Source of the DNA: Limnohabitans sp. Rim8
GTDB taxonomy: Bacteria; Pseudomonadota; Gammaproteobacteria; Burkholderiales; Burkholderiaceae_C
Direction: 5' to 3'
Assembly (NCBI RefSeq): GCF_945901735.1
Contig: NZ_CAMDLM010000011.1
Coordinates: forward strand, 1-64,000
Length of the DNA: 64,000 nucleotides
This document shows positions 1 through 64,000 of this stretch, in pieces. Below the pieces are notes generated by a model. It saw only the letters and a program-made list of their open reading frames with translations. It did no database searches and had not been told where the DNA came from. Position numbers and translations under genes: made by a program. Within the stretch, counting starts at the first letter, position 1; every line of letters begins with the position of its first letter.

Positions 1-134
1 CGTTTCAAGATGAGATCTGCCGGGGCCTTGAGCCCCCTAAAGAGTCGTTCAAGACCAGGACGTTGATAGGTCAGGTGTGGAAGCGCAGTAATGCGTTAAG
101 CTAACTGATACTAATTGCTCGTGCGGCTTGACCC
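1..134 (+). rRNA. 23S ribosomal RNA, 3' end (partial)
   Basis: The first about 134 bases match the conserved 3' terminus of betaproteobacterial 23S rRNA, including the stretch GCGTTAAGCTAACTGATAC and the closing CGGCTTGACCCT. The gene enters from outside the window. The 3' boundary is set by analogy with other bacteria and may be off by a few bases. It is followed about 110 bases later by 5S rRNA, so this is the distal end of an rRNA operon. Confidence 0.93.
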
Positions 135-243
135 TATAACTTTGATACAAAGTGTCAAGGTGTTTATGCCAAGGCGCATTCAAAATAAGCTGATTCGCTC
201 TATAGATTCGTTTGCACATTTTTTGTGTGTAAACAAAAAGTTA
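135..243 (+). other. 23S-5S internal transcribed spacer
   Basis: This is an AT-rich spacer of about 109 bases between the 23S and 5S genes. I see no tRNA cloverleaf or other gene in it. It presumably carries RNase processing stems, which I did not fold. Confidence 0.75.
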
Positions 244-359
244 TGCCTGATGACCATAGCGAAGTGGTCCCACTCCTTCCCATCCCGAACAGGACAGTGA
301 AACGCTTCAGCGCCGATGATAGTGCGGATTCCCGTGTGAAAGTAGGACATCGTCAGGCT
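244..359 (+). rRNA. 5S ribosomal RNA
   Basis: The sequence opens with TGCCTGATGACCATAGCG and carries the conserved loop CCCATCCCGAACAGG. It closes with ATCGTCAGGC, which pairs back to the opening GCCTGA to form helix I. Its length of about 116 nt is normal for bacterial 5S rRNA. It lies directly after the 23S end and before a strong terminator, so it is the last gene of the rRNA operon unless a distal tRNA lies elsewhere; none is visible here. Confidence 0.95.
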
Positions 360-371
360 TCTAAAAGCCCG

Positions 372-401
372 AAACGCCCCACCGACTGGTGGGGCGTTTT
401 G
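372..401 (+). terminator. Rho-independent terminator of the rRNA operon
   Basis: A perfect 12-bp stem (AAACGCCCCACC / GGTGGGGCGTTT) with a 4-nt loop is followed by T residues, 12 nt after the 5S gene. This is a textbook intrinsic terminator. It separates the rRNA operon from the catabolic operon downstream. Confidence 0.9.
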
Positions 402-468
402 CTTTGTTCGCCAGCCTTTGCATCGGCGTAATTAAAAAACATTTTTTCTTGCGAGGGTGATTACCCGA

Positions 469-497
469 TTGACTTGATGTCATTTTGCTTAAATACT
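469..497 (+). promoter_or_regulatory. Candidate sigma-70 promoter of the 2-aminobenzoate operon
   Basis: TTGACT (469-474) and AATACT (492-497) lie 17 bp apart about 65 bp upstream of the first catabolic gene. They match the -35 and -10 consensus at five and four of six positions. Just downstream TTGA-N4-TCAA forms a small dyad that could serve the MarR-type regulator of this operon. The assignment is by eye only. Confidence 0.4.
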
Positions 498-559
498 TGA
501 GACTTCAAATGTATGGGTCTAAATTTAAGTCCTGTGCTCTTCAAGCAAAGTGAGTGGAC

Positions 560-2893
560 ATGAAAATCGTATCAATTGGCGGCGGGCCATCGGGGCTTTA
601 TTTTGCGTTGCTGATGAAAAAACTCGGCGCTCACCATGACATCACAGTGGTCGAGCGCAACAAACCCTACGACACCTTTGGCTGGGGCGTGGTGTTTTCA
701 GATCAGACGCTGGAAAACATGCGTCAGTGGGACATCGAGACCGCCAATGAGGTGCAGCAAGCTTTCAACCATTGGGACGACATCGAGCTGCATTTCAAGG
801 ACCGCGTGATTCGCTCGGGAGGCCACGGCTTTGTGGGCATCGGCCGCAAGAAACTGCTCAACATCCTGCAAGAACGTTGTGAGGAATTGGGCGTCAAGCT
901 CCAGTTTGAGCAGGATGTGGAGTCGGACCTGGACTTCCCTGATGCAGACCTGATCATCGCCAGTGACGGCGTCAACTCTCGGGTTCGCAGCAGGTTACCC
1001 GAGATTTTCAAGCCCGATATCGTGACCCGTCCCAACCGTTTCATTTGGTTGGGTACCAATCGCCAATACGACGCTTTCACCTTTTTATTCGAGAAGACTG
1101 TGCACGGCTGGTTCCAAGCGCACGTCTACAAATTTGACAATCAAACATCGACCTTCATCGTTGAGTGCCCCGAGCACGTCTGGCTGGCGCACGGCCTGGA
1201 CAAAGCAGACCAAGAAGCGTCGATCGCTTTCTGCGAAAAGCTCTTTGCCAAGAACTTGCAGGGCGAAAGGTTGATGACCAACGCCCGTCACCTGCGCGGC
1301 TCAGCTTGGCTGAACTTCCAGCGCGTCAAGTGCACCAACTGGTCCACGTTCAACGGCAACAGCCATGTGGTTCTGATGGGCGATGCTGTGCACACCGCAC
1401 ACTTTGCCATCGGCTCGGGCACCAAACTTGCGCTCGAAGATGCCATCGAGTTGGTGCGACAGTTCAAAGCCTTGGGCGACACACCCGACCGTATCCCCGA
1501 GGTGCTGCAGCACTACCAAGCCGTGCGCGAGATCGATGTGATTCGCCTGCAAAACGCCGCATGGAATGCCATGGAGTGGTTTGAGGTCTGTGGCGAGCGT
1601 TATTGTGACCAGCTCGAACCCGAACAGTTCATGTACTCGATGTTGACCCGCAGCCAACGCATCAGCCACGAGAATTTGCGCCTGCGTGACAAAGAATGGC
1701 TGGAGGGCTACGAGGCCTGGTTTGCGGGGCGCACCGCCACGCCAGGCATCAGGCCGCCGATGTTCACGCCCTATACCCAGCGTTCGGTCACGCTTAAAAA
1801 CAGAGTCGTGGTTTCGCCCATGGCCCAATACATGGCAGTGGACGGCCGAGCGGGAGATGATCACCTGGTTCACCTGGGCGCACGCGCCATGGGCGGCGCG
1901 GGCTTGGTCATGGTCGAGATGACCGCGCCCAGCGCCGATGGCCGCATCACCCACGGCTGTCCAGGCCTGTGGAACGATGCACAGACAGAAGATTTCAAAC
2001 GCATCACCCACTGGGTGCATACCAAATCAGACGCCAAAATTGGTCTGCAAATCGGCCACGCCGGCCCCAAGGGTTCGAGCTGCCGTCCATGGCAAGGCCG
2101 AGGCATGGACCAGCCTGTGCCTGCCGATGACCCCGAAGGGAGCTGGCCTTTGCTGGCGGCGTCCGCCCAAGCCTATTTGCCTGACGGCGACGTCCCCCGC
2201 GCCATGAACCGTGCAGACATGGACCGCGTTACTGCCGAGTTCGTGGGCAGCACCCAGCGTGCAAACCAAGCCGGTTTTGACTGGCTCGAACTGCACTGCG
2301 CACACGGTTATTTGTTGTCGAGCTTCATCAGCCCGCTTACCAACAAGCGCACCGACGATTACGGCGGAACGCTTGAAAACCGTCTGCGTTATCCACTGGA
2401 GGTGTTCACCGCCGTGCGCGCCGCTTGGCCTGCACACTTGCCCATGTCGGTGCGCATCTCGGCGCACGACTGGGTCGAGGGCGGCATCACGCCCGCCGAT
2501 GCAGTCGAGATCGCGCGCGCCTTCAAGGCTGCAGGCGTCGACATGATCGACTGCTCTTCCGGCCAAGTGAGTGCCCAGCAAAGGCCCACCTACGGGCGTA
2601 TGTACCAAACCCCCTTCGCCGACCGAATCCGACAAGAAGCTGGAATCGCCACCATGGCAGTCGGCGCGATCTCTGAAGCCGACCATGTCAACAGCATCCT
2701 GGCCGCAGGCCGCGCCGACCTTTGCGCCGTGGCCCGTCCGCACTTGGCCAACCCGGCATGGACTTTGACCGAAGCGGCGCGCATTGGTTACAAAGACATC
2801 GCCTGGCCCCGCGCCTACGAGTCGGGCAAGCCCCAGCTCGAAGCGGGCTTTGCCCGCGAGCGCGCCCTTCAGACAGCGACCAAAGGGGACTGA
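560..2893 (+). CDS. 2-aminobenzoyl-CoA monooxygenase/reductase (salicylyl-CoA 5-hydroxylase-like fusion)
   Basis: This 777-aa protein fuses two flavoenzymes. The N-terminal half is an FAD aromatic hydroxylase: the GGGPSG dinucleotide fold at the start, DGVNSR near residue 140, and a GDAVHTAH motif in the FAD ribityl-binding region. From about residue 395 follows an Old Yellow Enzyme type FMN domain with [20 protein letters not shown] and the [13 protein letters not shown] loop. The known family member from Azoarcus evansii hydroxylates and then reduces 2-aminobenzoyl-CoA to a non-aromatic oxo-cyclohexene carboxyl-CoA. Automated pipelines often call this architecture salicylyl-CoA 5-hydroxylase/oxidoreductase. 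The neighbouring ligase, crotonase, SDR, dehydrogenase and RidA favour the aminobenzoate role. I chose ATG at 560; an in-frame GTG two codons upstream is possible. It is the first gene of the operon. Confidence 0.85.
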
Positions 2894-2894
2894 G

Positions 2895-3695
2895 GTGGCC
2901 CAAAAACTGGATGACCGTCACGCCCTCATCACCGGTGCAGGCGCAGGCATCGGCGCAGCCATCGCGCTGCAGTTGGCCCAGGCGGGCTGCCGACTCACGC
3001 TCTGCGGTCGCTCGCAGGGCACCTTGCAAGCCCAGGTCGAAGCGCTGCGCGAACAAGTGCCCGATGTGACCGTGTTGATTGCGCCCATGGATGTGGCCGA
3101 TGCACACGCCGTGCAAGCCGCAGTTCAACTAGCCCACGCTCGCTTTGGCCCTGTGAACATCCTGGTCAACAACGCAGGCCAGGCGAGCAGCCAGCCCTTT
3201 GCCAAGACCGATGCTGCGATGTGGCAGCAGATGCTGAATGTCAACCTTACGGGCGCTTACCACTGCATCCAGGCGGTGTTGCCGGGCATGCTCGAAGCCG
3301 CCCAATTGGGGACACCCGGGCGCATCGTCAACATCGCCAGCACCGCGGGCCTCAAAGGCTACGCCTATGTGAGCGCCTATGTGGCGGCCAAGCACGGCGT
3401 GGTGGGCCTCACCAAGGCCCTGGCGCTGGAGTTGGCGCGCAAGGGCGTGACCGTGAACGCCATTTGCCCAGGCTACACCGAGACCGACATCGTGCATGAA
3501 GCCGTACTAAACATCGTGACTAAAACAGGCAAGACCGAAGCGCAAGCGCGCCAGGCCCTGGCCGCAGGCAACCCGCAGCAACGCCTGGTGCAGCCGAATG
3601 AAGTCGCCCAAAGCGTGTTGTGGTTGTGTGCGGCGGGCAGCGACGCGATCAACGGTCAGGCCATTGCCATTGACGGTGGGGAGTTGGCGGGATGA
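2895..3695 (+). CDS. SDR family 3-hydroxyacyl-CoA dehydrogenase-like oxidoreductase
   Basis: This 266-aa short-chain dehydrogenase has the TGAGAGIG nucleotide-binding motif near residue 15, NNAG, and the catalytic Ser and Tyr-x-x-x-Lys (SAYVAAKHG). It ends with the usual INGQAIAIDGG. It starts at GTG 2895, one base after the previous stop, with AAAGGGGA as ribosome-binding site. A longer frame opens upstream inside the preceding gene but is not needed. In the CoA-dependent aminobenzoate pathway a dehydrogenase of this kind would oxidise a hydroxyacyl-CoA formed after ring reduction. The precise substrate is inferred from context. Confidence 0.82.
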   Translation: MAQKLDDRHALITGAGAGIGAAIALQLAQAGCRLTLCGRSQGTLQAQVEALREQVPDVTVLIAPMDVADAHAVQAAVQLAHARFGPVNILVNNAGQASSQPFAKTDAAMWQQMLNVNLTGAYHCIQAVLPGMLEAAQLGTPGRIVNIASTAGLKGYAYVSAYVAAKHGVVGLTKALALELARKGVTVNAICPGYTETDIVHEAVLNIVTKTGKTEAQARQALAAGNPQQRLVQPNEVAQSVLWLCAAGSDAINGQAIAIDGGELAG

Positions 3696-4186
3696 GTGCA
3701 AGACCTGACACGGACATGGAGGTGCGAGCCCACGCCGATCACCATGCCTCGTTGCGCCTGTGGTTGCGCTTACTCTCGGCCACCACCCGCATCGAAGACA
3801 CGATCCGGCATCGACTGCGCGAGCAGTTTGGCATCACGCTGCCACGCTTTGACCTCATGGCCCAACTCGAACGTGAGCCCAAAGGCCTGTCGATGGGGGA
3901 GCTGTCGCGACGCATGATGGTCACCGGTGGCAATGTCACCAGCATCGTCGATCAGTTGGAAAAGGAACAGCTCGTGCAGCGACAACCCCAGCCAGGGGAC
4001 CGACGTGCGTATGCCGTGCACCTGACGCCAGCAGGTCGTGAGGCTTTCTCAGCGATGGCCATCGCTCACGAAAGCTGGGTCGTCGGTTTGCTGTCACCCT
4101 TGGCAACGCCACAGCAAGAGCAATTGTTCCAATTGCTGGCCACACTGAAAACCGGCCAAGCCAACCCAGCCAACTCTGCCCAATAG
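3692..4186 (+). CDS. MarR family transcriptional regulator
   Basis: This 164-aa protein has the winged-helix layout of MarR regulators: an N-terminal dimerisation helix, [19 protein letters not shown] as the helix-turn-helix, and a wing around [19 protein letters not shown]. Its ATG overlaps the SDR stop codon as ATGA, so the two are translationally coupled. MarR proteins inside aromatic CoA operons usually repress the operon and release DNA when they bind an aryl-CoA. That ligand is inferred here, not seen. Confidence 0.88.
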
Positions 4187-4223
4187 ATCCATCACACCAC
4201 CCGGCAAGACCTTAGGAGAACAA

Positions 4224-5084
4224 ATGAGCCCACGCTACCTGCCCGGCCAGCCCCACCAGCTGCCCCGTCACAACCAGCCCATGGCGGGTTACCAGCCCGA
4301 GCACTTCTTGTTGTCCGTCAAAGACGGTGTGGCCACAGTCAGCCTGAACCGCCCCGAACGCAAGAACCCGCTGTCCTTCGACTCGTATGCCGAACTGCGC
4401 GACTTCTTCCGCGCATTGCCCTACGCACCCGACATCCACGCGGTGGTCATCACCGGGGCGGGGGGCAACTTTTGCTCCGGTGGCGATGTGCACGAAATCA
4501 TCGGCCCGCTCACAAAGCTCGACATGCCGGGCCTGCTGGCCTTCACCCGCATGACGGGCGATTTGGTCAAGGCCATGCGCGCCTGCCCGCAACCCATCAT
4601 TGCCGCCATTGACGGCGTGTGCGCCGGGGCCGGGGCGATTTTGGCCATGGCGTCTGACCTGCGCTACGGCACCGAGCGCAGCAAAACTTATTTCCTGTTC
4701 AACAAGGTGGGCCTGGCCGGTTGCGACATGGGCGCGTGCGCCTTGTTGCCGCGCATCATCGGCCAGGGCCGTGCGAGCGAACTGCTGTTCACCGGGCGCG
4801 GTTTGGGCGCGCTGGAAGCCGAGCGCTGGGGTTTTTACAACCGGGTGTGCGAGGCCGACAGCGTGCTGGCCGATGCGCAGGCCATCGCCGCCCAGCTGGT
4901 GGCGGGCCCCACCTTTGCCAACGGCATCACCAAAAAAATGCTGCAACAAGAATGGAACATGGGCGTGGACGAAGCCATCGAGGCCGAAGCCCAAGCGCAG
5001 GCCATCTGCATGGCCACCAACGACTTCCACCGTGCGTACCACGCCTTTGTGGCCAAGCAAACGCCCATATTCGAAGGCGACTGA
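4224..5084 (+). CDS. Enoyl-CoA hydratase/isomerase (crotonase) family protein with unusual active site
   Basis: This 286-aa crotonase has the oxyanion-hole segments FCSGGD (83-88) and [11 protein letters not shown] (135-145). A strong AGGAGA lies 5 bp before ATG 4224. The two glutamates that add water in classical enoyl-CoA hydratases are not conserved: the first position is Ile139 and the second falls on Phe159/Asn160. Asp167 in GCDMG could act instead, as aspartates do in some crotonase isomerases, dehalogenases and hydrolases. In this operon a role in ring hydration or hydrolytic ring opening of the reduced aminobenzoyl-CoA intermediate is plausible. The family is certain; the reaction is not. 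Confidence 0.85.
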
Positions 5085-5087
5085 GCC

Positions 5088-6284
5088 ATGACCAACAACC
5101 CATCACAACAGCCAACACAGCACCCCGCCGAACTCGACTGGCCTTTCTTTGACGACAGCCACCGCGACTTCAAAGTGAGGCTGGACGCTTGGTGCAACGA
5201 GCACCTGGCTCACGCTAACCATGACGAAAGCCGTGACGCGGTCGACGCTGAATGCATCCGCCTGGTGCGCCTTCTGGGCGCAGGCGGTTGGCTCAAGCAT
5301 GCAGTCTCCGGCACGGCCTATGGCGCAGCATCCGACGTCATCGACACGCGTCAGCTGTGCCTGCTGCGCGAGACGCTGGCTTATCACAACGGTTTGTCGG
5401 ACTTTGCTTTTGCCATGCAGGGTCTGGGCACTGGGGCCATCAGCCTCATGGGCTCGCCTGACCAAAAGCAATGCTATCTGCCCCGCGTGGCTTCAGGCCA
5501 GGCCTTGTCGGCCTTTGCGCTCAGTGAGCCCGAGGCCGGTTCTGACGTGGCCGCCATGCAGTGCAGCGCCACCGCCACGGCAGAAGGCTATGTGCTCAAT
5601 GGCCGCAAGACCTGGATCAGCAACGGCGGCATTGCCGACTTTTATGTGGTGTTCGCCCGCACGGGCGAAGCGCCCGGGGCGCGTGGCATCACCGCTTTCA
5701 TCGTGGACGCCGACACGCCCGGCTTGACGATTGATGAACGCATCGACGTCATCGCGCCGCACCCGCTGGCCACGCTCAAGTTTGACCACTGCAAGATAGC
5801 CGCCAGCCAGCGCATTGGCGAGGCAGGCCAAGGCTTCAAGGTGGCCATGGCCACGCTCGACGTGTTCCGCACGTCGGTGGCGGCTGCCGCTTTGGGTTTT
5901 GGGCGGCGTGCGCTGCACGAGTCCATCGCCTGGGCGCGTTCTCGCAAGATGTTTGGCCAAAGCTTGGGCGACTTTCAAATCACGCAGGTCAAGATCGCGC
6001 AGATGGCCACCATGCTGGATGCCGCCACGCTCTTGACCTACCGTGCCGCATGGCTGCGCGACCAAGGCGCACGCATCACCCGCGAAGCCGCCATGGCCAA
6101 GATGACCGCCACCGAAAACGCGCAACAGATCATCGACATGGCGGTGCAGATGCACGGCGGCATGGGCGTCAAAAAAGGCGTGATGGTGGAGTCGCTGTAC
6201 CGCGAGATCCGGGCGCTGCGCATTTACGAGGGCGCGACCGAAGTGCAGCAGCTGATCATTGGCAAGGATTTGTTGAAAGGCTGA
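5088..6284 (+). CDS. Acyl-CoA dehydrogenase family protein
   Basis: This 398-aa flavoprotein carries [14 protein letters not shown] and WISNGG (FAD and acyl-CoA binding), [13 protein letters not shown], and QMHGGMGV. The catalytic base Glu381 is present in RIYEGATE. It starts 3 bp after the crotonase stop. An enzyme of this type would introduce or use an alpha,beta double bond in alicyclic or ring-opened acyl-CoA intermediates of 2-aminobenzoate degradation. The N-terminal 35 residues are polar and not strongly conserved with the family. Confidence 0.88.
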
Positions 6285-6320
6285 TGCTTCGTTGCGTCTG
6301 CTCGGGTGAGCTGCCGAAGA

Positions 6321-6382
6321 GCCCCGGGGGCGGGAGCCTCATGCTGCGGGGGTACGCAGAAATCGGCCCCCGCCCCCGGGGC
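6321..6382. repeat. GC-only inverted repeat in the spacer before the CoA ligase gene
   Basis: A perfect 14-bp inverted repeat (6321-6334 and 6369-6382, GCCCCGGGGGCGGG and its complement) encloses a 34-nt loop in the 158-bp gap of the operon. No T-run follows, so it is not a classic terminator. It may be a degenerate repeat element, or a hairpin that protects upstream mRNA or attenuates transcription. Confidence 0.7.
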
Positions 6383-6442
6383 CCCTCGACAGCGTGGTGC
6401 GGCAAGCGCTGCACAGAAGCAACAAAAAAAGGAGACAAGAAC

Positions 6443-8113
6443 ATGAAGGACTGGAACGAACTGCTGCCCAGCAGCCACACCGATACCTTTTCGCGTGACC
6501 GGCTGCCGCCCAAAGACCAGCTGCCCGTGTTCATGGCCGACCTGCCTGAGCTCAACTACCCCGACCAAATCAACTGCGCGGTGGAACTGGTGGACCGGCA
6601 TGTGCAGGGTGGCCGTGGCGACCGCATCGCGCTGCACGGCGTGAGCGACTTCAATGCGGGCGGGGGTGACTTCAGCTGGACCTATGCCCAGCTGCAAGAC
6701 AAAAGCAAGCGCATCGCGCAGGTGTTGACGCAAGACATGGGCCTCGTGCCCGGTAACAGAATTTTGCTGCGCGGCGGCAACAGCCCCATGATGGCCGCTT
6801 GCTTGCTCGGCGCGCTCAAGGCCGGTTTGGTGGCGGTGCCGACCATGCCGCTGCTGCGTGCGGGCGAGTTGGCGCAAATCATCGATAAAGCGCAGGTCAG
6901 CGCCGCGCTGTGCGACAGCTTGTTGGCCGATGAACTGCAGCACTGCATGACACCCGGCCACGCCAGCCATGTGCCTTGCCTGAAACAGAGTGTGATGTTC
7001 CGCAGCGAAGCTGCCGATGGCCTGGAGCAGCGCATGCAGCGGCACAGCGATGCTTACACGCCACACGCCACCAACCGCGACGACGTGTGTCTGATTGCCT
7101 TCACCAGTGGCACCACGGGCAAGCCCAAGGGCACCATGCACTTTCACCGCGATGTGCTGGCCATGTGCGACCTGTTTCCGCGCCACATCCTGCGCATGAC
7201 CGAAAACGACGTGGTCTGCGGTACGCCGCCGATTGCCTTCACCTTTGGTCTGGGCGGTTTGCTGGCGTTTCCGCTGCGCTATGGCGCCAGCACCGTGCTG
7301 CTCGAAAAGCACACGCCAGAGACCTTGCTGCAGACCGTGGCCAAGTACCGCGCCACGCAGTGCTACACCGCGCCCACCCTGTACCGCCAAATGGCGACGA
7401 TGGCGGGCCAGTACGACCTGAGCAGCCTCAAGCACCCGGTGTCAGCAGGCGAGGCCTTGCCCGACGCCACCCGCCAGTTGTGGAAGCAGGCCACCGGCAT
7501 CGAGATGACCGACGGCATTGGCGGCACCGAGGTGATCCACATCTACATCTCCAGCGCGGGCCAGCAGGTGCGTGCGGGCAGCATCGGCCAGGTAGTGCCC
7601 GGCTATGTGGCGCAAATCGTGGACGACGACATGCAGCCCGTGCCGCCCGGTGTGGTGGGGCGTTTGGCGGTGCGTGGCCCCACGGGCTGCAAATACCTGG
7701 CCGACCCGCGCCAACAGGACTATGTGAAAAACGGCTGGAACCTGCCCGGCGACACCTTTGTCATGGACGCCGACGGCTACTTCAGCTACCAGGCCCGCAA
7801 CGACGACATGATCATCTCGGCCGGCTACAACATCGCCGGCCCCGAGGTCGAAGGCGCTTTGCTGCAACACCCGGCCGTGGCCGAGTGCGGCGTGGTCGGC
7901 ATGCCCGACGAAGAACGTGGCCACATCGTGCAGGCCTATGTTGTGCTCAAGCCCGGCCACACAGGCGATGCGGCCATGGAAAAAGCCTTGCAAGAGCACG
8001 TCAAAAAAACCATCGCCCCGTTCAAGTACCCGCGCAAAGTGGTGTTCATGGACGTGCTGCCGCGCACCGAAACCGGCAAACTGCAGCGCTTCAAGCTGCG
8101 TCAAATACGCTGA
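6443..8113 (+). CDS. 2-aminobenzoate-CoA ligase (benzoate-CoA ligase family)
   Basis: This 556-aa adenylate-forming enzyme has the AMP-binding P-loop TSGTTGKPKG, the GGTE motif, the YFSYQARNDDMI hinge region and the C-terminal lysine region PRTETGKLQR. It is of the benzoate/2-aminobenzoate-CoA ligase type, which converts the free acid, ATP and CoA to aryl-CoA, AMP and PPi. ATG 6443 is chosen because AAGGAG precedes it by 8 bp; a much longer open frame runs back over the dehydrogenase gene and is spurious. As the activating enzyme it feeds the monooxygenase/reductase at the head of the operon. Preference for 2-aminobenzoate over benzoate rests on context. Confidence 0.85.
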   Translation: MKDWNELLPSSHTDTFSRDRLPPKDQLPVFMADLPELNYPDQINCAVELVDRHVQGGRGDRIALHGVSDFNAGGGDFSWTYAQLQDKSKRIAQVLTQDMGLVPGNRILLRGGNSPMMAACLLGALKAGLVAVPTMPLLRAGELAQIIDKAQVSAALCDSLLADELQHCMTPGHASHVPCLKQSVMFRSEAADGLEQRMQRHSDAYTPHATNRDDVCLIAFTSGTTGKPKGTMHFHRDVLAMCDLFPRHILRMTENDVVCGTPPIAFTFGLGGLLAFPLRYGASTVLLEKHTPETLLQTVAKYRATQCYTAPTLYRQMATMAGQYDLSSLKHPVSAGEALPDATRQLWKQATGIEMTDGIGGTEVIHIYISSAGQQVRAGSIGQVVPGYVAQIVDDDMQPVPPGVVGRLAVRGPTGCKYLADPRQQDYVKNGWNLPGDTFVMDADGYFSYQARNDDMIISAGYNIAGPEVEGALLQHPAVAECGVVGMPDEERGHIVQAYVVLKPGHTGDAAMEKALQEHVKKTIAPFKYPRKVVFMDVLPRTETGKLQRFKLRQIR

Positions 8114-8161
8114 CCGTCATGGCAGACCTGTGTGAACGTCATGGCCTGAGGATTTCAGAGA

Positions 8162-8229
8162 GCATGGCGAGCCAAGCGCGGCAACCTGTCACCCAATCCG
8201 TCATTGCGAGCGAAGCGCGGCAATCCATA
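8162..8229. repeat. Dispersed repeat, GTCATTGCGAGCG-type, one good and one decayed copy
   Basis: The motif at 8200-8228 (GTCATTGCGAGCGAAGCG then GGCAATCCAT) belongs to a repeat class common in betaproteobacterial genomes. A degraded head of the same motif lies at 8162-8184. A full palindromic version of the class lies at 58077-58138 in this window. It sits between the CoA ligase and RidA genes. Confidence 0.7.
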
Positions 8230-8280
8230 TTAGATGGCCAGTTGTTCTCCATCCACACCAAAATCCATAAAGGAATCAAC

Positions 8281-8676
8281 ATGTTCAACGTCTTGCAACC
8301 CGAAGGCTGGGCACCCGCCAAAGGCTATGCCAACGGCATCGAAGCGCGTGGCCGCATGGTGTTCATCGCGGGCATGATCGGCTGGAACGGCCAGTCCCAA
8401 TTCGAGACCGACGACTTTGTGGCCCAGTGCCGCCAGGCCCTGCAAAACATCGTCGACACACTTGCGTGCGCAGGCGCAGGCCCACAGCACATGGCCCGCA
8501 TGACCTGGTACGTCAAAGACAAGAAGGAATACCTGGCACGCGGCAGAGAGCTGGGCAAGGTCTACCAGGAAGTCATCGGCAAAAACTACCCCGCTATGAC
8601 GCTGGTGCAAGTGGCCGATCTGGTGGAAGACCGGGCGCTAGTTGAGATCGAAGTCACGGCGGTGGTGCCGGAGTGA
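8281..8676 (+). CDS. RidA family enamine/imine deaminase
   Basis: This 131-aa protein of the RidA/YjgF/YER057c fold starts at ATG 8281 after AAAGGAA. It contains FIAGMIGWNG, QALQNIVDTLACAGA and the C-terminal LVEIEVTAVVP. The active-site Arg of archetypal RidA is not obvious: the strand reads LVEDRALVEIE, with Arg three residues before the usual IEVxA strand. RidA enzymes hydrolyse reactive enamines and imines. The expected product of the monooxygenase/reductase carries a ring amino group next to a double bond, i.e. an enamine, so a deaminating role in the pathway is chemically sensible. This link is inference. Confidence 0.85.
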   Translation: MFNVLQPEGWAPAKGYANGIEARGRMVFIAGMIGWNGQSQFETDDFVAQCRQALQNIVDTLACAGAGPQHMARMTWYVKDKKEYLARGRELGKVYQEVIGKNYPAMTLVQVADLVEDRALVEIEVTAVVPE

Positions 8677-8785
8677 ACAAAAAAAGCCATGGTGAGAAGC
8701 TGCAGAAAGCCTAGATTAATCGGCATTTAGGTTGTAACAGACGTTGAACTAAAGTGGCTGGAATCATCAAACTGGCCCAATACTG

Positions 8786-9205
8786 TCAGTCGAGAAATTC
8801 CATTCCTGCATATGGATGCTCGCGGCATTGCTTTAAGCGAGATGCCAAACTACCAACGTGTATTTCAAGCTTGTGACCATCAGGGTCGAGAAAGTAAAAG
8901 GAATCTCCTTCGCTGCTGTTGCTCTTCCATTCGACAACGCCTGCTTGGATAAGCTTGGCAACGAAGGTAGCGAACTTCTCAGCTGAGGCGGAGAAAGCGT
9001 AATGGGTGTAGTCAGCCGAAGGTTCCGTCAGTCTTTTGTCGTCTAGCGACAGGCACAGCCATAAGTCGCCAAGCTCAAGGTATGCCCCTTTGTTCCATGT
9101 TGCTCTTAGGCGAAACCCTAGCAACTCTCGGTAAAAAGGAATGCTCAGTTCTAACGACTGCACTGCAAGGGTTAGGTGGTTCAAGCCAGATAGCACTGTG
9201 GACAT
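8786..9205 (-). CDS. FosA-like fosfomycin thiol transferase (VOC family)
   Basis: This 139-aa vicinal-oxygen-chelate protein aligns by eye with FosA along its whole length: GLNHLTLAV at the start, [36 protein letters not shown] and the tail CREHPYAGM. The three metal ligands are His10, His68 and Glu114, and Thr12 is also kept. FosA enzymes add glutathione to the epoxide of fosfomycin. The gene is less GC-rich than its neighbours and stands alone on the minus strand between two catabolic operons, which suggests acquisition. Activity on fosfomycin itself is untested; a housekeeping VOC glutathione transferase is the alternative. Confidence 0.82.
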
Positions 9206-9463
9206 CCTTACTGGGTGTTGTGTTCAATCAATCCTACAGGAACACTCCCCGTGTTCCACGGTGCCCTTAGCAGCCTGATTTCTGACTGTCCGCTTTCGAT
9301 GCAAAACAGCCTTTGAGTCTTAACCCTAATCACTCACCACAGAGATCGTTAATCGATGGTTCATTAAACCTAAAGCTGAAAAGTCTTGAATACGGCCCGC
9401 CAACTTGGGGCGGGAAGGTGCTTGGTTTTGCACCGTCGATTTGCTGAAGAATGGGGCGGATTT
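9206..9463. other. Lower-GC intergenic region upstream of fosA-like gene
   Basis: This 258-bp region has no convincing gene. It contains a short hairpin at 9239-9257 (GGAACAC / GTGTTCC, 5-nt loop) about 35 bp upstream of the FosA-like start codon. Base composition is visibly more AT-rich than in the flanking operons. Confidence 0.6.
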
Positions 9464-9757
9464 TCATTGCAACGCTTGCAACACCGCTGTTGGATTGCGA
9501 TCAATCACGTTGAGCAATACCAGCGATGCACCGCTGGGGGAGCGGTCGCCACGCTCCCAATGCCGCAGTGTGGCGACTGAAAAACCAAAGTGAGCAGCAA
9601 ACTGTTCTTGTGTCAGGCTCAGTCGCTGTCGCAGGTCCAGCACATTGACGGCATGAGGCTGGTACAGCTTGACGCTAGTGGTTTTTGTGTCTTTGGTCTT
9701 GGCATGCGCAATGGCTTCCGTCAGGCCTTGTTGGATGCTCATGAATGCATTGGTCAT
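9464..9757 (-). CDS. XRE-type HTH antitoxin-like regulator (NadS/HigA-like), no toxin partner visible
   Basis: This 97-aa protein has a lambda-repressor-type helix-turn-helix in its C-terminal half: LRQRLSLTQEQFAAHFGFS, then TLRHWERGDRSPSG, and a tail NPTAVLQALQ. This matches NadS/HigA-2-type antitoxins, which normally follow a RelE/HigB-like toxin gene. Upstream on the same strand only 19 bp separate it from the stop of a MarR gene, and nothing toxin-like lies nearby. It therefore looks like an orphan antitoxin or a free-standing regulator. An internal Met at codon 6 is an alternative start. Confidence 0.75.
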   Translation of the reverse strand: MTNAFMSIQQGLTEAIAHAKTKDTKTTSVKLYQPHAVNVLDLRQRLSLTQEQFAAHFGFSVATLRHWERGDRSPSGASLVLLNVIDRNPTAVLQALQ

Positions 9758-9776
9758 GTGTGTACCCTTTTACGAT

Positions 9777-10232
9777 TCAAACCACATTTTCGCCAGCACT
9801 GCTATGCGCCGCAATCAAGCTCTCCAACATCAGTTTGAGTTGATGCGCCGGGTCCGAACCCAAAGCAGACACCACCTGCGCCTCGTGCGCTTTGGCTTGC
9901 TTCAGCAGGGGCTGTACTTTGCGCCGACCTGTGGCCGTGAGGCTGACCAGGCTTTGCCGTTTGTCGTGTGCGGCGTCGCAACGCTTGACCCACCCGGCGT
10001 CTTGCATGCGACCCACCAGTTTGGTCACGGTGGGTTGTTTGGCCAGCACGATGCTGGCGAGTTCATTGATGCTCAAGCTGTCTTTGCCCGACAAGCTGGC
10101 CATGACGCGCCATTCCAAAAGACTCAGGCCGCTGGCTTCCACCACGGCGTGGAATTCGCTCGAAATCAAATGGCTGGCGCGCGCCAGCAGGTAGGCGAGG
10201 TAGTCGTCGACAAAGCCAGGCTCGGGGGTCAT
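9777..10232 (-). CDS. MarR family transcriptional regulator
   Basis: This 151-aa winged-helix protein contains LSINELASIVLAKQPTVTKLVGRM as the DNA-binding helices and CDAAHDKRQSLVSLTATG as the wing. ATG 10232 overlaps the stop of the flavin reductase gene (ATGA), so both are one transcript. The longer frame upstream is only the other frame of the reductase. It is divergent to the NicX-like operon and likely regulates it. The best studied nic operon is also controlled by a MarR protein (NicR), which fits, but orthology is not shown. Confidence 0.85.
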   Translation of the reverse strand: MTPEPGFVDDYLAYLLARASHLISSEFHAVVEASGLSLLEWRVMASLSGKDSLSINELASIVLAKQPTVTKLVGRMQDAGWVKRCDAAHDKRQSLVSLTATGRRKVQPLLKQAKAHEAQVVSALGSDPAHQLKLMLESLIAAHSSAGENVV

Positions 10233-10813
10233 GGCAGCGGTTTGTGCAGAGATGCCGTTGAACTGAACTGCCCGCCTTGGTAGACCAGCGGTGCCGTGCC
10301 ATCGCTGAAACCGCAGCGCTCCACCTCGCCCACAAAAATCACATGGTCGCCTTCTTCGTGTCGGCTGCGGTTGTGGCATTCGAACCAGGCCAGTGCCCCA
10401 TCCAAAATGGGCAAGCCCGACTCGCCCAGCGTGAAAGCGGTATCGGCAAAGCGGTCGCCCTTGCCGAAGGCAAAACGGTTGCACACATCCAGCTGATCCG
10501 CGGCCAGCACGTTCACCACGTAATGCGTGCCCGCATGGAACAGTGGTGCGCTGCTGGCGCCTTGCCCCAGGCTCCACAGCACCAACGGCGGCGTGAGCGA
10601 CACCGAGTTGAATGAACTGGCGGTGATGCCCACAAAGTTGTGGCTGGCTGAATCGCCCTTGTGTGCACCCTTTGAGAAGGTGGTGATGACGGTCACTCCC
10701 GTGGCAAAGCGCGACAGGGCTTGCTTGAAATGCGGCGTTTCAAAGTCTGGGCTCAGCGCTTGGATGTGGGATGGAAGGGTTGGGTGCATGGGTTGATCAT
10801 AGTTGAATTGCAT
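10229..10813 (-). CDS. Flavin reductase domain protein (HpaC/DIM6-NTAB type)
   Basis: This 194-aa protein has the flavin reductase-like fold: ALSRFATGVTVITT, GITASSFNSVSLTPPLVLWSL, and HYVVNVLAADQ followed by the GDHVIFVGEVE strand. Such proteins reduce FMN or FAD with NAD(P)H and hand it to a separate monooxygenase. The likely partner is the acyl-CoA-dehydrogenase-fold protein at 12758-14038 in the divergent operon, since two-component monooxygenases can have that fold. A second Met at codon 9 is an alternative start. Confidence 0.85.
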   Translation of the reverse strand: MQFNYDQPMHPTLPSHIQALSPDFETPHFKQALSRFATGVTVITTFSKGAHKGDSASHNFVGITASSFNSVSLTPPLVLWSLGQGASSAPLFHAGTHYVVNVLAADQLDVCNRFAFGKGDRFADTAFTLGESGLPILDGALAWFECHNRSRHEEGDHVIFVGEVERCGFSDGTAPLVYQGGQFSSTASLHKPLP

Positions 10814-10884
10814 GAATTTTCATATAAACTGATCACTCATGCCTGCAGGTGAGCCGTTCAGCGCTGCAGGCTAAGGAGACAAGC
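10814..10884. promoter_or_regulatory. Divergent promoter/operator region of the second catabolic cluster
   Basis: The 71-bp gap separates the flavin reductase/MarR pair from the NicX-like operon. It is AT-rich and contains dyads, including TGAATTTTCA at 10813-10822 and GCATGA / TCATGC arms at 10810-10815 and 10837-10842. One of these could be the MarR operator. AAGGAGA at 10873-10879 is the ribosome-binding site of the plus-strand gene. The assignment of operator bases is tentative. Confidence 0.4.
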
Positions 10885-11970
10885 ATGCTGGTGGAACGAA
10901 TCGAAAACAAGTGGCTCGCGGCGTTTAACCGCACCTTCACGCTGTGCAAGGTGCAGCCAGGCGAAGTGGTCGCGATTTTGGCCGAAACCCAATCACGCCG
11001 GGTGAACGTGGACTTGGCCCGCCTGGCGCTGGAGGCCATGGGGGCCCGTGTGTTCGAGGTCACTTTGACCACGCCCCCGCTGACCGCACCCGCGCCGGTG
11101 CGCTCCACCGGCGCCAGCGACGCCATTGGTCAGCTGGGCCCGGTGGTGGCCGCGCTGGCCCGCGCCGACATGGTGGTGGACTGCACCGTCGAGGGCCTGC
11201 TGCACGCCCCCGAGCTGCCCACCATCATGAAGGGCGTGGACGGGCACATGCCGCGCCTGCTCATGGTGTCCAACGAGCACCCCGAAATTTTGGAACGCAC
11301 CGTGCCCGATCCGGCGCTCGAAGGCGTGGTGCGCTCGGCCATGAAAAAGCTCCGCGCTGCGCAGCAGATGCATGTGACGTCTGCGGCAGGCACCGACCTG
11401 CGCGTGCACCTGAAACATGGCGACAAACAAGCCGTGGTCGGCGGTGTGTGGGGCTTTTGCCCTAAGCCCGGCATGGTGTCCCACTGGCCTGCGGGCTTGG
11501 CGCTGGCGTTCCCGGTTGCGGGCAGCGTCAACGGCACGCTGGTCATGGCCCCCGGTGATGTGAACCTGACCTTCAAGCAATACCTGCGCGACACGATCCG
11601 CTTGACCATCGAAAACGACAGCGTGGTCGCCATCGACGGGCAGGGCGTGGATGTGGACATGATGCGCGGCTATTACAAGGCGTGGGAAGACTTTGAGGGT
11701 CACCGCGCTTGCTACGCCGTCTCGCATGTGGGCTTTGGCCTGAACCCGGCCGCACGCTGGGACGCGATGGCTTTCTACGACAAGCGCGACTGCAACGGCA
11801 CCGAGCTGCGGGCCTTTGCGGGGAACTTTTTGTATTCGACCGGGGCCAACGAGGTGGCAGGCCGCCACACGCTGGGGCATTTCGACTTGCCCCTGCGCGG
11901 CTGCACCATTCGGCTGGACGACACCGTGGTGGTCGATGCCGGTCAGGTCGTGAGCGCGGCGCTGGCATGA
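10885..11970 (+). CDS. NicX-like ring-cleaving dioxygenase (M29-like fold; 2,5-dihydroxypyridine dioxygenase family)
   Basis: This 361-aa protein resembles 2,5-dihydroxypyridine 5,6-dioxygenase NicX, an Fe(II) extradiol-like enzyme on an aminopeptidase-type fold. Shared blocks are SHWPAGLALAFP near 200, SHVGFGLNPAARW near 281, FAGNFLYSTGANE near 311 and GHFDLPLRGCTIRLDD near 331. The likely metal ligands His281, His332 and Asp334 match the NicX triad. ATG 10885 follows AAGGAGA; a slightly longer frame is less likely. The following hydrolase overlaps it. The substrate is unknown: the other nicotinate genes (nicC, nicF, nicE) are not in the window. A leucyl aminopeptidase-like hydrolase is the less likely alternative. 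Confidence 0.78.
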   Translation: MLVERIENKWLAAFNRTFTLCKVQPGEVVAILAETQSRRVNVDLARLALEAMGARVFEVTLTTPPLTAPAPVRSTGASDAIGQLGPVVAALARADMVVDCTVEGLLHAPELPTIMKGVDGHMPRLLMVSNEHPEILERTVPDPALEGVVRSAMKKLRAAQQMHVTSAAGTDLRVHLKHGDKQAVVGGVWGFCPKPGMVSHWPAGLALAFPVAGSVNGTLVMAPGDVNLTFKQYLRDTIRLTIENDSVVAIDGQGVDVDMMRGYYKAWEDFEGHRACYAVSHVGFGLNPAARWDAMAFYDKRDCNGTELRAFAGNFLYSTGANEVAGRHTLGHFDLPLRGCTIRLDDTVVVDAGQVVSAALA

Positions 11971-12761
11971 GCGAGCCTGCATTCACCGACGTGGGCTTGC
12001 CCACACAGCCTGCCGTGGTGTTTTTGCATGGCGTGGGCGGTGGCCGACACGGATGGGCGCCGCAGCAAGCGCATGTGGCCCAAATGGGTTGGCGCAGCCT
12101 GGCCTGGGACATGCCCGGCTACGGTGACAGCGCCAGGGTCACCCCCTATGACTTCGCGCATTTGGTGCAAGCCCTCTGGCAAATGCTGGACGCTGAGCAC
12201 ATTCACCAAGCGGTGTTGGTGGGCCACAGCATGGGCGCGATGGTCGCGCTTCAGGCCTGGACGCAAGCGCCCGAGCGGATACGCGCCATGCTGCTGGCCG
12301 CCAGCAGCCCGGCTTTTGGCCACACCGACGGGGATTTTCAAAAGCAGTTTTTGGCACAGCGCCTGGCCCCGCTGGAAGCAGGAAAAACCATGGGCGACAT
12401 CGCCGACCGTTTGATTCCGTCGATGGTCGCTCCCGGCAGCACTGACCCTGCCATGAAGCCTGCGCTGGTGCTGGCGCACCAAAGCATGTCTGCCGTCCCG
12501 CCCGACACCTACCGCGCCGCCTTGCATGCGCTGGTGCAGTTCGAGCAACGCGCCGCCTTGCCCACCATCACCGTGCCGGTGCTGTGCCTGGCCGCAGAGT
12601 ACGACCGCACTGCGCCGCCCACCGTGATGGCACTTATGGCGCAAAAGATCCCTGGTGCGCGCTACGCCTGTCTGGCGGGCGCGGGCCATTTGCTGCAGTA
12701 CGAACAGGCCGAGGCTTTCAACGCCGAACTTGAAAAATTTTTGAAGGACCTGCAACCATGA
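11967..12761 (+). CDS. Alpha/beta hydrolase (NicD-like or enol-lactonase-like)
   Basis: This 264-aa hydrolase has HGVGGG (oxyanion region, 21-26), the nucleophile elbow GHSMG with Ser88, an acid Asp in AAEYDRTAPP and the His in GAGHLLQYEQ. It starts by ATGA overlap with the NicX-like gene, so the two are co-translated. In the nicotinate pathway an alpha/beta hydrolase (NicD, N-formylmaleamate deformylase) acts directly after NicX, which makes hydrolysis of the ring-cleavage product the natural proposal. 3-Oxoadipate enol-lactonase-like activity is an alternative. Confidence 0.82.
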   Translation: MSEPAFTDVGLPTQPAVVFLHGVGGGRHGWAPQQAHVAQMGWRSLAWDMPGYGDSARVTPYDFAHLVQALWQMLDAEHIHQAVLVGHSMGAMVALQAWTQAPERIRAMLLAASSPAFGHTDGDFQKQFLAQRLAPLEAGKTMGDIADRLIPSMVAPGSTDPAMKPALVLAHQSMSAVPPDTYRAALHALVQFEQRAALPTITVPVLCLAAEYDRTAPPTVMALMAQKIPGARYACLAGAGHLLQYEQAEAFNAELEKFLKDLQP

Positions 12762-14038
12762 GCGACGTGCAAGCCAACTCCCAGCAACCCGTCATGCCGA
12801 ACACCATGCCGATTTGTGGCGACGATTACCCCCTGACCGAAAAACAGCAAAAGCTGATGGCGCTGGCCCGGCAACTGGGCCGCGAGAAGTTCGCGCCCCG
12901 CGCCGCGCAACTCGACCGCGACGCGCAGTTCCCGTTTGCCAACTACGACGACATGCGCGACTCCGGCTTGCTGGCGCTGTGCGTGCCCGAGGCACACGGC
13001 GGCCAAGGTGCCGACTACGCCACCTATGCCATGGTGTCGGCCGAAATCGGGCGCTACTGCGGTGCCACGGCGCTCACTTTCAACATGCATGTCTGCACCA
13101 CGCTCTGGAGCGGCTTGCTGTCGGAAGACCTGGAGATGACGCCCGAGCAACGCGCCACCCACCGCCAGCACCAGGCCACGCACTTTGCCCGCGTGGTGAA
13201 AGACGGCGCGATTTACGCGCAGCCTTTTTCGGAAGGCGGTGCTGCGGCATCAGGGGCACAACCCTTTGGCACCCTTGCGGTCAAGGTCGATGGCGGCTGG
13301 AAGATCAACGGCAAAAAGATCTTCGCATCCCTGTCAGATGCTGCCGATTACTTTGGCGTGTTGTGCACCGAGAAGAAAGAAGGCGCTGACCTGTCGCGTC
13401 GCGACACCTTGTACTTGGCCATCCCGCGCACCTCGCCGGGTTTGACCATCGAAGGCGATTGGGACCCGCTGGGCATGCGCGCCACCGTGTCACGCAATCT
13501 GATTTTCAAAGACGTGTTCGTGCCCGACGACGCGGCGCTCATGCCGCAGGGCCTGTACTTTCAGGCGGCCAGCCGCTGGCCGCACATGTTCATGACGCTC
13601 TCGCCCACCTACATGGGCATCGCGCAAGCAGCGTACGACTTCACTGTGGCTTATCTGCGTGGCGAGATTCCGGGTACCGGCCCCGTCAAGCGCCGCCAGT
13701 TCGCGACCAAGCAGATCGCCTTGGCCGAGATGTTCATCAAGCTCGAGCAAACCCGCAACCTGTTCTTGCGCGCGATTGAAGACGCCAAGGTCGACCCGGC
13801 CAAGTCCACCCGTCTGCGGGCCTACGCCGCGCAATACACCATCATGGAAAACGCACAAGACATCGCCCGTTTGGCCATCCGCACCTGTGGTGGCCAGTCC
13901 ATGCTCAAAAGCCTGTCGCTCGAGCGCCTGTACCGCGATGCGCGCTGCGGCTCGCTCATGCTGCCCTGGACCGCCGAGCTGTGCATGGACCGCATTGGCC
14001 GCGAAGCCCTGTACGAACCCGGCGAAAAAGACGAGTGA
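12758..14038 (+). CDS. Acyl-CoA dehydrogenase-fold protein lacking the canonical catalytic Glu
   Basis: This 426-aa protein has acyl-CoA dehydrogenase landmarks: VPEAHGGQGADYATY, QPFSEGGAAASG in place of the usual SEPxAGSD, KINGKKIFASLSD, and TCGGQSMLKSLSLERLYRDAR. Where classical enzymes have the YEGT catalytic glutamate, this protein reads LMLPWTAELC, so the base is missing. The fold is also used by flavin-dependent monooxygenases fed by separate reductases, and a flavin reductase lies just upstream. A noncanonical dehydrogenase with its base elsewhere, as in isovaleryl-CoA dehydrogenase, remains possible. It overlaps the previous gene (ATGA) and the next (TGATG). Confidence 0.8.
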   Translation: MSDVQANSQQPVMPNTMPICGDDYPLTEKQQKLMALARQLGREKFAPRAAQLDRDAQFPFANYDDMRDSGLLALCVPEAHGGQGADYATYAMVSAEIGRYCGATALTFNMHVCTTLWSGLLSEDLEMTPEQRATHRQHQATHFARVVKDGAIYAQPFSEGGAAASGAQPFGTLAVKVDGGWKINGKKIFASLSDAADYFGVLCTEKKEGADLSRRDTLYLAIPRTSPGLTIEGDWDPLGMRATVSRNLIFKDVFVPDDAALMPQGLYFQAASRWPHMFMTLSPTYMGIAQAAYDFTVAYLRGEIPGTGPVKRRQFATKQIALAEMFIKLEQTRNLFLRAIEDAKVDPAKSTRLRAYAAQYTIMENAQDIARLAIRTCGGQSMLKSLSLERLYRDARCGSLMLPWTAELCMDRIGREALYEPGEKDE

Positions 14039-15576
14039 TGGGGGCAGAAGAAACCAGCCAGATCGCGGCGCGCTTTGCGCAGCTCGCGCACGAGCGCGGC
14101 ACGCAGCCCGCCATGACCTTCAGGGGCGACGAGCGCAAGCCTGATCAGAGCTTTGAATACGACTTCGCCAAGTTTTGGCGTCGCGTGGCACGCGTCACCG
14201 CGCACCTGCAATCCAACTGGGGCGTACAACCCGGTGACCGCGTGGCCTGGCTGGGCTTTAACCACGAGCTGCAGCTGGTCACGCTGGTGGCTTGTGCACG
14301 TTTGGGTGCGGTGTTTTTGCCGCTGAATTTCCGATTGGCAGTGCCCGAGTTGCAGCAGGTCATGCTGGACGCGCAGCCGCGTCTGCTGGTGCACGACAGC
14401 CACCATGCCGACACGGCGCAGGCGCTGCACGCCATGCGTCTGCAACACACCCACCACGACACGTTAATCGCCACTGCCTCGCCACGCGACCTGCCATTGC
14501 CTGACGTTCACAGTGACATGCCGCTGCTGCTGGTCTACACCTCGGGCACCACGGGTGTGCCCAAGGGTGCGGTGCACACGCAAGCGGCGCTGCTGGCCAA
14601 TGCCCGTGCCAGCGCATGGGCGCACGACTTTGTAGAAGGCGACAAGGTGCTGTCCACGCTGCCCATGTTCCATGTGGGTGGCCTGTGCATTCAGACCTTG
14701 CCCGCGCTGTTGGCCGGGGTTCAGGTGGTGCTGCACCCGCGCTTTGATCCGAACGCGTGGCTGGACGAGATGACCACCAGCCGGCCCTCGCTGTCGCTGC
14801 TGGTGCCCGCCACCATGCGCGCCCTGTTTGAACACCCGCGTTGGGCGGGTACGTCGCTGGCCTGTCTGCGCGGCATCATGACCGGCTCGTCCACCGTGCC
14901 TGTGGCTTACCTCGAAACGCTGCACGAACGTGGCGTGCCAGTCGGCCAGGTCTATGGCACCACCGAAACCGGCCCTGTGTCCATCGTGCTGCGTCTGCCC
15001 GAGGCCATGGCCCGCGTGGGCGCATCGGGTTGGCCGCACCCGCAAGCGCAGGTCAAACTCATCGACGGCCAAGGGAAGGAGGTCGGTCCCGGTGAAACGG
15101 GCGAAGTCTGCATCCGCGCCGCCAACCTGATGCAAGGCTACTGGCGTTCCGACGGTGAACTCAACGCGGGCCTGCAAGACGGCTGGTTCCATTCCGGCGA
15201 CTTGGGGCAGCGCGCCGAAGACGGCTGCATCACCATCGTGGGCCGCAGCAAAGACATGATCATCTCGGGCGGTGAAAACATTTACCCGGCCGAAATCGAA
15301 AACCAGCTGGTCACCTTGTCCGGCGTGGCTGAAAGCGCGGTGGTCGGTGTGGCCGATGCCCGCTGGGGCGAAGTGCCGGTGGTGGTGCTGGTGCGCAGCC
15401 CCGACGCCACAGGTCAAGCATTGAGCGTCGAAGCCGTGCTGGCGCACCTGCAGTCGCGCATTGCCCGCTTCAAGTTGCCGCGCCGCGTGGTGTTCATGGG
15501 CACCTTGCCCAAAAGCGCTTTGGGCAAGGTGCAAAAGCCCGTCTTGCAGGCCCTTTTGACCGGGACAAACCCTTAA
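14038..15576 (+). CDS. Acyl-CoA synthetase (AMP-forming, class I adenylate-forming family)
   Basis: This 512-aa ligase has the [12 protein letters not shown]-loop, GTTETG, the GWFHSGDLG core motif and [20 protein letters not shown] hinge. The C-terminal Lys region [12 protein letters not shown] is intact. ATG 14038 overlaps the previous stop as TGATG. It resembles long-chain or aryl acyl-CoA synthetases such as those in aromatic side-chain catabolism. It would activate the acid taken up or produced by this cluster. Substrate cannot be read from sequence. Confidence 0.85.
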
Positions 15577-15661
15577 AAACGCCTTCTTTCTTCGCTTGTG
15601 CGACAGGGTTTGCGGGCCTGCGTGGCATCATCATTTGATTCATCAAAACAAGGAGATACGC

Positions 15662-16684
15662 ATGAGTCAAATCACCCGCAAACTTTCACGTTCACTCACC
15701 CGCCGCCCTGTCTTAGGGTTGGCTGCCGCTGTTCTTTTGTCGACCACGTCTGCCGCCTGGGCGCAAACCGCCTGGCCCACCAAGCCCGTCAAGATCGTCG
15801 TCCCCTTCGCGCCCGGCGGCACCACCGACATCCTAGCCCGTGCCATCGCCCCAGACTTGAGCAAAGCCTTTGGCCAATCCTTCGTCATCGAAAACAAAGG
15901 CGGTGCAGGTGGCAATCTGGGGGCTGAACAAGTGGCCAAGTCAGCCGGTGACGGCTACACCCTGCTCATGGGCACCGTGGGCACACACGGCATCAACCGC
16001 GCGCTGTACGCCAAGCTGCCCTATGACCCCTTCAAAGACTTCGCGCCCATCACCTTGGTTGCAGGCGTGCCCAACGTCATGGTGGTCAACGCCGAAAAAG
16101 CGGCGGCCAACAAGATCAACACCGTGAACGACTTCATCAAGTACGCCAAAGCCAACCCGGGCAAGCTGAACATGGCCTCCAGCGGCAATGGCACCTCCAT
16201 CCATTTGGCCGGTGAGTTGTTCAAGTCCCAGACCGGTACTTTCATGGCGCACATTCCTTACCGGGGTTCTGCCCCAGCGCTGCTGGATCTGTCGGGCGGC
16301 AACATGGACGTGATGTTTGACAACCTGCCCTCTGCCATTCCTTTGATCAAAGGGGGCAAGCTCAAAGCCCTGGCCGTGACCAGTAGCCAGCGCTCTGCGG
16401 CCATGCCCGAACTGCCGACGGTGGAAGAGGCTGCCGGGCTCAAAGGGTTTGAGGCCAGCAGTTGGTTTGGTTTGTTGGCCCCTGCCGGGACGCCTGCCGA
16501 TGTGGTCAGCCGTATCCAGCAAGAGGTTGCCAAATCGTTGGCGAGCCCCGCCATGAAAGAGCGCTTGGCGACGCTGGGTGCGATCCCCAGCGGCAACACG
16601 CCCGCGCAATTTGCCGAGCACATTGATCGCGAGCACAAGAAGTGGGCCGATGTCGTCAAAGCATCGGGCGCCAAGGTGGACTGA
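15662..16684 (+). CDS. Bug/TctC family tripartite tricarboxylate-type solute-binding protein
   Basis: This 340-aa periplasmic receptor starts at ATG 15662 after AAGGAG. Residues 1-35 form a signal peptide with an Arg pair before the hydrophobic stretch and a likely cut after SAAWA. The mature part begins [19 protein letters not shown], the hallmark of Bug receptors, and has GAGGNLGAE. Bug proteins bind carboxylates and related acids, often without a dedicated membrane partner nearby, as here. It probably captures the substrate of the cluster. Confidence 0.9.
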
Positions 16685-17655
16685 TGGCCTGGTTTGAGGG
16701 CTTTGAGCGGCAAACGCTCACCGTAGCGGGCTTGCCCGTTTGCTTCAGCCGCTCGGCCAATTGGGCGGCGCAAGCTCACCTGCCGGTGCTGGTGTTGCTG
16801 CACGGCTTTCCGCAAACCCATGTCATGTGGCACCGTGTCGCGCAAAGCTTGCGCGGCCGTTATCGGCTTGTGATGCCCGACCTGCGGGGTTACGGTGATT
16901 CGTCGCATGCTGTGGGCGACGCGCAGCACCTGCACTACAGCAAACGCGCCATGGCGCAAGAGGTGGTGGGCTTGCTCGATGCCTTGGGCGTGGGCGACTT
17001 CTTTTTGTGTGGTCACGACCGGGGCGGGCGCGTGGCGCACCGTTTGGCTCTGGACCATGCCCGGCGCGTTAAGAAGTTGTGCGTCATCGACATCGCGCCG
17101 ACCTTCGACATGTACGGCGGTCTTTGGGGCAAAACACCCGATGTGTCAGGCCCAGTGGCTGATCCGTACTTTGCGTTTGCGCAGGCCTACTACCACTGGT
17201 TCCACCTGACGCAACCCGCGCCACTGCCCGAGTTCATGATCGGCGGCAACCCGAAAGCCTATTTGCACGCCAAGCTCGGCGGCTGGGGCAGTCAGGGTTT
17301 GGCCTACATTGAAGCCGAAGCTTTGGCCGAGTACGAGCGCGCCTTTTGCAACCCGGCGCTCAACGACAAGGGCTGGTCCGCTGCCATCCACAGCGCGGCC
17401 GAAGACTATCGCGCTAGCGCAGGCATCGACCTGCAACACGACCGCGAAAGCCGCGAGCGAGGCGCAAAAATCAGCTGTGACACGATGGTCTTGTGGGGCG
17501 ATCGCGGCGTAGTCAACCGCATGTTCAAACCTGTTGAGTTGTGGCAGGCGCAATGCGCGGGGCAAGTCAGCGGCCAGGTCATGCCTTCAGGCCACTTCAT
17601 CCCCGAAGAATTGCCCCAAGAGACCAGCGACGCGTTGGCTAAGTGGATGGTGTGA
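16684..17655 (+). CDS. Haloacetate (fluoroacetate) dehalogenase-like alpha/beta hydrolase
   Basis: This 323-aa alpha/beta hydrolase has Asp112 rather than Ser as nucleophile in GHDRGGR, as in fluoroacetate dehalogenases, with the two Arg that bind the substrate carboxylate. The acid Asp136 (VIDIAPT), the halide-site pair His171-Trp172 (YYHWFHL) and the catalytic His in PSGHFIPEE are present. It overlaps the Bug receptor stop (ATG 16684). The family hydrolyses haloacids to hydroxyacids, but many members in catabolic clusters have other, unknown substrates. Confidence 0.82.
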   Translation: MAWFEGFERQTLTVAGLPVCFSRSANWAAQAHLPVLVLLHGFPQTHVMWHRVAQSLRGRYRLVMPDLRGYGDSSHAVGDAQHLHYSKRAMAQEVVGLLDALGVGDFFLCGHDRGGRVAHRLALDHARRVKKLCVIDIAPTFDMYGGLWGKTPDVSGPVADPYFAFAQAYYHWFHLTQPAPLPEFMIGGNPKAYLHAKLGGWGSQGLAYIEAEALAEYERAFCNPALNDKGWSAAIHSAAEDYRASAGIDLQHDRESRERGAKISCDTMVLWGDRGVVNRMFKPVELWQAQCAGQVSGQVMPSGHFIPEELPQETSDALAKWMV

Positions 17656-17670
17656 GGAGGATATTTTCGC

Positions 17671-17770
17671 AGGTCGGGCCTTTACGGTCCGACGGTCATC
17701 CATTCGCGAAGCGACATTGCAAACGGCGTCGGTGCACCACGCGCCATGTCGGACCTGAAAGCACCGACCT
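17671..17770. repeat. Palindromic repeat, AGGTCGG family, copy 1 (inverted orientation)
   Basis: Two 23-bp arms (17671-17693 and 17748-17770) form an imperfect inverted repeat matching at 19 of 23 positions, around a 54-bp core. The right arm read on the minus strand starts AGGTCGGTGC and ends GACATGG, as in copies at 29238-29309 and 35534-35626. The arrangement of paired inverted units resembles REPIN elements. Confidence 0.8.
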
Positions 17771-17816
17771 ACAAAAACCGACAACGCAGGTGGTTCAGCG
17801 TTGCCTGATCTCTTTG

Positions 17817-17840
17817 AAGGAGCGCACCCCGTGCGAGATG
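17817..17840. repeat. Short dispersed repeat, GGAGCGCACCCCGTGCG family, copy 1
   Basis: AAGGAGCGCACCCCGTGCG followed by AGATGG recurs almost unchanged at 34499-34522. Both copies lie between genes. Here it lies just past the end of the UPF0149 gene. Confidence 0.7.
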
Positions 17841-17860
17841 GGCGGTGATCGGCGGCGGCC

Positions 17861-18646
17861 TCAAGCCCCGCAACACTTCTTGTACTTTTTCCCGCTGCCG
17901 CATGAGCACACATCGTTGCGCCCGGGCGTGGCTTCTTTGATGACCTGCGCCACACGCGGTCCGATGTTGCGCCAAATTTCGCGCAGGTCGTACACCGCCC
18001 ACAGCGCTTCGCCATAGGCGTTCAGACGCTCTTCGCTCACGCTGGGTGGGCCGTCTTCGGACAGGGCTGACAAGGTGGGCACCGCGTCGTCGTCTTCGGT
18101 CAGGGCCACGATGGCTTCGAGCGACAGGTCCTGCCACTTGGCGGCTTCCTTGTCCTTGGGCGTGGCCCATTCTTCGGGCCAGTTTTCGACTGCGAACATG
18201 AAGCCCAGCGCCCACACTTGGGCAAACGAGGGGATTTCGCTGTCTTCGATTTCTTCGCGCTCCTCGGGGGGCAGCGAGGCGATGGCCCCGCGCACGTCCA
18301 TCACTTCGGGTGCGTAAGCCTTGTCGTCGTCCAGCGCTTCCACCGGGGTGTCCAGGGCCAGTTTGATTTCGTTAAAGCGGCGCTGCCACAAGGCCATGAA
18401 TTGCTGGCGCTGGGCGTCGTCCGCAAAGCTTCCGCTTTCTTGATCGGGGGTGTCGCCGTCGTCCACGCCAAGCAGCATGGGCAGCCATTCGCTGCCGGGA
18501 ATGGCGCGGCGGCAGCACACCAGCGCGGCCATGAAGCCTTCACAAAATTCCCACTGCGGCGTTTCTTCAAAGCGCTCGCGCAGGTCGTCCAGGATGTTGT
18601 CCAGGGTGTCAAAGTCTTCGGCTTCCAAGCCAGCAGTCGTGTTCAT
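17861..18646 (-). CDS. UPF0149 (YecA/YgfB) family protein with C-terminal SEC-C zinc motif
   Basis: This 261-aa acidic protein has a YecA/YgfB-like helical body (FCEGFMAALVCCRR, WALGFMFAVENW) and a C-terminal SEC-C motif, GRNDVCSCGSGKKYKKCCG, which binds zinc and is shared with SecA. The molecular role of such YecA proteins is poorly known; contacts with SecA or ribosomes have been suggested for the family. It is the last gene of a long minus-strand run, 15 bp after the PIN-domain gene. Confidence 0.85.
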   Translation of the reverse strand: MNTTAGLEAEDFDTLDNILDDLRERFEETPQWEFCEGFMAALVCCRRAIPGSEWLPMLLGVDDGDTPDQESGSFADDAQRQQFMALWQRRFNEIKLALDTPVEALDDDKAYAPEVMDVRGAIASLPPEEREEIEDSEIPSFAQVWALGFMFAVENWPEEWATPKDKEAAKWQDLSLEAIVALTEDDDAVPTLSALSEDGPPSVSEERLNAYGEALWAVYDLREIWRNIGPRVAQVIKEATPGRNDVCSCGSGKKYKKCCGA

Positions 18647-18661
18647 GGGGTGTTCCTGTGG

Positions 18662-19102
18662 TCAGGCGGGGGTAGTGACTGGGTTCAGCGCCACGCCGCA
18701 GCGCTCCAGGCGCTTTTTCATGCACAGCACTTGGGCGTCTTTGCTGTGCAGGGCGACGCTGTGGGCAACGGCCAGGTCGATGAATTTCTGGTCGTCGGCG
18801 TCTTTGCAGGCGTATTGTGCTTTGGGGGCATCCGGGTGCAGTTGTGCGTGTTGGTCAAAGTGCGCCAGTACGGTATCGGCGGGCAGGGCGCGAGTGGTCA
18901 AGCGCTTGACGATTTGCGGGTAGGCCAGCACGCGGGCCAGCTCTTCGCGCATGGCGGCGGTGGCGAGCCACAGCGTGCTCCCGGTCTCTAGGCTCAGGCG
19001 CAGGGCCGTTGCCTTGGGTTCGTCAAACACCCACAGGTCGAGCACGATGTTGGTGTCCAGCACGCGCCGCACCGGGTCTTGCGCATCTGCGGCTGTACTC
19101 AT
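18662..19102 (-). CDS. PIN-domain protein (putative toxin-like ribonuclease)
   Basis: This 146-aa protein has the PIN acidic residues in RRVLDTNIVLDLW, KDADDQKFIDLA and HSKDAQVL, the layout of the COG1569-type PIN family. PIN proteins cleave RNA and are often toxins paired with an antitoxin. No antitoxin gene is visible; instead its ATG overlaps the stop of an rRNA-type methyltransferase gene (ATGA). That pairing suggests an RNA-processing role or an unrecognised antidote. Confidence 0.82.
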   Translation of the reverse strand: MSTAADAQDPVRRVLDTNIVLDLWVFDEPKATALRLSLETGSTLWLATAAMREELARVLAYPQIVKRLTTRALPADTVLAHFDQHAQLHPDAPKAQYACKDADDQKFIDLAVAHSVALHSKDAQVLCMKKRLERCGVALNPVTTPA

Positions 19103-20412
19103 GGCCCAGGCGTTTCGGCAGCCCCCGGTGTGTCGGCGCTGGGGGTGGCATTGCGCTTCAAGCTGCCCTTGACCATGTCAAAACGGAACAAGCGGCATTC
19201 GATGGGGCCGTTCCACATGGGCACGCGGCGCGATTCTTTCAGGCGCATTTTGCTGGGCAGCTTCAGGTCGGGCGTGAGCATCCAGGCGCTCCAGCCGCTG
19301 TAGTTTTTCTTCCAGTGGCTGGCCAGCTGGGCAAAGAAGTCACCACCGTCGTCGGTCTGCGCAGTTTCGCGGTGGTGGCTTTGATCGGCTGCGCGTGCGC
19401 TTGAACGTGCGTCGGCCAGCGCCCCGGGCTGGAAGCTGTCACGCCCACGGCCCGCCACACCTGCTGCTGCAATGCGCTCGCCATAAGGCGGGTTGAGCAG
19501 CATCACGCCGGGTGTCTCGCTGGGCGGCATGCGCTGCAGAGCGTCGCCACCCCGGAACTCGATCACACCGGACACTCCCGCGCGTTCGGCGTTGCGCTCT
19601 GAAAAGTCCACCATTCGAAACGCCACATCGCTGCCAAATACGGGCGCAGTGGGTTCGTGCTCCAGGTCACGGGCTTCTTCGACCAGGCCTTGCCAGACGT
19701 GGTTCTGAAAGGGCAGCAATTTTTCAAAACCAAAGCGCCGCTGCAAACCAGGCGCGATGCCGCAGGCGATTTGCGCCGCTTCAATCGGGAGGGTGCCGCT
19801 GCCGCAGCAAGGGTCATACAGGGGCATCGTGTCATCCCAGCCGCTGGCCGCGATCATGGCTGCAGCCAATGTTTCTTTGAGTGGTGCATCGCCCTTGTCG
19901 GTGCGCCAGCCGCGTTTGAACAGGGGCTCGCCCGAGGTGTCAATGTACAGCGTGAGGGTTTCGGGCGTGACGTGGGCGTAGATGCGCACGTCGGGCCAGG
20001 TGGTGTCCACGCTCGGGCGCTCACCGCGTTTGGCGCGGAAACGGTCGGCCACCGCGTCTTTGATTTTGAGGGCCGCAAAGTTCAGGCTGGTCAGCGGGCT
20101 GTGCTGGGCGGTGATGTCGATCTTGAAGGTCTGCTTGGAGGTGAACCAGATTTCCCAGGCCACCTCGCTGGCGGCGTTGTACAGGTCGTTTTCGTTGCGG
20201 TAGTCGGTGACCGACAGCTGCACCAGCACGCGCTGGGTCAGGCGGCTGTGCAGGTTGATGCGCATCGCATCGCGCCACGAGGCGCGGGCCATCACGCCAC
20301 CGCGACCCGTCATCAGGTCTTGGCCTGTGAGCCCCGTGATGGCGTGCACCTCGTCGGCCAAAAAGCCTTCAACGCCTGCGGCGCAGGGCATGAACAGGTT
20401 CAATGAATTCAC
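19099..20412 (-). CDS. THUMP-domain class I SAM-dependent RNA methyltransferase (RlmL/RlmK N-terminal-like)
   Basis: This 437-aa protein has an N-terminal THUMP region and a Rossmann methyltransferase domain with YDPCCGSGTLPIEAA near 200 and the NPPYGER catalytic motif, typical of N2-guanine rRNA methyltransferases of the RlmL type. A low-complexity insert of about 40 residues follows NPPYGER. It starts with GTG 20412, 10 bp after rpoN, and ends with a disordered tail. It lacks the RlmK half found in the enterobacterial fusion. Confidence 0.85.
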   Translation of the reverse strand: MNSLNLFMPCAAGVEGFLADEVHAITGLTGQDLMTGRGGVMARASWRDAMRINLHSRLTQRVLVQLSVTDYRNENDLYNAASEVAWEIWFTSKQTFKIDITAQHSPLTSLNFAALKIKDAVADRFRAKRGERPSVDTTWPDVRIYAHVTPETLTLYIDTSGEPLFKRGWRTDKGDAPLKETLAAAMIAASGWDDTMPLYDPCCGSGTLPIEAAQIACGIAPGLQRRFGFEKLLPFQNHVWQGLVEEARDLEHEPTAPVFGSDVAFRMVDFSERNAERAGVSGVIEFRGGDALQRMPPSETPGVMLLNPPYGERIAAAGVAGRGRDSFQPGALADARSSARAADQSHHRETAQTDDGGDFFAQLASHWKKNYSGWSAWMLTPDLKLPSKMRLKESRRVPMWNGPIECRLFRFDMVKGSLKRNATPSADTPGAAETPGP

Positions 20413-20422
20413 TCAACTACTC

Positions 20423-21964
20423 TCAAAGGGTTTTGCGCAGGTTTGCAGGCGCGATCTTCAGGGCTTCGCGGTACTTGGCCACCGTGCGGCGGGCGCAGTC
20501 GATGCCTTGCTCTTTCAGCATCTCGGAAATCTGGTTGTCAGACAGCGGTTTGGCGGGCTTTTCAGCGGCCACAAATTGCTTGATCAGCGCGCGCACCGCC
20601 GTGCTGGATGCGGCGCTGCCACTGTCGGTGCCCAGGCCCGAACCAAAGAAATACTTCAGCTCAAAGGTGCCTTGCGGTGTGGACATGTATTTGGCCGTGG
20701 TCACGCGGCTGATGGTGGACTCGTGCATGCCCAGCTCGTCGGCAATCTCGCGCAGCACCAAAGGGCGCATGGCCAGCGCGCCGTGCGTCAGAAAGTTTTT
20801 CTGCCGCTCCACGATGGCGGTGGACACGCGCAAGATGGTGTCAAAGCGCTGCTGTATGTTCTTGATGAACCAGCGCGCTTCTTGCAGGCGTTGTTGCAAA
20901 CCCGCGTGGTTGTCGCCCTTGCCACCGCGCAGGGCGTTGGCATAGATGTCGTGCACGCGCAGCTTCGGCATCACATCGGGGTTGAGCTGGATGCGGAACT
21001 TGGGTGTCGCCGTCTTGCTGGTGTTCACCACCAGCACATCGGGGATGACGATGTTTTGCTCGGCCTGAACAAAGGGGCGGCCGGGTTTGGGTTCGAGCCG
21101 CGCAATGAACGCCATGGCGGCTTTGACCACGGCTTCGCTCAAGCCGCACGACACCGACAGGCGTTTGAAGTCACGTTTGGCCAGCATTTCCAGGGGTTGG
21201 GTGCAAATGGCCAGCGCCGCTTGGGCAACGTCGTCATCCGCGTCGTCCTGCAGCCAGGCCTTGACCTGGATGCGCAGGCACTCGGCCAGGTCGCGTGCGC
21301 CCACACCCACGGGTTCGAGCGATTGCAACAAGCCCAGCGCCACGGTGAAGCGGTGCACCAGTTCGTCGAGTTGTTCAAAGTCATCGCTGCCAGCAAGACC
21401 AGCAGCCAGCTCGGGCAGGGTGTCGGTCAGGTAGCCATCGTCGTTGAGTGATTCGATCAGAAAGCGCAGCGCCGCGCGGTCGATCTCGGACAGGCGCAGC
21501 GACAAAGCTTGTCGGTGCAAAAAGTCGGTGAGCGAACCACTGCTGCGGGCCAGATCGATGGCGTCGGCGGTTTCTTCGCCGTTATTTTGGCGCGGTGTGG
21601 CGTCGCCGCCCCACTCGCTGTCGTCGGGGCGCATGTCCACGCTCCCGTCGCCGTCCCAACTTTCGGCCACGTCAGCCACGGCTTCGTCGCGGGTTTCGCT
21701 GGGGCTGTCGTCGCTGCTGCTGGAGGTGCTGGCGCTTTCGCTCACCCGGTCGCCCAGGCTGACATGGGTGTCGGCCTGGTCAAGGCCAAAGGCCTCGGCG
21801 GGCGCTTCTTCTTCAGCGCGTTCCAAAAAGGGGTTGTCGTCCAGCATCTGGTCGACCTCTTGCGACAGCTCCAGCGTGGACAGTTGCAGCAGGCGGATCG
21901 ATTGTTGCAACTGGGGCGTGAGCGCCAGGTGCTGGGACATGCGCAGCGACAGACCGGGTCTCAT
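20423..21964 (-). CDS. rpoN: RNA polymerase sigma-54 factor RpoN
   Basis: This 513-aa sigma-54 has the Gln/Leu-rich activator-interacting region I (MRPGLSLRMSQHLALTPQLQ), an acidic region II, the core-binding domain, and the RpoN box ARRTVAKYRE at residues 491-500 that contacts the -24 element. ATG 21964 is chosen; an upstream extension into the intergenic gap lacks conservation. It follows lptA-lptB in the usual proteobacterial order. The hpf/raiA and PTS genes often found downstream are replaced here by an RNA methyltransferase and a PIN-domain gene. Confidence 0.96.
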   Translation of the reverse strand: MRPGLSLRMSQHLALTPQLQQSIRLLQLSTLELSQEVDQMLDDNPFLERAEEEAPAEAFGLDQADTHVSLGDRVSESASTSSSSDDSPSETRDEAVADVAESWDGDGSVDMRPDDSEWGGDATPRQNNGEETADAIDLARSSGSLTDFLHRQALSLRLSEIDRAALRFLIESLNDDGYLTDTLPELAAGLAGSDDFEQLDELVHRFTVALGLLQSLEPVGVGARDLAECLRIQVKAWLQDDADDDVAQAALAICTQPLEMLAKRDFKRLSVSCGLSEAVVKAAMAFIARLEPKPGRPFVQAEQNIVIPDVLVVNTSKTATPKFRIQLNPDVMPKLRVHDIYANALRGGKGDNHAGLQQRLQEARWFIKNIQQRFDTILRVSTAIVERQKNFLTHGALAMRPLVLREIADELGMHESTISRVTTAKYMSTPQGTFELKYFFGSGLGTDSGSAASSTAVRALIKQFVAAEKPAKPLSDNQISEMLKEQGIDCARRTVAKYREALKIAPANLRKTL

Positions 21965-22001
21965 GGCAGCACTTTCATGGTGTGGATGCGTGTTGCCTTC
22001 A

Positions 22002-22763
22002 TCACATTCGGAAGTGTTCGCCCAGGTACACCCGGCGCACATCGGCATTGGCCACGATCTCGTCGGGCGTGCCTTGGGCCAGCACGCGGCCTTCGCTGAT
22101 GATGTAAGCGTGGTCGCAAATGCCCAGTGTTTCGCGCACGTTGTGGTCGGTGATCAGCACGCCAATGCCGCGTTGCTTGAGGAAGGCGATGATGCGTTGG
22201 ATCTCGATCACGGCGATCGGGTCAATGCCGGCAAAGGGCTCGTCCAGCAAGATGAATCGCGGATCGGTGGCCAGCGCCCTTGCAATTTCCACGCGGCGGC
22301 GTTCACCGCCAGAAAGGGCCACGGCGGGGGATTCGCGCAGGTGGTCTACGCGCAAATCAGCCAACAGTTCGCCCAGGCGTTTTTCCACGTCGGCACTGCT
22401 CAGGGCGCGGCCTTGTGCGTCGGTCTGCAGTTCCAAAATGGCGCGCACGTTGTCGGCGACCGAGAGCTTGCGGAAGATGGACGCTTCTTGCGGCAAATAC
22501 GACAAGCCCATGCGCGAGCGCTTGTGGATGGGCATGCGGGTGACGTCTTCGCCATCGATCAGGATCTGTCCGCCATCGGCCCGTACCAGGCCCACGATCA
22601 TGTAAAAAGAAGTGGTTTTGCCCGCGCCGTTGGGGCCCAGCAAGCCTACGACCTCGCCTTTGTCCACCTGCACCGACACGTCGTGCACCACCTTGCGGCT
22701 GCCGTAAGCTTTTTTGAGGTGGCGCGCTTGCAGGCGACTGTCGGAGGCAACGGCAGTGCTCAT
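22002..22763 (-). CDS. lptB: LPS export ABC transporter ATP-binding protein LptB
   Basis: This 253-aa ATPase has Walker [11 protein letters not shown], the signature [15 protein letters not shown], Walker [13 protein letters not shown] and the switch His in ITDHNVRE. The ending [13 protein letters not shown] is typical of LptB. It powers extraction of lipopolysaccharide from the inner membrane with LptFG, which are not in the window. ATG 22763 overlaps the lptA stop by ATGA. Confidence 0.96.
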
Positions 22764-23389
22764 GGTTTTTGCGAGGGGCCGGGGCCGGGGCTGACGCGCA
22801 AGGCGGGTGCGTTGGGTGCAGCAGAGGCGGGGGCAGGCGGGGTGTTTCGGGGCGTCAGGATGGCGCGCACGCGTTGCCCGGGGCCGCTGGTGGCCTGGCC
22901 GTCGACGGTCATGACTTCCGTGGTGTTGTTGAACACAATGGTGTGGCCATTGAGCTGGTCGGCCACCTGGTTGCCACGCAATATGCGCACCTCGGCTCGT
23001 TGGTTCAGAGTGACGACATCGGCCTGGTTGTCGTAAGTGACCTGTTCGGCCTCGCCCTCGGTGAATTCGTTCACGCCTTCGCGCTTTTGCCTGAAAAACA
23101 CCCGCTCGGAGGGGGCGGCCCACAAACGTGCCACCTGCTGGCCTTGGGCGTCTTGCTGCACCTCCATGCGGGCGGCGCGCAAGACCAGTGTGCCCTTGGT
23201 CGCCAGCACCTTGCCGGTGAACTGGGTCAACTGACGCGCCTGGTCATGGCGCATGCTGTCGGCTTCGATTTGCATGGGCTGATCGCGATCGGCTTTTTCA
23301 GCATGGCTGGGCAGGGCCAGCAAGCTGGCGCACAGGGCCAACAGGTGCCAAAAGATCAAGCGAAGTGATGACGGTGTTTTGAGGGGCAT
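22760..23389 (-). CDS. lptA: LPS transport periplasmic protein LptA
   Basis: This 209-aa protein has a signal peptide (hydrophobic core about residues 10-26, cut after LPSHA) and an OstA-like beta-jellyroll domain with [26 protein letters not shown] and [12 protein letters not shown]. It bridges the periplasm for lipopolysaccharide transport. The C-terminal about 25 residues are Pro/Ala-rich. The open frame extends about 63 codons further upstream, but that part is not conserved and covers a terminator. Confidence 0.93.
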
Positions 23390-23474
23390 GAATCTTGCTG
23401 GTAATCCGGTCCATTGTAGGTGCAAGCGCCCCGCCTCACGCCCGCAACCAGGCAAAAAATCAAAGGGCGGGCAC

Positions 23475-23507
23475 AAAAAAAGCCCGCGCGTGTCTGCGAC
23501 GGGCTTT
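23475..23507 (-). terminator. Rho-independent terminator after dsbA
   Basis: On the minus strand AAAGCCCG and CGGGCTTT form a stem followed by a run of seven T residues, about 50 bp past the dsbA stop codon. It separates the argS-SPOR-dsbA unit from lptA-lptB-rpoN. Confidence 0.8.
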
Positions 23508-23552
23508 GGCTGTGTTTGACGCGGTGGGCATCCGGGCGGGAAGCCTGGAGGC

Positions 23553-24194
23553 TCAGCGGTTCTGGCGGCTCTGTGCAATCAGCGCGTCGGCCACTTGCAG
23601 GGCACGCGGCATGCTGCCTGCCAGGGTCCCGTCGATGTAGAAGCGGCCCGCTACGCCCAGCGAAGGCACGCCTTCGATCTTGAAGTCGTTTTGCAGCTGT
23701 ACGGCCCGCTTGGCCTTGGTGGCCACGCCAAAGGACTTGTAGGTCTGCTCGAACTTGGCTTTGTCGATGCCTTGCTTGTCAGCCCAGGCCAGCACAGCCG
23801 CATCGGAATTGAGCATCAACTTTTCACCATGGATGGCGGTGAACACGCGCAGGTGCATTTTGTCGACCAGGTTCATGGCTTCGAGCGTGAAGTACAGACG
23901 CTGCTGTGGCACAAAGTCATCCCGGAAGGCCACGGGCACGCGGCGCACCACCACGTCTTTGGGGGCGTTTTTGGCCCATTGCTCGAAAGCAGGTTCAAAC
24001 TGATTGCAGTGGGGGCAGCTGTACCAAAAGAACTCCAGCACTTCAATTTTGCCGTTGCCCGCCTCGGTCGCCACGGGGCGCTCGAGGGTGATGTAGTCCT
24101 TGCCCGAGCGAAAAGCTTGCTGGGCCCGGGCCGAGGTGTGGCCCAGCCACGCGGTGACGGACAGCATGGCGGTTGAAAAAAGGCGTCGTTTCAT
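23553..24194 (-). CDS. dsbA: Thiol:disulfide interchange protein DsbA
   Basis: This 213-aa periplasmic oxidoreductase has a signal peptide (cut after TSARA), a thioredoxin fold with an inserted helical domain, the active site Cys60-Pro-His-Cys63 (WYSCPHC) and the cis-Pro loop IEGVPSLGV. It introduces disulfide bonds into exported proteins and is reoxidised by DsbB. CAGGAG lies before the ATG. It follows the SPOR-domain gene on the same strand. Confidence 0.94.
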   Translation of the reverse strand: MKRRLFSTAMLSVTAWLGHTSARAQQAFRSGKDYITLERPVATEAGNGKIEVLEFFWYSCPHCNQFEPAFEQWAKNAPKDVVVRRVPVAFRDDFVPQQRLYFTLEAMNLVDKMHLRVFTAIHGEKLMLNSDAAVLAWADKQGIDKAKFEQTYKSFGVATKAKRAVQLQNDFKIEGVPSLGVAGRFYIDGTLAGSMPRALQVADALIAQSRQNR

Positions 24195-24212
24195 TTGAAC
24201 TCCTGAAGTCGG

Positions 24213-24228
24213 TGCACCCCGGGGTGCA
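24213..24228. promoter_or_regulatory. Perfect 16-bp palindrome between the SPOR gene and dsbA
   Basis: TGCACCCC directly followed by GGGGTGCA forms a loopless palindrome in the 45-bp gap, about 20 bp upstream of the dsbA start codon. It could be a protein-binding site or part of an mRNA hairpin; no regulator is recognised. Confidence 0.45.
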
Positions 24229-24239
24229 AATTGGGTGGT

Positions 24240-24872
24240 TCAGCGTTGCATGCGAACCAAGGTGTTGTCGATGCCATTACTTTCGAGCTGGGCGCGCACG
24301 CGTTCAGCGAGGTTTTTGTCACTGTAAGGCCCCAAGCGTACGCGGTAAACCACACGTCCGGCTTGATCCCGCTCAGAAACCTTGGCGTCCAGCCCCAATA
24401 GCGCGAGCTTGGCTTTTTGGGCATCGGCGTCAGCGCCCGTGCGGTACGCGCCGACCTGCACCACGTAGTCAAACGGGTCGCTGGCATCGGCGGGCGCTGC
24501 GGGCGTGTTCAGTCCCGATTTGGCTTTGGCCAAATCGCCCAATGGGTCGGCCGTCACGGCGGGTCGGGGGGTGGCAGGGGCTTTGTCGGTGGTTTTGTCG
24601 GCAGTTTGGGGCGTTGTTGCTGTAGCGCTGGCATCGGGTGGCGCGGGCGGTTCGGCTGGCGCTTTGGGTTGCAAAACATTGTTGGGGTTCCAGTCCTTGT
24701 TTTTTTCGCTTTCCTGCACGTCTTGGGCGTTGGAGCGGGGCTGGTTTTTGTTGGAAAAAGGCGTGGGCACCTTGGTCACGTAAATGGCCACAGCCAAGGC
24801 CACGCCCAGGCCCAGCACCAGGCCGATGATGAAGCCCAAAAAAGTACCACCGCGTTGGCTGTGAAGTTGCAT
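24240..24872 (-). CDS. SPOR domain-containing protein (FtsN-like)
   Basis: This 210-aa protein has a short cytoplasmic N-terminus, one membrane helix (about residues 11-31, FLGFIIGLVLGLGVALAVAI), a Pro/Ala/Thr-rich periplasmic linker and a C-terminal SPOR domain (about 135-210: YVVQVGAYRTGADADAQKAK, YRVRLGPYSD). SPOR domains bind denuded septal peptidoglycan, so an FtsN-like role in division is likely. It sits 11 bp after argS, as in many betaproteobacteria. ATG 24872 is the start; a longer frame lies inside argS and is spurious. Confidence 0.92.
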   Translation of the reverse strand: MQLHSQRGGTFLGFIIGLVLGLGVALAVAIYVTKVPTPFSNKNQPRSNAQDVQESEKNKDWNPNNVLQPKAPAEPPAPPDASATATTPQTADKTTDKAPATPRPAVTADPLGDLAKAKSGLNTPAAPADASDPFDYVVQVGAYRTGADADAQKAKLALLGLDAKVSERDQAGRVVYRVRLGPYSDKNLAERVRAQLESNGIDNTLVRMQR

Positions 24873-24883
24873 GACCCGTCCCT

Positions 24884-26569
24884 TTACATTTTTTGTGGGG
24901 CCGACACGCCCAGCACTTTGAGGCCGTTGCGCAGCACCTGCGCGGTGGCAGCGACCAAGGCCAGCCGCGCTTGTTTGACCGCTTCGTCGTCCACCAAAAT
25001 GCGCTCGGCGTCGTAGTAGCTGTGGTACTGCGAGGCCAGGTCGCGCAAATAGAAGGTCACATCGTGCGGCGCAAAGTCGGTGGCAGCCGATGTCAGCATC
25101 TCGGGGTATTTGGCCAGGGCCAGCATGAGCGCGCAGGCCTGCGGGCTTTGCAGCGGCGACAAGTCGGCTTGGGCCAGAGAGGCGGTGTTGCCACCGTCTT
25201 TTTCTTTCCAAGCCGCCAGCACCGAGCAGATGCGTGCGTGCGCATACTGCACGTAGTAAACCGGGTTGTCGTTGTTTTGCGCCAGCGCCAAATCGATGTC
25301 GAAGATGTATTCGGTATCGGGCTTGCGCGACAGCAAGAAGAAACGCACCGCATCCGTGCTGGTCCACTCGATCAGGTCGCGCAGCGTGACGTAGCTGCCC
25401 GCGCGCTTGGAGATCTTGACCTCCTCGCCGCCGCGCATCACGCGCACCATGGTGTGCAGTACGTAGTCGGGATAGCCTTTGGGAATGCCGACATGGGCCG
25501 CTTGCAAACCGGCGCGCACGCGGGCAATGGTGCCGTGGTGGTCGGTGCCCTGGATGTTGACCACGCGGGTGAAGCCGCGTTCCCACTTGGCGATGTGGTA
25601 GGCCACATCGGGCACAAAGTAGGTGTAAGTGCCGTCGCCCTTGCGCATGACGCGGTCTTTGTCGTCGCCGTAGTCGGTCGACTTGAGCCACAGGGCGCCG
25701 TCTTGTTCGTAGGTCTTGCCCGCCTCGCGCAGTTTTTGCACGGCCGCATCGACCTTGCCGCTGGTGTACAGGCTCGACTCCAGGTAGTAGTTGTCAAACT
25801 TAACGTCAAAGGCCTTCAAGTCCAGGTCCTGCTCGCGGCGCAAATAGGCCACGGCAAACTGGCGCATGCCGTCCAGGTCATTCACATCGCCGCTGCCGGT
25901 GAACTCGCGGTCGTCCGACTTGACGGTTTTTTTCGCCAGAAAGTCGTTGGCGATGTCCTGGATGTAGTCGCCGTTGTAGGCGGCCTCGGGCCACTCGGCA
26001 TCGCCTGGCTTGAAGCCCTTGACACGCAGCTGGGTGGAGTTGGCCAAAGTGCCGATCTGCACACCCGCGTCGTTGTAATAGAACTCGCGGTACACCTGCT
26101 GACCTTGCGTGGCCAGCAGATTGCAAATCGCGTCGCCCAAGGCGGCTTGGCGGCCATGGCCCACATGCAAGGGGCCTGTCGGATTGGCCGAGACGAACTC
26201 GACCAGCACTTTGTTGGCTTGGGCGGCTTGGTCGCCAAAACACTCGGCCGCTTGCAACACTTCATGCACCACGGCCTGCTTGGCCGTGTCTTTGAGTCGG
26301 ATGTTGATGAAGCCAGGCCCGGCGATCTCGATGGCGTCCACCCAGCGCTCGAACGCGGGGGTGGCCAGCAAGGCACTGCGCAGGGTTTCGGACAGCTGCC
26401 GGGGGTTTTGCTTGAGGGCCTTGGCCAGTTGCATGGCGGCGGTGCAGGCCAGGTCGCCATGGGCGGCCACTTTGGGCGATTCAAAGGCCGCGCGCGCAGC
26501 CGCACCGGTTTGGAGTTTTTCAAGCTCGGCAGCCAGGGCCGTGAGCAAATGTTGTTTGGCAGAAAGCAT
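24884..26569 (-). CDS. argS: Arginine-tRNA ligase
   Basis: This 561-aa class I synthetase charges tRNA-Arg. It has the N-terminal Arg-tRNA synthetase additional domain, the HIGH-type motif HVGH at 135-138 ([15 protein letters not shown]), the KMSKS-like KISKRAG and a C-terminal DALR anticodon-binding domain. The length is normal. It heads the minus-strand unit argS-SPOR-dsbA. Confidence 0.97.
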
Positions 26570-26756
26570 AGGGAGCGATTTTACGGGGCAGGGACGCGTC
26601 AGCGCTGCCAGGCAGGCGTCATGAGCGGTTTTATGTGCCGCAATTACAGCTGGTCACAAATGCTGTCGCCCAGTGTTCACTTTGACACGTTAATCTGTGA
26701 ACTGCACAAACCTGTGTGGTGTTTTTTGTTCTTCGATCATTTTTGGGAGTCCACGC

Positions 26757-27101
26757 ATGCGTCATACTTTTTCTATCGCCGCTTTGGGTTTTGCCTTGGT
26801 TTCCGGCATGGCGTTCGCTGCCGACCCCGTCAAGCCAGCAGTGGCCGCGACCGTCGCTGTGCCGGCCGCATCGGCATCTGCTCCTGCAGCCGATAAAACA
26901 GCTCAGCAAAGCAAAATGGCCACCTGCAACAAACAGGCCGAAGGCAAAAAGGGCGACGAGCGCAAAGCCTTTATGAAAGACTGCCTGAGTGCCGACAAAC
27001 AGGAAAAGCAGCAAAACAAAATGAAGACCTGCAATGCCGAGGCCACTGGTAAAAAAGGCGATGAGCGCAAGGCCTTCATGTCGGAGTGCTTGAAGAAGTA
27101 A
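26757..27101 (+). CDS. PsiF repeat-family periplasmic protein
   Basis: This 114-aa protein has a signal peptide (cut after GMAFA), an Ala/Pro-rich stretch and two copies of the PsiF repeat, each with the pattern KMxxCNxxAxGKKGDERKAFM. PsiF was named as phosphate-starvation inducible in Escherichia coli; its function is unknown. GGGAG precedes ATG 26757. The upstream gap of 187 bp to argS holds the divergent promoters. Confidence 0.88.
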   Translation: MRHTFSIAALGFALVSGMAFAADPVKPAVAATVAVPAASASAPAADKTAQQSKMATCNKQAEGKKGDERKAFMKDCLSADKQEKQQNKMKTCNAEATGKKGDERKAFMSECLKK

Positions 27102-27137
27102 AACCAAGTCGCCAGTTTCTCGCCAAGTGTGATCAGA

Positions 27138-27166
27138 ATGCGCCCGCTCTCGCGGGCGCATCCATT
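27138..27166 (+). terminator. Likely terminator after the PsiF-like gene
   Basis: A perfect 10-bp stem ATGCGCCCGC / GCGGGCGCAT with a TCTC loop lies 36 bp past the stop, followed by CCATTTT. The T-run is short, so termination may be weak. It also lies beyond the end of the convergent LysR gene. Confidence 0.65.
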
Positions 27167-27251
27167 TTGGGGAGAACGATATCGATGGGCTGTGGGCGAT
27201 GGGGTGGGCCACAAGCCCTCTGCGTCATGGTTCTTGGTGGTCTCTGCGCCC

Positions 27252-28178
27252 TCAGTCCTTGGCCACTTGCCAGTAACCGGGCTGTGCGTAGTGGTGTTTG
27301 AGGTCATCGATCCACAGCCGCATGCGCAGCGGTAAGTGCTTGCGCTGCGGAAAAACCACGTAAATGCCATTGGGCGGGGCGGCAAAGTCTTCCAGCACGG
27401 CCACCAGTTGGCCTGAACGAATGTCGCTTTCCACTTCCCAGGTGCTGCGCCAAGCGATGCCATAACCGGCCAAGCACCAGTCGTGCAGCACTTGCCCGTC
27501 CGAGCAATCCAGAGGCCCACCCGGGCGCAGGTGCACCACATCGCGCCCGCCGCCTGTTGGGTTGCGAAAGGCCCAGCCCCGGGTTTGCGATGCGTCGCTC
27601 GACAGGGTCAGGCAGTCGTGTTGCAGCAAGTCTGAGGGCTGCGAGGGTGTGCCGCGCCGGGCCAAATAGGCGGGGGTGGCCACGCACAGGCGGCGGTTGT
27701 CGGCCATGCGCACGCTCACCAGCGAACTGTCGGGCAGGTCGCCCACGCGCACCGCGCAATCAAAACCTTCGGCAGCCAGGTCCACCACGCGGTCGCTCAG
27801 GTTGAGGGAAATCGACACCTCGGGGTGCTGTTCGCGAAAGCGCGGCACCAAAGGGGCCACATGGCGACGCCCGAAACCGGCCGGGGCCGTGATGCGCAAA
27901 TGCCCGCTGGCTTTGACGCCGCCTGCAGAGACGCTGGCTTCGGCGTTGGCCACATCCGAAATCAAGCGCTGACAATCTTCCAAAAAAGCGCTGCCTTCGT
28001 GCGTCAAGGTGATGCGCCGCGTGGTGCGCACCAGCAGCTTTACACCCAGGTTTTCTTCCAGCGCATCGAGCCTGCGGCCGATGATGGCCGGGGCCACGCC
28101 CTCGGTGCGCGCGGCGGCGGTCAGGCTGCCTTTGGTGGCCACCGCGGCGAAGGTTTCGAAAGCTTTGAGCTTGTCCAT
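27252..28178 (-). CDS. LysR family transcriptional regulator
   Basis: This 308-aa LysR regulator begins MDKLKAFETFAAVATKGSLTAAARTEGV, the typical winged HTH, followed by the linker helix and an effector-binding domain of the CrgA/DmlR-like group (GHLRITAPAGFGRRHVAPL). ATG 28178 is preferred to a TTG three codons earlier. The adjacent HMG-CoA lyase gene is on the same strand, 73 bp upstream, so it may or may not be a target. Confidence 0.9.
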   Translation of the reverse strand: MDKLKAFETFAAVATKGSLTAAARTEGVAPAIIGRRLDALEENLGVKLLVRTTRRITLTHEGSAFLEDCQRLISDVANAEASVSAGGVKASGHLRITAPAGFGRRHVAPLVPRFREQHPEVSISLNLSDRVVDLAAEGFDCAVRVGDLPDSSLVSVRMADNRRLCVATPAYLARRGTPSQPSDLLQHDCLTLSSDASQTRGWAFRNPTGGGRDVVHLRPGGPLDCSDGQVLHDWCLAGYGIAWRSTWEVESDIRSGQLVAVLEDFAAPPNGIYVVFPQRKHLPLRMRLWIDDLKHHYAQPGYWQVAKD

Positions 28179-28251
28179 GGGGCCCAATTATGGGGGCTCA
28201 AGGTTGTAATGCTGCCGTCCTTGCCCGTGATTCATGCGCGCAGACAGGGTC

Positions 28252-29181
28252 TCAACGGCTAGGCCAGTCCTTGGGCAGACCCACTTCGGGCGTCATGCCA
28301 TACAGGGGCTCACCAGGCAGCCCTGCTCTCAAAGGCGCGCGTGCGGCCATGAGCAGGTCCAGGTCAATGCCGGTGTGGATGCCCATGGCCTCGAACATGA
28401 AAACCAGGTCTTCGGTCACCACATTGCCCGAAGCACCCGGCGCATAAGGGCAGCCGCCCAGGCCGCCGAGCGAGCTGTCAAAGGTGCGCACGCCCGCCTC
28501 GTAAGCGGCCAAGGCATTGGCCAGGCCCAGGCCCCGGGTGTTGTGCAAGTGGGCCGCGCCTGTCAATGCGCCAATTTCGCTGAAAAGCGCCTTGAACAAG
28601 CGCTTGACCTGTGCCGGGTTGCCCATGCCGGTGGTGTCCGACAGGCCGATTTCGTCCACGCCAGCCTCTGCCAGAAAATGGGCCAGACGCAGCACATCGT
28701 CCTCGGGCACTGTGCCTTGCAAAGTGCAGCCAAAGGCGGTGGACAAGCCCACCTCAACCGGCACGCCGGGCGCGATCTCGTCGCGCAGGCGCAAGACGGC
28801 CCGCACTTCGTCGACCATGGCTTCGGGGGTTTTTCGCACATTGGCCATGGAATGCGCGGAGCTGGCCGATACGGGCAAGGTGAGCTTTTGGGCTCCAGCA
28901 GCCAGAGCGGCCTGCGCACCACGCAAGTTGGGCACCAGCGCCATGATGCGCACGCCGGTGTGGCGCAGCGCGTGCTGCACCACCTGCGCGGCATCGGCCA
29001 TTTGTGGCAACAGTTGGGCGGGCACAAACGAGGCCACTTCGATCTCGCGCAGACCGGCTGCGGCCAGCGCGTCGATCCAGCGCAGTTTGTCGGCGGTGGG
29101 CATGGTGGCCTTGACCGACTGCAGGCCATCGCGCGGGCCGACTTCGCTGATCAGGACTTCTGGGCTGGGGAGAGGTGTCAT
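28252..29181 (-). CDS. Hydroxymethylglutaryl-CoA lyase
   Basis: This 309-aa TIM-barrel lyase splits HMG-CoA into acetyl-CoA and acetoacetate, the last step of leucine breakdown. Arg17-Asp18 in EVGPRDGLQ, His residues in HLHNTRG and the flexible-loop cysteine in GGLGGCPYAPGASGN are all present. ATG 29181 follows GGGGAGAGG. No other leucine genes lie next to it. Confidence 0.92.
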   Translation of the reverse strand: MTPLPSPEVLISEVGPRDGLQSVKATMPTADKLRWIDALAAAGLREIEVASFVPAQLLPQMADAAQVVQHALRHTGVRIMALVPNLRGAQAALAAGAQKLTLPVSASSAHSMANVRKTPEAMVDEVRAVLRLRDEIAPGVPVEVGLSTAFGCTLQGTVPEDDVLRLAHFLAEAGVDEIGLSDTTGMGNPAQVKRLFKALFSEIGALTGAAHLHNTRGLGLANALAAYEAGVRTFDSSLGGLGGCPYAPGASGNVVTEDLVFMFEAMGIHTGIDLDLLMAARAPLRAGLPGEPLYGMTPEVGLPKDWPSR

Positions 29182-29563
29182 GTCTGAATTATTGATCCGG
29201 CACGCAGAGGTTTGAAAGTTTGGCAGCTTCATCTCGTAGGTCGGTGGCTTTAGCCCCGACATGGCGGGCTTCGGCGTAGGCTGCGTGTCGAGGGTAAAGC
29301 CACCGACCTACATCTGGGGCTTGGAGCTCGTTGAGTCCACTGGGCCAGTGAGGGCGTGGCTTGTTTTCAGCCGCCAACGATGGCCCATGGCCATAACCAG
29401 CGCGCTTGCATTCGTGCTTAAAAGTCATGGGTCTATGAAGATCCGGCGGGTTTATCAGCGTCTAAATTTAGAATAAAGTGTTGGGTCTGATGGGCTACAT
29501 CGCTGCTTGTTGGCGTTGGGCACAGGCCACCCCCATTATTTTGACTTGACCCCAGAGGTTTTC
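29182..29563. other. Intergenic region between HMG-CoA lyase and malate synthase G
   Basis: This 382-bp gap holds a palindromic repeat (29238-29309) and then an AT-rich segment with a perfect 12-bp palindrome TCTAAATTTAGA at 29461-29472, which overlaps a possible -10 (TAGAAT, 29469-29474) for the malate synthase gene. No gene is visible. Confidence 0.6.
29238..29309. repeat. Palindromic repeat, AGGTCGG family, copy 2
   Basis: Two 23-bp arms (29238-29260 and 29287-29309) pair at 21 of 23 positions around a 26-bp core. The left arm starts AGGTCGGTGGCTTTA and ends GCCCCGAC, then ATGG, identical to copy 3 at 35534. Confidence 0.85.
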
Positions 29564-31822
29564 ATGACTGCACGCACCGCGATCCACAACCTGCAAGTGG
29601 CCAATTCCTTGCTGAGTTTCATCAACGACCAAATGCTGCCAGCTACCGGCGTGGACTCGGTCAAGTTCTGGCAAGGCTTCAACGACATCGTGGCCGACCT
29701 GGCCCCGAAAAACATCGCCTTGCTGGCCGAGCGTGACCGCATCCAGACCGCCATGGACCAGTGGCACACCGCCAATCCCGGCCCAGTCGGTGCAGGCAAG
29801 GCCATGAAGGCCTACCGGAAATACCTGAGCCAAATCGGTTATCTGGTGCCCGAGCCCAAGAAAGTCCAGGCCACCACCGCCAACGTGGACGCCGAGCTGG
29901 CCAAGCTCGCGGGCCCACAACTGGTGGTGCCGATCTTGAACGCCCGCTACGCCCTGAACGCCGCCAACGCCCGTTGGGGGTCTTTGTACGACGCGCTGTA
30001 TGGCACCGACGCGATCAGCGAGGTCGACGGCTGTGAAAAAGGTGCGGGCTACAACCCCCAGCGCGGTGCCAAAGTCATCGACTACTGCCGCAACGTGCTC
30101 GACCGCTGCGCACCGCTCAAGATGGGCTCGCATGTGGGCAGCAAGGGCTACAGCGTCAAGGCCGGCAAGCTGGTGGTGACCTTGGCCAATGGCAAGAGCA
30201 CTTCGCTGCAGCATGCCAAGCAATTCGTGGGCTACACCGGCTCCGCATCAGCCCCTGCATCCGTGCTGTTCGTGCACAACGGCATCCACCTTGACCTGCA
30301 AATCAACCAGTCCACCCCCATTGGCCAAACTGACCCCGCTGGCGTGTCCGACCTGATCGCTGAAAGCGCGCTGTCCACCATCCTCGACTTGGAAGACTCG
30401 GTGGCCGCTGTGGACGCCGACGACAAAGTGCTGGCCTATGCCAACTGGTTGGGCATCTTGCAAGGCAGCCTGAGCGAAGAAGTGCAAAAAGGCGGCAAGA
30501 CTTTCACCCGCACCATGAACCCGGACCGCGAATACACCAAACCGAACGCGAAAACCGGCAGTCAAGCTGCGGGGGGCAAAGGCACCTTCAAATTGCATGG
30601 TCGCTCGCTCATGTTCGTGCGCAACGTCGGTCACCTGATGACCAACCCCGCTATTCTTTACAAAGGCGCTGACGGCAAAAACCACGAGATTCCAGAAGGC
30701 ATTCTGGACGCGATGATCACCGTGACCTGCGCCTTGGTTGATTTGCAGAAAAAGTCTTCGCACCCCCTGCGCAACAGCCGCACCGGCAGCGTCTACATCG
30801 TCAAGCCCAAGATGCACGGCCCCGCCGAAGTCGCGTTTGCCGACGAGCTGTTTGGCCGCGTCGAAAAAGTCATCGGCATGAAGCCTTCCACCGTCAAGCT
30901 GGGCATCATGGACGAAGAGCGCCGCACCAGCGCCAACCTCAAAGCCTGTATTGCCGCCGCCAAGAGCCGCGTGGCCTTCATCAACACTGGCTTCTTGGAC
31001 CGCACCGGCGACGAAATGCACACCTGCATGCTGGCAGGACCCGTCATGCGCAAGGGCGACATCAAGAACAGCACTTGGCTGGGTGCGTACGAGAAGAACA
31101 ACGTCAACGTGGGCCTGGCTTGCGGCTTGCGCGGTCGCGCCCAGATCGGCAAAGGCATGTGGGCCATGCCCGACCTGATGGCCGACATGCTCAAGGCCAA
31201 GATTGGCCACCCCATGGCCGGTGCCAACACCGCCTGGGTGCCCAGCCCCACCGCCGCCACGCTGCACGCCATGCACTACCACCAAGTGGACGTGCCTGCT
31301 CTGCAAAAGCAGATGGAAAAAGCCGTGGCCAAGCAAGACGCCAAAACACTGCGCGACGAAACCCTGAACCAGTTGCTGCAGTTCCCTGTGGTGGCCAAAG
31401 ATGCCGCCAACTGGTCGGCTGAAGACAAGCAAAAGGAACTCGACAACAACGCCCAAGGCATCTTGGGTTATGTGGTGCGCTGGGTGGACCAAGGCGTGGG
31501 CTGCTCCAAGGTGCCCGACATCAACGGCGTGGGCCTGATGGAAGACCGCGCCACGCTGCGCATCAGCAGCCAGCACATGGCCAACTGGATGCAGCACGGT
31601 GTGGTGACCGAAAAGCAGGTCAAGCAAACCATGGAGCGCATGGCCGCTGTGGTCGATGCCCAAAACGCAGGCGACGCGGCTTACCAACCCATGGCCGGCA
31701 ACTTCGCCATGTCGGCGGCTTACAAAGCGGCTTGCGATCTGGTCTTCAAGGGCAAGGCACAACCGTCCGGTTACACCGAGCCCCTGCTGCACGCCTGGCG
31801 TTTGAAGGTCAAGGCGGCCTGA
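29564..31822 (+). CDS. glcB: Malate synthase G
   Basis: This 752-aa enzyme condenses glyoxylate and acetyl-CoA to malate. It has the isoform G layout: N-terminal helical clasp, inserted domain, TIM barrel with [22 protein letters not shown] and [14 protein letters not shown] (catalytic Arg), and [12 protein letters not shown]; the C-terminal plug follows. ATG 29564 is preceded by CAGAGG. The glycolate oxidase genes that often accompany it are not here. It probably serves growth on C2 compounds. Confidence 0.96.
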
Positions 31823-31859
31823 GCGCACTGGCGTCGGACGCGCTCTGACATTTGAAGAA

Positions 31860-31883
31860 GCGGCTCCTTCGGGAGCCGTTTTG
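31860..31883 (+). terminator. Rho-independent terminator after malate synthase gene
   Basis: CGGCTCC-TTCG-GGAGCCG followed by TTTT forms a stable tetraloop hairpin 38 bp after the stop codon. Confidence 0.88.
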
Positions 31884-31943
31884 CTGTGGGTCATGCGCTC
31901 TTGTACCGGGCATGCCCGAGAATGGGGTTTTGAGGAGGGCGCG

Positions 31944-32171
31944 ATGCGCTGGATTGACCGGATTCCGATGTTGTGGCTGGTGGGCATTGCCGTTTACCTG
32001 GCAGGCGCCCCTTTTTTCCCCGAGCCGCATTGGGTTGAGAAGTGGCGCATGCTGTTGGAGGGCGGTTTGAGCAAGCCCATCGACATCTTTGATTTTTTCT
32101 TGCACACCACCCCTTTGGTGGTGCTCGCCATTCGCCTGTGGCGTGACGCGCAGCGCCGCCGCCAGGCCTGA
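31944..32171 (+). CDS. Small hypothetical membrane protein
   Basis: This 75-aa protein has one clear membrane helix (about residues 9-24, MLWLVGIAVYLAGAPF) and a second hydrophobic stretch near 50-63 (FLHTTPLVVLAIRLW). ATG 31944 follows GAGGAGGG. It lies 5 bp before the MFS exporter gene, so they are probably co-transcribed. I do not recognise its function; similar small proteins are common beside transport genes in Comamonadaceae. Confidence 0.75.
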   Translation: MRWIDRIPMLWLVGIAVYLAGAPFFPEPHWVEKWRMLLEGGLSKPIDIFDFFLHTTPLVVLAIRLWRDAQRRRQA

Positions 32172-32176
32172 CGCGA

Positions 32177-33703
32177 ATGGACCTGGCCCAAGGCCCGCAC
32201 AGCCTGCAGGCACTGCAAGCGCGTTATGGCGAGCGGCACCGATGGTTGCTGTTGCTTTCGGTCATGCTGGGTTCCATGGCGGCGGTGATGTCGTCGACCA
32301 TCCTGAATGTGGCCATCCCCGACATGAGCACGCATTTCACCTTGGGGCAAAGCCGGGTGCAGTGGGTCACCTCGGGCTTCATGGTGGCCATGACCGTGTC
32401 CATGCTCACCACGCCCTGGCTGCTGTCACGCTACGGCTACCGCCGGGTGTACGAGGTGTGCATGTGGTTGCTGCTGGCGGGTGGGGTGGTGGGCGGCTTG
32501 GCCAATGATTTTCCGCTGGTCATGGCCGCACGCGTGGCCGAAGGCTTGGCTGCGGGTGTGGTGCAGCCCATACCGGCCATCATCATCTTGCGTGCTTTTG
32601 CGTCCGAAGAGCAGGGCCGCGCCAGTGGCTTGTTCGGCGTGGGGGTGGTGCTGGCCCCGGCCATTGGCCCCAGCATTGGCGGCGTGCTGGTCGATGTGTT
32701 TGGCTGGCGTTCGATCTTTTTCATGGTGGTGCCGCTGGCCATGGTGGCGCTGTGGCTGTCGCGCCGCTACGTGCCCACCTCGGCCCCGGGTGGTGTGCAG
32801 GCCGATGCCGACAGCCCGGGGCTCGACTGGATCGGGCTGGCGCTGGCCAGCGCCTCCACCTTGATGCTGCTCAACGGTCTGGTGCAACTGCGCAGCGATG
32901 ACGCCACGGTGGCCTTGGTGCTGCTGGCGATGGCAGGCTTGGGCATGGTGGTGTTTGTGGCTTGGCAGCGGCATTTGCTGCGGCCTGGCCGACGCGTGCG
33001 CGCTGCATCTTCAGCACGGAAAACCAAGTCCGTGCGCCCGGCCCGGCGTGGTCCGCTCATGAACCTGCAGGTGTTTGGCCACCGCCATTTCGCCATGGGG
33101 GCGTTGGTGTCGTTCACCTACGGCATCGCGTTGTTTGGTTCCACGTATTTGTTGCCGGTCTACATGCAGATGGGCTTGGGGCTGTCGCCGTCCTACATCG
33201 GCGCCGCCTTGTTGCCAGCCGGCATCTTGCTGGCCGTGACCATCGCGGCGGTGGGGCGGTTGTCGCACCGCATGCCGCCCGCCCATTGGGTGAGTTGGGG
33301 CTTGGCCTTGCTGGCGCTGTCGTTTGCCCTCATGCCCTTGGTCCACCCGGCGGCGGGTTTGGCCTTGCTCTGGATTTTGGTCATCCTCGGGCGCATCGGT
33401 CTGGGCTTTATCCTGCCTTCGCTCAACTTGGGGGCTTTGCGCGGTCTGCCCAAGGACCTGATCCCGCAGGCGTCGAGCGTGATTGGCTTTGTGCGCATGC
33501 TGGGCGGCGCTGCAGGCGTGAGCATTTGCGCCATCGTGCTGGAGTGGCGGCTGGCGGTGTACGCCCTTGTCGCAAGCAGCCCGGGCAGCGCTGATTTGCG
33601 GGCCTTCAACGAGACCTTTGTGTTTTTAGCCACCATGACCGCGCTGGCTTTGCTGGCGGCTTGGAAAATGGCCGACCCCAACCTGACCAGTGCCAAGGAC
33701 TGA
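32177..33703 (+). CDS. MFS multidrug exporter, DHA2 (14-TMS) type
   Basis: This 508-aa membrane protein has many hydrophobic helices and the DHA2 signatures: STILNVAIPDMSTHF in helix 1, WVTSGFMVAMTVSMLTTPWLLSRYG (motif A region) and GVGVVLAPAIGPSIGG (motif C of exporters). A charged central loop (about 270-295) separates the halves. It resembles EmrB-type drug/H+ antiporters but has no EmrA adaptor next to it. Substrate unknown. Confidence 0.9.
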   Translation: MDLAQGPHSLQALQARYGERHRWLLLLSVMLGSMAAVMSSTILNVAIPDMSTHFTLGQSRVQWVTSGFMVAMTVSMLTTPWLLSRYGYRRVYEVCMWLLLAGGVVGGLANDFPLVMAARVAEGLAAGVVQPIPAIIILRAFASEEQGRASGLFGVGVVLAPAIGPSIGGVLVDVFGWRSIFFMVVPLAMVALWLSRRYVPTSAPGGVQADADSPGLDWIGLALASASTLMLLNGLVQLRSDDATVALVLLAMAGLGMVVFVAWQRHLLRPGRRVRAASSARKTKSVRPARRGPLMNLQVFGHRHFAMGALVSFTYGIALFGSTYLLPVYMQMGLGLSPSYIGAALLPAGILLAVTIAAVGRLSHRMPPAHWVSWGLALLALSFALMPLVHPAAGLALLWILVILGRIGLGFILPSLNLGALRGLPKDLIPQASSVIGFVRMLGGAAGVSICAIVLEWRLAVYALVASSPGSADLRAFNETFVFLATMTALALLAAWKMADPNLTSAKD

Positions 33704-33706
33704 CCC

Positions 33707-34477
33707 ATGTGCCAACTGCTCGGCATGAACGCCAACACCCCGACCGATGTGACCTTCAGCTTCAGCGGCTTTGCCCAGCGCGGCGGCCACACCGACCACC
33801 ACGGGGACGGCTGGGGCATTGCCTTTTTTGAAGGGCAGGGCGTGCGCCATTTTGTGGACCACCAAAGCGCCAGCAGCTCGCCGATTGCCGAGCTGATCCG
33901 CCGCTACCCGATCAAAAGCCAGAACGTGATTGCCCACATCCGCAAAGCCACACAAGGCGAAGTGAGCCTGGAAAACTGCCACCCCTTTGTGCGCGAGCTG
34001 TGGGGCCGTTACTGGGTGTTTGCCCACAACGGCAACCTGGTGGACTATGCGCCGCGCCTGCACGGCAACTTCAAACCCGTGGGGCAGACCGACAGCGAAC
34101 TGGCGTTTTGCTGGCTCATGCAAGAGCTGGCCAAGTCACACGCTAGCGTGCCCAGTGTGCAGGAGCTCAGCTGCACCTTGCGCGAGCTGGTGCCGCAGAT
34201 CGCCAAGCACGGCACGTTCAACTTTTTGCTGTCCAACGGCCAGGCGCTGTGGGCACATGCCAGCACGAACCTGCACTATGTCTTGCGCAAGCACCCGTTC
34301 AGCCGGGCCACCTTGAGCGACGAAGACCTGAGCATGAACTTTGCCGAGCACACCCGCGAGACCGATCGGGTGGCCGTGGTGGTCACGCAGCCGCTCACCA
34401 CCGATGAAAGCTGGGTGGCGTTTGAGCCGGGTCGGGTTTACACCTTTGAGGGCGGTGGTTTGAGCGCGAACCGTTGA
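33707..34477 (+). CDS. Class II glutamine amidotransferase (YafJ-like)
   Basis: This 256-aa protein starts MCQLLGMNAN, so Cys2 becomes the N-terminal nucleophile after Met removal. HGDGWGIAFF, IAHIRKAT and FAHNGNLVDY are the conserved glutaminase motifs. It lacks a synthetase domain, as in the YafJ/EgtC group. It starts 3 bp after the MFS stop. The acceptor reaction is unknown; EgtC-like gamma-glutamyl hydrolysis is one possibility. Confidence 0.9.
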   Translation: MCQLLGMNANTPTDVTFSFSGFAQRGGHTDHHGDGWGIAFFEGQGVRHFVDHQSASSSPIAELIRRYPIKSQNVIAHIRKATQGEVSLENCHPFVRELWGRYWVFAHNGNLVDYAPRLHGNFKPVGQTDSELAFCWLMQELAKSHASVPSVQELSCTLRELVPQIAKHGTFNFLLSNGQALWAHASTNLHYVLRKHPFSRATLSDEDLSMNFAEHTRETDRVAVVVTQPLTTDESWVAFEPGRVYTFEGGGLSANR

Positions 34478-34498
34478 TGCTGCGCTGAGCTCCTTTAT

Positions 34499-34579
34499 AG
34501 GAGCGCACCCCGTGCGTGATGGTTTTTGGGCGTGTGCCACGCCCAATCGCCCACAGGGTTGGGCTCCCACAGGGTGTTT
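34499..34579. repeat. Short dispersed repeat, GGAGCGCACCCCGTGCG family, copy 2 with hairpins
   Basis: 34499-34522 repeats the motif of 17817-17840. It continues with a perfect 9-bp hairpin TTGGGCGTG / CACGCCCAA (34526-34546) and ends with GGGTTGGGCTCCCAC, which roughly inverts the opening GGAGCGCACCC. The element fills the gap between two convergent genes. Confidence 0.7.
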
Positions 34580-35521
34580 TTACAGCGCCGCTTCCACCGC
34601 GTCCATGAACAGTGCCGCCACGTCGCAGCCCATCTGGTCGGTGATTTCCTGGAAGCAGGTCGGGCTGGTCACATTGATTTCGGTCAGGCTGTCGCCAATG
34701 ATGTCCAGGCCCACCAGCATCAGGCCGCGTGCAAACAAAATCGGGCCCAGCGCTTGGGCGATTTCACGGTCGCGCGCCGAGATGGGTTGCGCCACACCCT
34801 TGCCACCCGCCGCCAAGTTGCCGCGCACTTCGCCGCCTTGCGGAATGCGAGCCAGGCAAAACGGCACGGGTTTGCCGCCAATCAGCAGCACGCGCTTGTC
34901 GCCTTGCGCGATGCCAGGCAAGAACTTTTGGACCATCACGGTTTGTGCGCCGCCCCGGTTGAGGGTTTCGATGATCACACCCAAATTCAAGCCGTCCGCG
35001 CCCACCTTGAAAATGCCCGTGCCACCCATGCCGTCCAGGGGCTTCAAGATGATGTCGCCATGCTGCGCATGGAAGGCGCGGATGTCGGCTTGGCTGCGCG
35101 TGACGAGGGTGGGCGCAATGAACTGCGGAAACTCCAAAATCGCGAGTTTTTCCGGGTGGTTGCGCAATGCGGCAGGGCTGTTGAAGACCTTGGCCCCTTC
35201 GCGCTCGGCTTGGCTCAGCAGGTGGGTGGCGTAAAAGTATTCGCTGTCAAAGGGCGGGTCGGTGCGCATGATGACGGCGTCAAAGTCTTTCAGAGACGCC
35301 CGGCGCGCGGCGATTTGGGTGAACCAGGTGTCGGCTTGTCCTGTGAGCGTGATGTCGCGCACCTGGGCAGAGACGACCTCGCCTTGCTGCCAGCGCACAT
35401 CGGTCATCTGGCAGGCTACAACCTGGTGGCCGCGTTTTTGCGCTTCGCGCATCATCGAAAACGTGGTGTCCTTGTAAATCTTGAAGGACTCGAGGGGGTC
35501 GGCAATGAAAAGAATGTACAT
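34580..35521 (-). CDS. gshB: Glutathione synthetase
   Basis: This 313-aa ATP-grasp enzyme joins gamma-glutamylcysteine and glycine. It starts MYILFIADPLESFKIYKDTTF and has MRTDPPFDSEY, DIILKPLDGMGGTGIF and EINVTSPTCFQE, all diagnostic of proteobacterial GshB. The upstream partner gshA is not in the window. The start codon follows directly on a palindromic repeat. Confidence 0.96.
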   Translation of the reverse strand: MYILFIADPLESFKIYKDTTFSMMREAQKRGHQVVACQMTDVRWQQGEVVSAQVRDITLTGQADTWFTQIAARRASLKDFDAVIMRTDPPFDSEYFYATHLLSQAEREGAKVFNSPAALRNHPEKLAILEFPQFIAPTLVTRSQADIRAFHAQHGDIILKPLDGMGGTGIFKVGADGLNLGVIIETLNRGGAQTVMVQKFLPGIAQGDKRVLLIGGKPVPFCLARIPQGGEVRGNLAAGGKGVAQPISARDREIAQALGPILFARGLMLVGLDIIGDSLTEINVTSPTCFQEITDQMGCDVAALFMDAVEAAL

Positions 35522-35533
35522 GGACTTTATTGT

Positions 35534-35626
35534 AGGTCGGTGGCTTTAGCCCCGACATGGGGGTTACAGGCACTCGCGTTGCAGGGATGAGACCAAGCCG
35601 CTTGTCGGGGCTCAAGCCGCTGACCT
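35534..35626. repeat. Palindromic repeat, AGGTCGG family, copy 3
   Basis: Arms 35534-35556 and 35604-35626 pair at 20 of 23 positions around a 47-bp core. The left arm is identical to that of copy 2. It fills the gap between gshB and amn, starting 13 bp upstream of the gshB start codon, so gshB expression may pass through it. Confidence 0.85.
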
Positions 35627-35644
35627 GCGGGTGGAACGGGTTGT

Positions 35645-37141
35645 TTATTGAAAAGCCACTTCGGCGAAGCTGCGCAGCTTGCGGCTGTGCAGCTGTTCAG
35701 GGCCCGCGTCGCGCAACAAGGTGACCGCGCGAATGCCGATTTGCAGGTGCTGGTTGACGCGTTCGCGGTAAAAGTGGTTGGCCATTCCCGGCAGCTTGAT
35801 CTCGCCGTGCAGAGGTTTGTCGCTGACGCACAGCAGCGTGCCATAGGGCACCCGAAAGCGAAAACCATTGGCGGCAATCGTGGCGCTTTCCATGTCCAGG
35901 GCCACGGCGCGGCTTTGGCTGAAGCGCCGCTGCGGTTTGTTGTCCGGCAGCAGCTCCCAATTGCGGTTGTCGGTGCTGGCCACGGTGCCGGTGCGCATCA
36001 GGCGTTTGAGGTCTGCACCATGACAACCCGTGACCTCGGACACAGCCCGCTCGAGCGCCACCTGTACCTCGGCCAGTGCCGGAATCGGCACCCACAGCGG
36101 CAGCTCCTCGTCGAGCACATGGTCTTCGCGCACATAGGCGTGGGCCAGCACGTAGTCGCCCAGCTGCTGTGTGGTGCGCAGGCCCGCGCAGTGGCCCAGC
36201 ATCAGCCAGGCGTGCGGGCGCAGCACGGCGATGTGGTCGGTGATGGTCTTGGCGTTGGCGGGCCCCACGCCGATGTTGACCATGGTGATGCCGCTGTGAC
36301 CCTTGCGCACCAAGTGGTAGCCCGGCATTTGCGGCAGGCGCGGCGGTGTTTGGCCCAAGGCGTCCACCTCTTCAGCGGGCAGGCCCACGCGGCGCGTGAC
36401 CATGTTGCCAGGCTCGACAAAAGCGATGTATTCGCTGTCCGGGTTTTGCATTTCGGCGCGGCCCAGGGCGATGAATTCGTCGATGTAAAACTGGTAATTG
36501 GTGAACAGCACGTAGTTCTGAAACCAGCGCGGTGATGTGCCGGTGTAGTGGCGCAGGCGCTGCAGTGAATAGTCGATGCGCGGCGCGATGAACAGGGACA
36601 GCGGCTTGGCCTCGGAGGCTGCAGGTTCGTGCGTGCCATTGGCAATGCCGTCGTCCATGGCGGCCAAGTCGGGCAGGTCAAACACTTCGCGCATCAGGGC
36701 CTGGCGCTCTCGGCTCAGGCTGCCTTCCATGTGCTCGTCGTCGGCAAATGAAAAGTGGATTGGAATCGGCTGGTTGCTGGTGCCCACCTGCAGGCTGACG
36801 CCGTGGTTTTGCAGCAGCAGTGTCAACTGCTGATGGATGTAATACGCAAACAAGTCCGGCCGGGTCAGGGTGGTTTCAAAGCGGCCTGGATCGGACACAA
36901 AACCGTAGCTCAAGCGGCTGTCCAGCCCCGCATTTTTGCGGCTGGTACTGGTGACCTGCACCCGCACAAAAGGGTAAAACGCCCGAACACGGGTGCCTGT
37001 CATGTCCGAGCCCGCCACAAACTCGCGCATGGCTTGGCGCAGGTGGTTCACGCTGTGCTGGTAAATGTGCTGGATTTGCGCCAAGGCGCTGTCGGCATCG
37101 TGGTGCTCGGAAGGGGCAATGAAAGGCGGCAGGTGCTGCAT
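35645..37141 (-). CDS. amn: AMP nucleosidase
   Basis: This 498-aa enzyme hydrolyses AMP to adenine and ribose 5-phosphate. It has the N-terminal AMP nucleosidase domain and the C-terminal phosphorylase-like domain with GHSGITMVNIGVGPANAKTI and LDMESATIAANGFRF. Length and arrangement match the family. It is the upstream gene of a minus-strand pair with gshB, separated by a repeat. Confidence 0.94.
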   Translation of the reverse strand: MQHLPPFIAPSEHHDADSALAQIQHIYQHSVNHLRQAMREFVAGSDMTGTRVRAFYPFVRVQVTSTSRKNAGLDSRLSYGFVSDPGRFETTLTRPDLFAYYIHQQLTLLLQNHGVSLQVGTSNQPIPIHFSFADDEHMEGSLSRERQALMREVFDLPDLAAMDDGIANGTHEPAASEAKPLSLFIAPRIDYSLQRLRHYTGTSPRWFQNYVLFTNYQFYIDEFIALGRAEMQNPDSEYIAFVEPGNMVTRRVGLPAEEVDALGQTPPRLPQMPGYHLVRKGHSGITMVNIGVGPANAKTITDHIAVLRPHAWLMLGHCAGLRTTQQLGDYVLAHAYVREDHVLDEELPLWVPIPALAEVQVALERAVSEVTGCHGADLKRLMRTGTVASTDNRNWELLPDNKPQRRFSQSRAVALDMESATIAANGFRFRVPYGTLLCVSDKPLHGEIKLPGMANHFYRERVNQHLQIGIRAVTLLRDAGPEQLHSRKLRSFAEVAFQ

Positions 37142-37330
37142 GGAGATTCCTGGACGGGCGATCTGAGGGGCTCAAGTCTGGGCATTTTGCGGCATGTCCG
37201 TGTCGTTTGCCTGACCTGCGTTCAAGCTCAGGTTGGGGTGTTGCCTAGGTGACCACGCCAGGGGCTCGGGTCGGGCAAGCTGTGCGACATAGCCCTGCTC
37301 TGTCGGGGCAGCCCTTTCAGGAGTCCGTAG

Positions 37331-38263
37331 ATGCGCCAAGCCCGTAAAGTCATCATCACCTGCGCCCCCACCGGGGCCATCCACACCCCCAGCATGTCAC
37401 CGCATTTGCCGGTGACGGCCGACGAAATTGCCGATGCGGCGATTGCCGCAGCCGAGGCGGGCGCCGCCATCTTGCACTTGCACGCCCGCGACCCGGTGGA
37501 TGGCCGTCCAACGCAAGACCCGGCGTTTTTTGTGCCGTTTTTGCAAAAGATCAAGGCCAAGACCAACGCCGTCATCAACCTGACCACAGGGGGCAGCCCG
37601 CACATGACGGTGCACGAGCGCATGCAACCCGCGCTGACCTTCAAGCCCGAGGTGGCATCGCTCAACATGGGTTCGATGAACTTTGGCCTGTTCCCCATGC
37701 TCGACCGATTCAAAACTTTTGAGCACGAATGGGAGCGCGAGCACCTGGAAAAAAGCCGCGATCTGGTGTTCAAAAACACCTACAACGACATCGAGACCAT
37801 CTTGCGCCTGGGCACCGAAAACGGCACCCGCTTCGAGTTCGAGTGCTACGACATCAGCCACCTGTACAACCTGGCGCACTTTCGGGATCGGGGGCTGGTC
37901 ACGGGACCGTTGTTCGTGCAGTCGGTGTTTGGCATTTTGGGGGGCATCGGTCCGCACCCCGAAGACCTGATGCACATGCGCCGCACCGCTGACCGCTTGT
38001 TTGGCAACGATTACCAGTGGTCGATTTTGGGCGCGGGCAAGGGCCAGATTGCGCTGGCCAGTATCGGCGCGGCCATGGGCTCGAACGTGCGGGTGGGTCT
38101 GGAGGACTCGCTCTGGATTGGCCCTGGAAAATTGGCCGAGTCCAGCGCTCAGCAGGTGCAGCGCATCCGCACCGTGCTCGAAGCCCTGAACCTGGAAATT
38201 GCCACCCCCGATGAGGCGCGCAGCATGCTGGCGCTCAAGGGCGGGGATCGGGTAAATTTTTGA
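37331..38263 (+). CDS. Beta-keto acid cleavage enzyme (BKACE, DUF849)
   Basis: This 310-aa TIM-barrel protein has the zinc ligands His49 and His51 in LHLHARDP and a third Glu in RVGLEDSLW. BKACE enzymes condense a beta-keto acid with acetyl-CoA and release acetoacetate plus a new acyl-CoA; 3-keto-5-aminohexanoate is the prototype substrate. AGGAG lies 9 bp before ATG 37331. It stands alone between a minus-strand amn gene and an ATPase gene, so its substrate cannot be inferred from context. Confidence 0.92.
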   Translation: MRQARKVIITCAPTGAIHTPSMSPHLPVTADEIADAAIAAAEAGAAILHLHARDPVDGRPTQDPAFFVPFLQKIKAKTNAVINLTTGGSPHMTVHERMQPALTFKPEVASLNMGSMNFGLFPMLDRFKTFEHEWEREHLEKSRDLVFKNTYNDIETILRLGTENGTRFEFECYDISHLYNLAHFRDRGLVTGPLFVQSVFGILGGIGPHPEDLMHMRRTADRLFGNDYQWSILGAGKGQIALASIGAAMGSNVRVGLEDSLWIGPGKLAESSAQQVQRIRTVLEALNLEIATPDEARSMLALKGGDRVNF

Positions 38264-38347
38264 GGTTCAGTGCGCGTTGACCCGGCTTTCGATGCGCATG
38301 CTGCGGACCTCTCAATGGTCACATGCCATGAAACGCTCAAAATGAAC

Positions 38348-39502
38348 TCAAGGGTTGCTCAGTAGCATGGGAATGTCCAAAGGCGAGACGACTTGGACAT
38401 CCTTGGCCATGGCCCATCCCTCTTGTACGGGAGCCATGACATAGGCCTTGTGGACCCCGATGTCCTCGCAGGCCTGCCAAAAGCCTTTGGACACTTTGGG
38501 GGCAGACGAAAATTTAATTTCAAACCCGGTGGTCTCACGGCCTGTCTCTACCACCACATCCAACTCAGCGCCCGCAGCGGTTCGGTAAAAAGAGACACTG
38601 GCACCTGTTGGCAAGTGGTTGCAAATTTGCTCGATACAAAAGCCTTCCCACGATGCGCCCGTGTTGGGGTGGCCCATCAAATCATGGACGTTGCGCATGC
38701 CCAGCAGGTAGTGCAGCAAACCGCTGTCGCGCACATAAATTTTGGGTGATTTCACAAGCCGCTTGCCCAGGTTGGCATGAAACGGCTCCAATCGGCGCAG
38801 CATGAGCGATTGCACCAAATGGTCCAAATACCGGGTGACTGTGGGCGATGAGACACCCAGCGATGCCGCGATGCTGGACGCGTTGAACAGTTGGCCGTGC
38901 AGGTGCGCCACCATACGCCAAAAGCGTCGCATCAATTCGGGCTCGACATTGATGCCCAAGGCGGGCAAATCGGTTTGGAGGAAGTGCCTGACAAAAGCAT
39001 CGCGCCAGAGCCAAGATGCGTCGCCTTGGGGCGCGGTGTAGCTGCCCGGAAATCCACCGCGCACCCACAGGGTTTGAATGTCTTCAAAGCTTTGAAGCAC
39101 TTCGCTCAACAGCAGGGGGGCCATGTCTACAAAGGTCAAACGCCCTGCAAGGGATTGCGATTGCTGGAGCAATTTGAACGAGGCTGAACCCAGAATCAGA
39201 AATCGGCCAGGACGCCGGTCTGCATCAATCTCCCATCTCATGGTGCTGAACAGCTCCGGGGCATTTTGAATTTCATCCAAAACCACCAATCGATGGCGGT
39301 TGGCTTTGAAAAATACATCGGCTTGATCCAGCTTAGCGCGTGCTTGTGCGTTTTCTAAGTCAAGGTAAATCGAGTCTGGAAATTCAGCAGCGATTTGCTT
39401 GGCCAGCGTGGTCTTGCCGATTTGACGTGCGCCCAAAATGGCCACAGCGGGGTTCAAGCCCAGTTGTTGGCGTATTTCAAGCGCAGATTTTCTTTGAAAC
39501 AT
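38348..39502 (-). CDS. AAA-family ATPase with C-terminal DUF4143
   Basis: This 384-aa protein has Walker A GARQIGKTT near residue 24, Walker B LVVLDEIQNAP, and a C-terminal DUF4143 nuclease-like region with ELDVVVETGRETTGFEIKFS. Such ATPases are widespread, often horizontally moved and of unknown function; some behave like toxin-antitoxin or defence components. It stands alone between convergent and distant genes. An archaeal-type ATPase of the same group is the nearest described class. Confidence 0.85.
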   Translation of the reverse strand: MFQRKSALEIRQQLGLNPAVAILGARQIGKTTLAKQIAAEFPDSIYLDLENAQARAKLDQADVFFKANRHRLVVLDEIQNAPELFSTMRWEIDADRRPGRFLILGSASFKLLQQSQSLAGRLTFVDMAPLLLSEVLQSFEDIQTLWVRGGFPGSYTAPQGDASWLWRDAFVRHFLQTDLPALGINVEPELMRRFWRMVAHLHGQLFNASSIAASLGVSSPTVTRYLDHLVQSLMLRRLEPFHANLGKRLVKSPKIYVRDSGLLHYLLGMRNVHDLMGHPNTGASWEGFCIEQICNHLPTGASVSFYRTAAGAELDVVVETGRETTGFEIKFSSAPKVSKGFWQACEDIGVHKAYVMAPVQEGWAMAKDVQVVSPLDIPMLLSNP

Positions 39503-39571
39503 CCTTGCATTTTAAACATGTCATATTAAAAATACAAGGATAAATCTAACGGGACAGCGTTCTTGTGGCGT

Positions 39572-42500
39572 TCACATGTTGCGTCGGTACTGACCACCCA
39601 CCTCAAACAGCGCGTTGGTGATCTGACCGAGCGAGCAGACACGCACCGCGTCCATCAGCACCTCGAACACGTTGCCGTTGTCGATCACGGCTTGTTGCAA
39701 GCGCTTGAGCATGGCAGGTGATTCGGCTGCGTGCAGAGCATGGAAGTCGTTCAGGCGTTGGAGTTGGCTCTGCTTTTCTTCCTCGGTCGAACGGGCCAGT
39801 TCCAGCGTTTCCATGACTTCGTCGCCCTTGGGGTTACGGAAGGTGTTGACGCCGATGATGGGCAGCTCGCCGGTGTGCTTGAGCATCTCGTAATGCATGG
39901 ATTCGTCTTGGATCTTGCCGCGCTGGTAGCCGGTTTCCATCGCGCCCAGCACACCGCCGCGCTCGGCGATCTTTTCAAACTCGGCCAGCACGGCTTCTTC
40001 CAGCAACTCGGTCAATTCTTCTATGATGAAGGCGCCTTGGCTGGGGTTCTCGTTTTTGGCCAGGCCCCACTCGCGGTTGATGATCAGCTGGATCGCCATG
40101 GCGCGGCGCACCGAGTCTGCGGTGGGCGTGGTGATGGCTTCGTCAAACGCGTTGGTGTGCAGGCTGTTGCAGTTGTCATAGATCGCGATCAGCGCTTGCA
40201 GCGTGGTGCGGATGTCGTTGAACTGGATCTCTTGCGCGTGCAGCGAACGGCCCGAAGTCTGGATGTGGTATTTCAGTTTTTGTGAACGCTCATTCGCGCC
40301 GTATTTCTCTTTCATCGCCACAGCCCAGATGCGGCGCGCCACACGGCCCATGACGGTGTACTCGGGGTCCATGCCGTTGCTGAAGAAGAAAGACAAGTTG
40401 GGCGCGAAGTCGTCAATGTGCATGCCGCGTGCCAAGTAAGCTTCCACAAACGTGAAGCCGTTGGACAGCGTGAAGGCCAGCTGACTGATCGGGTTGGCCC
40501 CGGCTTCGGCGATGTGGTAACCCGAGATGGACACCGAGTAAAAATTGCGCACGTCGTGGTGCACAAAGTATTGCGCAACGTCACCCATGACCTTGAGCGA
40601 AAACTCGGTGCTGAAAATGCAGGTGTTTTGGCCCTGGTCTTCTTTCAGGATGTCGGCCTGCACTGTGCCGCGCACATTGGCCAGCACCCATTCGCGGATT
40701 TTGGCGGCTTCGGTCTCGGTCGGTTCGCGGCAGTTCTCCAGCTTGAATTTGTCGAGGTTTTGGTCGATGGCCGTGTTCATGAACATGGCCAGGATCGACG
40801 GCGCAGGGCCGTTGATGGTCATCGATACGCTGGTGGTCGGGTTGCACAGGTCAAAGCCCGAATACAACACCTTCATGTCGTCGAGCGTGGCCACGTTCAC
40901 GCCCGAGTTGCCGATCTTTCCGTAGATGTCTGGGCGCAGGGCGGGGTCGTTGCCGTACAGCGTGACCGAGTCAAACGCGGTGGACAGGCGCTTGGCGGGC
41001 AGGCCTTCGCTCACCAGTTTGAAGCGGCGGTTGGTGCGAAAGGGGTCGCCTTCTCCGGCAAACATGCGGGTCGGGTCTTCGCCTTCGCGCTTGAAAGCGA
41101 ATGTGCCTGCGGTAAAGGGGTAGCTGCCGGGCACGTTGTCCAGCATCAGCCACTTGAGCACTTCGCCGTCGTCTTCGTATTGGGGCAGCGCGACTTTGCG
41201 GATGGTGGTGCCGGACAGCGATTGGGTCGTCAGCGCGGTGCGGATTTCTTTGTCGCGGATTTTCACCACGTACTCATCACCCGCATAGGCTTTTTGCATG
41301 TCGGGCCACTGGGTCAGCAGTTTCTTGGCGTATGGGTCTTGAGATTCTTCTCTCGAAATCGCCAAGTCAATGGCGGCTTCGGCGGCCTTGGCGCGACCGG
41401 ATTTACCCACTTCGAGCATGCGGGCGGCGGCGCGCAGTTGCTGAATCTCGCGGGCCAGGCGCGACTGGTCGATGGCGCGTTTTTTGTAGCCGCGAACCGT
41501 GTCGCTGATTTCGGCCAGATAACGGGTGCGGGAAGACGGCACCACAGGGTTCTGGTGGGTGCTGTAACGCACCTTGACCACAGGCAAACAGCCTTCGGTG
41601 GCGGGCATGCCCAGCTCGGCCAGTCGGGCCTTGAGGGCTTGGTACAGGGCTGTCACGCCGTCGTCGTTGAAGCGCGCCGCCATGGTGCCAAACACCGGCA
41701 TCTGCTCGGCCGGCACGGTCCAGGCTTCTTGGTTGCGTTGCACCTGCTTGGCCACATCCCGCAGGGCGTCGCTGGCACCCTTGCGGTCGAACTTGTTGAT
41801 GGCCACAAACTCGGCAAAGTCGAGCATGTCAATCTTTTCAAGCTGGCTGGCCGCACCGAACTCGGGCGTCATCACATACATGGGCACGTCCACATGCGGC
41901 ACGATGGCGGCGTCGCCCTGGCCAATGCCCGAGGTCTCGACCACGATCAAGTCAAAGCCTGCCACCTTGCAAGCTGCCACCACGTCGGGCAGGGCGGCCG
42001 AAATTTCACTGCCAAAGTCACGCGTGGCCAGCGAACGCATGAACACGCGCGGGCCTTGTGACCAGGGCGAAATCGCATTCATGCGGATGCGGTCGCCCAG
42101 CAAAGCGCCACCGCTCTTGCGGCGGGAGGGGTCGATCGAGATCACGGCCACACGCAGCGCGTCACCTTGGTCCAGGCGCAGGCGGCGGATCAATTCGTCG
42201 GTGAGTGACGACTTGCCCGCACCGCCGGTGCCGGTGATGCCCAGCACGGGCACTTTCTTTTGCGCGGATTGCTCACGCACGGCTTTGACCACGCCGGCAT
42301 CGGCTTTGTCGTTCTCCAGCGCCGTGATCAGCTGAGCCAAAGCCCGCCAGTTCATCTCGCTGTGGCCCTGAATCGCGGCCACATTTTTGGGTGCCAGCGG
42401 GCTCACGTCCTTGTCGCAGCGCATGACCATCTCGCCAATCATCCCGGCCAGGCCCATCTTCTGGCCGTCTTCGGGGCTGAAAATGCGCACGCCATGCTCG

Positions 42501-42862
42501 GCCAGCATGCGGATCTCGGACGGCACGATCACGCCGCCACCACCGCCAAACACCTGGATGTGCTCGCCGCCACGCGCCTTGAGCAGCTCGGTCATGTAGG
42601 TGAAGTATTCGTTGTGCCCGCCCTGATACGAGCTGATGGCGATGCCCTGGGCGTCTTCTTGCAGGGCGGCGGTCACCACCTCGTCCACCGAGCGGTTGTG
42701 GCCCAGGTGGATGACTTCGGCGCCCATGCTTTGCAAGATGCGGCGCATGATGTTGATGGCCGCGTCGTGGCCATCAAAAAGGGAGGCGGCGGTGACAAAA
42801 CGCACCTTGTTCGTGGGGCGGTATTCGGCCAGGGCTTTGAATTCAGCGGACAGATCGGTCAT
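39572..42862 (-). CDS. icmF: Fused isobutyryl-CoA mutase IcmF (B12-dependent)
   Basis: This 1096-aa fusion has an N-terminal B12-binding domain ([13 protein letters not shown]), a middle MeaB/MeaI-like GTPase chaperone ([12 protein letters not shown], then the effector loops) and a C-terminal acyl-CoA mutase barrel ([13 protein letters not shown]). It interconverts isobutyryl-CoA and n-butyryl-CoA. Two specificity positions can be read: Phe590 in [10 protein letters not shown] and Gln745 in DQGQNTC. These match IcmF, not methylmalonyl-CoA mutase (Tyr/Arg) or pivalyl-CoA mutase. ATG 42862 is chosen because the upstream extension covers the operator. The gene stands alone. Confidence 0.95.
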
Positions 42863-42900
42863 GGGGCGTCTCCGGTAACAAGCGGTTTTTGATTCGAGCT

Positions 42901-42922
42901 TTGACGTTGACGTAAACGTCAA
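42901..42922. promoter_or_regulatory. Perfect inverted repeat upstream of icmF, LiuR/MerR-like operator candidate
   Basis: TTGACGTT (42901-42908) and AACGTCAA (42915-42922) are exact complements 6 bp apart, 38-60 bp upstream of the icmF start codon. The pattern recalls sites of the MerR-type regulator LiuR, which controls branched-chain amino acid and fatty acid genes in proteobacteria. It is well placed to control icmF. The regulator gene is not in the window. Confidence 0.6.
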
Positions 42923-43043
42923 CCAAAACCCGCATCTTAGCCGCTGCGGCCCGCCTTGTCACTGACAGCCGTGCGGTGCACGGCTGGGGTACAAAAAGCT
43001 ATGATTCAGGCCCGATTGATGCCCCCAAACAGGACCACATGCC

Positions 43044-43469
43044 ATGACCTCATCCGCCACCCCCCATCCCGTCGCTGCCAATGGTTATGCCGGCGATGTG
43101 TTACCCGAGCAGGCTTGGGCCTGGGTGCAGGCGGGAGAGGCCGAGTTGGTCGACGTGCGCAGCGACGCCGAACGCGACTGGGTGGGTTTTGTGCCTGGCG
43201 CGCATGCGCTGGCCTGGAAGCAGTGGCCCGGCATGGCCATGAATCCCGACTTTGACGCGGGTGTGCAAGCCTTGGGCGCTGGGGGCAAAAAGCTGCTGCT
43301 GCTGTGCCGCAGCGGTGTGCGCTCGATTGCCGCTGCCCAACGAGCGACCGAACTGGGGGTGCAGGCTTTCAACATCCTCGAAGGCTTTGAAGGCGACCCG
43401 GATGCGCAGGCGCACAGGGGCCTCAAGGGTGGGTGGCGCTATCGCGGCCTGCCCTGGCAGCAAAACTGA
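43044..43469 (+). CDS. Rhodanese-like domain protein
   Basis: This 141-aa single-domain rhodanese has the entry motif ELVDVRSDAERDWVGFVPGA and the active-site loop CRSGVRS, whose Cys would carry a persulfide. No signal peptide is seen, so it is cytoplasmic. It is divergent to icmF and convergent with the amidase gene that ends 11 bp away. Role unknown; sulfur transfer is the family activity. Confidence 0.9.
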   Translation: MTSSATPHPVAANGYAGDVLPEQAWAWVQAGEAELVDVRSDAERDWVGFVPGAHALAWKQWPGMAMNPDFDAGVQALGAGGKKLLLLCRSGVRSIAAAQRATELGVQAFNILEGFEGDPDAQAHRGLKGGWRYRGLPWQQN

Positions 43470-43479
43470 ACCGCACGGT

Positions 43480-44910
43480 TCAAATGCCTGGCGGACGCCG
43501 GGCGATCATCTCTTGGCTTGCCATTTCGTAGGCGTGGGCCAGTTTCAGCAGAGCCAGATCCCCTTGGGGTTTGCCGATCAGCGCCAGCCCCATGGGCAAG
43601 CCGTTCGCCCCGAAGCCTGCGGGCACGCTGATCGAGGGCAGCCCCGCAAAGGTGGCGTAAATCACCACCTCCATCCAGCGGTGGTAGGTGTCCATGCTTT
43701 GGCCTGCAATGCTTTGTGGCCAGCGCAGCGACGCATCAAAGGGCCAGACCTGGGCCACCGGAATGGCCAACACGTCGAATTTTTCGAACATCGCCAGCAT
43801 GCTCAGGTAAAAACGTGTGCGGCTGGCACTGGCGGCCATGAGTTGGGCCCCTGTCAGGTGGAGTGACTGGTCGTGCTCCCACAGGGCTTCGGCCTTGATG
43901 TGGGCGCGGTTGGCCGGGTTGATCAGGAAAGGCGCGATGCGCGGCCCCACCAAAGCCTGCCGCCACACCAGCCAGGCTTGCCAAATTTGCTCAGGTGGCA
44001 TGCCCAACACGGCTTCGTCCACCGCACAGCCCATGCCCGAAAAGCTGTTCAGCGCCGATTCGCACACATCCAGAACGCCTTCTTCCATAGGCAAATAGCC
44101 CTGCAGGTTGCCCAGCCAGCCGACGCGCTTGCCCTTAGGGTCGCTGTCCAAGGATCCCGCAAACACGGCCGGGTCACCGGTCAGGCTCAAGGGGCTTGAA
44201 GGGTGAGTCCCCGCTTGGGTTGACAGCAGCAGGGCCAAGTCAGCCACATGCCGGGCCATGGGGCCTTCGGTCGCCAACTGGGCGATGAACACGTCTTGTG
44301 CGGGCGACATGGGCACGCGGCCTTGCGAGGGGCGCAGGCCGAACACATGGTTCCAGCCCGCGGGGTTGCGCAAACTGCCCATGAAGTCCGAGCCATCGGC
44401 CACCGGCAGCAGGCGTTGCGCCAGTGCCACGGCCGCGCCGCCGCTGCTGCCACCGGCCGTTTTGCTCGGGTCCCAGGCGTTGCGGGTGGGGCCAAACACT
44501 TCGTTGAAGGTGTGCGAGCCCAGGCCAAATTCAGGGGTGTTGGTCTTGCCGATCACGATGGCCCCGGCCGCCTTGATGCGCTGGACCATGAGGCCATCTT
44601 CGCTGGACACAAAATCTTTCATCAGCGGGCTGCCCAACGTGGTGCGCAGGCCTTGGGCATGGGCCAAATCTTTGATGGCTTGGGGCATGCCGTGCATCCA
44701 GCCCATCGATTCGCCGCGTGCCAGTTGCGCATCGCGTTCACGCGCTTGTGCCATCAAAAGTTCGGGTTCTTGCAGGCTGACGATGGCATTGGACTGCGGA
44801 TTCAGGCGCGCGATGCGCTCGAGCGTGGACTGCATGACTTCCTGGCACGACACCTGCTTGAGGTGGATGGCGCGGGACAAATTCAGTGCGGAAGTATCAG
44901 GGTTGACCAT
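43480..44910 (-). CDS. Amidase signature family protein
   Basis: This 476-aa hydrolase has the Ser-cisSer-Lys triad: Lys80 (QAIKDLAHA), Ser155/156 in TAGGSSGGAA and Ser179 in FMGSLRNPAG. It resembles amidases such as those acting on aryl or acyl amides. It is divergent to the ABC transporter operon, with a 158-bp shared promoter region, and a second amidase closes that operon. The two probably process imported amides or peptides. Confidence 0.9.
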   Translation of the reverse strand: MVNPDTSALNLSRAIHLKQVSCQEVMQSTLERIARLNPQSNAIVSLQEPELLMAQARERDAQLARGESMGWMHGMPQAIKDLAHAQGLRTTLGSPLMKDFVSSEDGLMVQRIKAAGAIVIGKTNTPEFGLGSHTFNEVFGPTRNAWDPSKTAGGSSGGAAVALAQRLLPVADGSDFMGSLRNPAGWNHVFGLRPSQGRVPMSPAQDVFIAQLATEGPMARHVADLALLLSTQAGTHPSSPLSLTGDPAVFAGSLDSDPKGKRVGWLGNLQGYLPMEEGVLDVCESALNSFSGMGCAVDEAVLGMPPEQIWQAWLVWRQALVGPRIAPFLINPANRAHIKAEALWEHDQSLHLTGAQLMAASASRTRFYLSMLAMFEKFDVLAIPVAQVWPFDASLRWPQSIAGQSMDTYHRWMEVVIYATFAGLPSISVPAGFGANGLPMGLALIGKPQGDLALLKLAHAYEMASQEMIARRPPGI

Positions 44911-45068
44911 GTGGTGATGCTCTCAGGTTTATTTGTATTATGAAAGCGGTCGAAGGGCGATCAGCCACTGGTGAAAACCCCGACTCCGATTTGCGCAAAG
45001 GTGACGCTTGTTTGTTTTGAAAGCTGTCATCATGATTTTTCAACTGTTCCTATTTTGGAGATCTGATC
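44911..45068. promoter_or_regulatory. Divergent promoter region between amidase and ABC importer
   Basis: This 158-bp AT-richer gap separates the amidase from the transporter operon. TTGGAGATC at the right end is the ribosome-binding site of the binding protein. No clear operator or recognised regulator gene is visible nearby. Confidence 0.45.
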
Positions 45069-46658
45069 ATGAAGAGACGTGTACTGTTTGCCGCCACCAG
45101 CTTGTTGGGTTTGAGCTTGCTGGCCCCCGTTGTGGCGCAAGCCCAAGCGCAAGACAACAAGGTGTTCCGTTTTGTGCCCCACGCCAACCTGGCGGTGCTC
45201 GACCCGATCTGGACCACCGCCTACGTGACGCGCAACCATGCGTACATGATTTACGACACGCTGTTCTCTGAAGACGCGCAGGGCAACATCAAGCCCCAGA
45301 TGGTGGACACCTACACCACCTCGACCGACCGCAAGACCTGGACTTTCAAACTTCGCGCTGGCTTGGAGTTCCATGACGGCAAGCCCGTCACCAGCGAAGA
45401 CGTGGTGGCCTCGCTCAAGCGTTGGGCCAGCCGCGACGCCATGGGCGGCATCCTGAACACCTTCATCGACCGCTACGAAGCGCCAGATGCCAACACCTTC
45501 CGAATGGTCCTCAAGGAGCCCAGCGGCATCGTGATCGACGCCTTGGGTAAGGCCTCGTCCAACGTGCCGTTCATCATGCCCGCGCGCATTGCGGCCACGC
45601 CAGGTGCTGAGCAAATCAAGGAGCACATTGGTTCGGGCCCCTTCATCTTCAAGGCCGATGAATTCAAGCCCGGCGCGTTGGCGGTGTACACACGCAACAC
45701 CAAATACAAGTCGCGCGCCGAAGCGCCCAGCGGCATGGCCGGTGGGCGTCCGGTCAACTTTGACCGTGTGGAGTGGGTTATCATCCGCGATCCGCAAACC
45801 CAGTTCAACGCCATCAAGGCGGGTGAAGTGGACATGGTCGAGCAGCCCAGCTTTGAGCAGTACGAAACCCTGAAGAAGACCGAAGGTCTGAAGATCGATG
45901 ACTTCTCGCCAGCGGGTCTGCAGTTCATCATGCGCTTCAACCACTTGCACAAGCCTTTTGACAACCCCAAGATCCGCCAAGCCGCCATGGTGGCGATGGG
46001 TCAGCAGGCCTACATCAACACCCAGATCGGCGTGCCCGAGTTGGGCAAGCTGTGCCGCAGCATCTTCCCGTGCGGTACGGTTTATGCGGATGAAAACACC
46101 GGTTATTTCACCGGCATCGCCAACCCGGCCAAAGCCCGCGAAATGCTGAAAGAAGCGGGTTACGACAACACCCCTGTGCTCTTGATGCGCCCGACCGACT
46201 TGGCCTCGATCGCCAAGATCCCCTTGGTGGCCAAGCAGCAACTCGAAGCCGCAGGTTTTAAGGTGGACTTCCAGCAAATGGACTGGGCTTCGTTGTTGGC
46301 CCGCCGCGCCAAGAAAGACGCGCCTGCAGCGGGTGGCTGGAATGCCTTCCTGACCGCTTGGACGGCCGGTGACATCTCCAACCCCCTGGCCATGGCCATG
46401 CTGAACGCCAAGGGTGACACCGGTTGGTTCGGTTGGCAAAACGAGCCGCGCTTGGAGACATTGAAGGCCAGTTTTGCTCGTGCAGCTTCCACCGAAGAGA
46501 AAAAGAAACTGGCCAGCCAGATTCAGGCCTTGGCCTTTGAAACGGCCACCCACGCCCCTTTGGGTCAGTACCGCTCGCCCACGGTGCTTCGCAGCAATGT
46601 GAGCGGCCTTTTGGAAACACCCGGCATCCCAGCCATGTGGAACCTCAAGAAAAACTGA
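45069..46658 (+). CDS. ABC transporter substrate-binding protein, peptide/nickel type (family 5)
   Basis: This 529-aa periplasmic protein has a signal peptide (cut after VAQAQA) and family 5 landmarks: LDPIWTTAYVTRNHAYMIYD, YTTSTDRKTWTFKLRAGLEFHDGKPVTSEDV written here in parts, and the GSGPFIF segment. Such proteins bind di- and oligopeptides, glutathione, or unusual amides. It heads the operon of two permeases and a fused ATPase, so the importer is complete. Confidence 0.92.
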   Translation: MKRRVLFAATSLLGLSLLAPVVAQAQAQDNKVFRFVPHANLAVLDPIWTTAYVTRNHAYMIYDTLFSEDAQGNIKPQMVDTYTTSTDRKTWTFKLRAGLEFHDGKPVTSEDVVASLKRWASRDAMGGILNTFIDRYEAPDANTFRMVLKEPSGIVIDALGKASSNVPFIMPARIAATPGAEQIKEHIGSGPFIFKADEFKPGALAVYTRNTKYKSRAEAPSGMAGGRPVNFDRVEWVIIRDPQTQFNAIKAGEVDMVEQPSFEQYETLKKTEGLKIDDFSPAGLQFIMRFNHLHKPFDNPKIRQAAMVAMGQQAYINTQIGVPELGKLCRSIFPCGTVYADENTGYFTGIANPAKAREMLKEAGYDNTPVLLMRPTDLASIAKIPLVAKQQLEAAGFKVDFQQMDWASLLARRAKKDAPAAGGWNAFLTAWTAGDISNPLAMAMLNAKGDTGWFGWQNEPRLETLKASFARAASTEEKKKLASQIQALAFETATHAPLGQYRSPTVLRSNVSGLLETPGIPAMWNLKKN

Positions 46659-46672
46659 TCAGGTTCTGAGCG

Positions 46673-47626
46673 ATGTTTCAATTCGTCCTGCGCCGCCTGC
46701 TGGCGGTGCTGCCGGTCCTGCTCGTCGTCTCGCTGGTGGTCTTCCTCATCTTGAGGTTGGCCCCCGGTGATCCGGCGGCGGTCATTGCCGGCAACAGCGC
46801 CACCAACGACGACATCAACCGCATCCGCGAACAGTTGGGCCTGGATCGCTCCATCGTTTCCCAATACTTCATCTGGATCGGGCGGGTGTTTCAGGGCGAT
46901 CTGGGGTTTTCGTATTACCTGAACAAACCCGTCACCGAGCTGATCGGGCAGCGCATCGAGCCCACTTTGTCCCTGGCGGCCGGCACCTTGGTGCTGGCCA
47001 TTGCTGTGGCCATTCCGTTGGGCACCATCGCCGCCTGGCGCATGGGGGGCTGGCTTGACAAAATCCTGTCCGGTTTTTCGGTCGCTGGGTTTTCGGTGCC
47101 GGTGTTTGTGATCGGCTACTTGCTCATTTACTTGTTTGCCATTCGCCTGGACTGGCTGCCGGTGCAGGGTTACAAAACCTTGTTCGGGCCGCGCAGTGTC
47201 GGCGTGTGGGATTGGATGCGGCAGTTGATCTTGCCCTGGATGACGCTGGCCATGATTTATGTGGCGCTGATTGCGCGGGTCACCCGGGCCAGCGTGTCCG
47301 AGGCCCTGACCGAAGACTACATCCGCACCGCACGGGCCAAAGGTCTGACCGAGCAGGTGGTGCTGTTGCGCCACGCGCTGGCCAATGCGGCCGTGCCCAT
47401 CGTCACTGTGATCGGCATTGGCGTGGCCCTTTTGATTGGTGGTGTGGTGGTGACCGAGACGGTCTACGCCATCCCGGGGTTGGGCCAGTTGACGGTAGAC
47501 GCGGTGCTCAACCGCGATTTCCCGGTGATTCAGGGCTTGGTCCTGCTGTTTTCCTGCGCCTACGTGTTCATCAACCTTATGGTGGATTTGAGCTATCTCT
47601 TTCTTGATCCGAGGATCCGTTACTGA
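46673..47626 (+). CDS. ABC transporter permease, DppB type
   Basis: This 317-aa inner-membrane permease has about six membrane helices. The EAA motif is seen in ALTEDYIRTARAKGLTEQVV, which contacts the ATPase, and the family's C-terminal end DLSYLFLDPRIRY is present. It follows the binding protein by 14 bp. Confidence 0.93.
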   Translation: MFQFVLRRLLAVLPVLLVVSLVVFLILRLAPGDPAAVIAGNSATNDDINRIREQLGLDRSIVSQYFIWIGRVFQGDLGFSYYLNKPVTELIGQRIEPTLSLAAGTLVLAIAVAIPLGTIAAWRMGGWLDKILSGFSVAGFSVPVFVIGYLLIYLFAIRLDWLPVQGYKTLFGPRSVGVWDWMRQLILPWMTLAMIYVALIARVTRASVSEALTEDYIRTARAKGLTEQVVLLRHALANAAVPIVTVIGIGVALLIGGVVVTETVYAIPGLGQLTVDAVLNRDFPVIQGLVLLFSCAYVFINLMVDLSYLFLDPRIRY

Positions 47627-48501
47627 TGTCAGTCTCTCATCGTTTATGGGCCAACGGTTCGATCCGGTTTGGTGCCGTGGTGCTCGGGTTCATGGTCTTG
47701 GTGTCCTTGCTGGCACCTTGGCTGGGCACCTTGGACCCGGCTGCCATGGACTCCAACTTCATCAACAAGCCTGCGGGCCTCAAGGGTGACTTCACCTTGG
47801 TCGACGGCAGCACGGTGGCCCACACCTTCTGGCTGGGCACCGACAGCTTTGGCCGCGACCTCTACAGCCGCGTGGTCTACGGGGCGCAAGTGTCTTTGTT
47901 GGTGGGCGGCTTCACGGCGGCGCTGGCCCTGGCTTTGGGCGGCTTCTTGGGCATGATGGCCGGCTATTTTCGGCAAGTCGATGCGGTGCTCATGCGATTC
48001 ATGGACGGTCTGATGGCCATCCCCGCCATTTTGTTGGCCATTGCGCTGGTGGCGGCATTGGGCGCGCAAGTGTGGACGGTGGTGGTGGCCATCGCCATCC
48101 CCGAGGTGCCGCGTGTGACGCGCTTGGTACGCTCTTTGGTGCTGAGCCTGCGTGAAGAGCCTTTTGTGGAGGCCGCCCGAGCGCTGGCCACACCCACATC
48201 TGTAATCCTATGGCGTCACATCCTGCCCAATGCTTTGGCCCCCTTGATCGTGCAGGGCACCTTTGTGGCGGCATCGGCCGTTTTGACCGAGGCGATCCTG
48301 AGTTTTCTGGGCTTGGGCCTGCCGCCCGACATCCCCACATGGGGCAACATCATGGCCGAGGGGCGTGTGCAATTTAGCCAGTACCCTGGCAACGTGCTGT
48401 ACCCCGCTTTGTTTTTGGTGCCCACGGTGCTGGCCGTGAATTTGTTGGGGGATGGTTTGCGCGACGTGCTTGATCCCAAGTTTGCGAAGAGGGGGGCATG
48501 A
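47626..48501 (+). CDS. ABC transporter permease, DppC type
   Basis: This 291-aa permease has the DppC N-terminal helix (VLGFMVLVSLLAPWLG), the HTFWLGTDSFGRDLYSRVVYG segment typical of the family (here split by reading), and the EAA loop EAARALATPTSVILWRHILP. Its ATG shares bases with the DppB-type stop (TGATG). It would form the channel together with that permease. Confidence 0.93.
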   Translation: MSVSHRLWANGSIRFGAVVLGFMVLVSLLAPWLGTLDPAAMDSNFINKPAGLKGDFTLVDGSTVAHTFWLGTDSFGRDLYSRVVYGAQVSLLVGGFTAALALALGGFLGMMAGYFRQVDAVLMRFMDGLMAIPAILLAIALVAALGAQVWTVVVAIAIPEVPRVTRLVRSLVLSLREEPFVEAARALATPTSVILWRHILPNALAPLIVQGTFVAASAVLTEAILSFLGLGLPPDIPTWGNIMAEGRVQFSQYPGNVLYPALFLVPTVLAVNLLGDGLRDVLDPKFAKRGA

Positions 48502-50126
48502 TGAGCACAGCATCCCCTCAACCGGTCCTGTCGATTCGCCAACTCTCAGTAGCTCTGCCTGCGGGCAGTGACCGGGCGCACGCGGTGCACCAGGTGTCAT
48601 TGGCGATCTATCCTGGGCAGACCTTGTGTGTGGTGGGCGAGTCAGGCTCGGGCAAATCGGTCATGGCCACCACTGTGATGGGCTTGCTGGCCAAGGAGCT
48701 GCGCCCCAGCGGCGGTGAGATCGTGCTGCAAGGCGAGTCCTTGCTCGGTGCCTCGGCCTCGCGTTTGCGCGCCTTGCGTGGGCGCAGCATGGGCATGGTG
48801 TTTCAGGAACCCATGACCGCGCTCAACCCGGTCATGACCTGCGGTGACCAGGTCGACGAGTTGCTCTCGACCCACACCGATTGGCCCCGCGACCAACGCC
48901 GCGCCGAAATTTTGCGCATCTTTGAGCGTGTTCGTTTGCCCGACCCCGAGCGCATGCTGCGCAGCTACCCGCACCAACTCAGCGGTGGGCAACGTCAGCG
49001 CATCGTGATCGCCATGGCGGTGGTGCTCAAGCCTGCCTTGATCATTTGCGACGAGCCGACCACGGCGCTCGACGTGACCACGCAAAAAGAAATTTTGAAG
49101 CTCATTGCCGACTTGCAGCGCGAGCAGGGCAGTGCGGTGCTGTTCATCACGCACGACATGGGCGTGGTGGCCGAGATCGCTGACGAGGTGCTGGTGATGA
49201 ACCAGGGCGAAGCGGTCGAGGGCGGTCCTTGCGAGCAGGTTTTGCGTCGACCCAAGGCCGAATACACCCGCCAGTTGTTGGCGGCCGTGCCGGGCATGAC
49301 ACCGCCAGTGGCCAAACCCGCCTTCAGTGGCCCGGCTTTGTTGTCGGGCCAGGGCGTGGGCAAAACCTACGCCAGCCGCGACTGGATGGGCCGCAACCGC
49401 GCCACCGCCGCGCTGCAAAACGCCCATGTGGCGGTGCACGCTGGCGAGACCGTGGGTATTGTGGGCGAGTCTGGCTCGGGCAAGTCCACTTTTGCGCGCT
49501 GCCTGATCCGCCTGATCGACCCGACCGAGGGCCACATCTTGTGGGGCGACGACGAGGTGGCCACTTTGCCTGAGGGCCGCTTGAGGCCTTTGCGCAACCG
49601 TGTGCAGGTGGTGTTCCAAGACCCCAACCGCTCCCTGAACCCGCGCCGCACAGTGGGGCAGTCCATGGTCGAAGGGGCCATGAACTTTGGCCAGTCGCGC
49701 GCCGAGGCCGAAGCCTTGGCGGCCGAGCTGATGACGCAGGTGCGTTTGCCGGTGGAAGCGCTGCTGCGCTATCCCAGCCAATTCAGTGGTGGACAAAGGC
49801 AGCGCCTGGCCATCGCCCGGGCGCTGGCATGCCGCCCCCAAGTGCTGGTGGCCGACGAGGCGGTGAGTGCCTTGGATGTGAGTGTGCAGGCGCAAATTTT
49901 GAACTTGCTGCGCGAAATCCAGGGCCGCTTGGGCCTGGGTTTGCTCTTCATCACGCACGACCTGCGCGTGGCCGCGCAGCTGTGCGACCGCGTGATCGTG
50001 ATGCACCAAGGCCTGATCGTCGAAGAAGGCCCGACCGCCGAGCTCTACGCCAACCCTCAGCAAGATTACACGCGCCGCCTGTTGCAGGCTGCACCGGCCG
50101 CTTTGCCGCCGCTTGAGGTCGTCTGA
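48498..50126 (+). CDS. Fused ABC transporter ATPase (DppD-DppF type)
   Basis: This 542-aa protein carries two complete ATPase domains in one chain. Walker A is GESGSGKS in both halves (about residues 45 and 325). Signatures LSGGQRQR and FSGGQRQR and Walker B boxes follow, and each half ends with an oligopeptide-ABC C-terminal element. It therefore supplies both nucleotide-binding sites for the importer. The start ATG 48498 overlaps the permease stop; the next codon is also ATG. Confidence 0.94.
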   Translation: MMSTASPQPVLSIRQLSVALPAGSDRAHAVHQVSLAIYPGQTLCVVGESGSGKSVMATTVMGLLAKELRPSGGEIVLQGESLLGASASRLRALRGRSMGMVFQEPMTALNPVMTCGDQVDELLSTHTDWPRDQRRAEILRIFERVRLPDPERMLRSYPHQLSGGQRQRIVIAMAVVLKPALIICDEPTTALDVTTQKEILKLIADLQREQGSAVLFITHDMGVVAEIADEVLVMNQGEAVEGGPCEQVLRRPKAEYTRQLLAAVPGMTPPVAKPAFSGPALLSGQGVGKTYASRDWMGRNRATAALQNAHVAVHAGETVGIVGESGSGKSTFARCLIRLIDPTEGHILWGDDEVATLPEGRLRPLRNRVQVVFQDPNRSLNPRRTVGQSMVEGAMNFGQSRAEAEALAAELMTQVRLPVEALLRYPSQFSGGQRQRLAIARALACRPQVLVADEAVSALDVSVQAQILNLLREIQGRLGLGLLFITHDLRVAAQLCDRVIVMHQGLIVEEGPTAELYANPQQDYTRRLLQAAPAALPPLEVV

Positions 50127-50149
50127 CTGAACCCTGGACATTGCCCTTC

Positions 50150-51649
50150 ATGACCCGCATCCTGATCGCTGGTTACCAGCACGAGACCAACACCTTTGCC
50201 CCCAGCCTGGCCGATTGGGCCGCCTTCCAAAGCGGCGAGGCTTTTCCGGCCTATGTGCGTGGGCAAGCCATGCTGGACCAGATGACGGGCGTGAACATTC
50301 CGGCAGGCGGCTTCATCGATGCAGCGCGGCGCGAAGGCTGGCAGTTGGTGCCTTCGGCTTGGGCCGGTGCCACGCCGTCTTCTTATGTGACGCAAGATGC
50401 GTTCGAGCGCATTTGCGGCGCCATCCTGGAAGACGTGCGAGCGGCCTTGGTGCAGGGCCTTGACGGTGTGTACCTGGATTTGCATGGCGCAGCCGTGGCC
50501 GAAAACGCCGACGACAGCGAAGGCGAACTGATCGCACGCATCCGCGCCGTGGTGGGCCCCAAACTGCCCATTGTGGCCAGCCTGGACCTGCACGCCAACG
50601 TGACCGAGCGCATGCTGCAGCTGTCCGATGGCCTGGTGGCCTACCGCACCTACCCGCACATCGACATGGCAGATACCGGCGAGCGGGCCGCCCTGCTGCT
50701 GCGCGAGCATTTTCGCGCGGGTGGCAAGCGCCCGATGCACGCGCGTCGCTTGCCGTTCTTGATTCCGCTCAACGCCCAAAGTACCTGGATGGCCCCGGCC
50801 AACGACCTGTATGACGAGATGATTGCGCTGGAGTCGCAAACCGGCTGCATGCTCAGTTTTTGCATGGGTTTTCCGGCGTCTGACTTTGCCGAATGCGGTC
50901 CCGTGGTTTGGGGCCACGGCCCGCAGGCTGAAACGGCCGTGCAGCGCTTGTTCGAGCGCGTGGCCGAACCCGGCCAATGGCGTCCCGATGTGCTGCCTGC
51001 CCGCGAGGCCGTTGCGCAGGCTCTGGCCACCGCCGAGGTGTCTGCAGCCCCCGTGGTCGTGGCCGACACGCAAGACAACCCCGGCGCTGGCGGCGACAGC
51101 AACACCACCGGCATGCTGCATGCCCTGCTGCAACAAGGCGCGGGTCAGTGCTGGCCCGGCCAAGTGGCGCTGGGTTTGTTGTACGACCCTGAAGCCGCCC
51201 GCATGGCCCACGCCGCAGGGGTGGGGGCCAGCCTGCAACTGGCTTTGGGCAAGGCCGTGCCCACCTTCACGGGCCTGGCGAGTGACCCGCCCTTACAGGG
51301 GCGCTTCACGGTGCGGGCTTTGGGGCCAGATTACTGCGAACTCAAAGGCCCGATGATGACCGGCATGAAAGCCCACATCGGTCCTTGCGCCTGCCTCGAA
51401 ATCGATGGCGTGCTGATCGCCGTGTCCAGCGGCAAATGCCAGATGCTTGACCGCGAACTGTTTCGCGCCGTGGGCATCCACCCCGAGCAAATGAAGCTGC
51501 TCGTGGTCAAAAGCTCTAACCATTTTCGGGCCGACTTCACGCCGATGGCCAGCCGCGTGCTGGTGGCCAAAGCGGCTGGCCCCATGGCCGCCGATCCGGG
51601 CGACTTGTCCTGGAAAAAACTCAGCCCCAACACCCGCACCCGACCTTGA
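50150..51649 (+). CDS. M81 family metallopeptidase (MlrC-like)
   Basis: This 499-aa protein belongs to the MlrC/M81 family, named for microcystinase C, the last hydrolase of microcystin breakdown. It has an N-terminal YQHETNTFAP motif (His11, Glu12), VYLDLHGA and SLDLHANVTERM, which would hold zinc, and the DNPGAGGDSNTT loop. ATG 50150 is chosen over a TTG three codons earlier. It lies 23 bp after the ABC ATPase gene. Its natural substrate here is unknown; peptides or amidic compounds imported by the ABC system are likely. Confidence 0.9.
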   Translation: MTRILIAGYQHETNTFAPSLADWAAFQSGEAFPAYVRGQAMLDQMTGVNIPAGGFIDAARREGWQLVPSAWAGATPSSYVTQDAFERICGAILEDVRAALVQGLDGVYLDLHGAAVAENADDSEGELIARIRAVVGPKLPIVASLDLHANVTERMLQLSDGLVAYRTYPHIDMADTGERAALLLREHFRAGGKRPMHARRLPFLIPLNAQSTWMAPANDLYDEMIALESQTGCMLSFCMGFPASDFAECGPVVWGHGPQAETAVQRLFERVAEPGQWRPDVLPAREAVAQALATAEVSAAPVVVADTQDNPGAGGDSNTTGMLHALLQQGAGQCWPGQVALGLLYDPEAARMAHAAGVGASLQLALGKAVPTFTGLASDPPLQGRFTVRALGPDYCELKGPMMTGMKAHIGPCACLEIDGVLIAVSSGKCQMLDRELFRAVGIHPEQMKLLVVKSSNHFRADFTPMASRVLVAKAAGPMAADPGDLSWKKLSPNTRTRP

Positions 51650-51698
51650 AGTGGCTTGACGGCCGGGCTTTTGATCATTTTTTGAAGAGGCACAACCC

Positions 51699-53117
51699 AT
51701 GAGCGCGACACCCCTAGACCTGACCCAGGCCCCGGCCCACGAACTGCTGGCGCTGTACCGCAGTGGCCAGGCCTCACCGGTTGAAGTCACGCAAGCGGTG
51801 CTTTCGCGCATCGAGCGCGTCAACCCGCAAATCAACGCCTTCTGTTGGGTGGACGAAAAAGCGGCTCTGGCCAGCGCCCGCGCCAGCGAAGCGCGTTGGC
51901 AAGCACACCGTCAGCAAGGCACGCCCGTGGGCGCTTTGGACGGTGTGCCCACCTCCATCAAAGACCTGATCCTGACCCAAGGTTGGCCCACCCTGCGCGG
52001 CAGCCGCACGGTTGACCCGAACCAGCCCTGGGATGTCGACGCCCCAGCCACCGCCCGCCTGCGCGAGGCCGGAGCCGTGTTGCTGGGCAAAACCACCACG
52101 CCCGAATTTGGTTGCAAGGGCGAGACCAACTCGCCCGCCACCGGCATCACGCGCAACCCCTGGAACCTGAACCACACCCCCGGTGGCTCCTCGGGCGGCA
52201 CGGCGGCTGCCGTTGCTGCAGGCCTAGGTCCCATTGGCGTGGGCACCGACGGCGCGGGAAGTGTGCGGATTCCGGCGGCCTTTTGCGGCAACGTGGGCCT
52301 CAAACCCAGCTTTGGCCGCGTGCCGGCCTACCCCCTGTCACCTTTTGGCTCGGTGGCGCATTTGGGACCGCACACCATGAGCGTGCGCGACGCCGCCTTG
52401 ATGACCAACGTGCTCAAGCAACCCGATGCCCGCGACTGGACATCGCTGCCGCCCGACGCCAGCGACTACACCTTGGGCCTGGAAGATGGTGTTCGCGGCC
52501 TTCGGATCGCCTATTCGCCCACCCTGGGCTATGCGAAAAACGTGCACCCCGAAATCGCCGCTGCGGTGGATGCCGCCGTGCAGCAACTGCAGGCCCTGGG
52601 CGCGCATGTGGAGCAGATCGACCCCGGCTTCGAGGACCCGCTGGACATCACCACCGGGCTCTGGTTTTTGGGCGCCTACACCGTCTGGAAGGGCTTGAGC
52701 ACCGCGCAGCAGGCAGTGGCCGACCCCGACTTCCAAACCGAGGCCGAGCTGGGTGAGCAACTGAGCGCCTTGCAAATCCAACAACTCAACCAACGCCGTG
52801 GCGTGTTGGGCTCGCACATGCGCCAGTTCATGCAGCGCTTTGACTTGCTGGTCACGCCTGCGGTGTCCATCCCGGCTTTTGAGGCGCGTGCAGCCGGAAC
52901 GGTCACCATCGACCCGGTATCCATGCTTGGCTGGACGCCTTTCAGCTACCCCTTCAACTTGACGCAGCAGCCCGCCATCACTGTGCCTTGTGGCCTGACC
53001 CAAAGTGGCTTGCCCATGGGCTTGCAGATCGTGGGGCCGATGTTTGGCGACGCGCTGGTGTTGCGCGCCGCACGGGCTTATGAATCGGTTCAACCGGTGG
53101 TGCGCCCGAGCATTTGA
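51699..53117 (+). CDS. Amidase signature family protein
   Basis: This 472-aa amidase has Lys88 (TSIKDLILTQG), the GGSSGGTAA loop with Ser164/Ser165 and Ser188 in GTDGAGSVRIP, the complete Ser-cisSer-Lys triad. It ends the ABC/MlrC operon, 49 bp after the peptidase gene. With the divergent amidase at 43480 it suggests that the cluster imports and hydrolyses an amide-containing compound. Confidence 0.92.
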   Translation: MSATPLDLTQAPAHELLALYRSGQASPVEVTQAVLSRIERVNPQINAFCWVDEKAALASARASEARWQAHRQQGTPVGALDGVPTSIKDLILTQGWPTLRGSRTVDPNQPWDVDAPATARLREAGAVLLGKTTTPEFGCKGETNSPATGITRNPWNLNHTPGGSSGGTAAAVAAGLGPIGVGTDGAGSVRIPAAFCGNVGLKPSFGRVPAYPLSPFGSVAHLGPHTMSVRDAALMTNVLKQPDARDWTSLPPDASDYTLGLEDGVRGLRIAYSPTLGYAKNVHPEIAAAVDAAVQQLQALGAHVEQIDPGFEDPLDITTGLWFLGAYTVWKGLSTAQQAVADPDFQTEAELGEQLSALQIQQLNQRRGVLGSHMRQFMQRFDLLVTPAVSIPAFEARAAGTVTIDPVSMLGWTPFSYPFNLTQQPAITVPCGLTQSGLPMGLQIVGPMFGDALVLRAARAYESVQPVVRPSI

Positions 53118-53247
53118 AACTGCCGCTTGTCGACCGACGGACCACCCCGGTGTCGCCCCAATTGATTTGACCCATTCTTTTGGTCTAATAATCGGCTGAC
53201 CCATTCAGAGCATTGTTTGGGAGTCGTGGCGTTTTCAGGGGGCAGCA

Positions 53248-54189
53248 ATGCAATTGATTTGGGTAGCAGGACCTGCCGCCAAAGTGGTCACCATTTCGAT
53301 CACCACTCGCACGGTGTTGATGGCCGTGGCGACCGTATCCGCTTTTCTGGTGGTGTTGGGTTTTGTGTTCAATTTGATCGGCTTGCGGGTGGCCGTGGAG
53401 TATGCGCCCAAATGGGCCCATCGCATGGGGGGTGTCACCAGCCACAGCGAGCAGCAAAAGATCGAGGCCGATTACCGGGGCAAGCTCGATGAACTGGACC
53501 GTCAGCTGAGCAGCGTGACCGATCGACTGACGCAATTGGAGCGGCTGAAAAACCAGGCCTTGGGTCGCCTTGGCCTTGAAAAGCTTTTGTCTTTTTCGCC
53601 CTCGGTGCCAGTCGATGGCTTGCTGGGTCGTGGTGGTCCCATGAACTTGTGGTCCATGTGGAGCGTGGGCGATGTGACGCTCAAAGCTCAGATTGACCAG
53701 TCTTTGCAAAAAGCGCAGCGATACGACGCAGCCATGCGAGACATGCAAAACCGGTGGCAAAAAGACCTGGGGCGCATGGACTTGTTGCCCACCTTGTTGC
53801 CCATTTCCGGCGACTTCGCGGTGACCAGTGGTTTTGGTTTTCGGGTCGACCCGATGACACGCTTGCCCAGCAGGCACGAAGGCATCGACTTCGTGGCGCC
53901 GGTCGGCACACCGGTTTTGTCTACGGCGCCAGGTATGGTGCTGCGGGCAGAGCATGCGGGAGCCTACGGCAACGTGGTGGACATTGAGCACGTTGATGGT
54001 TTTGTGACCCGCTATGCTCACCTGCAGGCCATCCACGTGCAAGCGGGGCAAGTCATTGCGCCGCAGCAAACCGTGGGCACCTTGGGTAACACGGGGCGCT
54101 CTTCCGGGCCTCACCTGCATTACGAAGTCATTTTCAATGGTCGAGCCTTGCATCCTGTCAAGGCATTGGCCGCCTGGGGCCGCTCCTGA
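53248..54189 (+). CDS. M23 family peptidoglycan metallopeptidase
   Basis: This 313-aa protein has one N-terminal membrane helix (about 22-47), a coiled-coil stretch (66-112) and a C-terminal LytM domain. Zinc residues are His210 and Asp214 (RHEGIDF) and His291 in GPHLHYEV; His258 and His289 complete the site. It is an endopeptidase anchored in the inner membrane and facing the periplasm. The bactofilin gene follows 33 bp later, a pairing seen in several bacteria where the two shape the cell wall. Confidence 0.92.
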   Translation: MQLIWVAGPAAKVVTISITTRTVLMAVATVSAFLVVLGFVFNLIGLRVAVEYAPKWAHRMGGVTSHSEQQKIEADYRGKLDELDRQLSSVTDRLTQLERLKNQALGRLGLEKLLSFSPSVPVDGLLGRGGPMNLWSMWSVGDVTLKAQIDQSLQKAQRYDAAMRDMQNRWQKDLGRMDLLPTLLPISGDFAVTSGFGFRVDPMTRLPSRHEGIDFVAPVGTPVLSTAPGMVLRAEHAGAYGNVVDIEHVDGFVTRYAHLQAIHVQAGQVIAPQQTVGTLGNTGRSSGPHLHYEVIFNGRALHPVKALAAWGRS

Positions 54190-54222
54190 AGCGGCTCCGA
54201 TACATTAAAAGAGGAGTAACCC

Positions 54223-54678
54223 ATGTTCGGAACCAAGAAAACCAAGATCACCCCACTGGTCATGGGGCAGGAGAAATTTGACACCTTGATTGGGCGAAAT
54301 GCCGAAATCCATGGCTGCCTCAAGCTCAATGAAAGCGTGCGGATCGACGGCAAGGTGGTGGGCAACATCGAAGCGTCCAAAGACGCGGCCATTTCGGTGG
54401 TGATCGGCCCCCATGGCGAGATTCAAGGTGACGTGGTGGCCAGCCGCATCATCGTCGCGGGCAAAGTCTCGGGCAACCTGCATGGCTTTGAGCGGGTGGA
54501 GCTCATGGCCAGTGCGCTGGTGCAAGGCGATATCAAATATGCCTCCATGGCGGTCGAGCATGGCGCGCGCTTGTTGGGCTTGATGCTCCAAGTTGAATCT
54601 GTCAACGCGCCCAATCGTTCGGACCGTGACGCGCAGGCCGTCATCCGCAAAGCCAAAACGGCAGGTCAGATGGAGTGA
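54223..54678 (+). CDS. Bactofilin family polymer-forming protein
   Basis: This 151-aa protein consists of a bactofilin beta-helix (about 20-118) with repeated short strands such as [14 protein letters not shown] and [22 protein letters not shown]. Bactofilins form cytoskeletal filaments without nucleotide. GAGGAG is just before the ATG. It is coupled with the M23 peptidase upstream, which it may position. Confidence 0.93.
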
Positions 54679-54724
54679 TGCTCGGTCCAACTGGGCGACG
54701 GGCAAAAATCATTATCATCGGCGA

Positions 54725-55492
54725 ATGACATTTTTAGCCATCGACGTAGGCAATACCCGCCTGAAATGGGCGTTGTACGAGCAACCCAGTCCCCGTGCTG
54801 AATTGGTGGCCCATGGCGCCGAATTCCTTGAAAACATCGACCGGCTTTCGGAAGGCCCTTGGGCCCAGTTGCCAGTGCCTCACCATATGCTCGGCTGCGT
54901 GGTGGCGGGTGATGCCATCAAGCGCCGCGTGCAAGAGCAAATGGATTTGTGGGACTTCCCGCCCCAGTGGGTGGTGCCCAGCTTGCAAGAAGCCGGGCTC
55001 GTCAACGGCTACGACCATCCCTCGCGCTTGGGTGCAGACCGTTGGGTGGCCATGATTGGTGCGCGCCAGCGCATGCTGGCGCAGGGAGGACCTGCGCGCC
55101 CGCTGGTGGTGGTCATGGTGGGCACAGCCGTCACGGTGGAGGCCATCGACGCCGAAGGGCGCTTTTTAGGCGGCCTGATCCTGCCGGGCCACGGCATCAT
55201 GTTGCGTGCCCTCGAGTCGGGTACAGCCGGGTTGCATGTGCCCACGGGCGAGGTGACCCACTTTCCTACCAACACCAGCGACGCCCTGACCAGCGGTGGA
55301 ACTTACGCCATTGCCGGGGCGTGCGAGCGCATGGTGCAGCACCTGCGAGACCACACCCACTTGGAGCCGGTGTGCATCATGACGGGCGGTGCAGGCTGGA
55401 AAATGGCCCCGAGCATGTCGGTGCAGTTCGAGCTGGTGGACAACCTGATTTTCGATGGTCTCTTGGCCATAGCCGCATCGCGCTTTGCCTGA
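54725..55492 (+). CDS. coaX: Type III pantothenate kinase
   Basis: This 255-aa kinase phosphorylates pantothenate in the first step of CoA synthesis. It has the ASKHA phosphate motif [13 protein letters not shown] at the start, GADRW near 100 and GTAVTVEAI near 130. ATG 54725 gives the normal length; a longer frame runs back into the bactofilin gene. CoaX needs monovalent cation and is insensitive to CoA feedback in characterised members. Confidence 0.94.
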
Positions 55493-55524
55493 AGGCCGCA
55501 GCGCAGCGTGCGTCAGGCGCTGGG

Positions 55525-56190
55525 TCAACGCTGAGTCGCGCTGTAGGCTGTGCTCAGGCCGTGCAGGTGATTTTGCAAGTCAGCGCTGGCCATATAAGGC
55601 GTGAGCAAGGCCAGCACGTGCTGAGCCCCCCGGGTCAGGGCCAAACCTGCGTTGGCGGGCTCCATAGCGTGTCGTGGGTCTCGAACATACTCGTAGCTCA
55701 GCCAATACGTCACCATCACCGTCATGCTGGCCGACAGGGTTTCGACGCTGTCCGGGTCGATGCGCATCAGACCCGATGCCGCAAGTGACTCCAGCATCTG
55801 CCGAAACGCATGGGTCTTGCGCGTGAGCACGGCGTGAAAATGCATTTCCAGATGCCGGTTGCCCGACAACAAGTTGTTCAGGTCGCGGTACAAAAATCGG
55901 TGGTTCCAGACGCGCTCAAAAAGCGAGTGCAGAAAAAACCAGGCGTCCTCAATGTCGCGCACATCCGGCGCAGCATCCAACAGGGCCAACATGGCGCGCT
56001 CGTACTGGTCAAATAGGTGGTTGACCAGCGCGTCCTTGGAGGCAAAGTGGTAGTAAAGGTTGCCGGGGCTGATGCTCAGTTCGGCCGAGATCAGCGTGGT
56101 TGACACATTCGGTTCGCCGAACCGGTTGAACAGGCCCAGCGTCACCTCGGCGATGCGCTCAGCGGTGCGGCGGGGGGCTTTTTTGGCCAT
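55525..56190 (-). CDS. PhaD-like TetR family regulator
   Basis: This 221-aa TetR regulator has the HTH LISAELSISPGNLYYHFASKD, matching the PhaD type from polyhydroxyalkanoate clusters (GEPNVST followed by ISPGNLYYHF). The C-terminal ligand domain is normal. It lies on the minus strand 28 bp after the phasin-like gene, so both form one unit. PhaD activates phasin and pha genes in pseudomonads; control of this phasin is inferred. Confidence 0.85.
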   Translation of the reverse strand: MAKKAPRRTAERIAEVTLGLFNRFGEPNVSTTLISAELSISPGNLYYHFASKDALVNHLFDQYERAMLALLDAAPDVRDIEDAWFFLHSLFERVWNHRFLYRDLNNLLSGNRHLEMHFHAVLTRKTHAFRQMLESLAASGLMRIDPDSVETLSASMTVMVTYWLSYEYVRDPRHAMEPANAGLALTRGAQHVLALLTPYMASADLQNHLHGLSTAYSATQR

Positions 56191-56218
56191 GGCAAGTCAG
56201 CGGCGTGGGCCAGGCCGA

Positions 56219-56809
56219 TCAGGCCGATTTGCTGCGCTGCTTTTTGGCGCTGGCCGATGAAGTATTGGGGGCGGATTTGGTGGCAGTTTTTACGGCTGTT
56301 TTGCCCACAGAGTTGACCAAGGGTTTGGCCGAGACTTGGCGTGCCGATTTCGACAAGGGCTTGGCCTTTTTCGCGGCAGCCTGGCCTTGCAGCCCTTTGC
56401 TGCGGCTCATGGCGAGCCATTGCGTTTCGAGTTGGGTCACGCGGTCGTTGAGCATCTGGATGTCCAGCAGCGAGGGCATGCCCAGCCGATGCAAGGCCTT
56501 GGCCACGCGGTCTTCAAACAGGTGTTCCAGCTTGTCCACCCGCCCCGAGGCGGGTTGACCAAAGTCGGTCGCCATGTGGCTCAGGCGTTCGGTGGCCTCT
56601 TGCAGGCGTTGTTGCGCCTCGGACTGGCTTTTGCGCTGTAAGGCCAGTCCGTCGTTGACCAGCGCCTCGATCGCTTTGCTGCCTTCTTGCTGCGCTTTGG
56701 CCAGCGCTCCCAAGCCGGCCAGCCAAACATGCTGCGCCGGCGGCGCCAGGCTGTCGGAGGCGTCGGCCTTGGGGTGGGTCTTGTGGGGGGTGTCTTTTGA
56801 TGAGGCCAT
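56219..56809 (-). CDS. Polyhydroxyalkanoate granule-associated protein (PhaF/PhaI-like phasin)
   Basis: This 196-aa protein has an amphipathic phasin-like region (WLAGLGALAKAQQEGSKAIEALV and further heptads up to about residue 145), then a basic Lys/Ala/Ser tail like the histone-like tail of PhaF. Phasins coat PHA granules and the tail links granules to DNA. ATG 56809 is chosen; the frame upstream is not conserved. The PHA synthase gene is not in the window. Confidence 0.88.
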   Translation of the reverse strand: MASSKDTPHKTHPKADASDSLAPPAQHVWLAGLGALAKAQQEGSKAIEALVNDGLALQRKSQSEAQQRLQEATERLSHMATDFGQPASGRVDKLEHLFEDRVAKALHRLGMPSLLDIQMLNDRVTQLETQWLAMSRSKGLQGQAAAKKAKPLSKSARQVSAKPLVNSVGKTAVKTATKSAPNTSSASAKKQRSKSA

Positions 56810-56966
56810 GGTGCACTTCCTGAACAGTCCGCCACTGTAACCTGATGCCGCCGCTTTGGGCACTGGGTTGCAGCCAGCCGCTGTTTGCCAGAATCGCTCG
56901 GCGATGCTTCTAAAATCGGCATTTGTTGGTGCAGCCTCCCGTGGCACCCTTGAGCAGATTTCATCC

Positions 56967-58073
56967 ATGACCCTTCTTGTCACCGGCGCAGCCGGATTCA
57001 TCGGCGCCAACTTTGTGCTGGACTGGCTGGCATCCAGTCAAGAGCCCATCATCAACCTCGACAAACTCACCTACGCGGGCAATCTGGAATCCTTGTCCAG
57101 CCTGCAAGGCGATGCGCGGCATGTCTTTGTGCAAGGCGACATCGGTGACGCCGAACTGGTCAACCGCTTGCTGGCCGAGCACCAACCCCGCGCTGTGCTC
57201 AACTTCGCCGCCGAAAGCCATGTGGACCGCTCCATCCATGGCCCGGGAGACTTCATCGAAACCAACATCGTGGGCACCTTCCGATTGCTGGAGTCGGTGC
57301 GCGGGTACTGGGGCACCCTACCCGTGGGTGCGGACTCTGACCCCGAACAAGCGCCTTCGCGGTCAGAGACCGCTCCCACGAGGAAGGACTTTCGGTTTTT
57401 GCACGTGTCCACCGACGAGGTCTACGGCTCACTGGCCAAAGACGACCCAGCCTTCAGTGAAACCCACCGCTACGAGCCCAACAGCCCCTACAGCGCGAGC
57501 AAGGCTGCCAGCGACCACCTGGTGCGCGCCTGGCACCACACCTATGGCCTGCCGGTGCTCACCACCAATTGCAGCAATAACTACGGCCCGTTCCATTTCC
57601 CTGAAAAACTCATCCCGCTGATGATCGTCAATGCGCTGGCGGGCAAGCCCTTGCCGGTGTACGGCGACGGCATGCAGATCCGCGACTGGCTCTACGTCAA
57701 GGACCACTGCAGTGCGATTCGCCGTGTGCTCGAGGCTGGGCGTCTGGGCGAGACCTACAACGTGGGCGGCTGGAACGAAAAGCCCAACATCGAGATTGTC
57801 AAAACGGTGTGCGCGCTGCTGGACGAGTTGCGCCCCCGAGCTGATGGCCAGCCCTATGCCCAGCAAATCAGCTACGTGACCGACCGCCCCGGCCACGACC
57901 GACGTTATGCGATTGATGCGCGCAAGCTCGAAGCCGAGTTGGGCTGGAAGCCGGCCGAGACCTTTGAAACCGGCATCCGCAAAACCGTGCAGTGGTATTT
58001 GGCCAACCCTCAATGGGTCAGCCATGTGCAAAGCGGTGCTTACCGAGACTGGGTGAACAAGCAGTACGCATGA
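56967..58073 (+). CDS. rfbB: dTDP-glucose 4,6-dehydratase with in-frame palindromic insert
   Basis: This 368-aa extended SDR converts dTDP-glucose to dTDP-4-keto-6-deoxyglucose for rhamnose. It has [11 protein letters not shown], the catalytic Thr-Asp-Glu in [17 protein letters not shown] and the NNYGP/FPEKLIP region. Between VRGYWG and [13 protein letters not shown], family members have a short loop, but here about 20 extra residues encoded by a near-perfect palindrome (57324-57379) are present. The reading frame is kept. rfbD follows; rfbA and rfbC are not here. Confidence 0.95.
57324..57379. repeat. Palindromic element inside rfbB coding sequence
   Basis: Arms 57324-57347 and 57356-57379 are complementary at 21 of 24 positions with an 8-nt loop. 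The outer arms read GTGGGTGCGGACTCTGACC and GGTCAGAGACCGCTCCCAC. It is read in frame and encodes about 19 residues ([19 protein letters not shown]) with no stop. It resembles mobile palindromic elements that insert within genes, as known in Rickettsia. Confidence 0.85.
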
Positions 58074-58076
58074 TGC

Positions 58077-58138
58077 GTCATGGCGAGCGCAGTGCGGCCA
58101 TCCATGGATCGCCACCTCGCTTCGCTCCTCGCGATGAC
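58077..58138. repeat. Palindromic dispersed repeat between rfbB and rfbD
   Basis: GTCATGGCGAGCG at the left and CTCGCGATGAC at the right form the outer arms of a long imperfect palindrome centred on CATCCATGGATCG. It is a complete version of the class seen at 8162-8229. It starts 4 bp after the rfbB stop and ends 14 bp before the rfbD start. Confidence 0.8.
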
Positions 58139-58152
58139 TTTGGGAGCCTTTT

Positions 58153-59049
58153 TTGAAAATTCTGCTTTTGGGCAAAAACGGCCAAGTGGGTTGGGAGCTG
58201 CAGCGCAGCCTGGCCCCCTTGGGCCCAGTGTTGGCGCTGGACCGGCACAGCACAGACTTTTGCGGTGACTTGAGCCACCCGGAGCGCCTGGCGCAAACGG
58301 TGCGTGACTGGCGGCCCGACGTGATCGTCAACGCCGCCGCCCACACGGCTGTGGACAAGGCCGAGTCTGAGCCCGACCTGGCCCGCTGCCTCAACGCCAC
58401 CGCCCCCGCCGCACTGGCGCAGGCCGCCGCTCAAGTGGGTGCCTGGTTGGTGCATTACTCCACCGATTACGTGTTCAATGGCCAGGGCGTCCAGCCTTGG
58501 CGAGAAGGCGACGCCACCGGGCCGCTCAGCGTGTACGGTCAGACCAAACTCGAGGGCGAGCAAGCCATTGTGGCCAGTGGGTGCAAACACCTGATTTTCC
58601 GCACCAGCTGGGTCTATGCGGCGCGGGGCGGCAACTTTGCCAAGACCATGCTGCGCTTGGCCGGTGAACGCGAGCGCCTGACGGTGATCGATGACCAACA
58701 CGGCGCACCTACCGGAGCAGACCTGATCGCCGATGTGACGTCACATGCTTTGGTGATTGCCATGACTGACCCGGCAGCGGGCCTGTCCGGCACTTACCAC
58801 TTGGTGGCTGCGGGAGAGACCAGCTGGCATGGTTACGCCAGCCATGTGATCGCTCAGGCCCGGCAGATCCAGCCGGTACTGGCTTTGAAAGTGACCGACA
58901 TCGCCCCCGTGCCCACTTCGGCTTTCCCGACGCCTGCCAAGCGGCCTTTGAATTCACGTTTAGACACCCACAAGCTGCAACTGGCCTTTGGGCTGGTGCT
59001 GCCGCCGTGGCAACAAGGTGTCAACCGCATGCTGGCCGAGATTCTCTGA
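58153..59049 (+). CDS. rfbD: dTDP-4-dehydrorhamnose reductase
   Basis: This 298-aa SDR performs the last step of dTDP-L-rhamnose synthesis. It has the [11 protein letters not shown] nucleotide motif, [20 protein letters not shown] and the catalytic Tyr-x-x-x-Lys in YGQTKLEGE. The start codon is TTG at 58153 with GGGAG upstream; an ATG option inside the conserved start is absent. The repeat between it and rfbB may affect coupling. Confidence 0.93.
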
Positions 59050-59117
59050 GCTGTCTTGGGCTTGCGGCACAATCTCCTGAACTTTGTGAACCTTCTTCGA
59101 CAACCCCGTTTCGCACC

Positions 59118-60017
59118 ATGACCGACACCACCGCTGCCTCCACCGTTGCACCGCATGACCAAGCCCAGATCCTGGCGCAGGCCATGCCTTACATCCGCAA
59201 GTTCCATGGCAAGACGCTGGTCATCAAATACGGCGGCAACGCCATGACCGATCCGGCCCTGCAGCAAGCCTTTGCCGAAGACGTGGTGCTGCTCAAGCTG
59301 GTGGGCATGAACCCGGTGGTGGTGCACGGCGGCGGCCCGCAAATCGAAACGGCTTTGAAGCGTTTGGGTAAAACCGGCGAATTCATTCAGGGCATGCGCG
59401 TGACCGATGCCGAAACCATGGAAGTCGTGGAGTGGGTGCTGGGCGGCGAAGTGCAGCAAGACATCGTGGGCATGATCAACCGCGCAGGCGGCAAAGCCGT
59501 GGGCCTGACGGGCCGTGACGGCGGCTTGATCCGCGCGAAAAAGCTGCGCCTGGTGGATGCCCAAGACCCGAGCAAAGAACACGATGTGGGCCAGGTCGGC
59601 GAGATCGAAAGCATCGACCCCTCTATCCTGCAATGCCTGCAAGACGACGCCTTCATTCCCGTGGTCAGCCCCATTGGTTTTGGCATCAACAACGAAAGCT
59701 ACAACATCAACGCCGACGTGGTGGCCGCCAAACTGGCCGCCGTGCTGCAAGCCGAAAAGTTGCTCATGCTCACCAACATCCGTGGCGTGCTCGATAAAGA
59801 AGGCAACCTGCTTACCGATCTGACGCCCAACCGCATTGACGAGCTGTGTGCCGACGGCACCATCAGCGGCGGCATGATCCCCAAAATTGCGGGTGCACTC
59901 GATGCGGCCAAGAGCGGCGTCAACGCGGTGCACATCATCGACGGCCGCGTGCCCCACGCCATGCTGCTTGAGGTGCTGTCCGAGCAGGCTTTTGGCACCA
60001 TGATCCGCAGCCGATAA
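59118..60017 (+). CDS. argB: Acetylglutamate kinase
   Basis: This 299-aa amino acid kinase phosphorylates N-acetylglutamate in arginine synthesis. It has [30 protein letters not shown] and the C-terminal [18 protein letters not shown]. An N-terminal extension of about 20 residues is typical of the arginine-sensitive branch, which uses it for hexamer formation. It is followed 43 bp later by slmA. Confidence 0.96.
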
Positions 60018-60060
60018 AACCAGACCGACAGCAAGAGCGGCGACTCAACAAAGGGAAGAC

Positions 60061-60684
60061 ATGTCAGATTCAGATCCATCTTCAGAGCACGAGCGTGACG
60101 AGGAAGCGACGCCGGCACGCAAGCGGCCACGCCCCGGAGAGCGCCGGTTGCAGATATTGCAAACCCTGGTGGCCATGCTTGAGCAGCCTGGTGCTGAACG
60201 CGTCACCACTGCAGGCCTGGCCACCAAAATTGGCGTGAGCGAAGCGGCCTTGTACCGGCACTTTGCCAGCAAGGCGCAAATGTTCGAAGGCCTGATCGAC
60301 TTTGTGGACCAGTCCGTCATGGGCCTGATCCGTCAAGTGACCGACCGTGAACCCGCCGGTCTGCAACAAGCCAGTCGCATCGTGGCGCTGCTGCTGCAAT
60401 TTGCCGAAAAGAACCCTGGCATGTGCCGCGTCATGAACGGCGACGCGCTGGTACTGGAGCACGAGCGCTTGCAAGAGCGCATCAACTTGCTGTTTGACAA
60501 GATCGAAGCGCAACTGCGCCAATCTCTCAAAGGCACCGGATCCGCCACGTTCACATCCGATGCCCAAGTGACCGCATCCATCTTGGTGGCGTTCATTCAG
60601 GGGCGCTTGCAGCGCTTTGCCCATTCGGGCTTCAAGCGTTTGCCATCTGAGCATTTGCAGGCGGCGTTGGTGCGGATGATTTAA
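60061..60684 (+). CDS. slmA: Nucleoid occlusion factor SlmA
   Basis: This 207-aa TetR-fold protein has an acidic/basic N-tail (RKRPRPGERRLQILQ), the HTH TTAGLATKIGVSEAALYRHFASK and the SlmA-type body (FAEKNPGMCRVMNGDALVLEHERL). SlmA binds DNA and blocks FtsZ assembly over the nucleoid. Its place after argB is usual for betaproteobacteria. Confidence 0.92.
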   Translation: MSDSDPSSEHERDEEATPARKRPRPGERRLQILQTLVAMLEQPGAERVTTAGLATKIGVSEAALYRHFASKAQMFEGLIDFVDQSVMGLIRQVTDREPAGLQQASRIVALLLQFAEKNPGMCRVMNGDALVLEHERLQERINLLFDKIEAQLRQSLKGTGSATFTSDAQVTASILVAFIQGRLQRFAHSGFKRLPSEHLQAALVRMI

Positions 60685-60713
60685 GCAAGCTTTGGTTCTG
60701 CCTTGAGTCAGAG

Positions 60714-60745
60714 GGCTTGCAACTTAAGTGGTTAATTTGCAAGCC
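60714..60745. terminator. Inverted repeat between convergent slmA and tauR-like genes
   Basis: GGCTTGCAA (60714-60722) and TTGCAAGCC (60737-60745) form a perfect 9-bp stem with a 14-nt loop in the 144-bp convergent gap. No T-run follows, so a role as terminator is only possible, not shown. Confidence 0.4.
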
Positions 60746-60828
60746 ATGGGCAGCTCGCTTGGCAGGACGGCGACCTTTTTCCGCCAATAGACCAGAGCCT
60801 GCCCGTAGGCGACTTGTTTCAAGTGGCG

Positions 60829-62331
60829 TCATGAATTCATCTTGATGTCTTTGAAAGCTTGTTGGATTTCACGCACACCAGCATCGATCAATGAGCCATG
60901 GATGGCTGAATACCCTAAGCGAAAGTAAGCTTGGTTCTTGTTCGATGATTTACTGAAGAAAATATCACCTGGCTCAATCAAGACGCCACGAGTAGCGCAT
61001 AAATCTGCCAAAGACTGGCTGTTCAAACTCTCAGGCCCCTTGATCCAGGCGCCAGAACCTCCTTGTGAGGGAACGATTTCAAAATCTGGCAAATATTTTG
61101 AAAATGCACTGGTCAAAATTTCGCGCCGCTCTTTGTAAGTCACGTTCAACTTGCGCATAAATGCATCGTGGTGCCCTTGTGCAATAAACAAGCTGGCTGT
61201 GTGCGAGTTGTTGGTGGCTTCATGGCGCATGATCAATCGACGCAAGGCCCGAAGCTCGCGTATCAATTCAGCAGGTGCAACGATATAGCCAATTCTCAGG
61301 CCGTGCACCAGTGTTTTGGACAGGCTGCCAAGGTAAATAACCCGACCATCCGTATCCAGGCTTTTCAGCGCAGGCAGAGGGCGACCGGAAAAGTTCAATT
61401 CACTCTCATGGTCGTCTTCGAATAAAACAACATCACGTTTTTTGGCCAACCCCAAGATCTCCTGTCTGCGACTCAATGGCATGGTGACGGTGGTGGGGCA
61501 CTGATGACTGGGGGTCACGAAAACATAGGCACATTGCCCCATGGCACGAGAGGCAGTCAGTCCGTCGGCATCCATGGGCAGTGCTTTGACATGGTCGCTG
61601 CGCAGCAAAAAATTATTGCGCGCATCCGGGTACCCAGGGTCTTCTATGCCAACAACGGTTTTTTTATCGACCAACACATTGGCCAACAGGTAGCAGGCCA
61701 TTTGCGAGCCTGCGGTCACAAGAATTTCATCGCGCCTGGCCATGATGCCTCTTGCTGGCAACAATCGGTGTTGAATCTGCTCCACCAAGGCCTCAGAGTC
61801 GCGGTCAATATGGTTCTGAGCCCATTTCTTGACAGCCGGTACAAACAAGGCTTGGTGAGAGCAGGCGCGCCATTCTTTGAGCGGCACCAAGCTTGCGTCA
61901 AATTGGCCATAAACAAAAGGATAAGCGTAATCCTGCCAGTTAGCGGGTTTGATGATGTTGCGCTGATTGATCAGGTGCGATTTAAACCGCTCAGACCACT
62001 TCAAGCCTGCGGTTACAGGCTCTGAAGGGGGCGATCGGTCTACCTGGCCAAGCAAAATATCGCCATTGACGATCAGCCCACTTCGAGGACTGGCAATCAG
62101 AAACCCCTTGTCAACGAGCACTTGTAAAGCCAGTGAAACCGTGTTGCGAGACAAGCCCAAGGCACTCGACAGCGCGCGACTGGTTGGAACTTTTGCGCCA
62201 GGCGGAATGAGGCCCATCAAAATGGAGTGCACCATCATCTCTCGCACTCGACCTTGAAGCGTGGCACTGTTGCCAGAAAATTTTGGAAAAAGTTTGGCCC
62301 AAATATCAGTGATTTCCTGTTTTTGCCGCAT
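60829..62331 (-). CDS. MocR-type (GntR/aminotransferase) regulator, TauR-like
   Basis: This 500-aa chimera has an N-terminal GntR winged helix (LGLSRNTVSLALQVLVDKGFLIASP) and a C-terminal type I aminotransferase domain with the PLP lysine in LGSLSKTLVHGLR. MocR regulators bind PLP and a target amine; TauR members control taurine use. It is divergent from tauA, so it probably activates it in response to taurine. ATG 62331 is chosen because the upstream frame lacks conservation. Its base composition is less GC-rich than the genes to its left. Confidence 0.88.
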   Translation of the reverse strand: MRQKQEITDIWAKLFPKFSGNSATLQGRVREMMVHSILMGLIPPGAKVPTSRALSSALGLSRNTVSLALQVLVDKGFLIASPRSGLIVNGDILLGQVDRSPPSEPVTAGLKWSERFKSHLINQRNIIKPANWQDYAYPFVYGQFDASLVPLKEWRACSHQALFVPAVKKWAQNHIDRDSEALVEQIQHRLLPARGIMARRDEILVTAGSQMACYLLANVLVDKKTVVGIEDPGYPDARNNFLLRSDHVKALPMDADGLTASRAMGQCAYVFVTPSHQCPTTVTMPLSRRQEILGLAKKRDVVLFEDDHESELNFSGRPLPALKSLDTDGRVIYLGSLSKTLVHGLRIGYIVAPAELIRELRALRRLIMRHEATNNSHTASLFIAQGHHDAFMRKLNVTYKERREILTSAFSKYLPDFEIVPSQGGSGAWIKGPESLNSQSLADLCATRGVLIEPGDIFFSKSSNKNQAYFRLGYSAIHGSLIDAGVREIQQAFKDIKMNS

Positions 62332-62610
62332 GCTTTTTTCCTGTTCAACACTGTGATTGAGGCGACACCTGGTTGATACGCAGGCATCAAGCAAGGGTTA
62401 ACCCGGAATTATTTAAGGGTGGGTCTGAGGTTTTGTTAGTGAAGCCAACAAAATTTCAACTTATTGAATTTTGGCACTATACAAAATTTAATCTGGCACT
62501 ATTTTTAAAAAATAGCTTTATCTACCATTGATTGAGGTCATGTGTGATGAGAGCATGTGAACCGATTTCAGTCCACCAAATTCCCGCAACTTTTTTACTG
62601 AAAAAACACC
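62332..62610. promoter_or_regulatory. tauR-tauA intergenic region with direct repeats
   Basis: This 279-bp AT-rich region has TTGGCACTAT at 62471-62480 and CTGGCACTAT at 62493-62502, two direct repeats 22 bp apart. This is two helical turns and fits the tandem-site mode of MocR regulators. A TTTTGTT / AACAAAA dyad lies at 62431-62453, upstream. No short gene is evident. Confidence 0.6.
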
Positions 62611-63609
62611 ATGAAAAATCTGCTCAAAACACTGCTAGTCGGCTCAGCATTTACTTTCGGTCTCGTGTCTCTTGCCGTAGTGCAAACCAAGGTGGTGATC
62701 GGCCACTTTGGTGACCCGTTACCTTACAAAGCGCTAATTGCTGATGGGACGCTGGACAAGGCGACCGGTTGGACCATTGAATGGCGTCAGTTCGCCTCGG
62801 GCGCAGAAGTCAACGCAGCAATGGCCTCTGGCGGCATTCAAATTTCTGAAATCGGCTCTTCGCCACTCTCAGCCGGCCTGAGCTCCGGAATTGATTATCA
62901 GGTGATCTCCTTTGGCAAAGTCATTGACAGCTCCGAAGCATTGGTCACCCGTAATGGTTCAGGCATTGACAAACCTGCTGACCTGAAAGGCAAGCGCATT
63001 GCGGTGCCGATTGGCTCCACCGCGCATTTCTCCCTCATGGGCGCACTGAAGATGTATGGCATGACTGAAAAAGACGTCTCCATACTCGGCATGTCGCCAG
63101 CCGAAATCGCCGCAGCGTGGGCGCGAAACGACATTGATGCGGCTTTTGTTTGGGTTCCTGTTCAAGCCAAATTGCGTGAAAACGGCAAGGTCATGGTTAC
63201 CGCAGGTGAAGTTGCCAAGACAGGCTTTCCCACCTTCAATGCCTGGGTAGCTACCAACAAATTTTCGGCAGCCAATCGCACAGGGTTGATCGCCTTCCTG
63301 AAAGCCATGAATGAGATCAATACCGACTACCACCGCAACAAGGCCGCATGGAACGCGGATTCGCCCAAAGTCAAGGCCGTGGCGGCCAATGTGGGTGTGA
63401 CTTCTGCAGCAGTGGTGCCCATGCTCGATGGCACGACTTACCCAGACGGAAATCTGGTCATGTCCGCCACCTGGATGGGCGGCGGTGCAGCCACCACCAT
63501 CAAGTCCACCGCCGAATTCCTCAAGGGCGCGGGCCGCATCGCCAGGACGGCAGACGATTACAGCAAATTTATCAACCCTGAATTTGCAAGAGCGGCTGCA
63601 GGCAGGTAA
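62611..63609 (+). CDS. tauA: Taurine ABC transporter substrate-binding protein TauA
   Basis: This 332-aa periplasmic protein has KVVIGHFGDPLPYKALI at the mature start, GAEVNAAMASGGIQISEIGSSP and KGKRIAVPIGSTAHFSLMGAL, the NitT/TauA layout for sulfonates. The signal peptide is unusual: the hydrophobic stretch runs into SLAVVQTK with no clear Ala-x-Ala site, where relatives have AxA before QTK. It is followed by tauB. The MocR neighbour supports taurine as substrate. Confidence 0.9.
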   Translation: MKNLLKTLLVGSAFTFGLVSLAVVQTKVVIGHFGDPLPYKALIADGTLDKATGWTIEWRQFASGAEVNAAMASGGIQISEIGSSPLSAGLSSGIDYQVISFGKVIDSSEALVTRNGSGIDKPADLKGKRIAVPIGSTAHFSLMGALKMYGMTEKDVSILGMSPAEIAAAWARNDIDAAFVWVPVQAKLRENGKVMVTAGEVAKTGFPTFNAWVATNKFSAANRTGLIAFLKAMNEINTDYHRNKAAWNADSPKVKAVAANVGVTSAAVVPMLDGTTYPDGNLVMSATWMGGGAATTIKSTAEFLKGAGRIARTADDYSKFINPEFARAAAGR

Positions 63610-63688
63610 TTGGCTTCGCATGCATCGCGTGTTGGCCTGACCTGCGCCGGCTTGGTCAACACGCGACACAAAACCCTTGAGACCCACC

Positions 63689-64000
63689 ATGACTGCACTT
63701 GCCATCAAAAACGCTTCGGTGTTTTATCCGGTTCCTGGTAAGCCGCCTGTTCACGCTCTTAAAAACATCAATCTCGAAATTCTTGAGAAAGAGTTTGTGG
63801 TGGCATTGGGGGCATCGGGATGCGGCAAATCAACTCTGCTCAATCTCATTGCCGGATTCATGGCGCCCAGCGAGGGTGAAATTTCTCTCAATGGCCGCGT
63901 CGTCACTGGGCCCGGTGCTGACCGTTCGGTGGTGTTTCAAAAGCATGCGTTATTACCTTGGCTCAACGTGCTGGAAAACGTCGCTTTCGGCTTGAAAATT
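63689..64000 (+). CDS. tauB: Taurine ABC transporter ATP-binding protein TauB (partial, runs off the end)
   Basis: The last 104 codons open an ABC ATPase at ATG 63689, 79 bp after tauA. Walker [10 protein letters not shown] and the Q-loop [12 protein letters not shown] are present; the signature and Walker B lie beyond the window. By position it is the ATPase partner of TauA, with a TauC permease expected next. Confidence 0.9.

Follow-up and report, generated by a model that had tools for sequence, protein, structure and literature searches.

A resident REPIN translated within RmlB of Limnohabitans, and REP inserts in the same loop across the genus

In the gene rmlB of Limnohabitans sp. Rim8, a palindrome of 56 bp is translated in frame. 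Judged by its sequence, it is a REPIN, i.e. two head-to-head REPs of GTAG type belonging to a family dispersed in the genome of this strain (G000; 3.67 Mb, 66 contigs). Within the genus, the same RmlB loop is occupied by inserts that represent at least five kinds and two REP superfamilies (GTAG and CGTC). The best reading of the data is that resident REPs repeatedly enter a small number of permissive protein sites, where one REP may perhaps overwrite another. The unexpected part is this recurrence in one loop, not the intragenic REP as such. The window analysed here is a stretch of 64,000 nucleotides containing rmlB.

The palindrome and its place in RmlB

The gene rmlB (rfbB; 56967-58073, forward strand) encodes a dTDP-glucose 4,6-dehydratase of 368 amino acids (TIGR01181, 494 bits; cut-off 365). 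At 57324-57379 on the forward strand, exactly where the initial annotation had placed the palindrome, it contains in frame GTGGGTGCGGACTCTGACCCCGAA / CAAGCGCC / TTCGCGGTCAGAGACCGCTCCCAC (arm / spacer / arm). The left arm (57324-57347, forward strand) is of GTAG type with a GTGG tag and reads VGADSDPE; a forward-strand spacer of 8 nt (57348-57355) separates it from the right arm (57356-57379), whose minus-strand sequence is GTGGGAGCGGTCTCTGACCGCGAA and which reads SRSETAPT in the rmlB frame. The arms, 24 nt each, are complementary at 21 of 24 positions, the left differing from the right by three substitutions. A GTAG-type REP is described as a hairpin measuring about 20-40 nt, preceded on its 5' side, at a distance of 0-2 nt, by GTAG or GTGG (PMC6006769, PMC3733652). 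The tagged right arm GTGGGAGCGGTCTCTGACCGCGA agrees with this description, and the arrangement of two inverted REPs with a short spacer (24 + 8 + 24 nt) is that of a REPIN. As single-stranded DNA, with both arms folded together, the palindrome has a folding energy of -21 kcal/mol (z -6.3), which none of 200 shuffles equalled.

A chance palindrome or an assembly artefact is an explanation to which we give practically no credence; no point in its favour was found. When the window was shuffled 20 times under a first-order Markov model, the best arm match was 17-19 and none reached 21 of 24, a value which occurs at two places only in the real window, at 57324 and at 29240. Dispersed copies in the genome and a perfect copy in the assembly of G028 likewise refute it. 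A repeat finder that requires an exact seed of 9 bases did not detect the pair at 57324-57379, because mismatches interrupt the arms.

The palindrome spans 19 codons, and residues 120-138 are thus a protein segment translated from a palindromic element, as had been proposed. The initial annotation had estimated the addition at about 19 residues; this is the number of codons touched, whereas the net gain relative to insert-free kin is 16 residues (loop of 43 versus 27). Homologues of RmlB in the PDB are 1g1a and 1bxk, and Foldseek found 1keu (TM 0.91). We used an AlphaFold2 model computed from 54 sequences (mean pLDDT 90.5, pTM 0.90); a run on 26 sequences (pLDDT 61.9) was set aside. In this model, the insert is predicted to form a loop that follows helix 94-117 and precedes strand 143-149; residues 127-133 have a pLDDT below 50. 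In the aligned structures 1g1a and 1bxk, 16 residues are absent at the insert; the gap is partly filled in 8du1. The edge of the RmlB Rossmann fold that carries the insert is, we assume, opposite the active site. The insert had been described as lying just before the catalytic STDEVYG strand: in sequence it does precede the start of this strand (143-149 in the model), but the catalytic end presumably comes after the strand start, following Rossmann topology.

The REP family and its transposase in the genome

A search of the genome yielded 36 matches at E ≤ 10, one of them rmlB itself; the REP pattern matched at 35 places and its reversed form at 5. Of 20 stretches examined around other matches, 15 contain half-REPs, 28 in total and often as inverted pairs, with the consensus GT[A/G]GGAGCGGTCTCTGACCGCGA (GTAG type). 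The family is dispersed, and most of its copies lie outside genes; among the 36 matches, there is no further copy on the contig of rmlB. Six of the 28 half-REPs lie in reading frames of known proteins, namely three in the MutL linker (L133), one in RecD (L134; second arm degenerate), and two in the N-terminus of UreF (L125), the latter being in frame only if translation begins at the ATG upstream of them. The UreF gene (L125, 1435-2304) apparently contains an in-frame REPIN in its N-terminal tail, which reads VGAVSDRD...SRSETAPT in the same frames as in rmlB.

This genome has two genes for Y1 transposases. One is a RAYT gene (L010, 669-1274, minus strand; NF047646, 141 bits over residues 66-196; cut-off 80), which is flanked on both sides by REPs of the same family, at 554-573, 594-617, 645-665, and 1244-1264. 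The last of these falls inside the start of the mechanically defined ORF, and the true start of the gene is probably later. The second gene (L009, on the contig of rmlB) has an NF047646 score of 79.3, just below the cut-off of 80.

For RAYTs and IS200/IS605 transposases, hairpins in single-stranded DNA are described as substrates (PMC6006769); the RAYT of this genome would act in this manner and would very likely mobilise its own GTAG-type REPs. We consider it probable that the resident REPIN was put in frame into rmlB by the RAYT and is tolerated in a surface loop, against a background of recurrent supply and recombination. Such a RAYT-driven insertion would have occurred in an ancestor of G000 and its near kin, and selection on RmlB would have retained the frame. 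The REPIN would be nearly neutral and would persist, since the surface loop which it lengthens is presumably away from the active site and RmlB would still be functional. The dispersal of the same repeat, the REP-flanked RAYT, and the low pLDDT of the loop count in favour of this explanation. It counts against it that, by eye, near kin with and without the insert show no clear direct duplication of the target, the mark of a MITE with target-site duplication; their flanks, however, have diverged.

The window contains further REPs. Directly after the rmlB stop codon, at 58077-58138, there is a palindrome pair of TGCGAG type (CGTC superfamily; two substitutions each), the kind found in frame in rmlB of G027, G115, G103, and G123; an exact copy of a TGCGAG-type REP (GTCATTGCGAGCGAAGCGCGGCAATCCA) is located at 8200-8227. 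The second inverted pair with 21 of 24 complementary positions (29240-29307, GTCGGTGGCTTTA type) has GTAG at both outer ends, lies between divergent ORFs, and looks like another REP family. Two neighbouring GTAG-type REPs at 34497-34519 and 34547-34570 belong to other families; one is exact to the pattern, the other has two substitutions.

REP inserts across the genus and their possible origin

In the genus, rmlB was found in 78 of 90 genomes at E ≤ 1e-150, giving 83 copies. A comparison of these relatives, based on match length and reading, gave a loop insert of at least 8 residues in 22 copies (21 of the 78 genomes) and none in the other 61. Loop DNA sequences were read in every one of the 22 carriers and in 54 of the 61 insert-free copies; G107, G110, G116, G117, G126, G127, and G129 were scored as empty from match length alone. 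The insert-free loops read have exactly 27 residues, the single exception in the genus being G023 (28). An old, generally longer RmlB loop is ruled out, because nearly all copies read have 27 residues. The counter-example named by the initial annotation, the same loop encoded by unrelated, non-palindromic DNA in a distant RmlB, was not found; longer loops hold REP-type palindromes except L112 (+4), L176 (+5), and L034 (+1), in which none was seen. Among 80 named loci, three have REP-type inserts (L041, which equals the G105 copy, L059, and L073). G028 contains a perfect REPIN at the same place; the nearest kin, G007 and G026, belong to the same well-supported clade but lack an insert.

Kind A is the GGTCTC REPIN of G000, G028, G109, and G113. 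Kind B consists of single GTAG REPs whose cores vary (G017, G112, G058, G022, G125, G034, G032, G021, G056 in decayed form, G105 twice, and L073). The CGTC inserts, whose pattern does not cover every family, are a CCCCGCG REP in G036 (C1), a TCGGG REP in G051 and G101 (C2), and a TGCGAG dimer in G027, G115, G103, and G123 (C3); L059, a related single REP, was grouped with C3 for the tree. In G123 (L338), two TGCGAG dimers stand in tandem and in frame, and the loop has 72 residues as compared to 27. G101 possesses two rmlB copies: one (L326) carries the CGTC REP and one TAA inside the match, the other is insert-free and has no stop.

Comparison of loci indicates that the MutL linker and a site in RecD follow the same recurrence pattern as the RmlB loop. 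For mutL, present in 60 genomes, 51 loci were tried, of which 5 were not readable by our rule; a GTAG REP (at most one substitution) of one of several families occurred in 18 of the 46 linkers read, on both strands and in more than one frame. One of the 18 (L253) lacks a palindromic core and is probably due to chance. For recD, the best 30 loci among 56 genomes with a match were read: nine have a REP at the same place, on the forward strand and in the frame VGA..SR, with differing cores; four look by eye like decayed remnants (L348, L352, L353, L362), and 17 are empty. The recD core of G013 is that of the GGCG family resident in G013, and recC of this genome also holds an in-frame REP. Surveys with the exact pattern, which miss some cases (the rmlB match of G034 was outside the fetched set), gave in-frame matches with family support in 1 of 18 (G032, recD), 1 of 43 (G013, recC), and 1 of 25 (G034, mutL). 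The GC3 rule by which coding stretches were recognised makes errors in both directions: mutL of the own genome escaped it, and it flagged L136, where the REP precedes the likely start. L309 of G013, flagged by this rule as an in-frame case, was dropped, as it had no Pfam match.

The junctions of the rmlB inserts were numbered from a fixed position behind the conserved tryptophan. The REPINs join at nt 12 in four of four cases and the single GTAG REPs at nt 20 or 23, on the minus strand and in phase 2, in 10 of 12; L018 joins at nt 56 behind a short repeat, and L014 is too decayed for placement. CGTC inserts join at nt 21 in phase 0 in seven of eight cases, the exception being L059. Within each superfamily, junction, strand, and phase are thus more constant than a pure tolerance filter predicts, which counts against our explanation. 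A target preference could produce this constancy: the RAYT would choose a sequence or hairpin at the rmlB, mutL, and recD sites that fixes orientation and phase, tolerance being secondary. The constant VGA..SR frame in recD would fit, as would the choice of targets by a tetranucleotide on one strand, which is described for IS200/IS605 transposases (PMC6006769). However, two superfamilies with three junction groups (nt 12, 20/23, and 21) in one loop would need several specificities, mutL has REPs on both strands and in more than one frame, and no common target motif was seen by eye. We regard such a preference as rather unlikely to be the main cause.

Because there are three junction groups and two superfamilies, three events are a safe lower bound, as deduced from the insert sequences. 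In an rmlB tree of 93 rows, computed without the loop, 20 state changes are needed for 24 insert rows, and 13 of these are forced by well-supported branches; shuffled labels required 21.6 changes on average, so the inserts are almost unclustered. An earlier tree (79 rows) gave 13 changes, 8 of them forced. The MutL tree, a poorly resolved proxy for the species from which G056 was left out (N-terminal part absent), required 11 changes for its 11 carriers, of which no more than 3 are forced; it supports the scatter only weakly. Not all changes on the tree are fresh insertions; recombination explains part of the scatter. By eye, the CGTC carriers have common flanking residues (LP-x-E .. TQ) without counterpart in their tree neighbours, which points to shared alleles or recombination.

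These common flanks and the common junction, found in CGTC carriers with different cores, would also suit one old insertion per superfamily that spread by recombination or descent and whose core was later overwritten in place by resident REPs (concerted evolution). The constant frame but differing cores in recD and the match of the core to a resident family in several hosts fit as well. On the other hand, insert-free loops have exactly 27 residues (except in G023), and losses would have to be exact or to proceed by allele replacement; moreover, we know of no mechanism for swapping cores of 24 nt. We therefore hold this scenario to be possible, though somewhat doubtful.

Inserts and resident REPs often match. 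At least 20 GTAG REPs were found in all 12 insert-bearing genomes versus 13 of 43 insert-free ones (Fisher p 1e-5; 55 genomes scored, 5 of 60 left out with unreadable rmlB loops). The C3 core, absent from 60 of the 90 genomes, has 51, 41, 39, and 30 copies in the carriers G027, G115, G103, and G123; at least 30 copies occur in four of four carriers versus 1 of 74 others, namely G025 (p 4e-6). Both p-values are optimistic, as the genomes are related. The GAGC cores that G034 and G032 carry in rmlB are those of the main family among the matches listed for these genomes. Several findings count against our explanation, however. The 13 REP-rich insert-free genomes (at least 20 GTAG REPs) and G025, with 112 C3 copies, have no rmlB insert. 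Agreement between insert and host is absent or weak in G051 (exact C2 core in rmlB alone, 1 of its 5 CGTC matches), in G017 (insert core absent among the matches listed of its 258 places), and for the B2 core (14 and 21 copies in the carriers G022 and G125 versus 415 in insert-free G102). For a stretch of 41 nt over the single REP of G034, folding is no more stable than that of shuffles (z +1.3).

Within the insert, G000 and G028 differ at 3 of 56 bases, and two of the three changed codons are non-synonymous; outside it, 63 of 1048 bases differ and 9 of 58 changed codons are non-synonymous. The changes in the insert are compatible with weak constraint, though too few for proof, and with these tiny numbers they are counted in favour of our explanation. 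It is very improbable that the REP peptides are useful, i.e. kept by positive selection as a selected loop or as an mRNA hairpin controlling translation: their recurrence in the same proteins and the in-frame tandem of dimers in G123 would agree with a function, but they are absent from 61 of 83 rmlB copies, the peptides differ between families, and the insert changes look unconstrained (n=3).

We thus prefer tolerated, recurrent entry of resident REPs, for which the empty nearest kin, the scattered tree, and the host matches also speak. Permissive places where frame-keeping REPs survive would be the loop of RmlB, the linker of MutL, and one site in RecD; REPs active in the host would supply these sites again and again, and homologous recombination would carry insert-bearing stretches between species, new insertion and recombination each contributing some share. 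As a tentative extension, the occupied sites in RmlB, MutL, and RecD (a loop, a linker, and a loop) may serve as docking sites, where junction, strand, and frame are kept and the core is overwritten by the REP family active in the host. If this were true, a protein segment would evolve in concert with the mobile repeats of its genome.

Relation to known systems

REPs are named for their extragenic position; here they are found as protein segments. At the same sites in three proteins, one genus shows a natural series that runs from empty sites through single and double to tandem inserts, with different REP families represented; this allows one to ask how selfish DNA becomes protein, whether target choice by the RAYT or a filter of selection decides, and whether the loop matters for the enzyme.

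The initial annotation had considered a betaproteobacterial host surprising; Thauera is a betaproteobacterium, too. This surprise did not hold up: according to the accessible part of PMC3733652, intragenic REPs of GTAG and CGTC type were reported in 2013, Thauera included, with a bias to DNA repair genes (recBCD, uvrA) and with different REPs at about the same recB site in two Xanthomonas species. DNA repair proteins recur among the REP hosts found here, as noticed in that paper. The likeness lies in REPs within reading frames, often of DNA repair genes; unlike there, as far as the accessible part goes, three sites are tracked here across a genus, in a comparison that includes empty sites and a tree and in which the cores partly match the host. 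Literature searches found nothing on REPs in rmlB or mutL, the closest precedent being PMC3733652, whose section on intragenic REPs, in the part accessible, names neither gene; its host-gene table may hold them. As far as these searches go, what is new is that inserts recur throughout the genus at three sites, which are empty in some genomes, and that their junctions are constant while their cores match the host in part.

To our knowledge, Rickettsia palindromic elements (RPEs) are confined to Rickettsiales. The likeness to RPEs that had been suggested extends to the mode of action, an in-frame palindrome that adds a protein segment; in length the element differs, with 56 bp compared to about 150 bp (PMC10969869). 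The two were set apart by description, not by sequence. The comparison is a fair analogy, and the rmlB element itself is, on the present evidence, a resident GTAG-type REPIN with a RAYT in the same genome. With GTAG REP/REPIN systems and their RAYT (TnpA_REP) it has in common the GT[AG]G tag, a hairpin of 23-24 nt, inverted pairs, dispersal, and a REP-flanked RAYT; unlike them, the rmlB copy is not intergenic but translated inside a protein domain.
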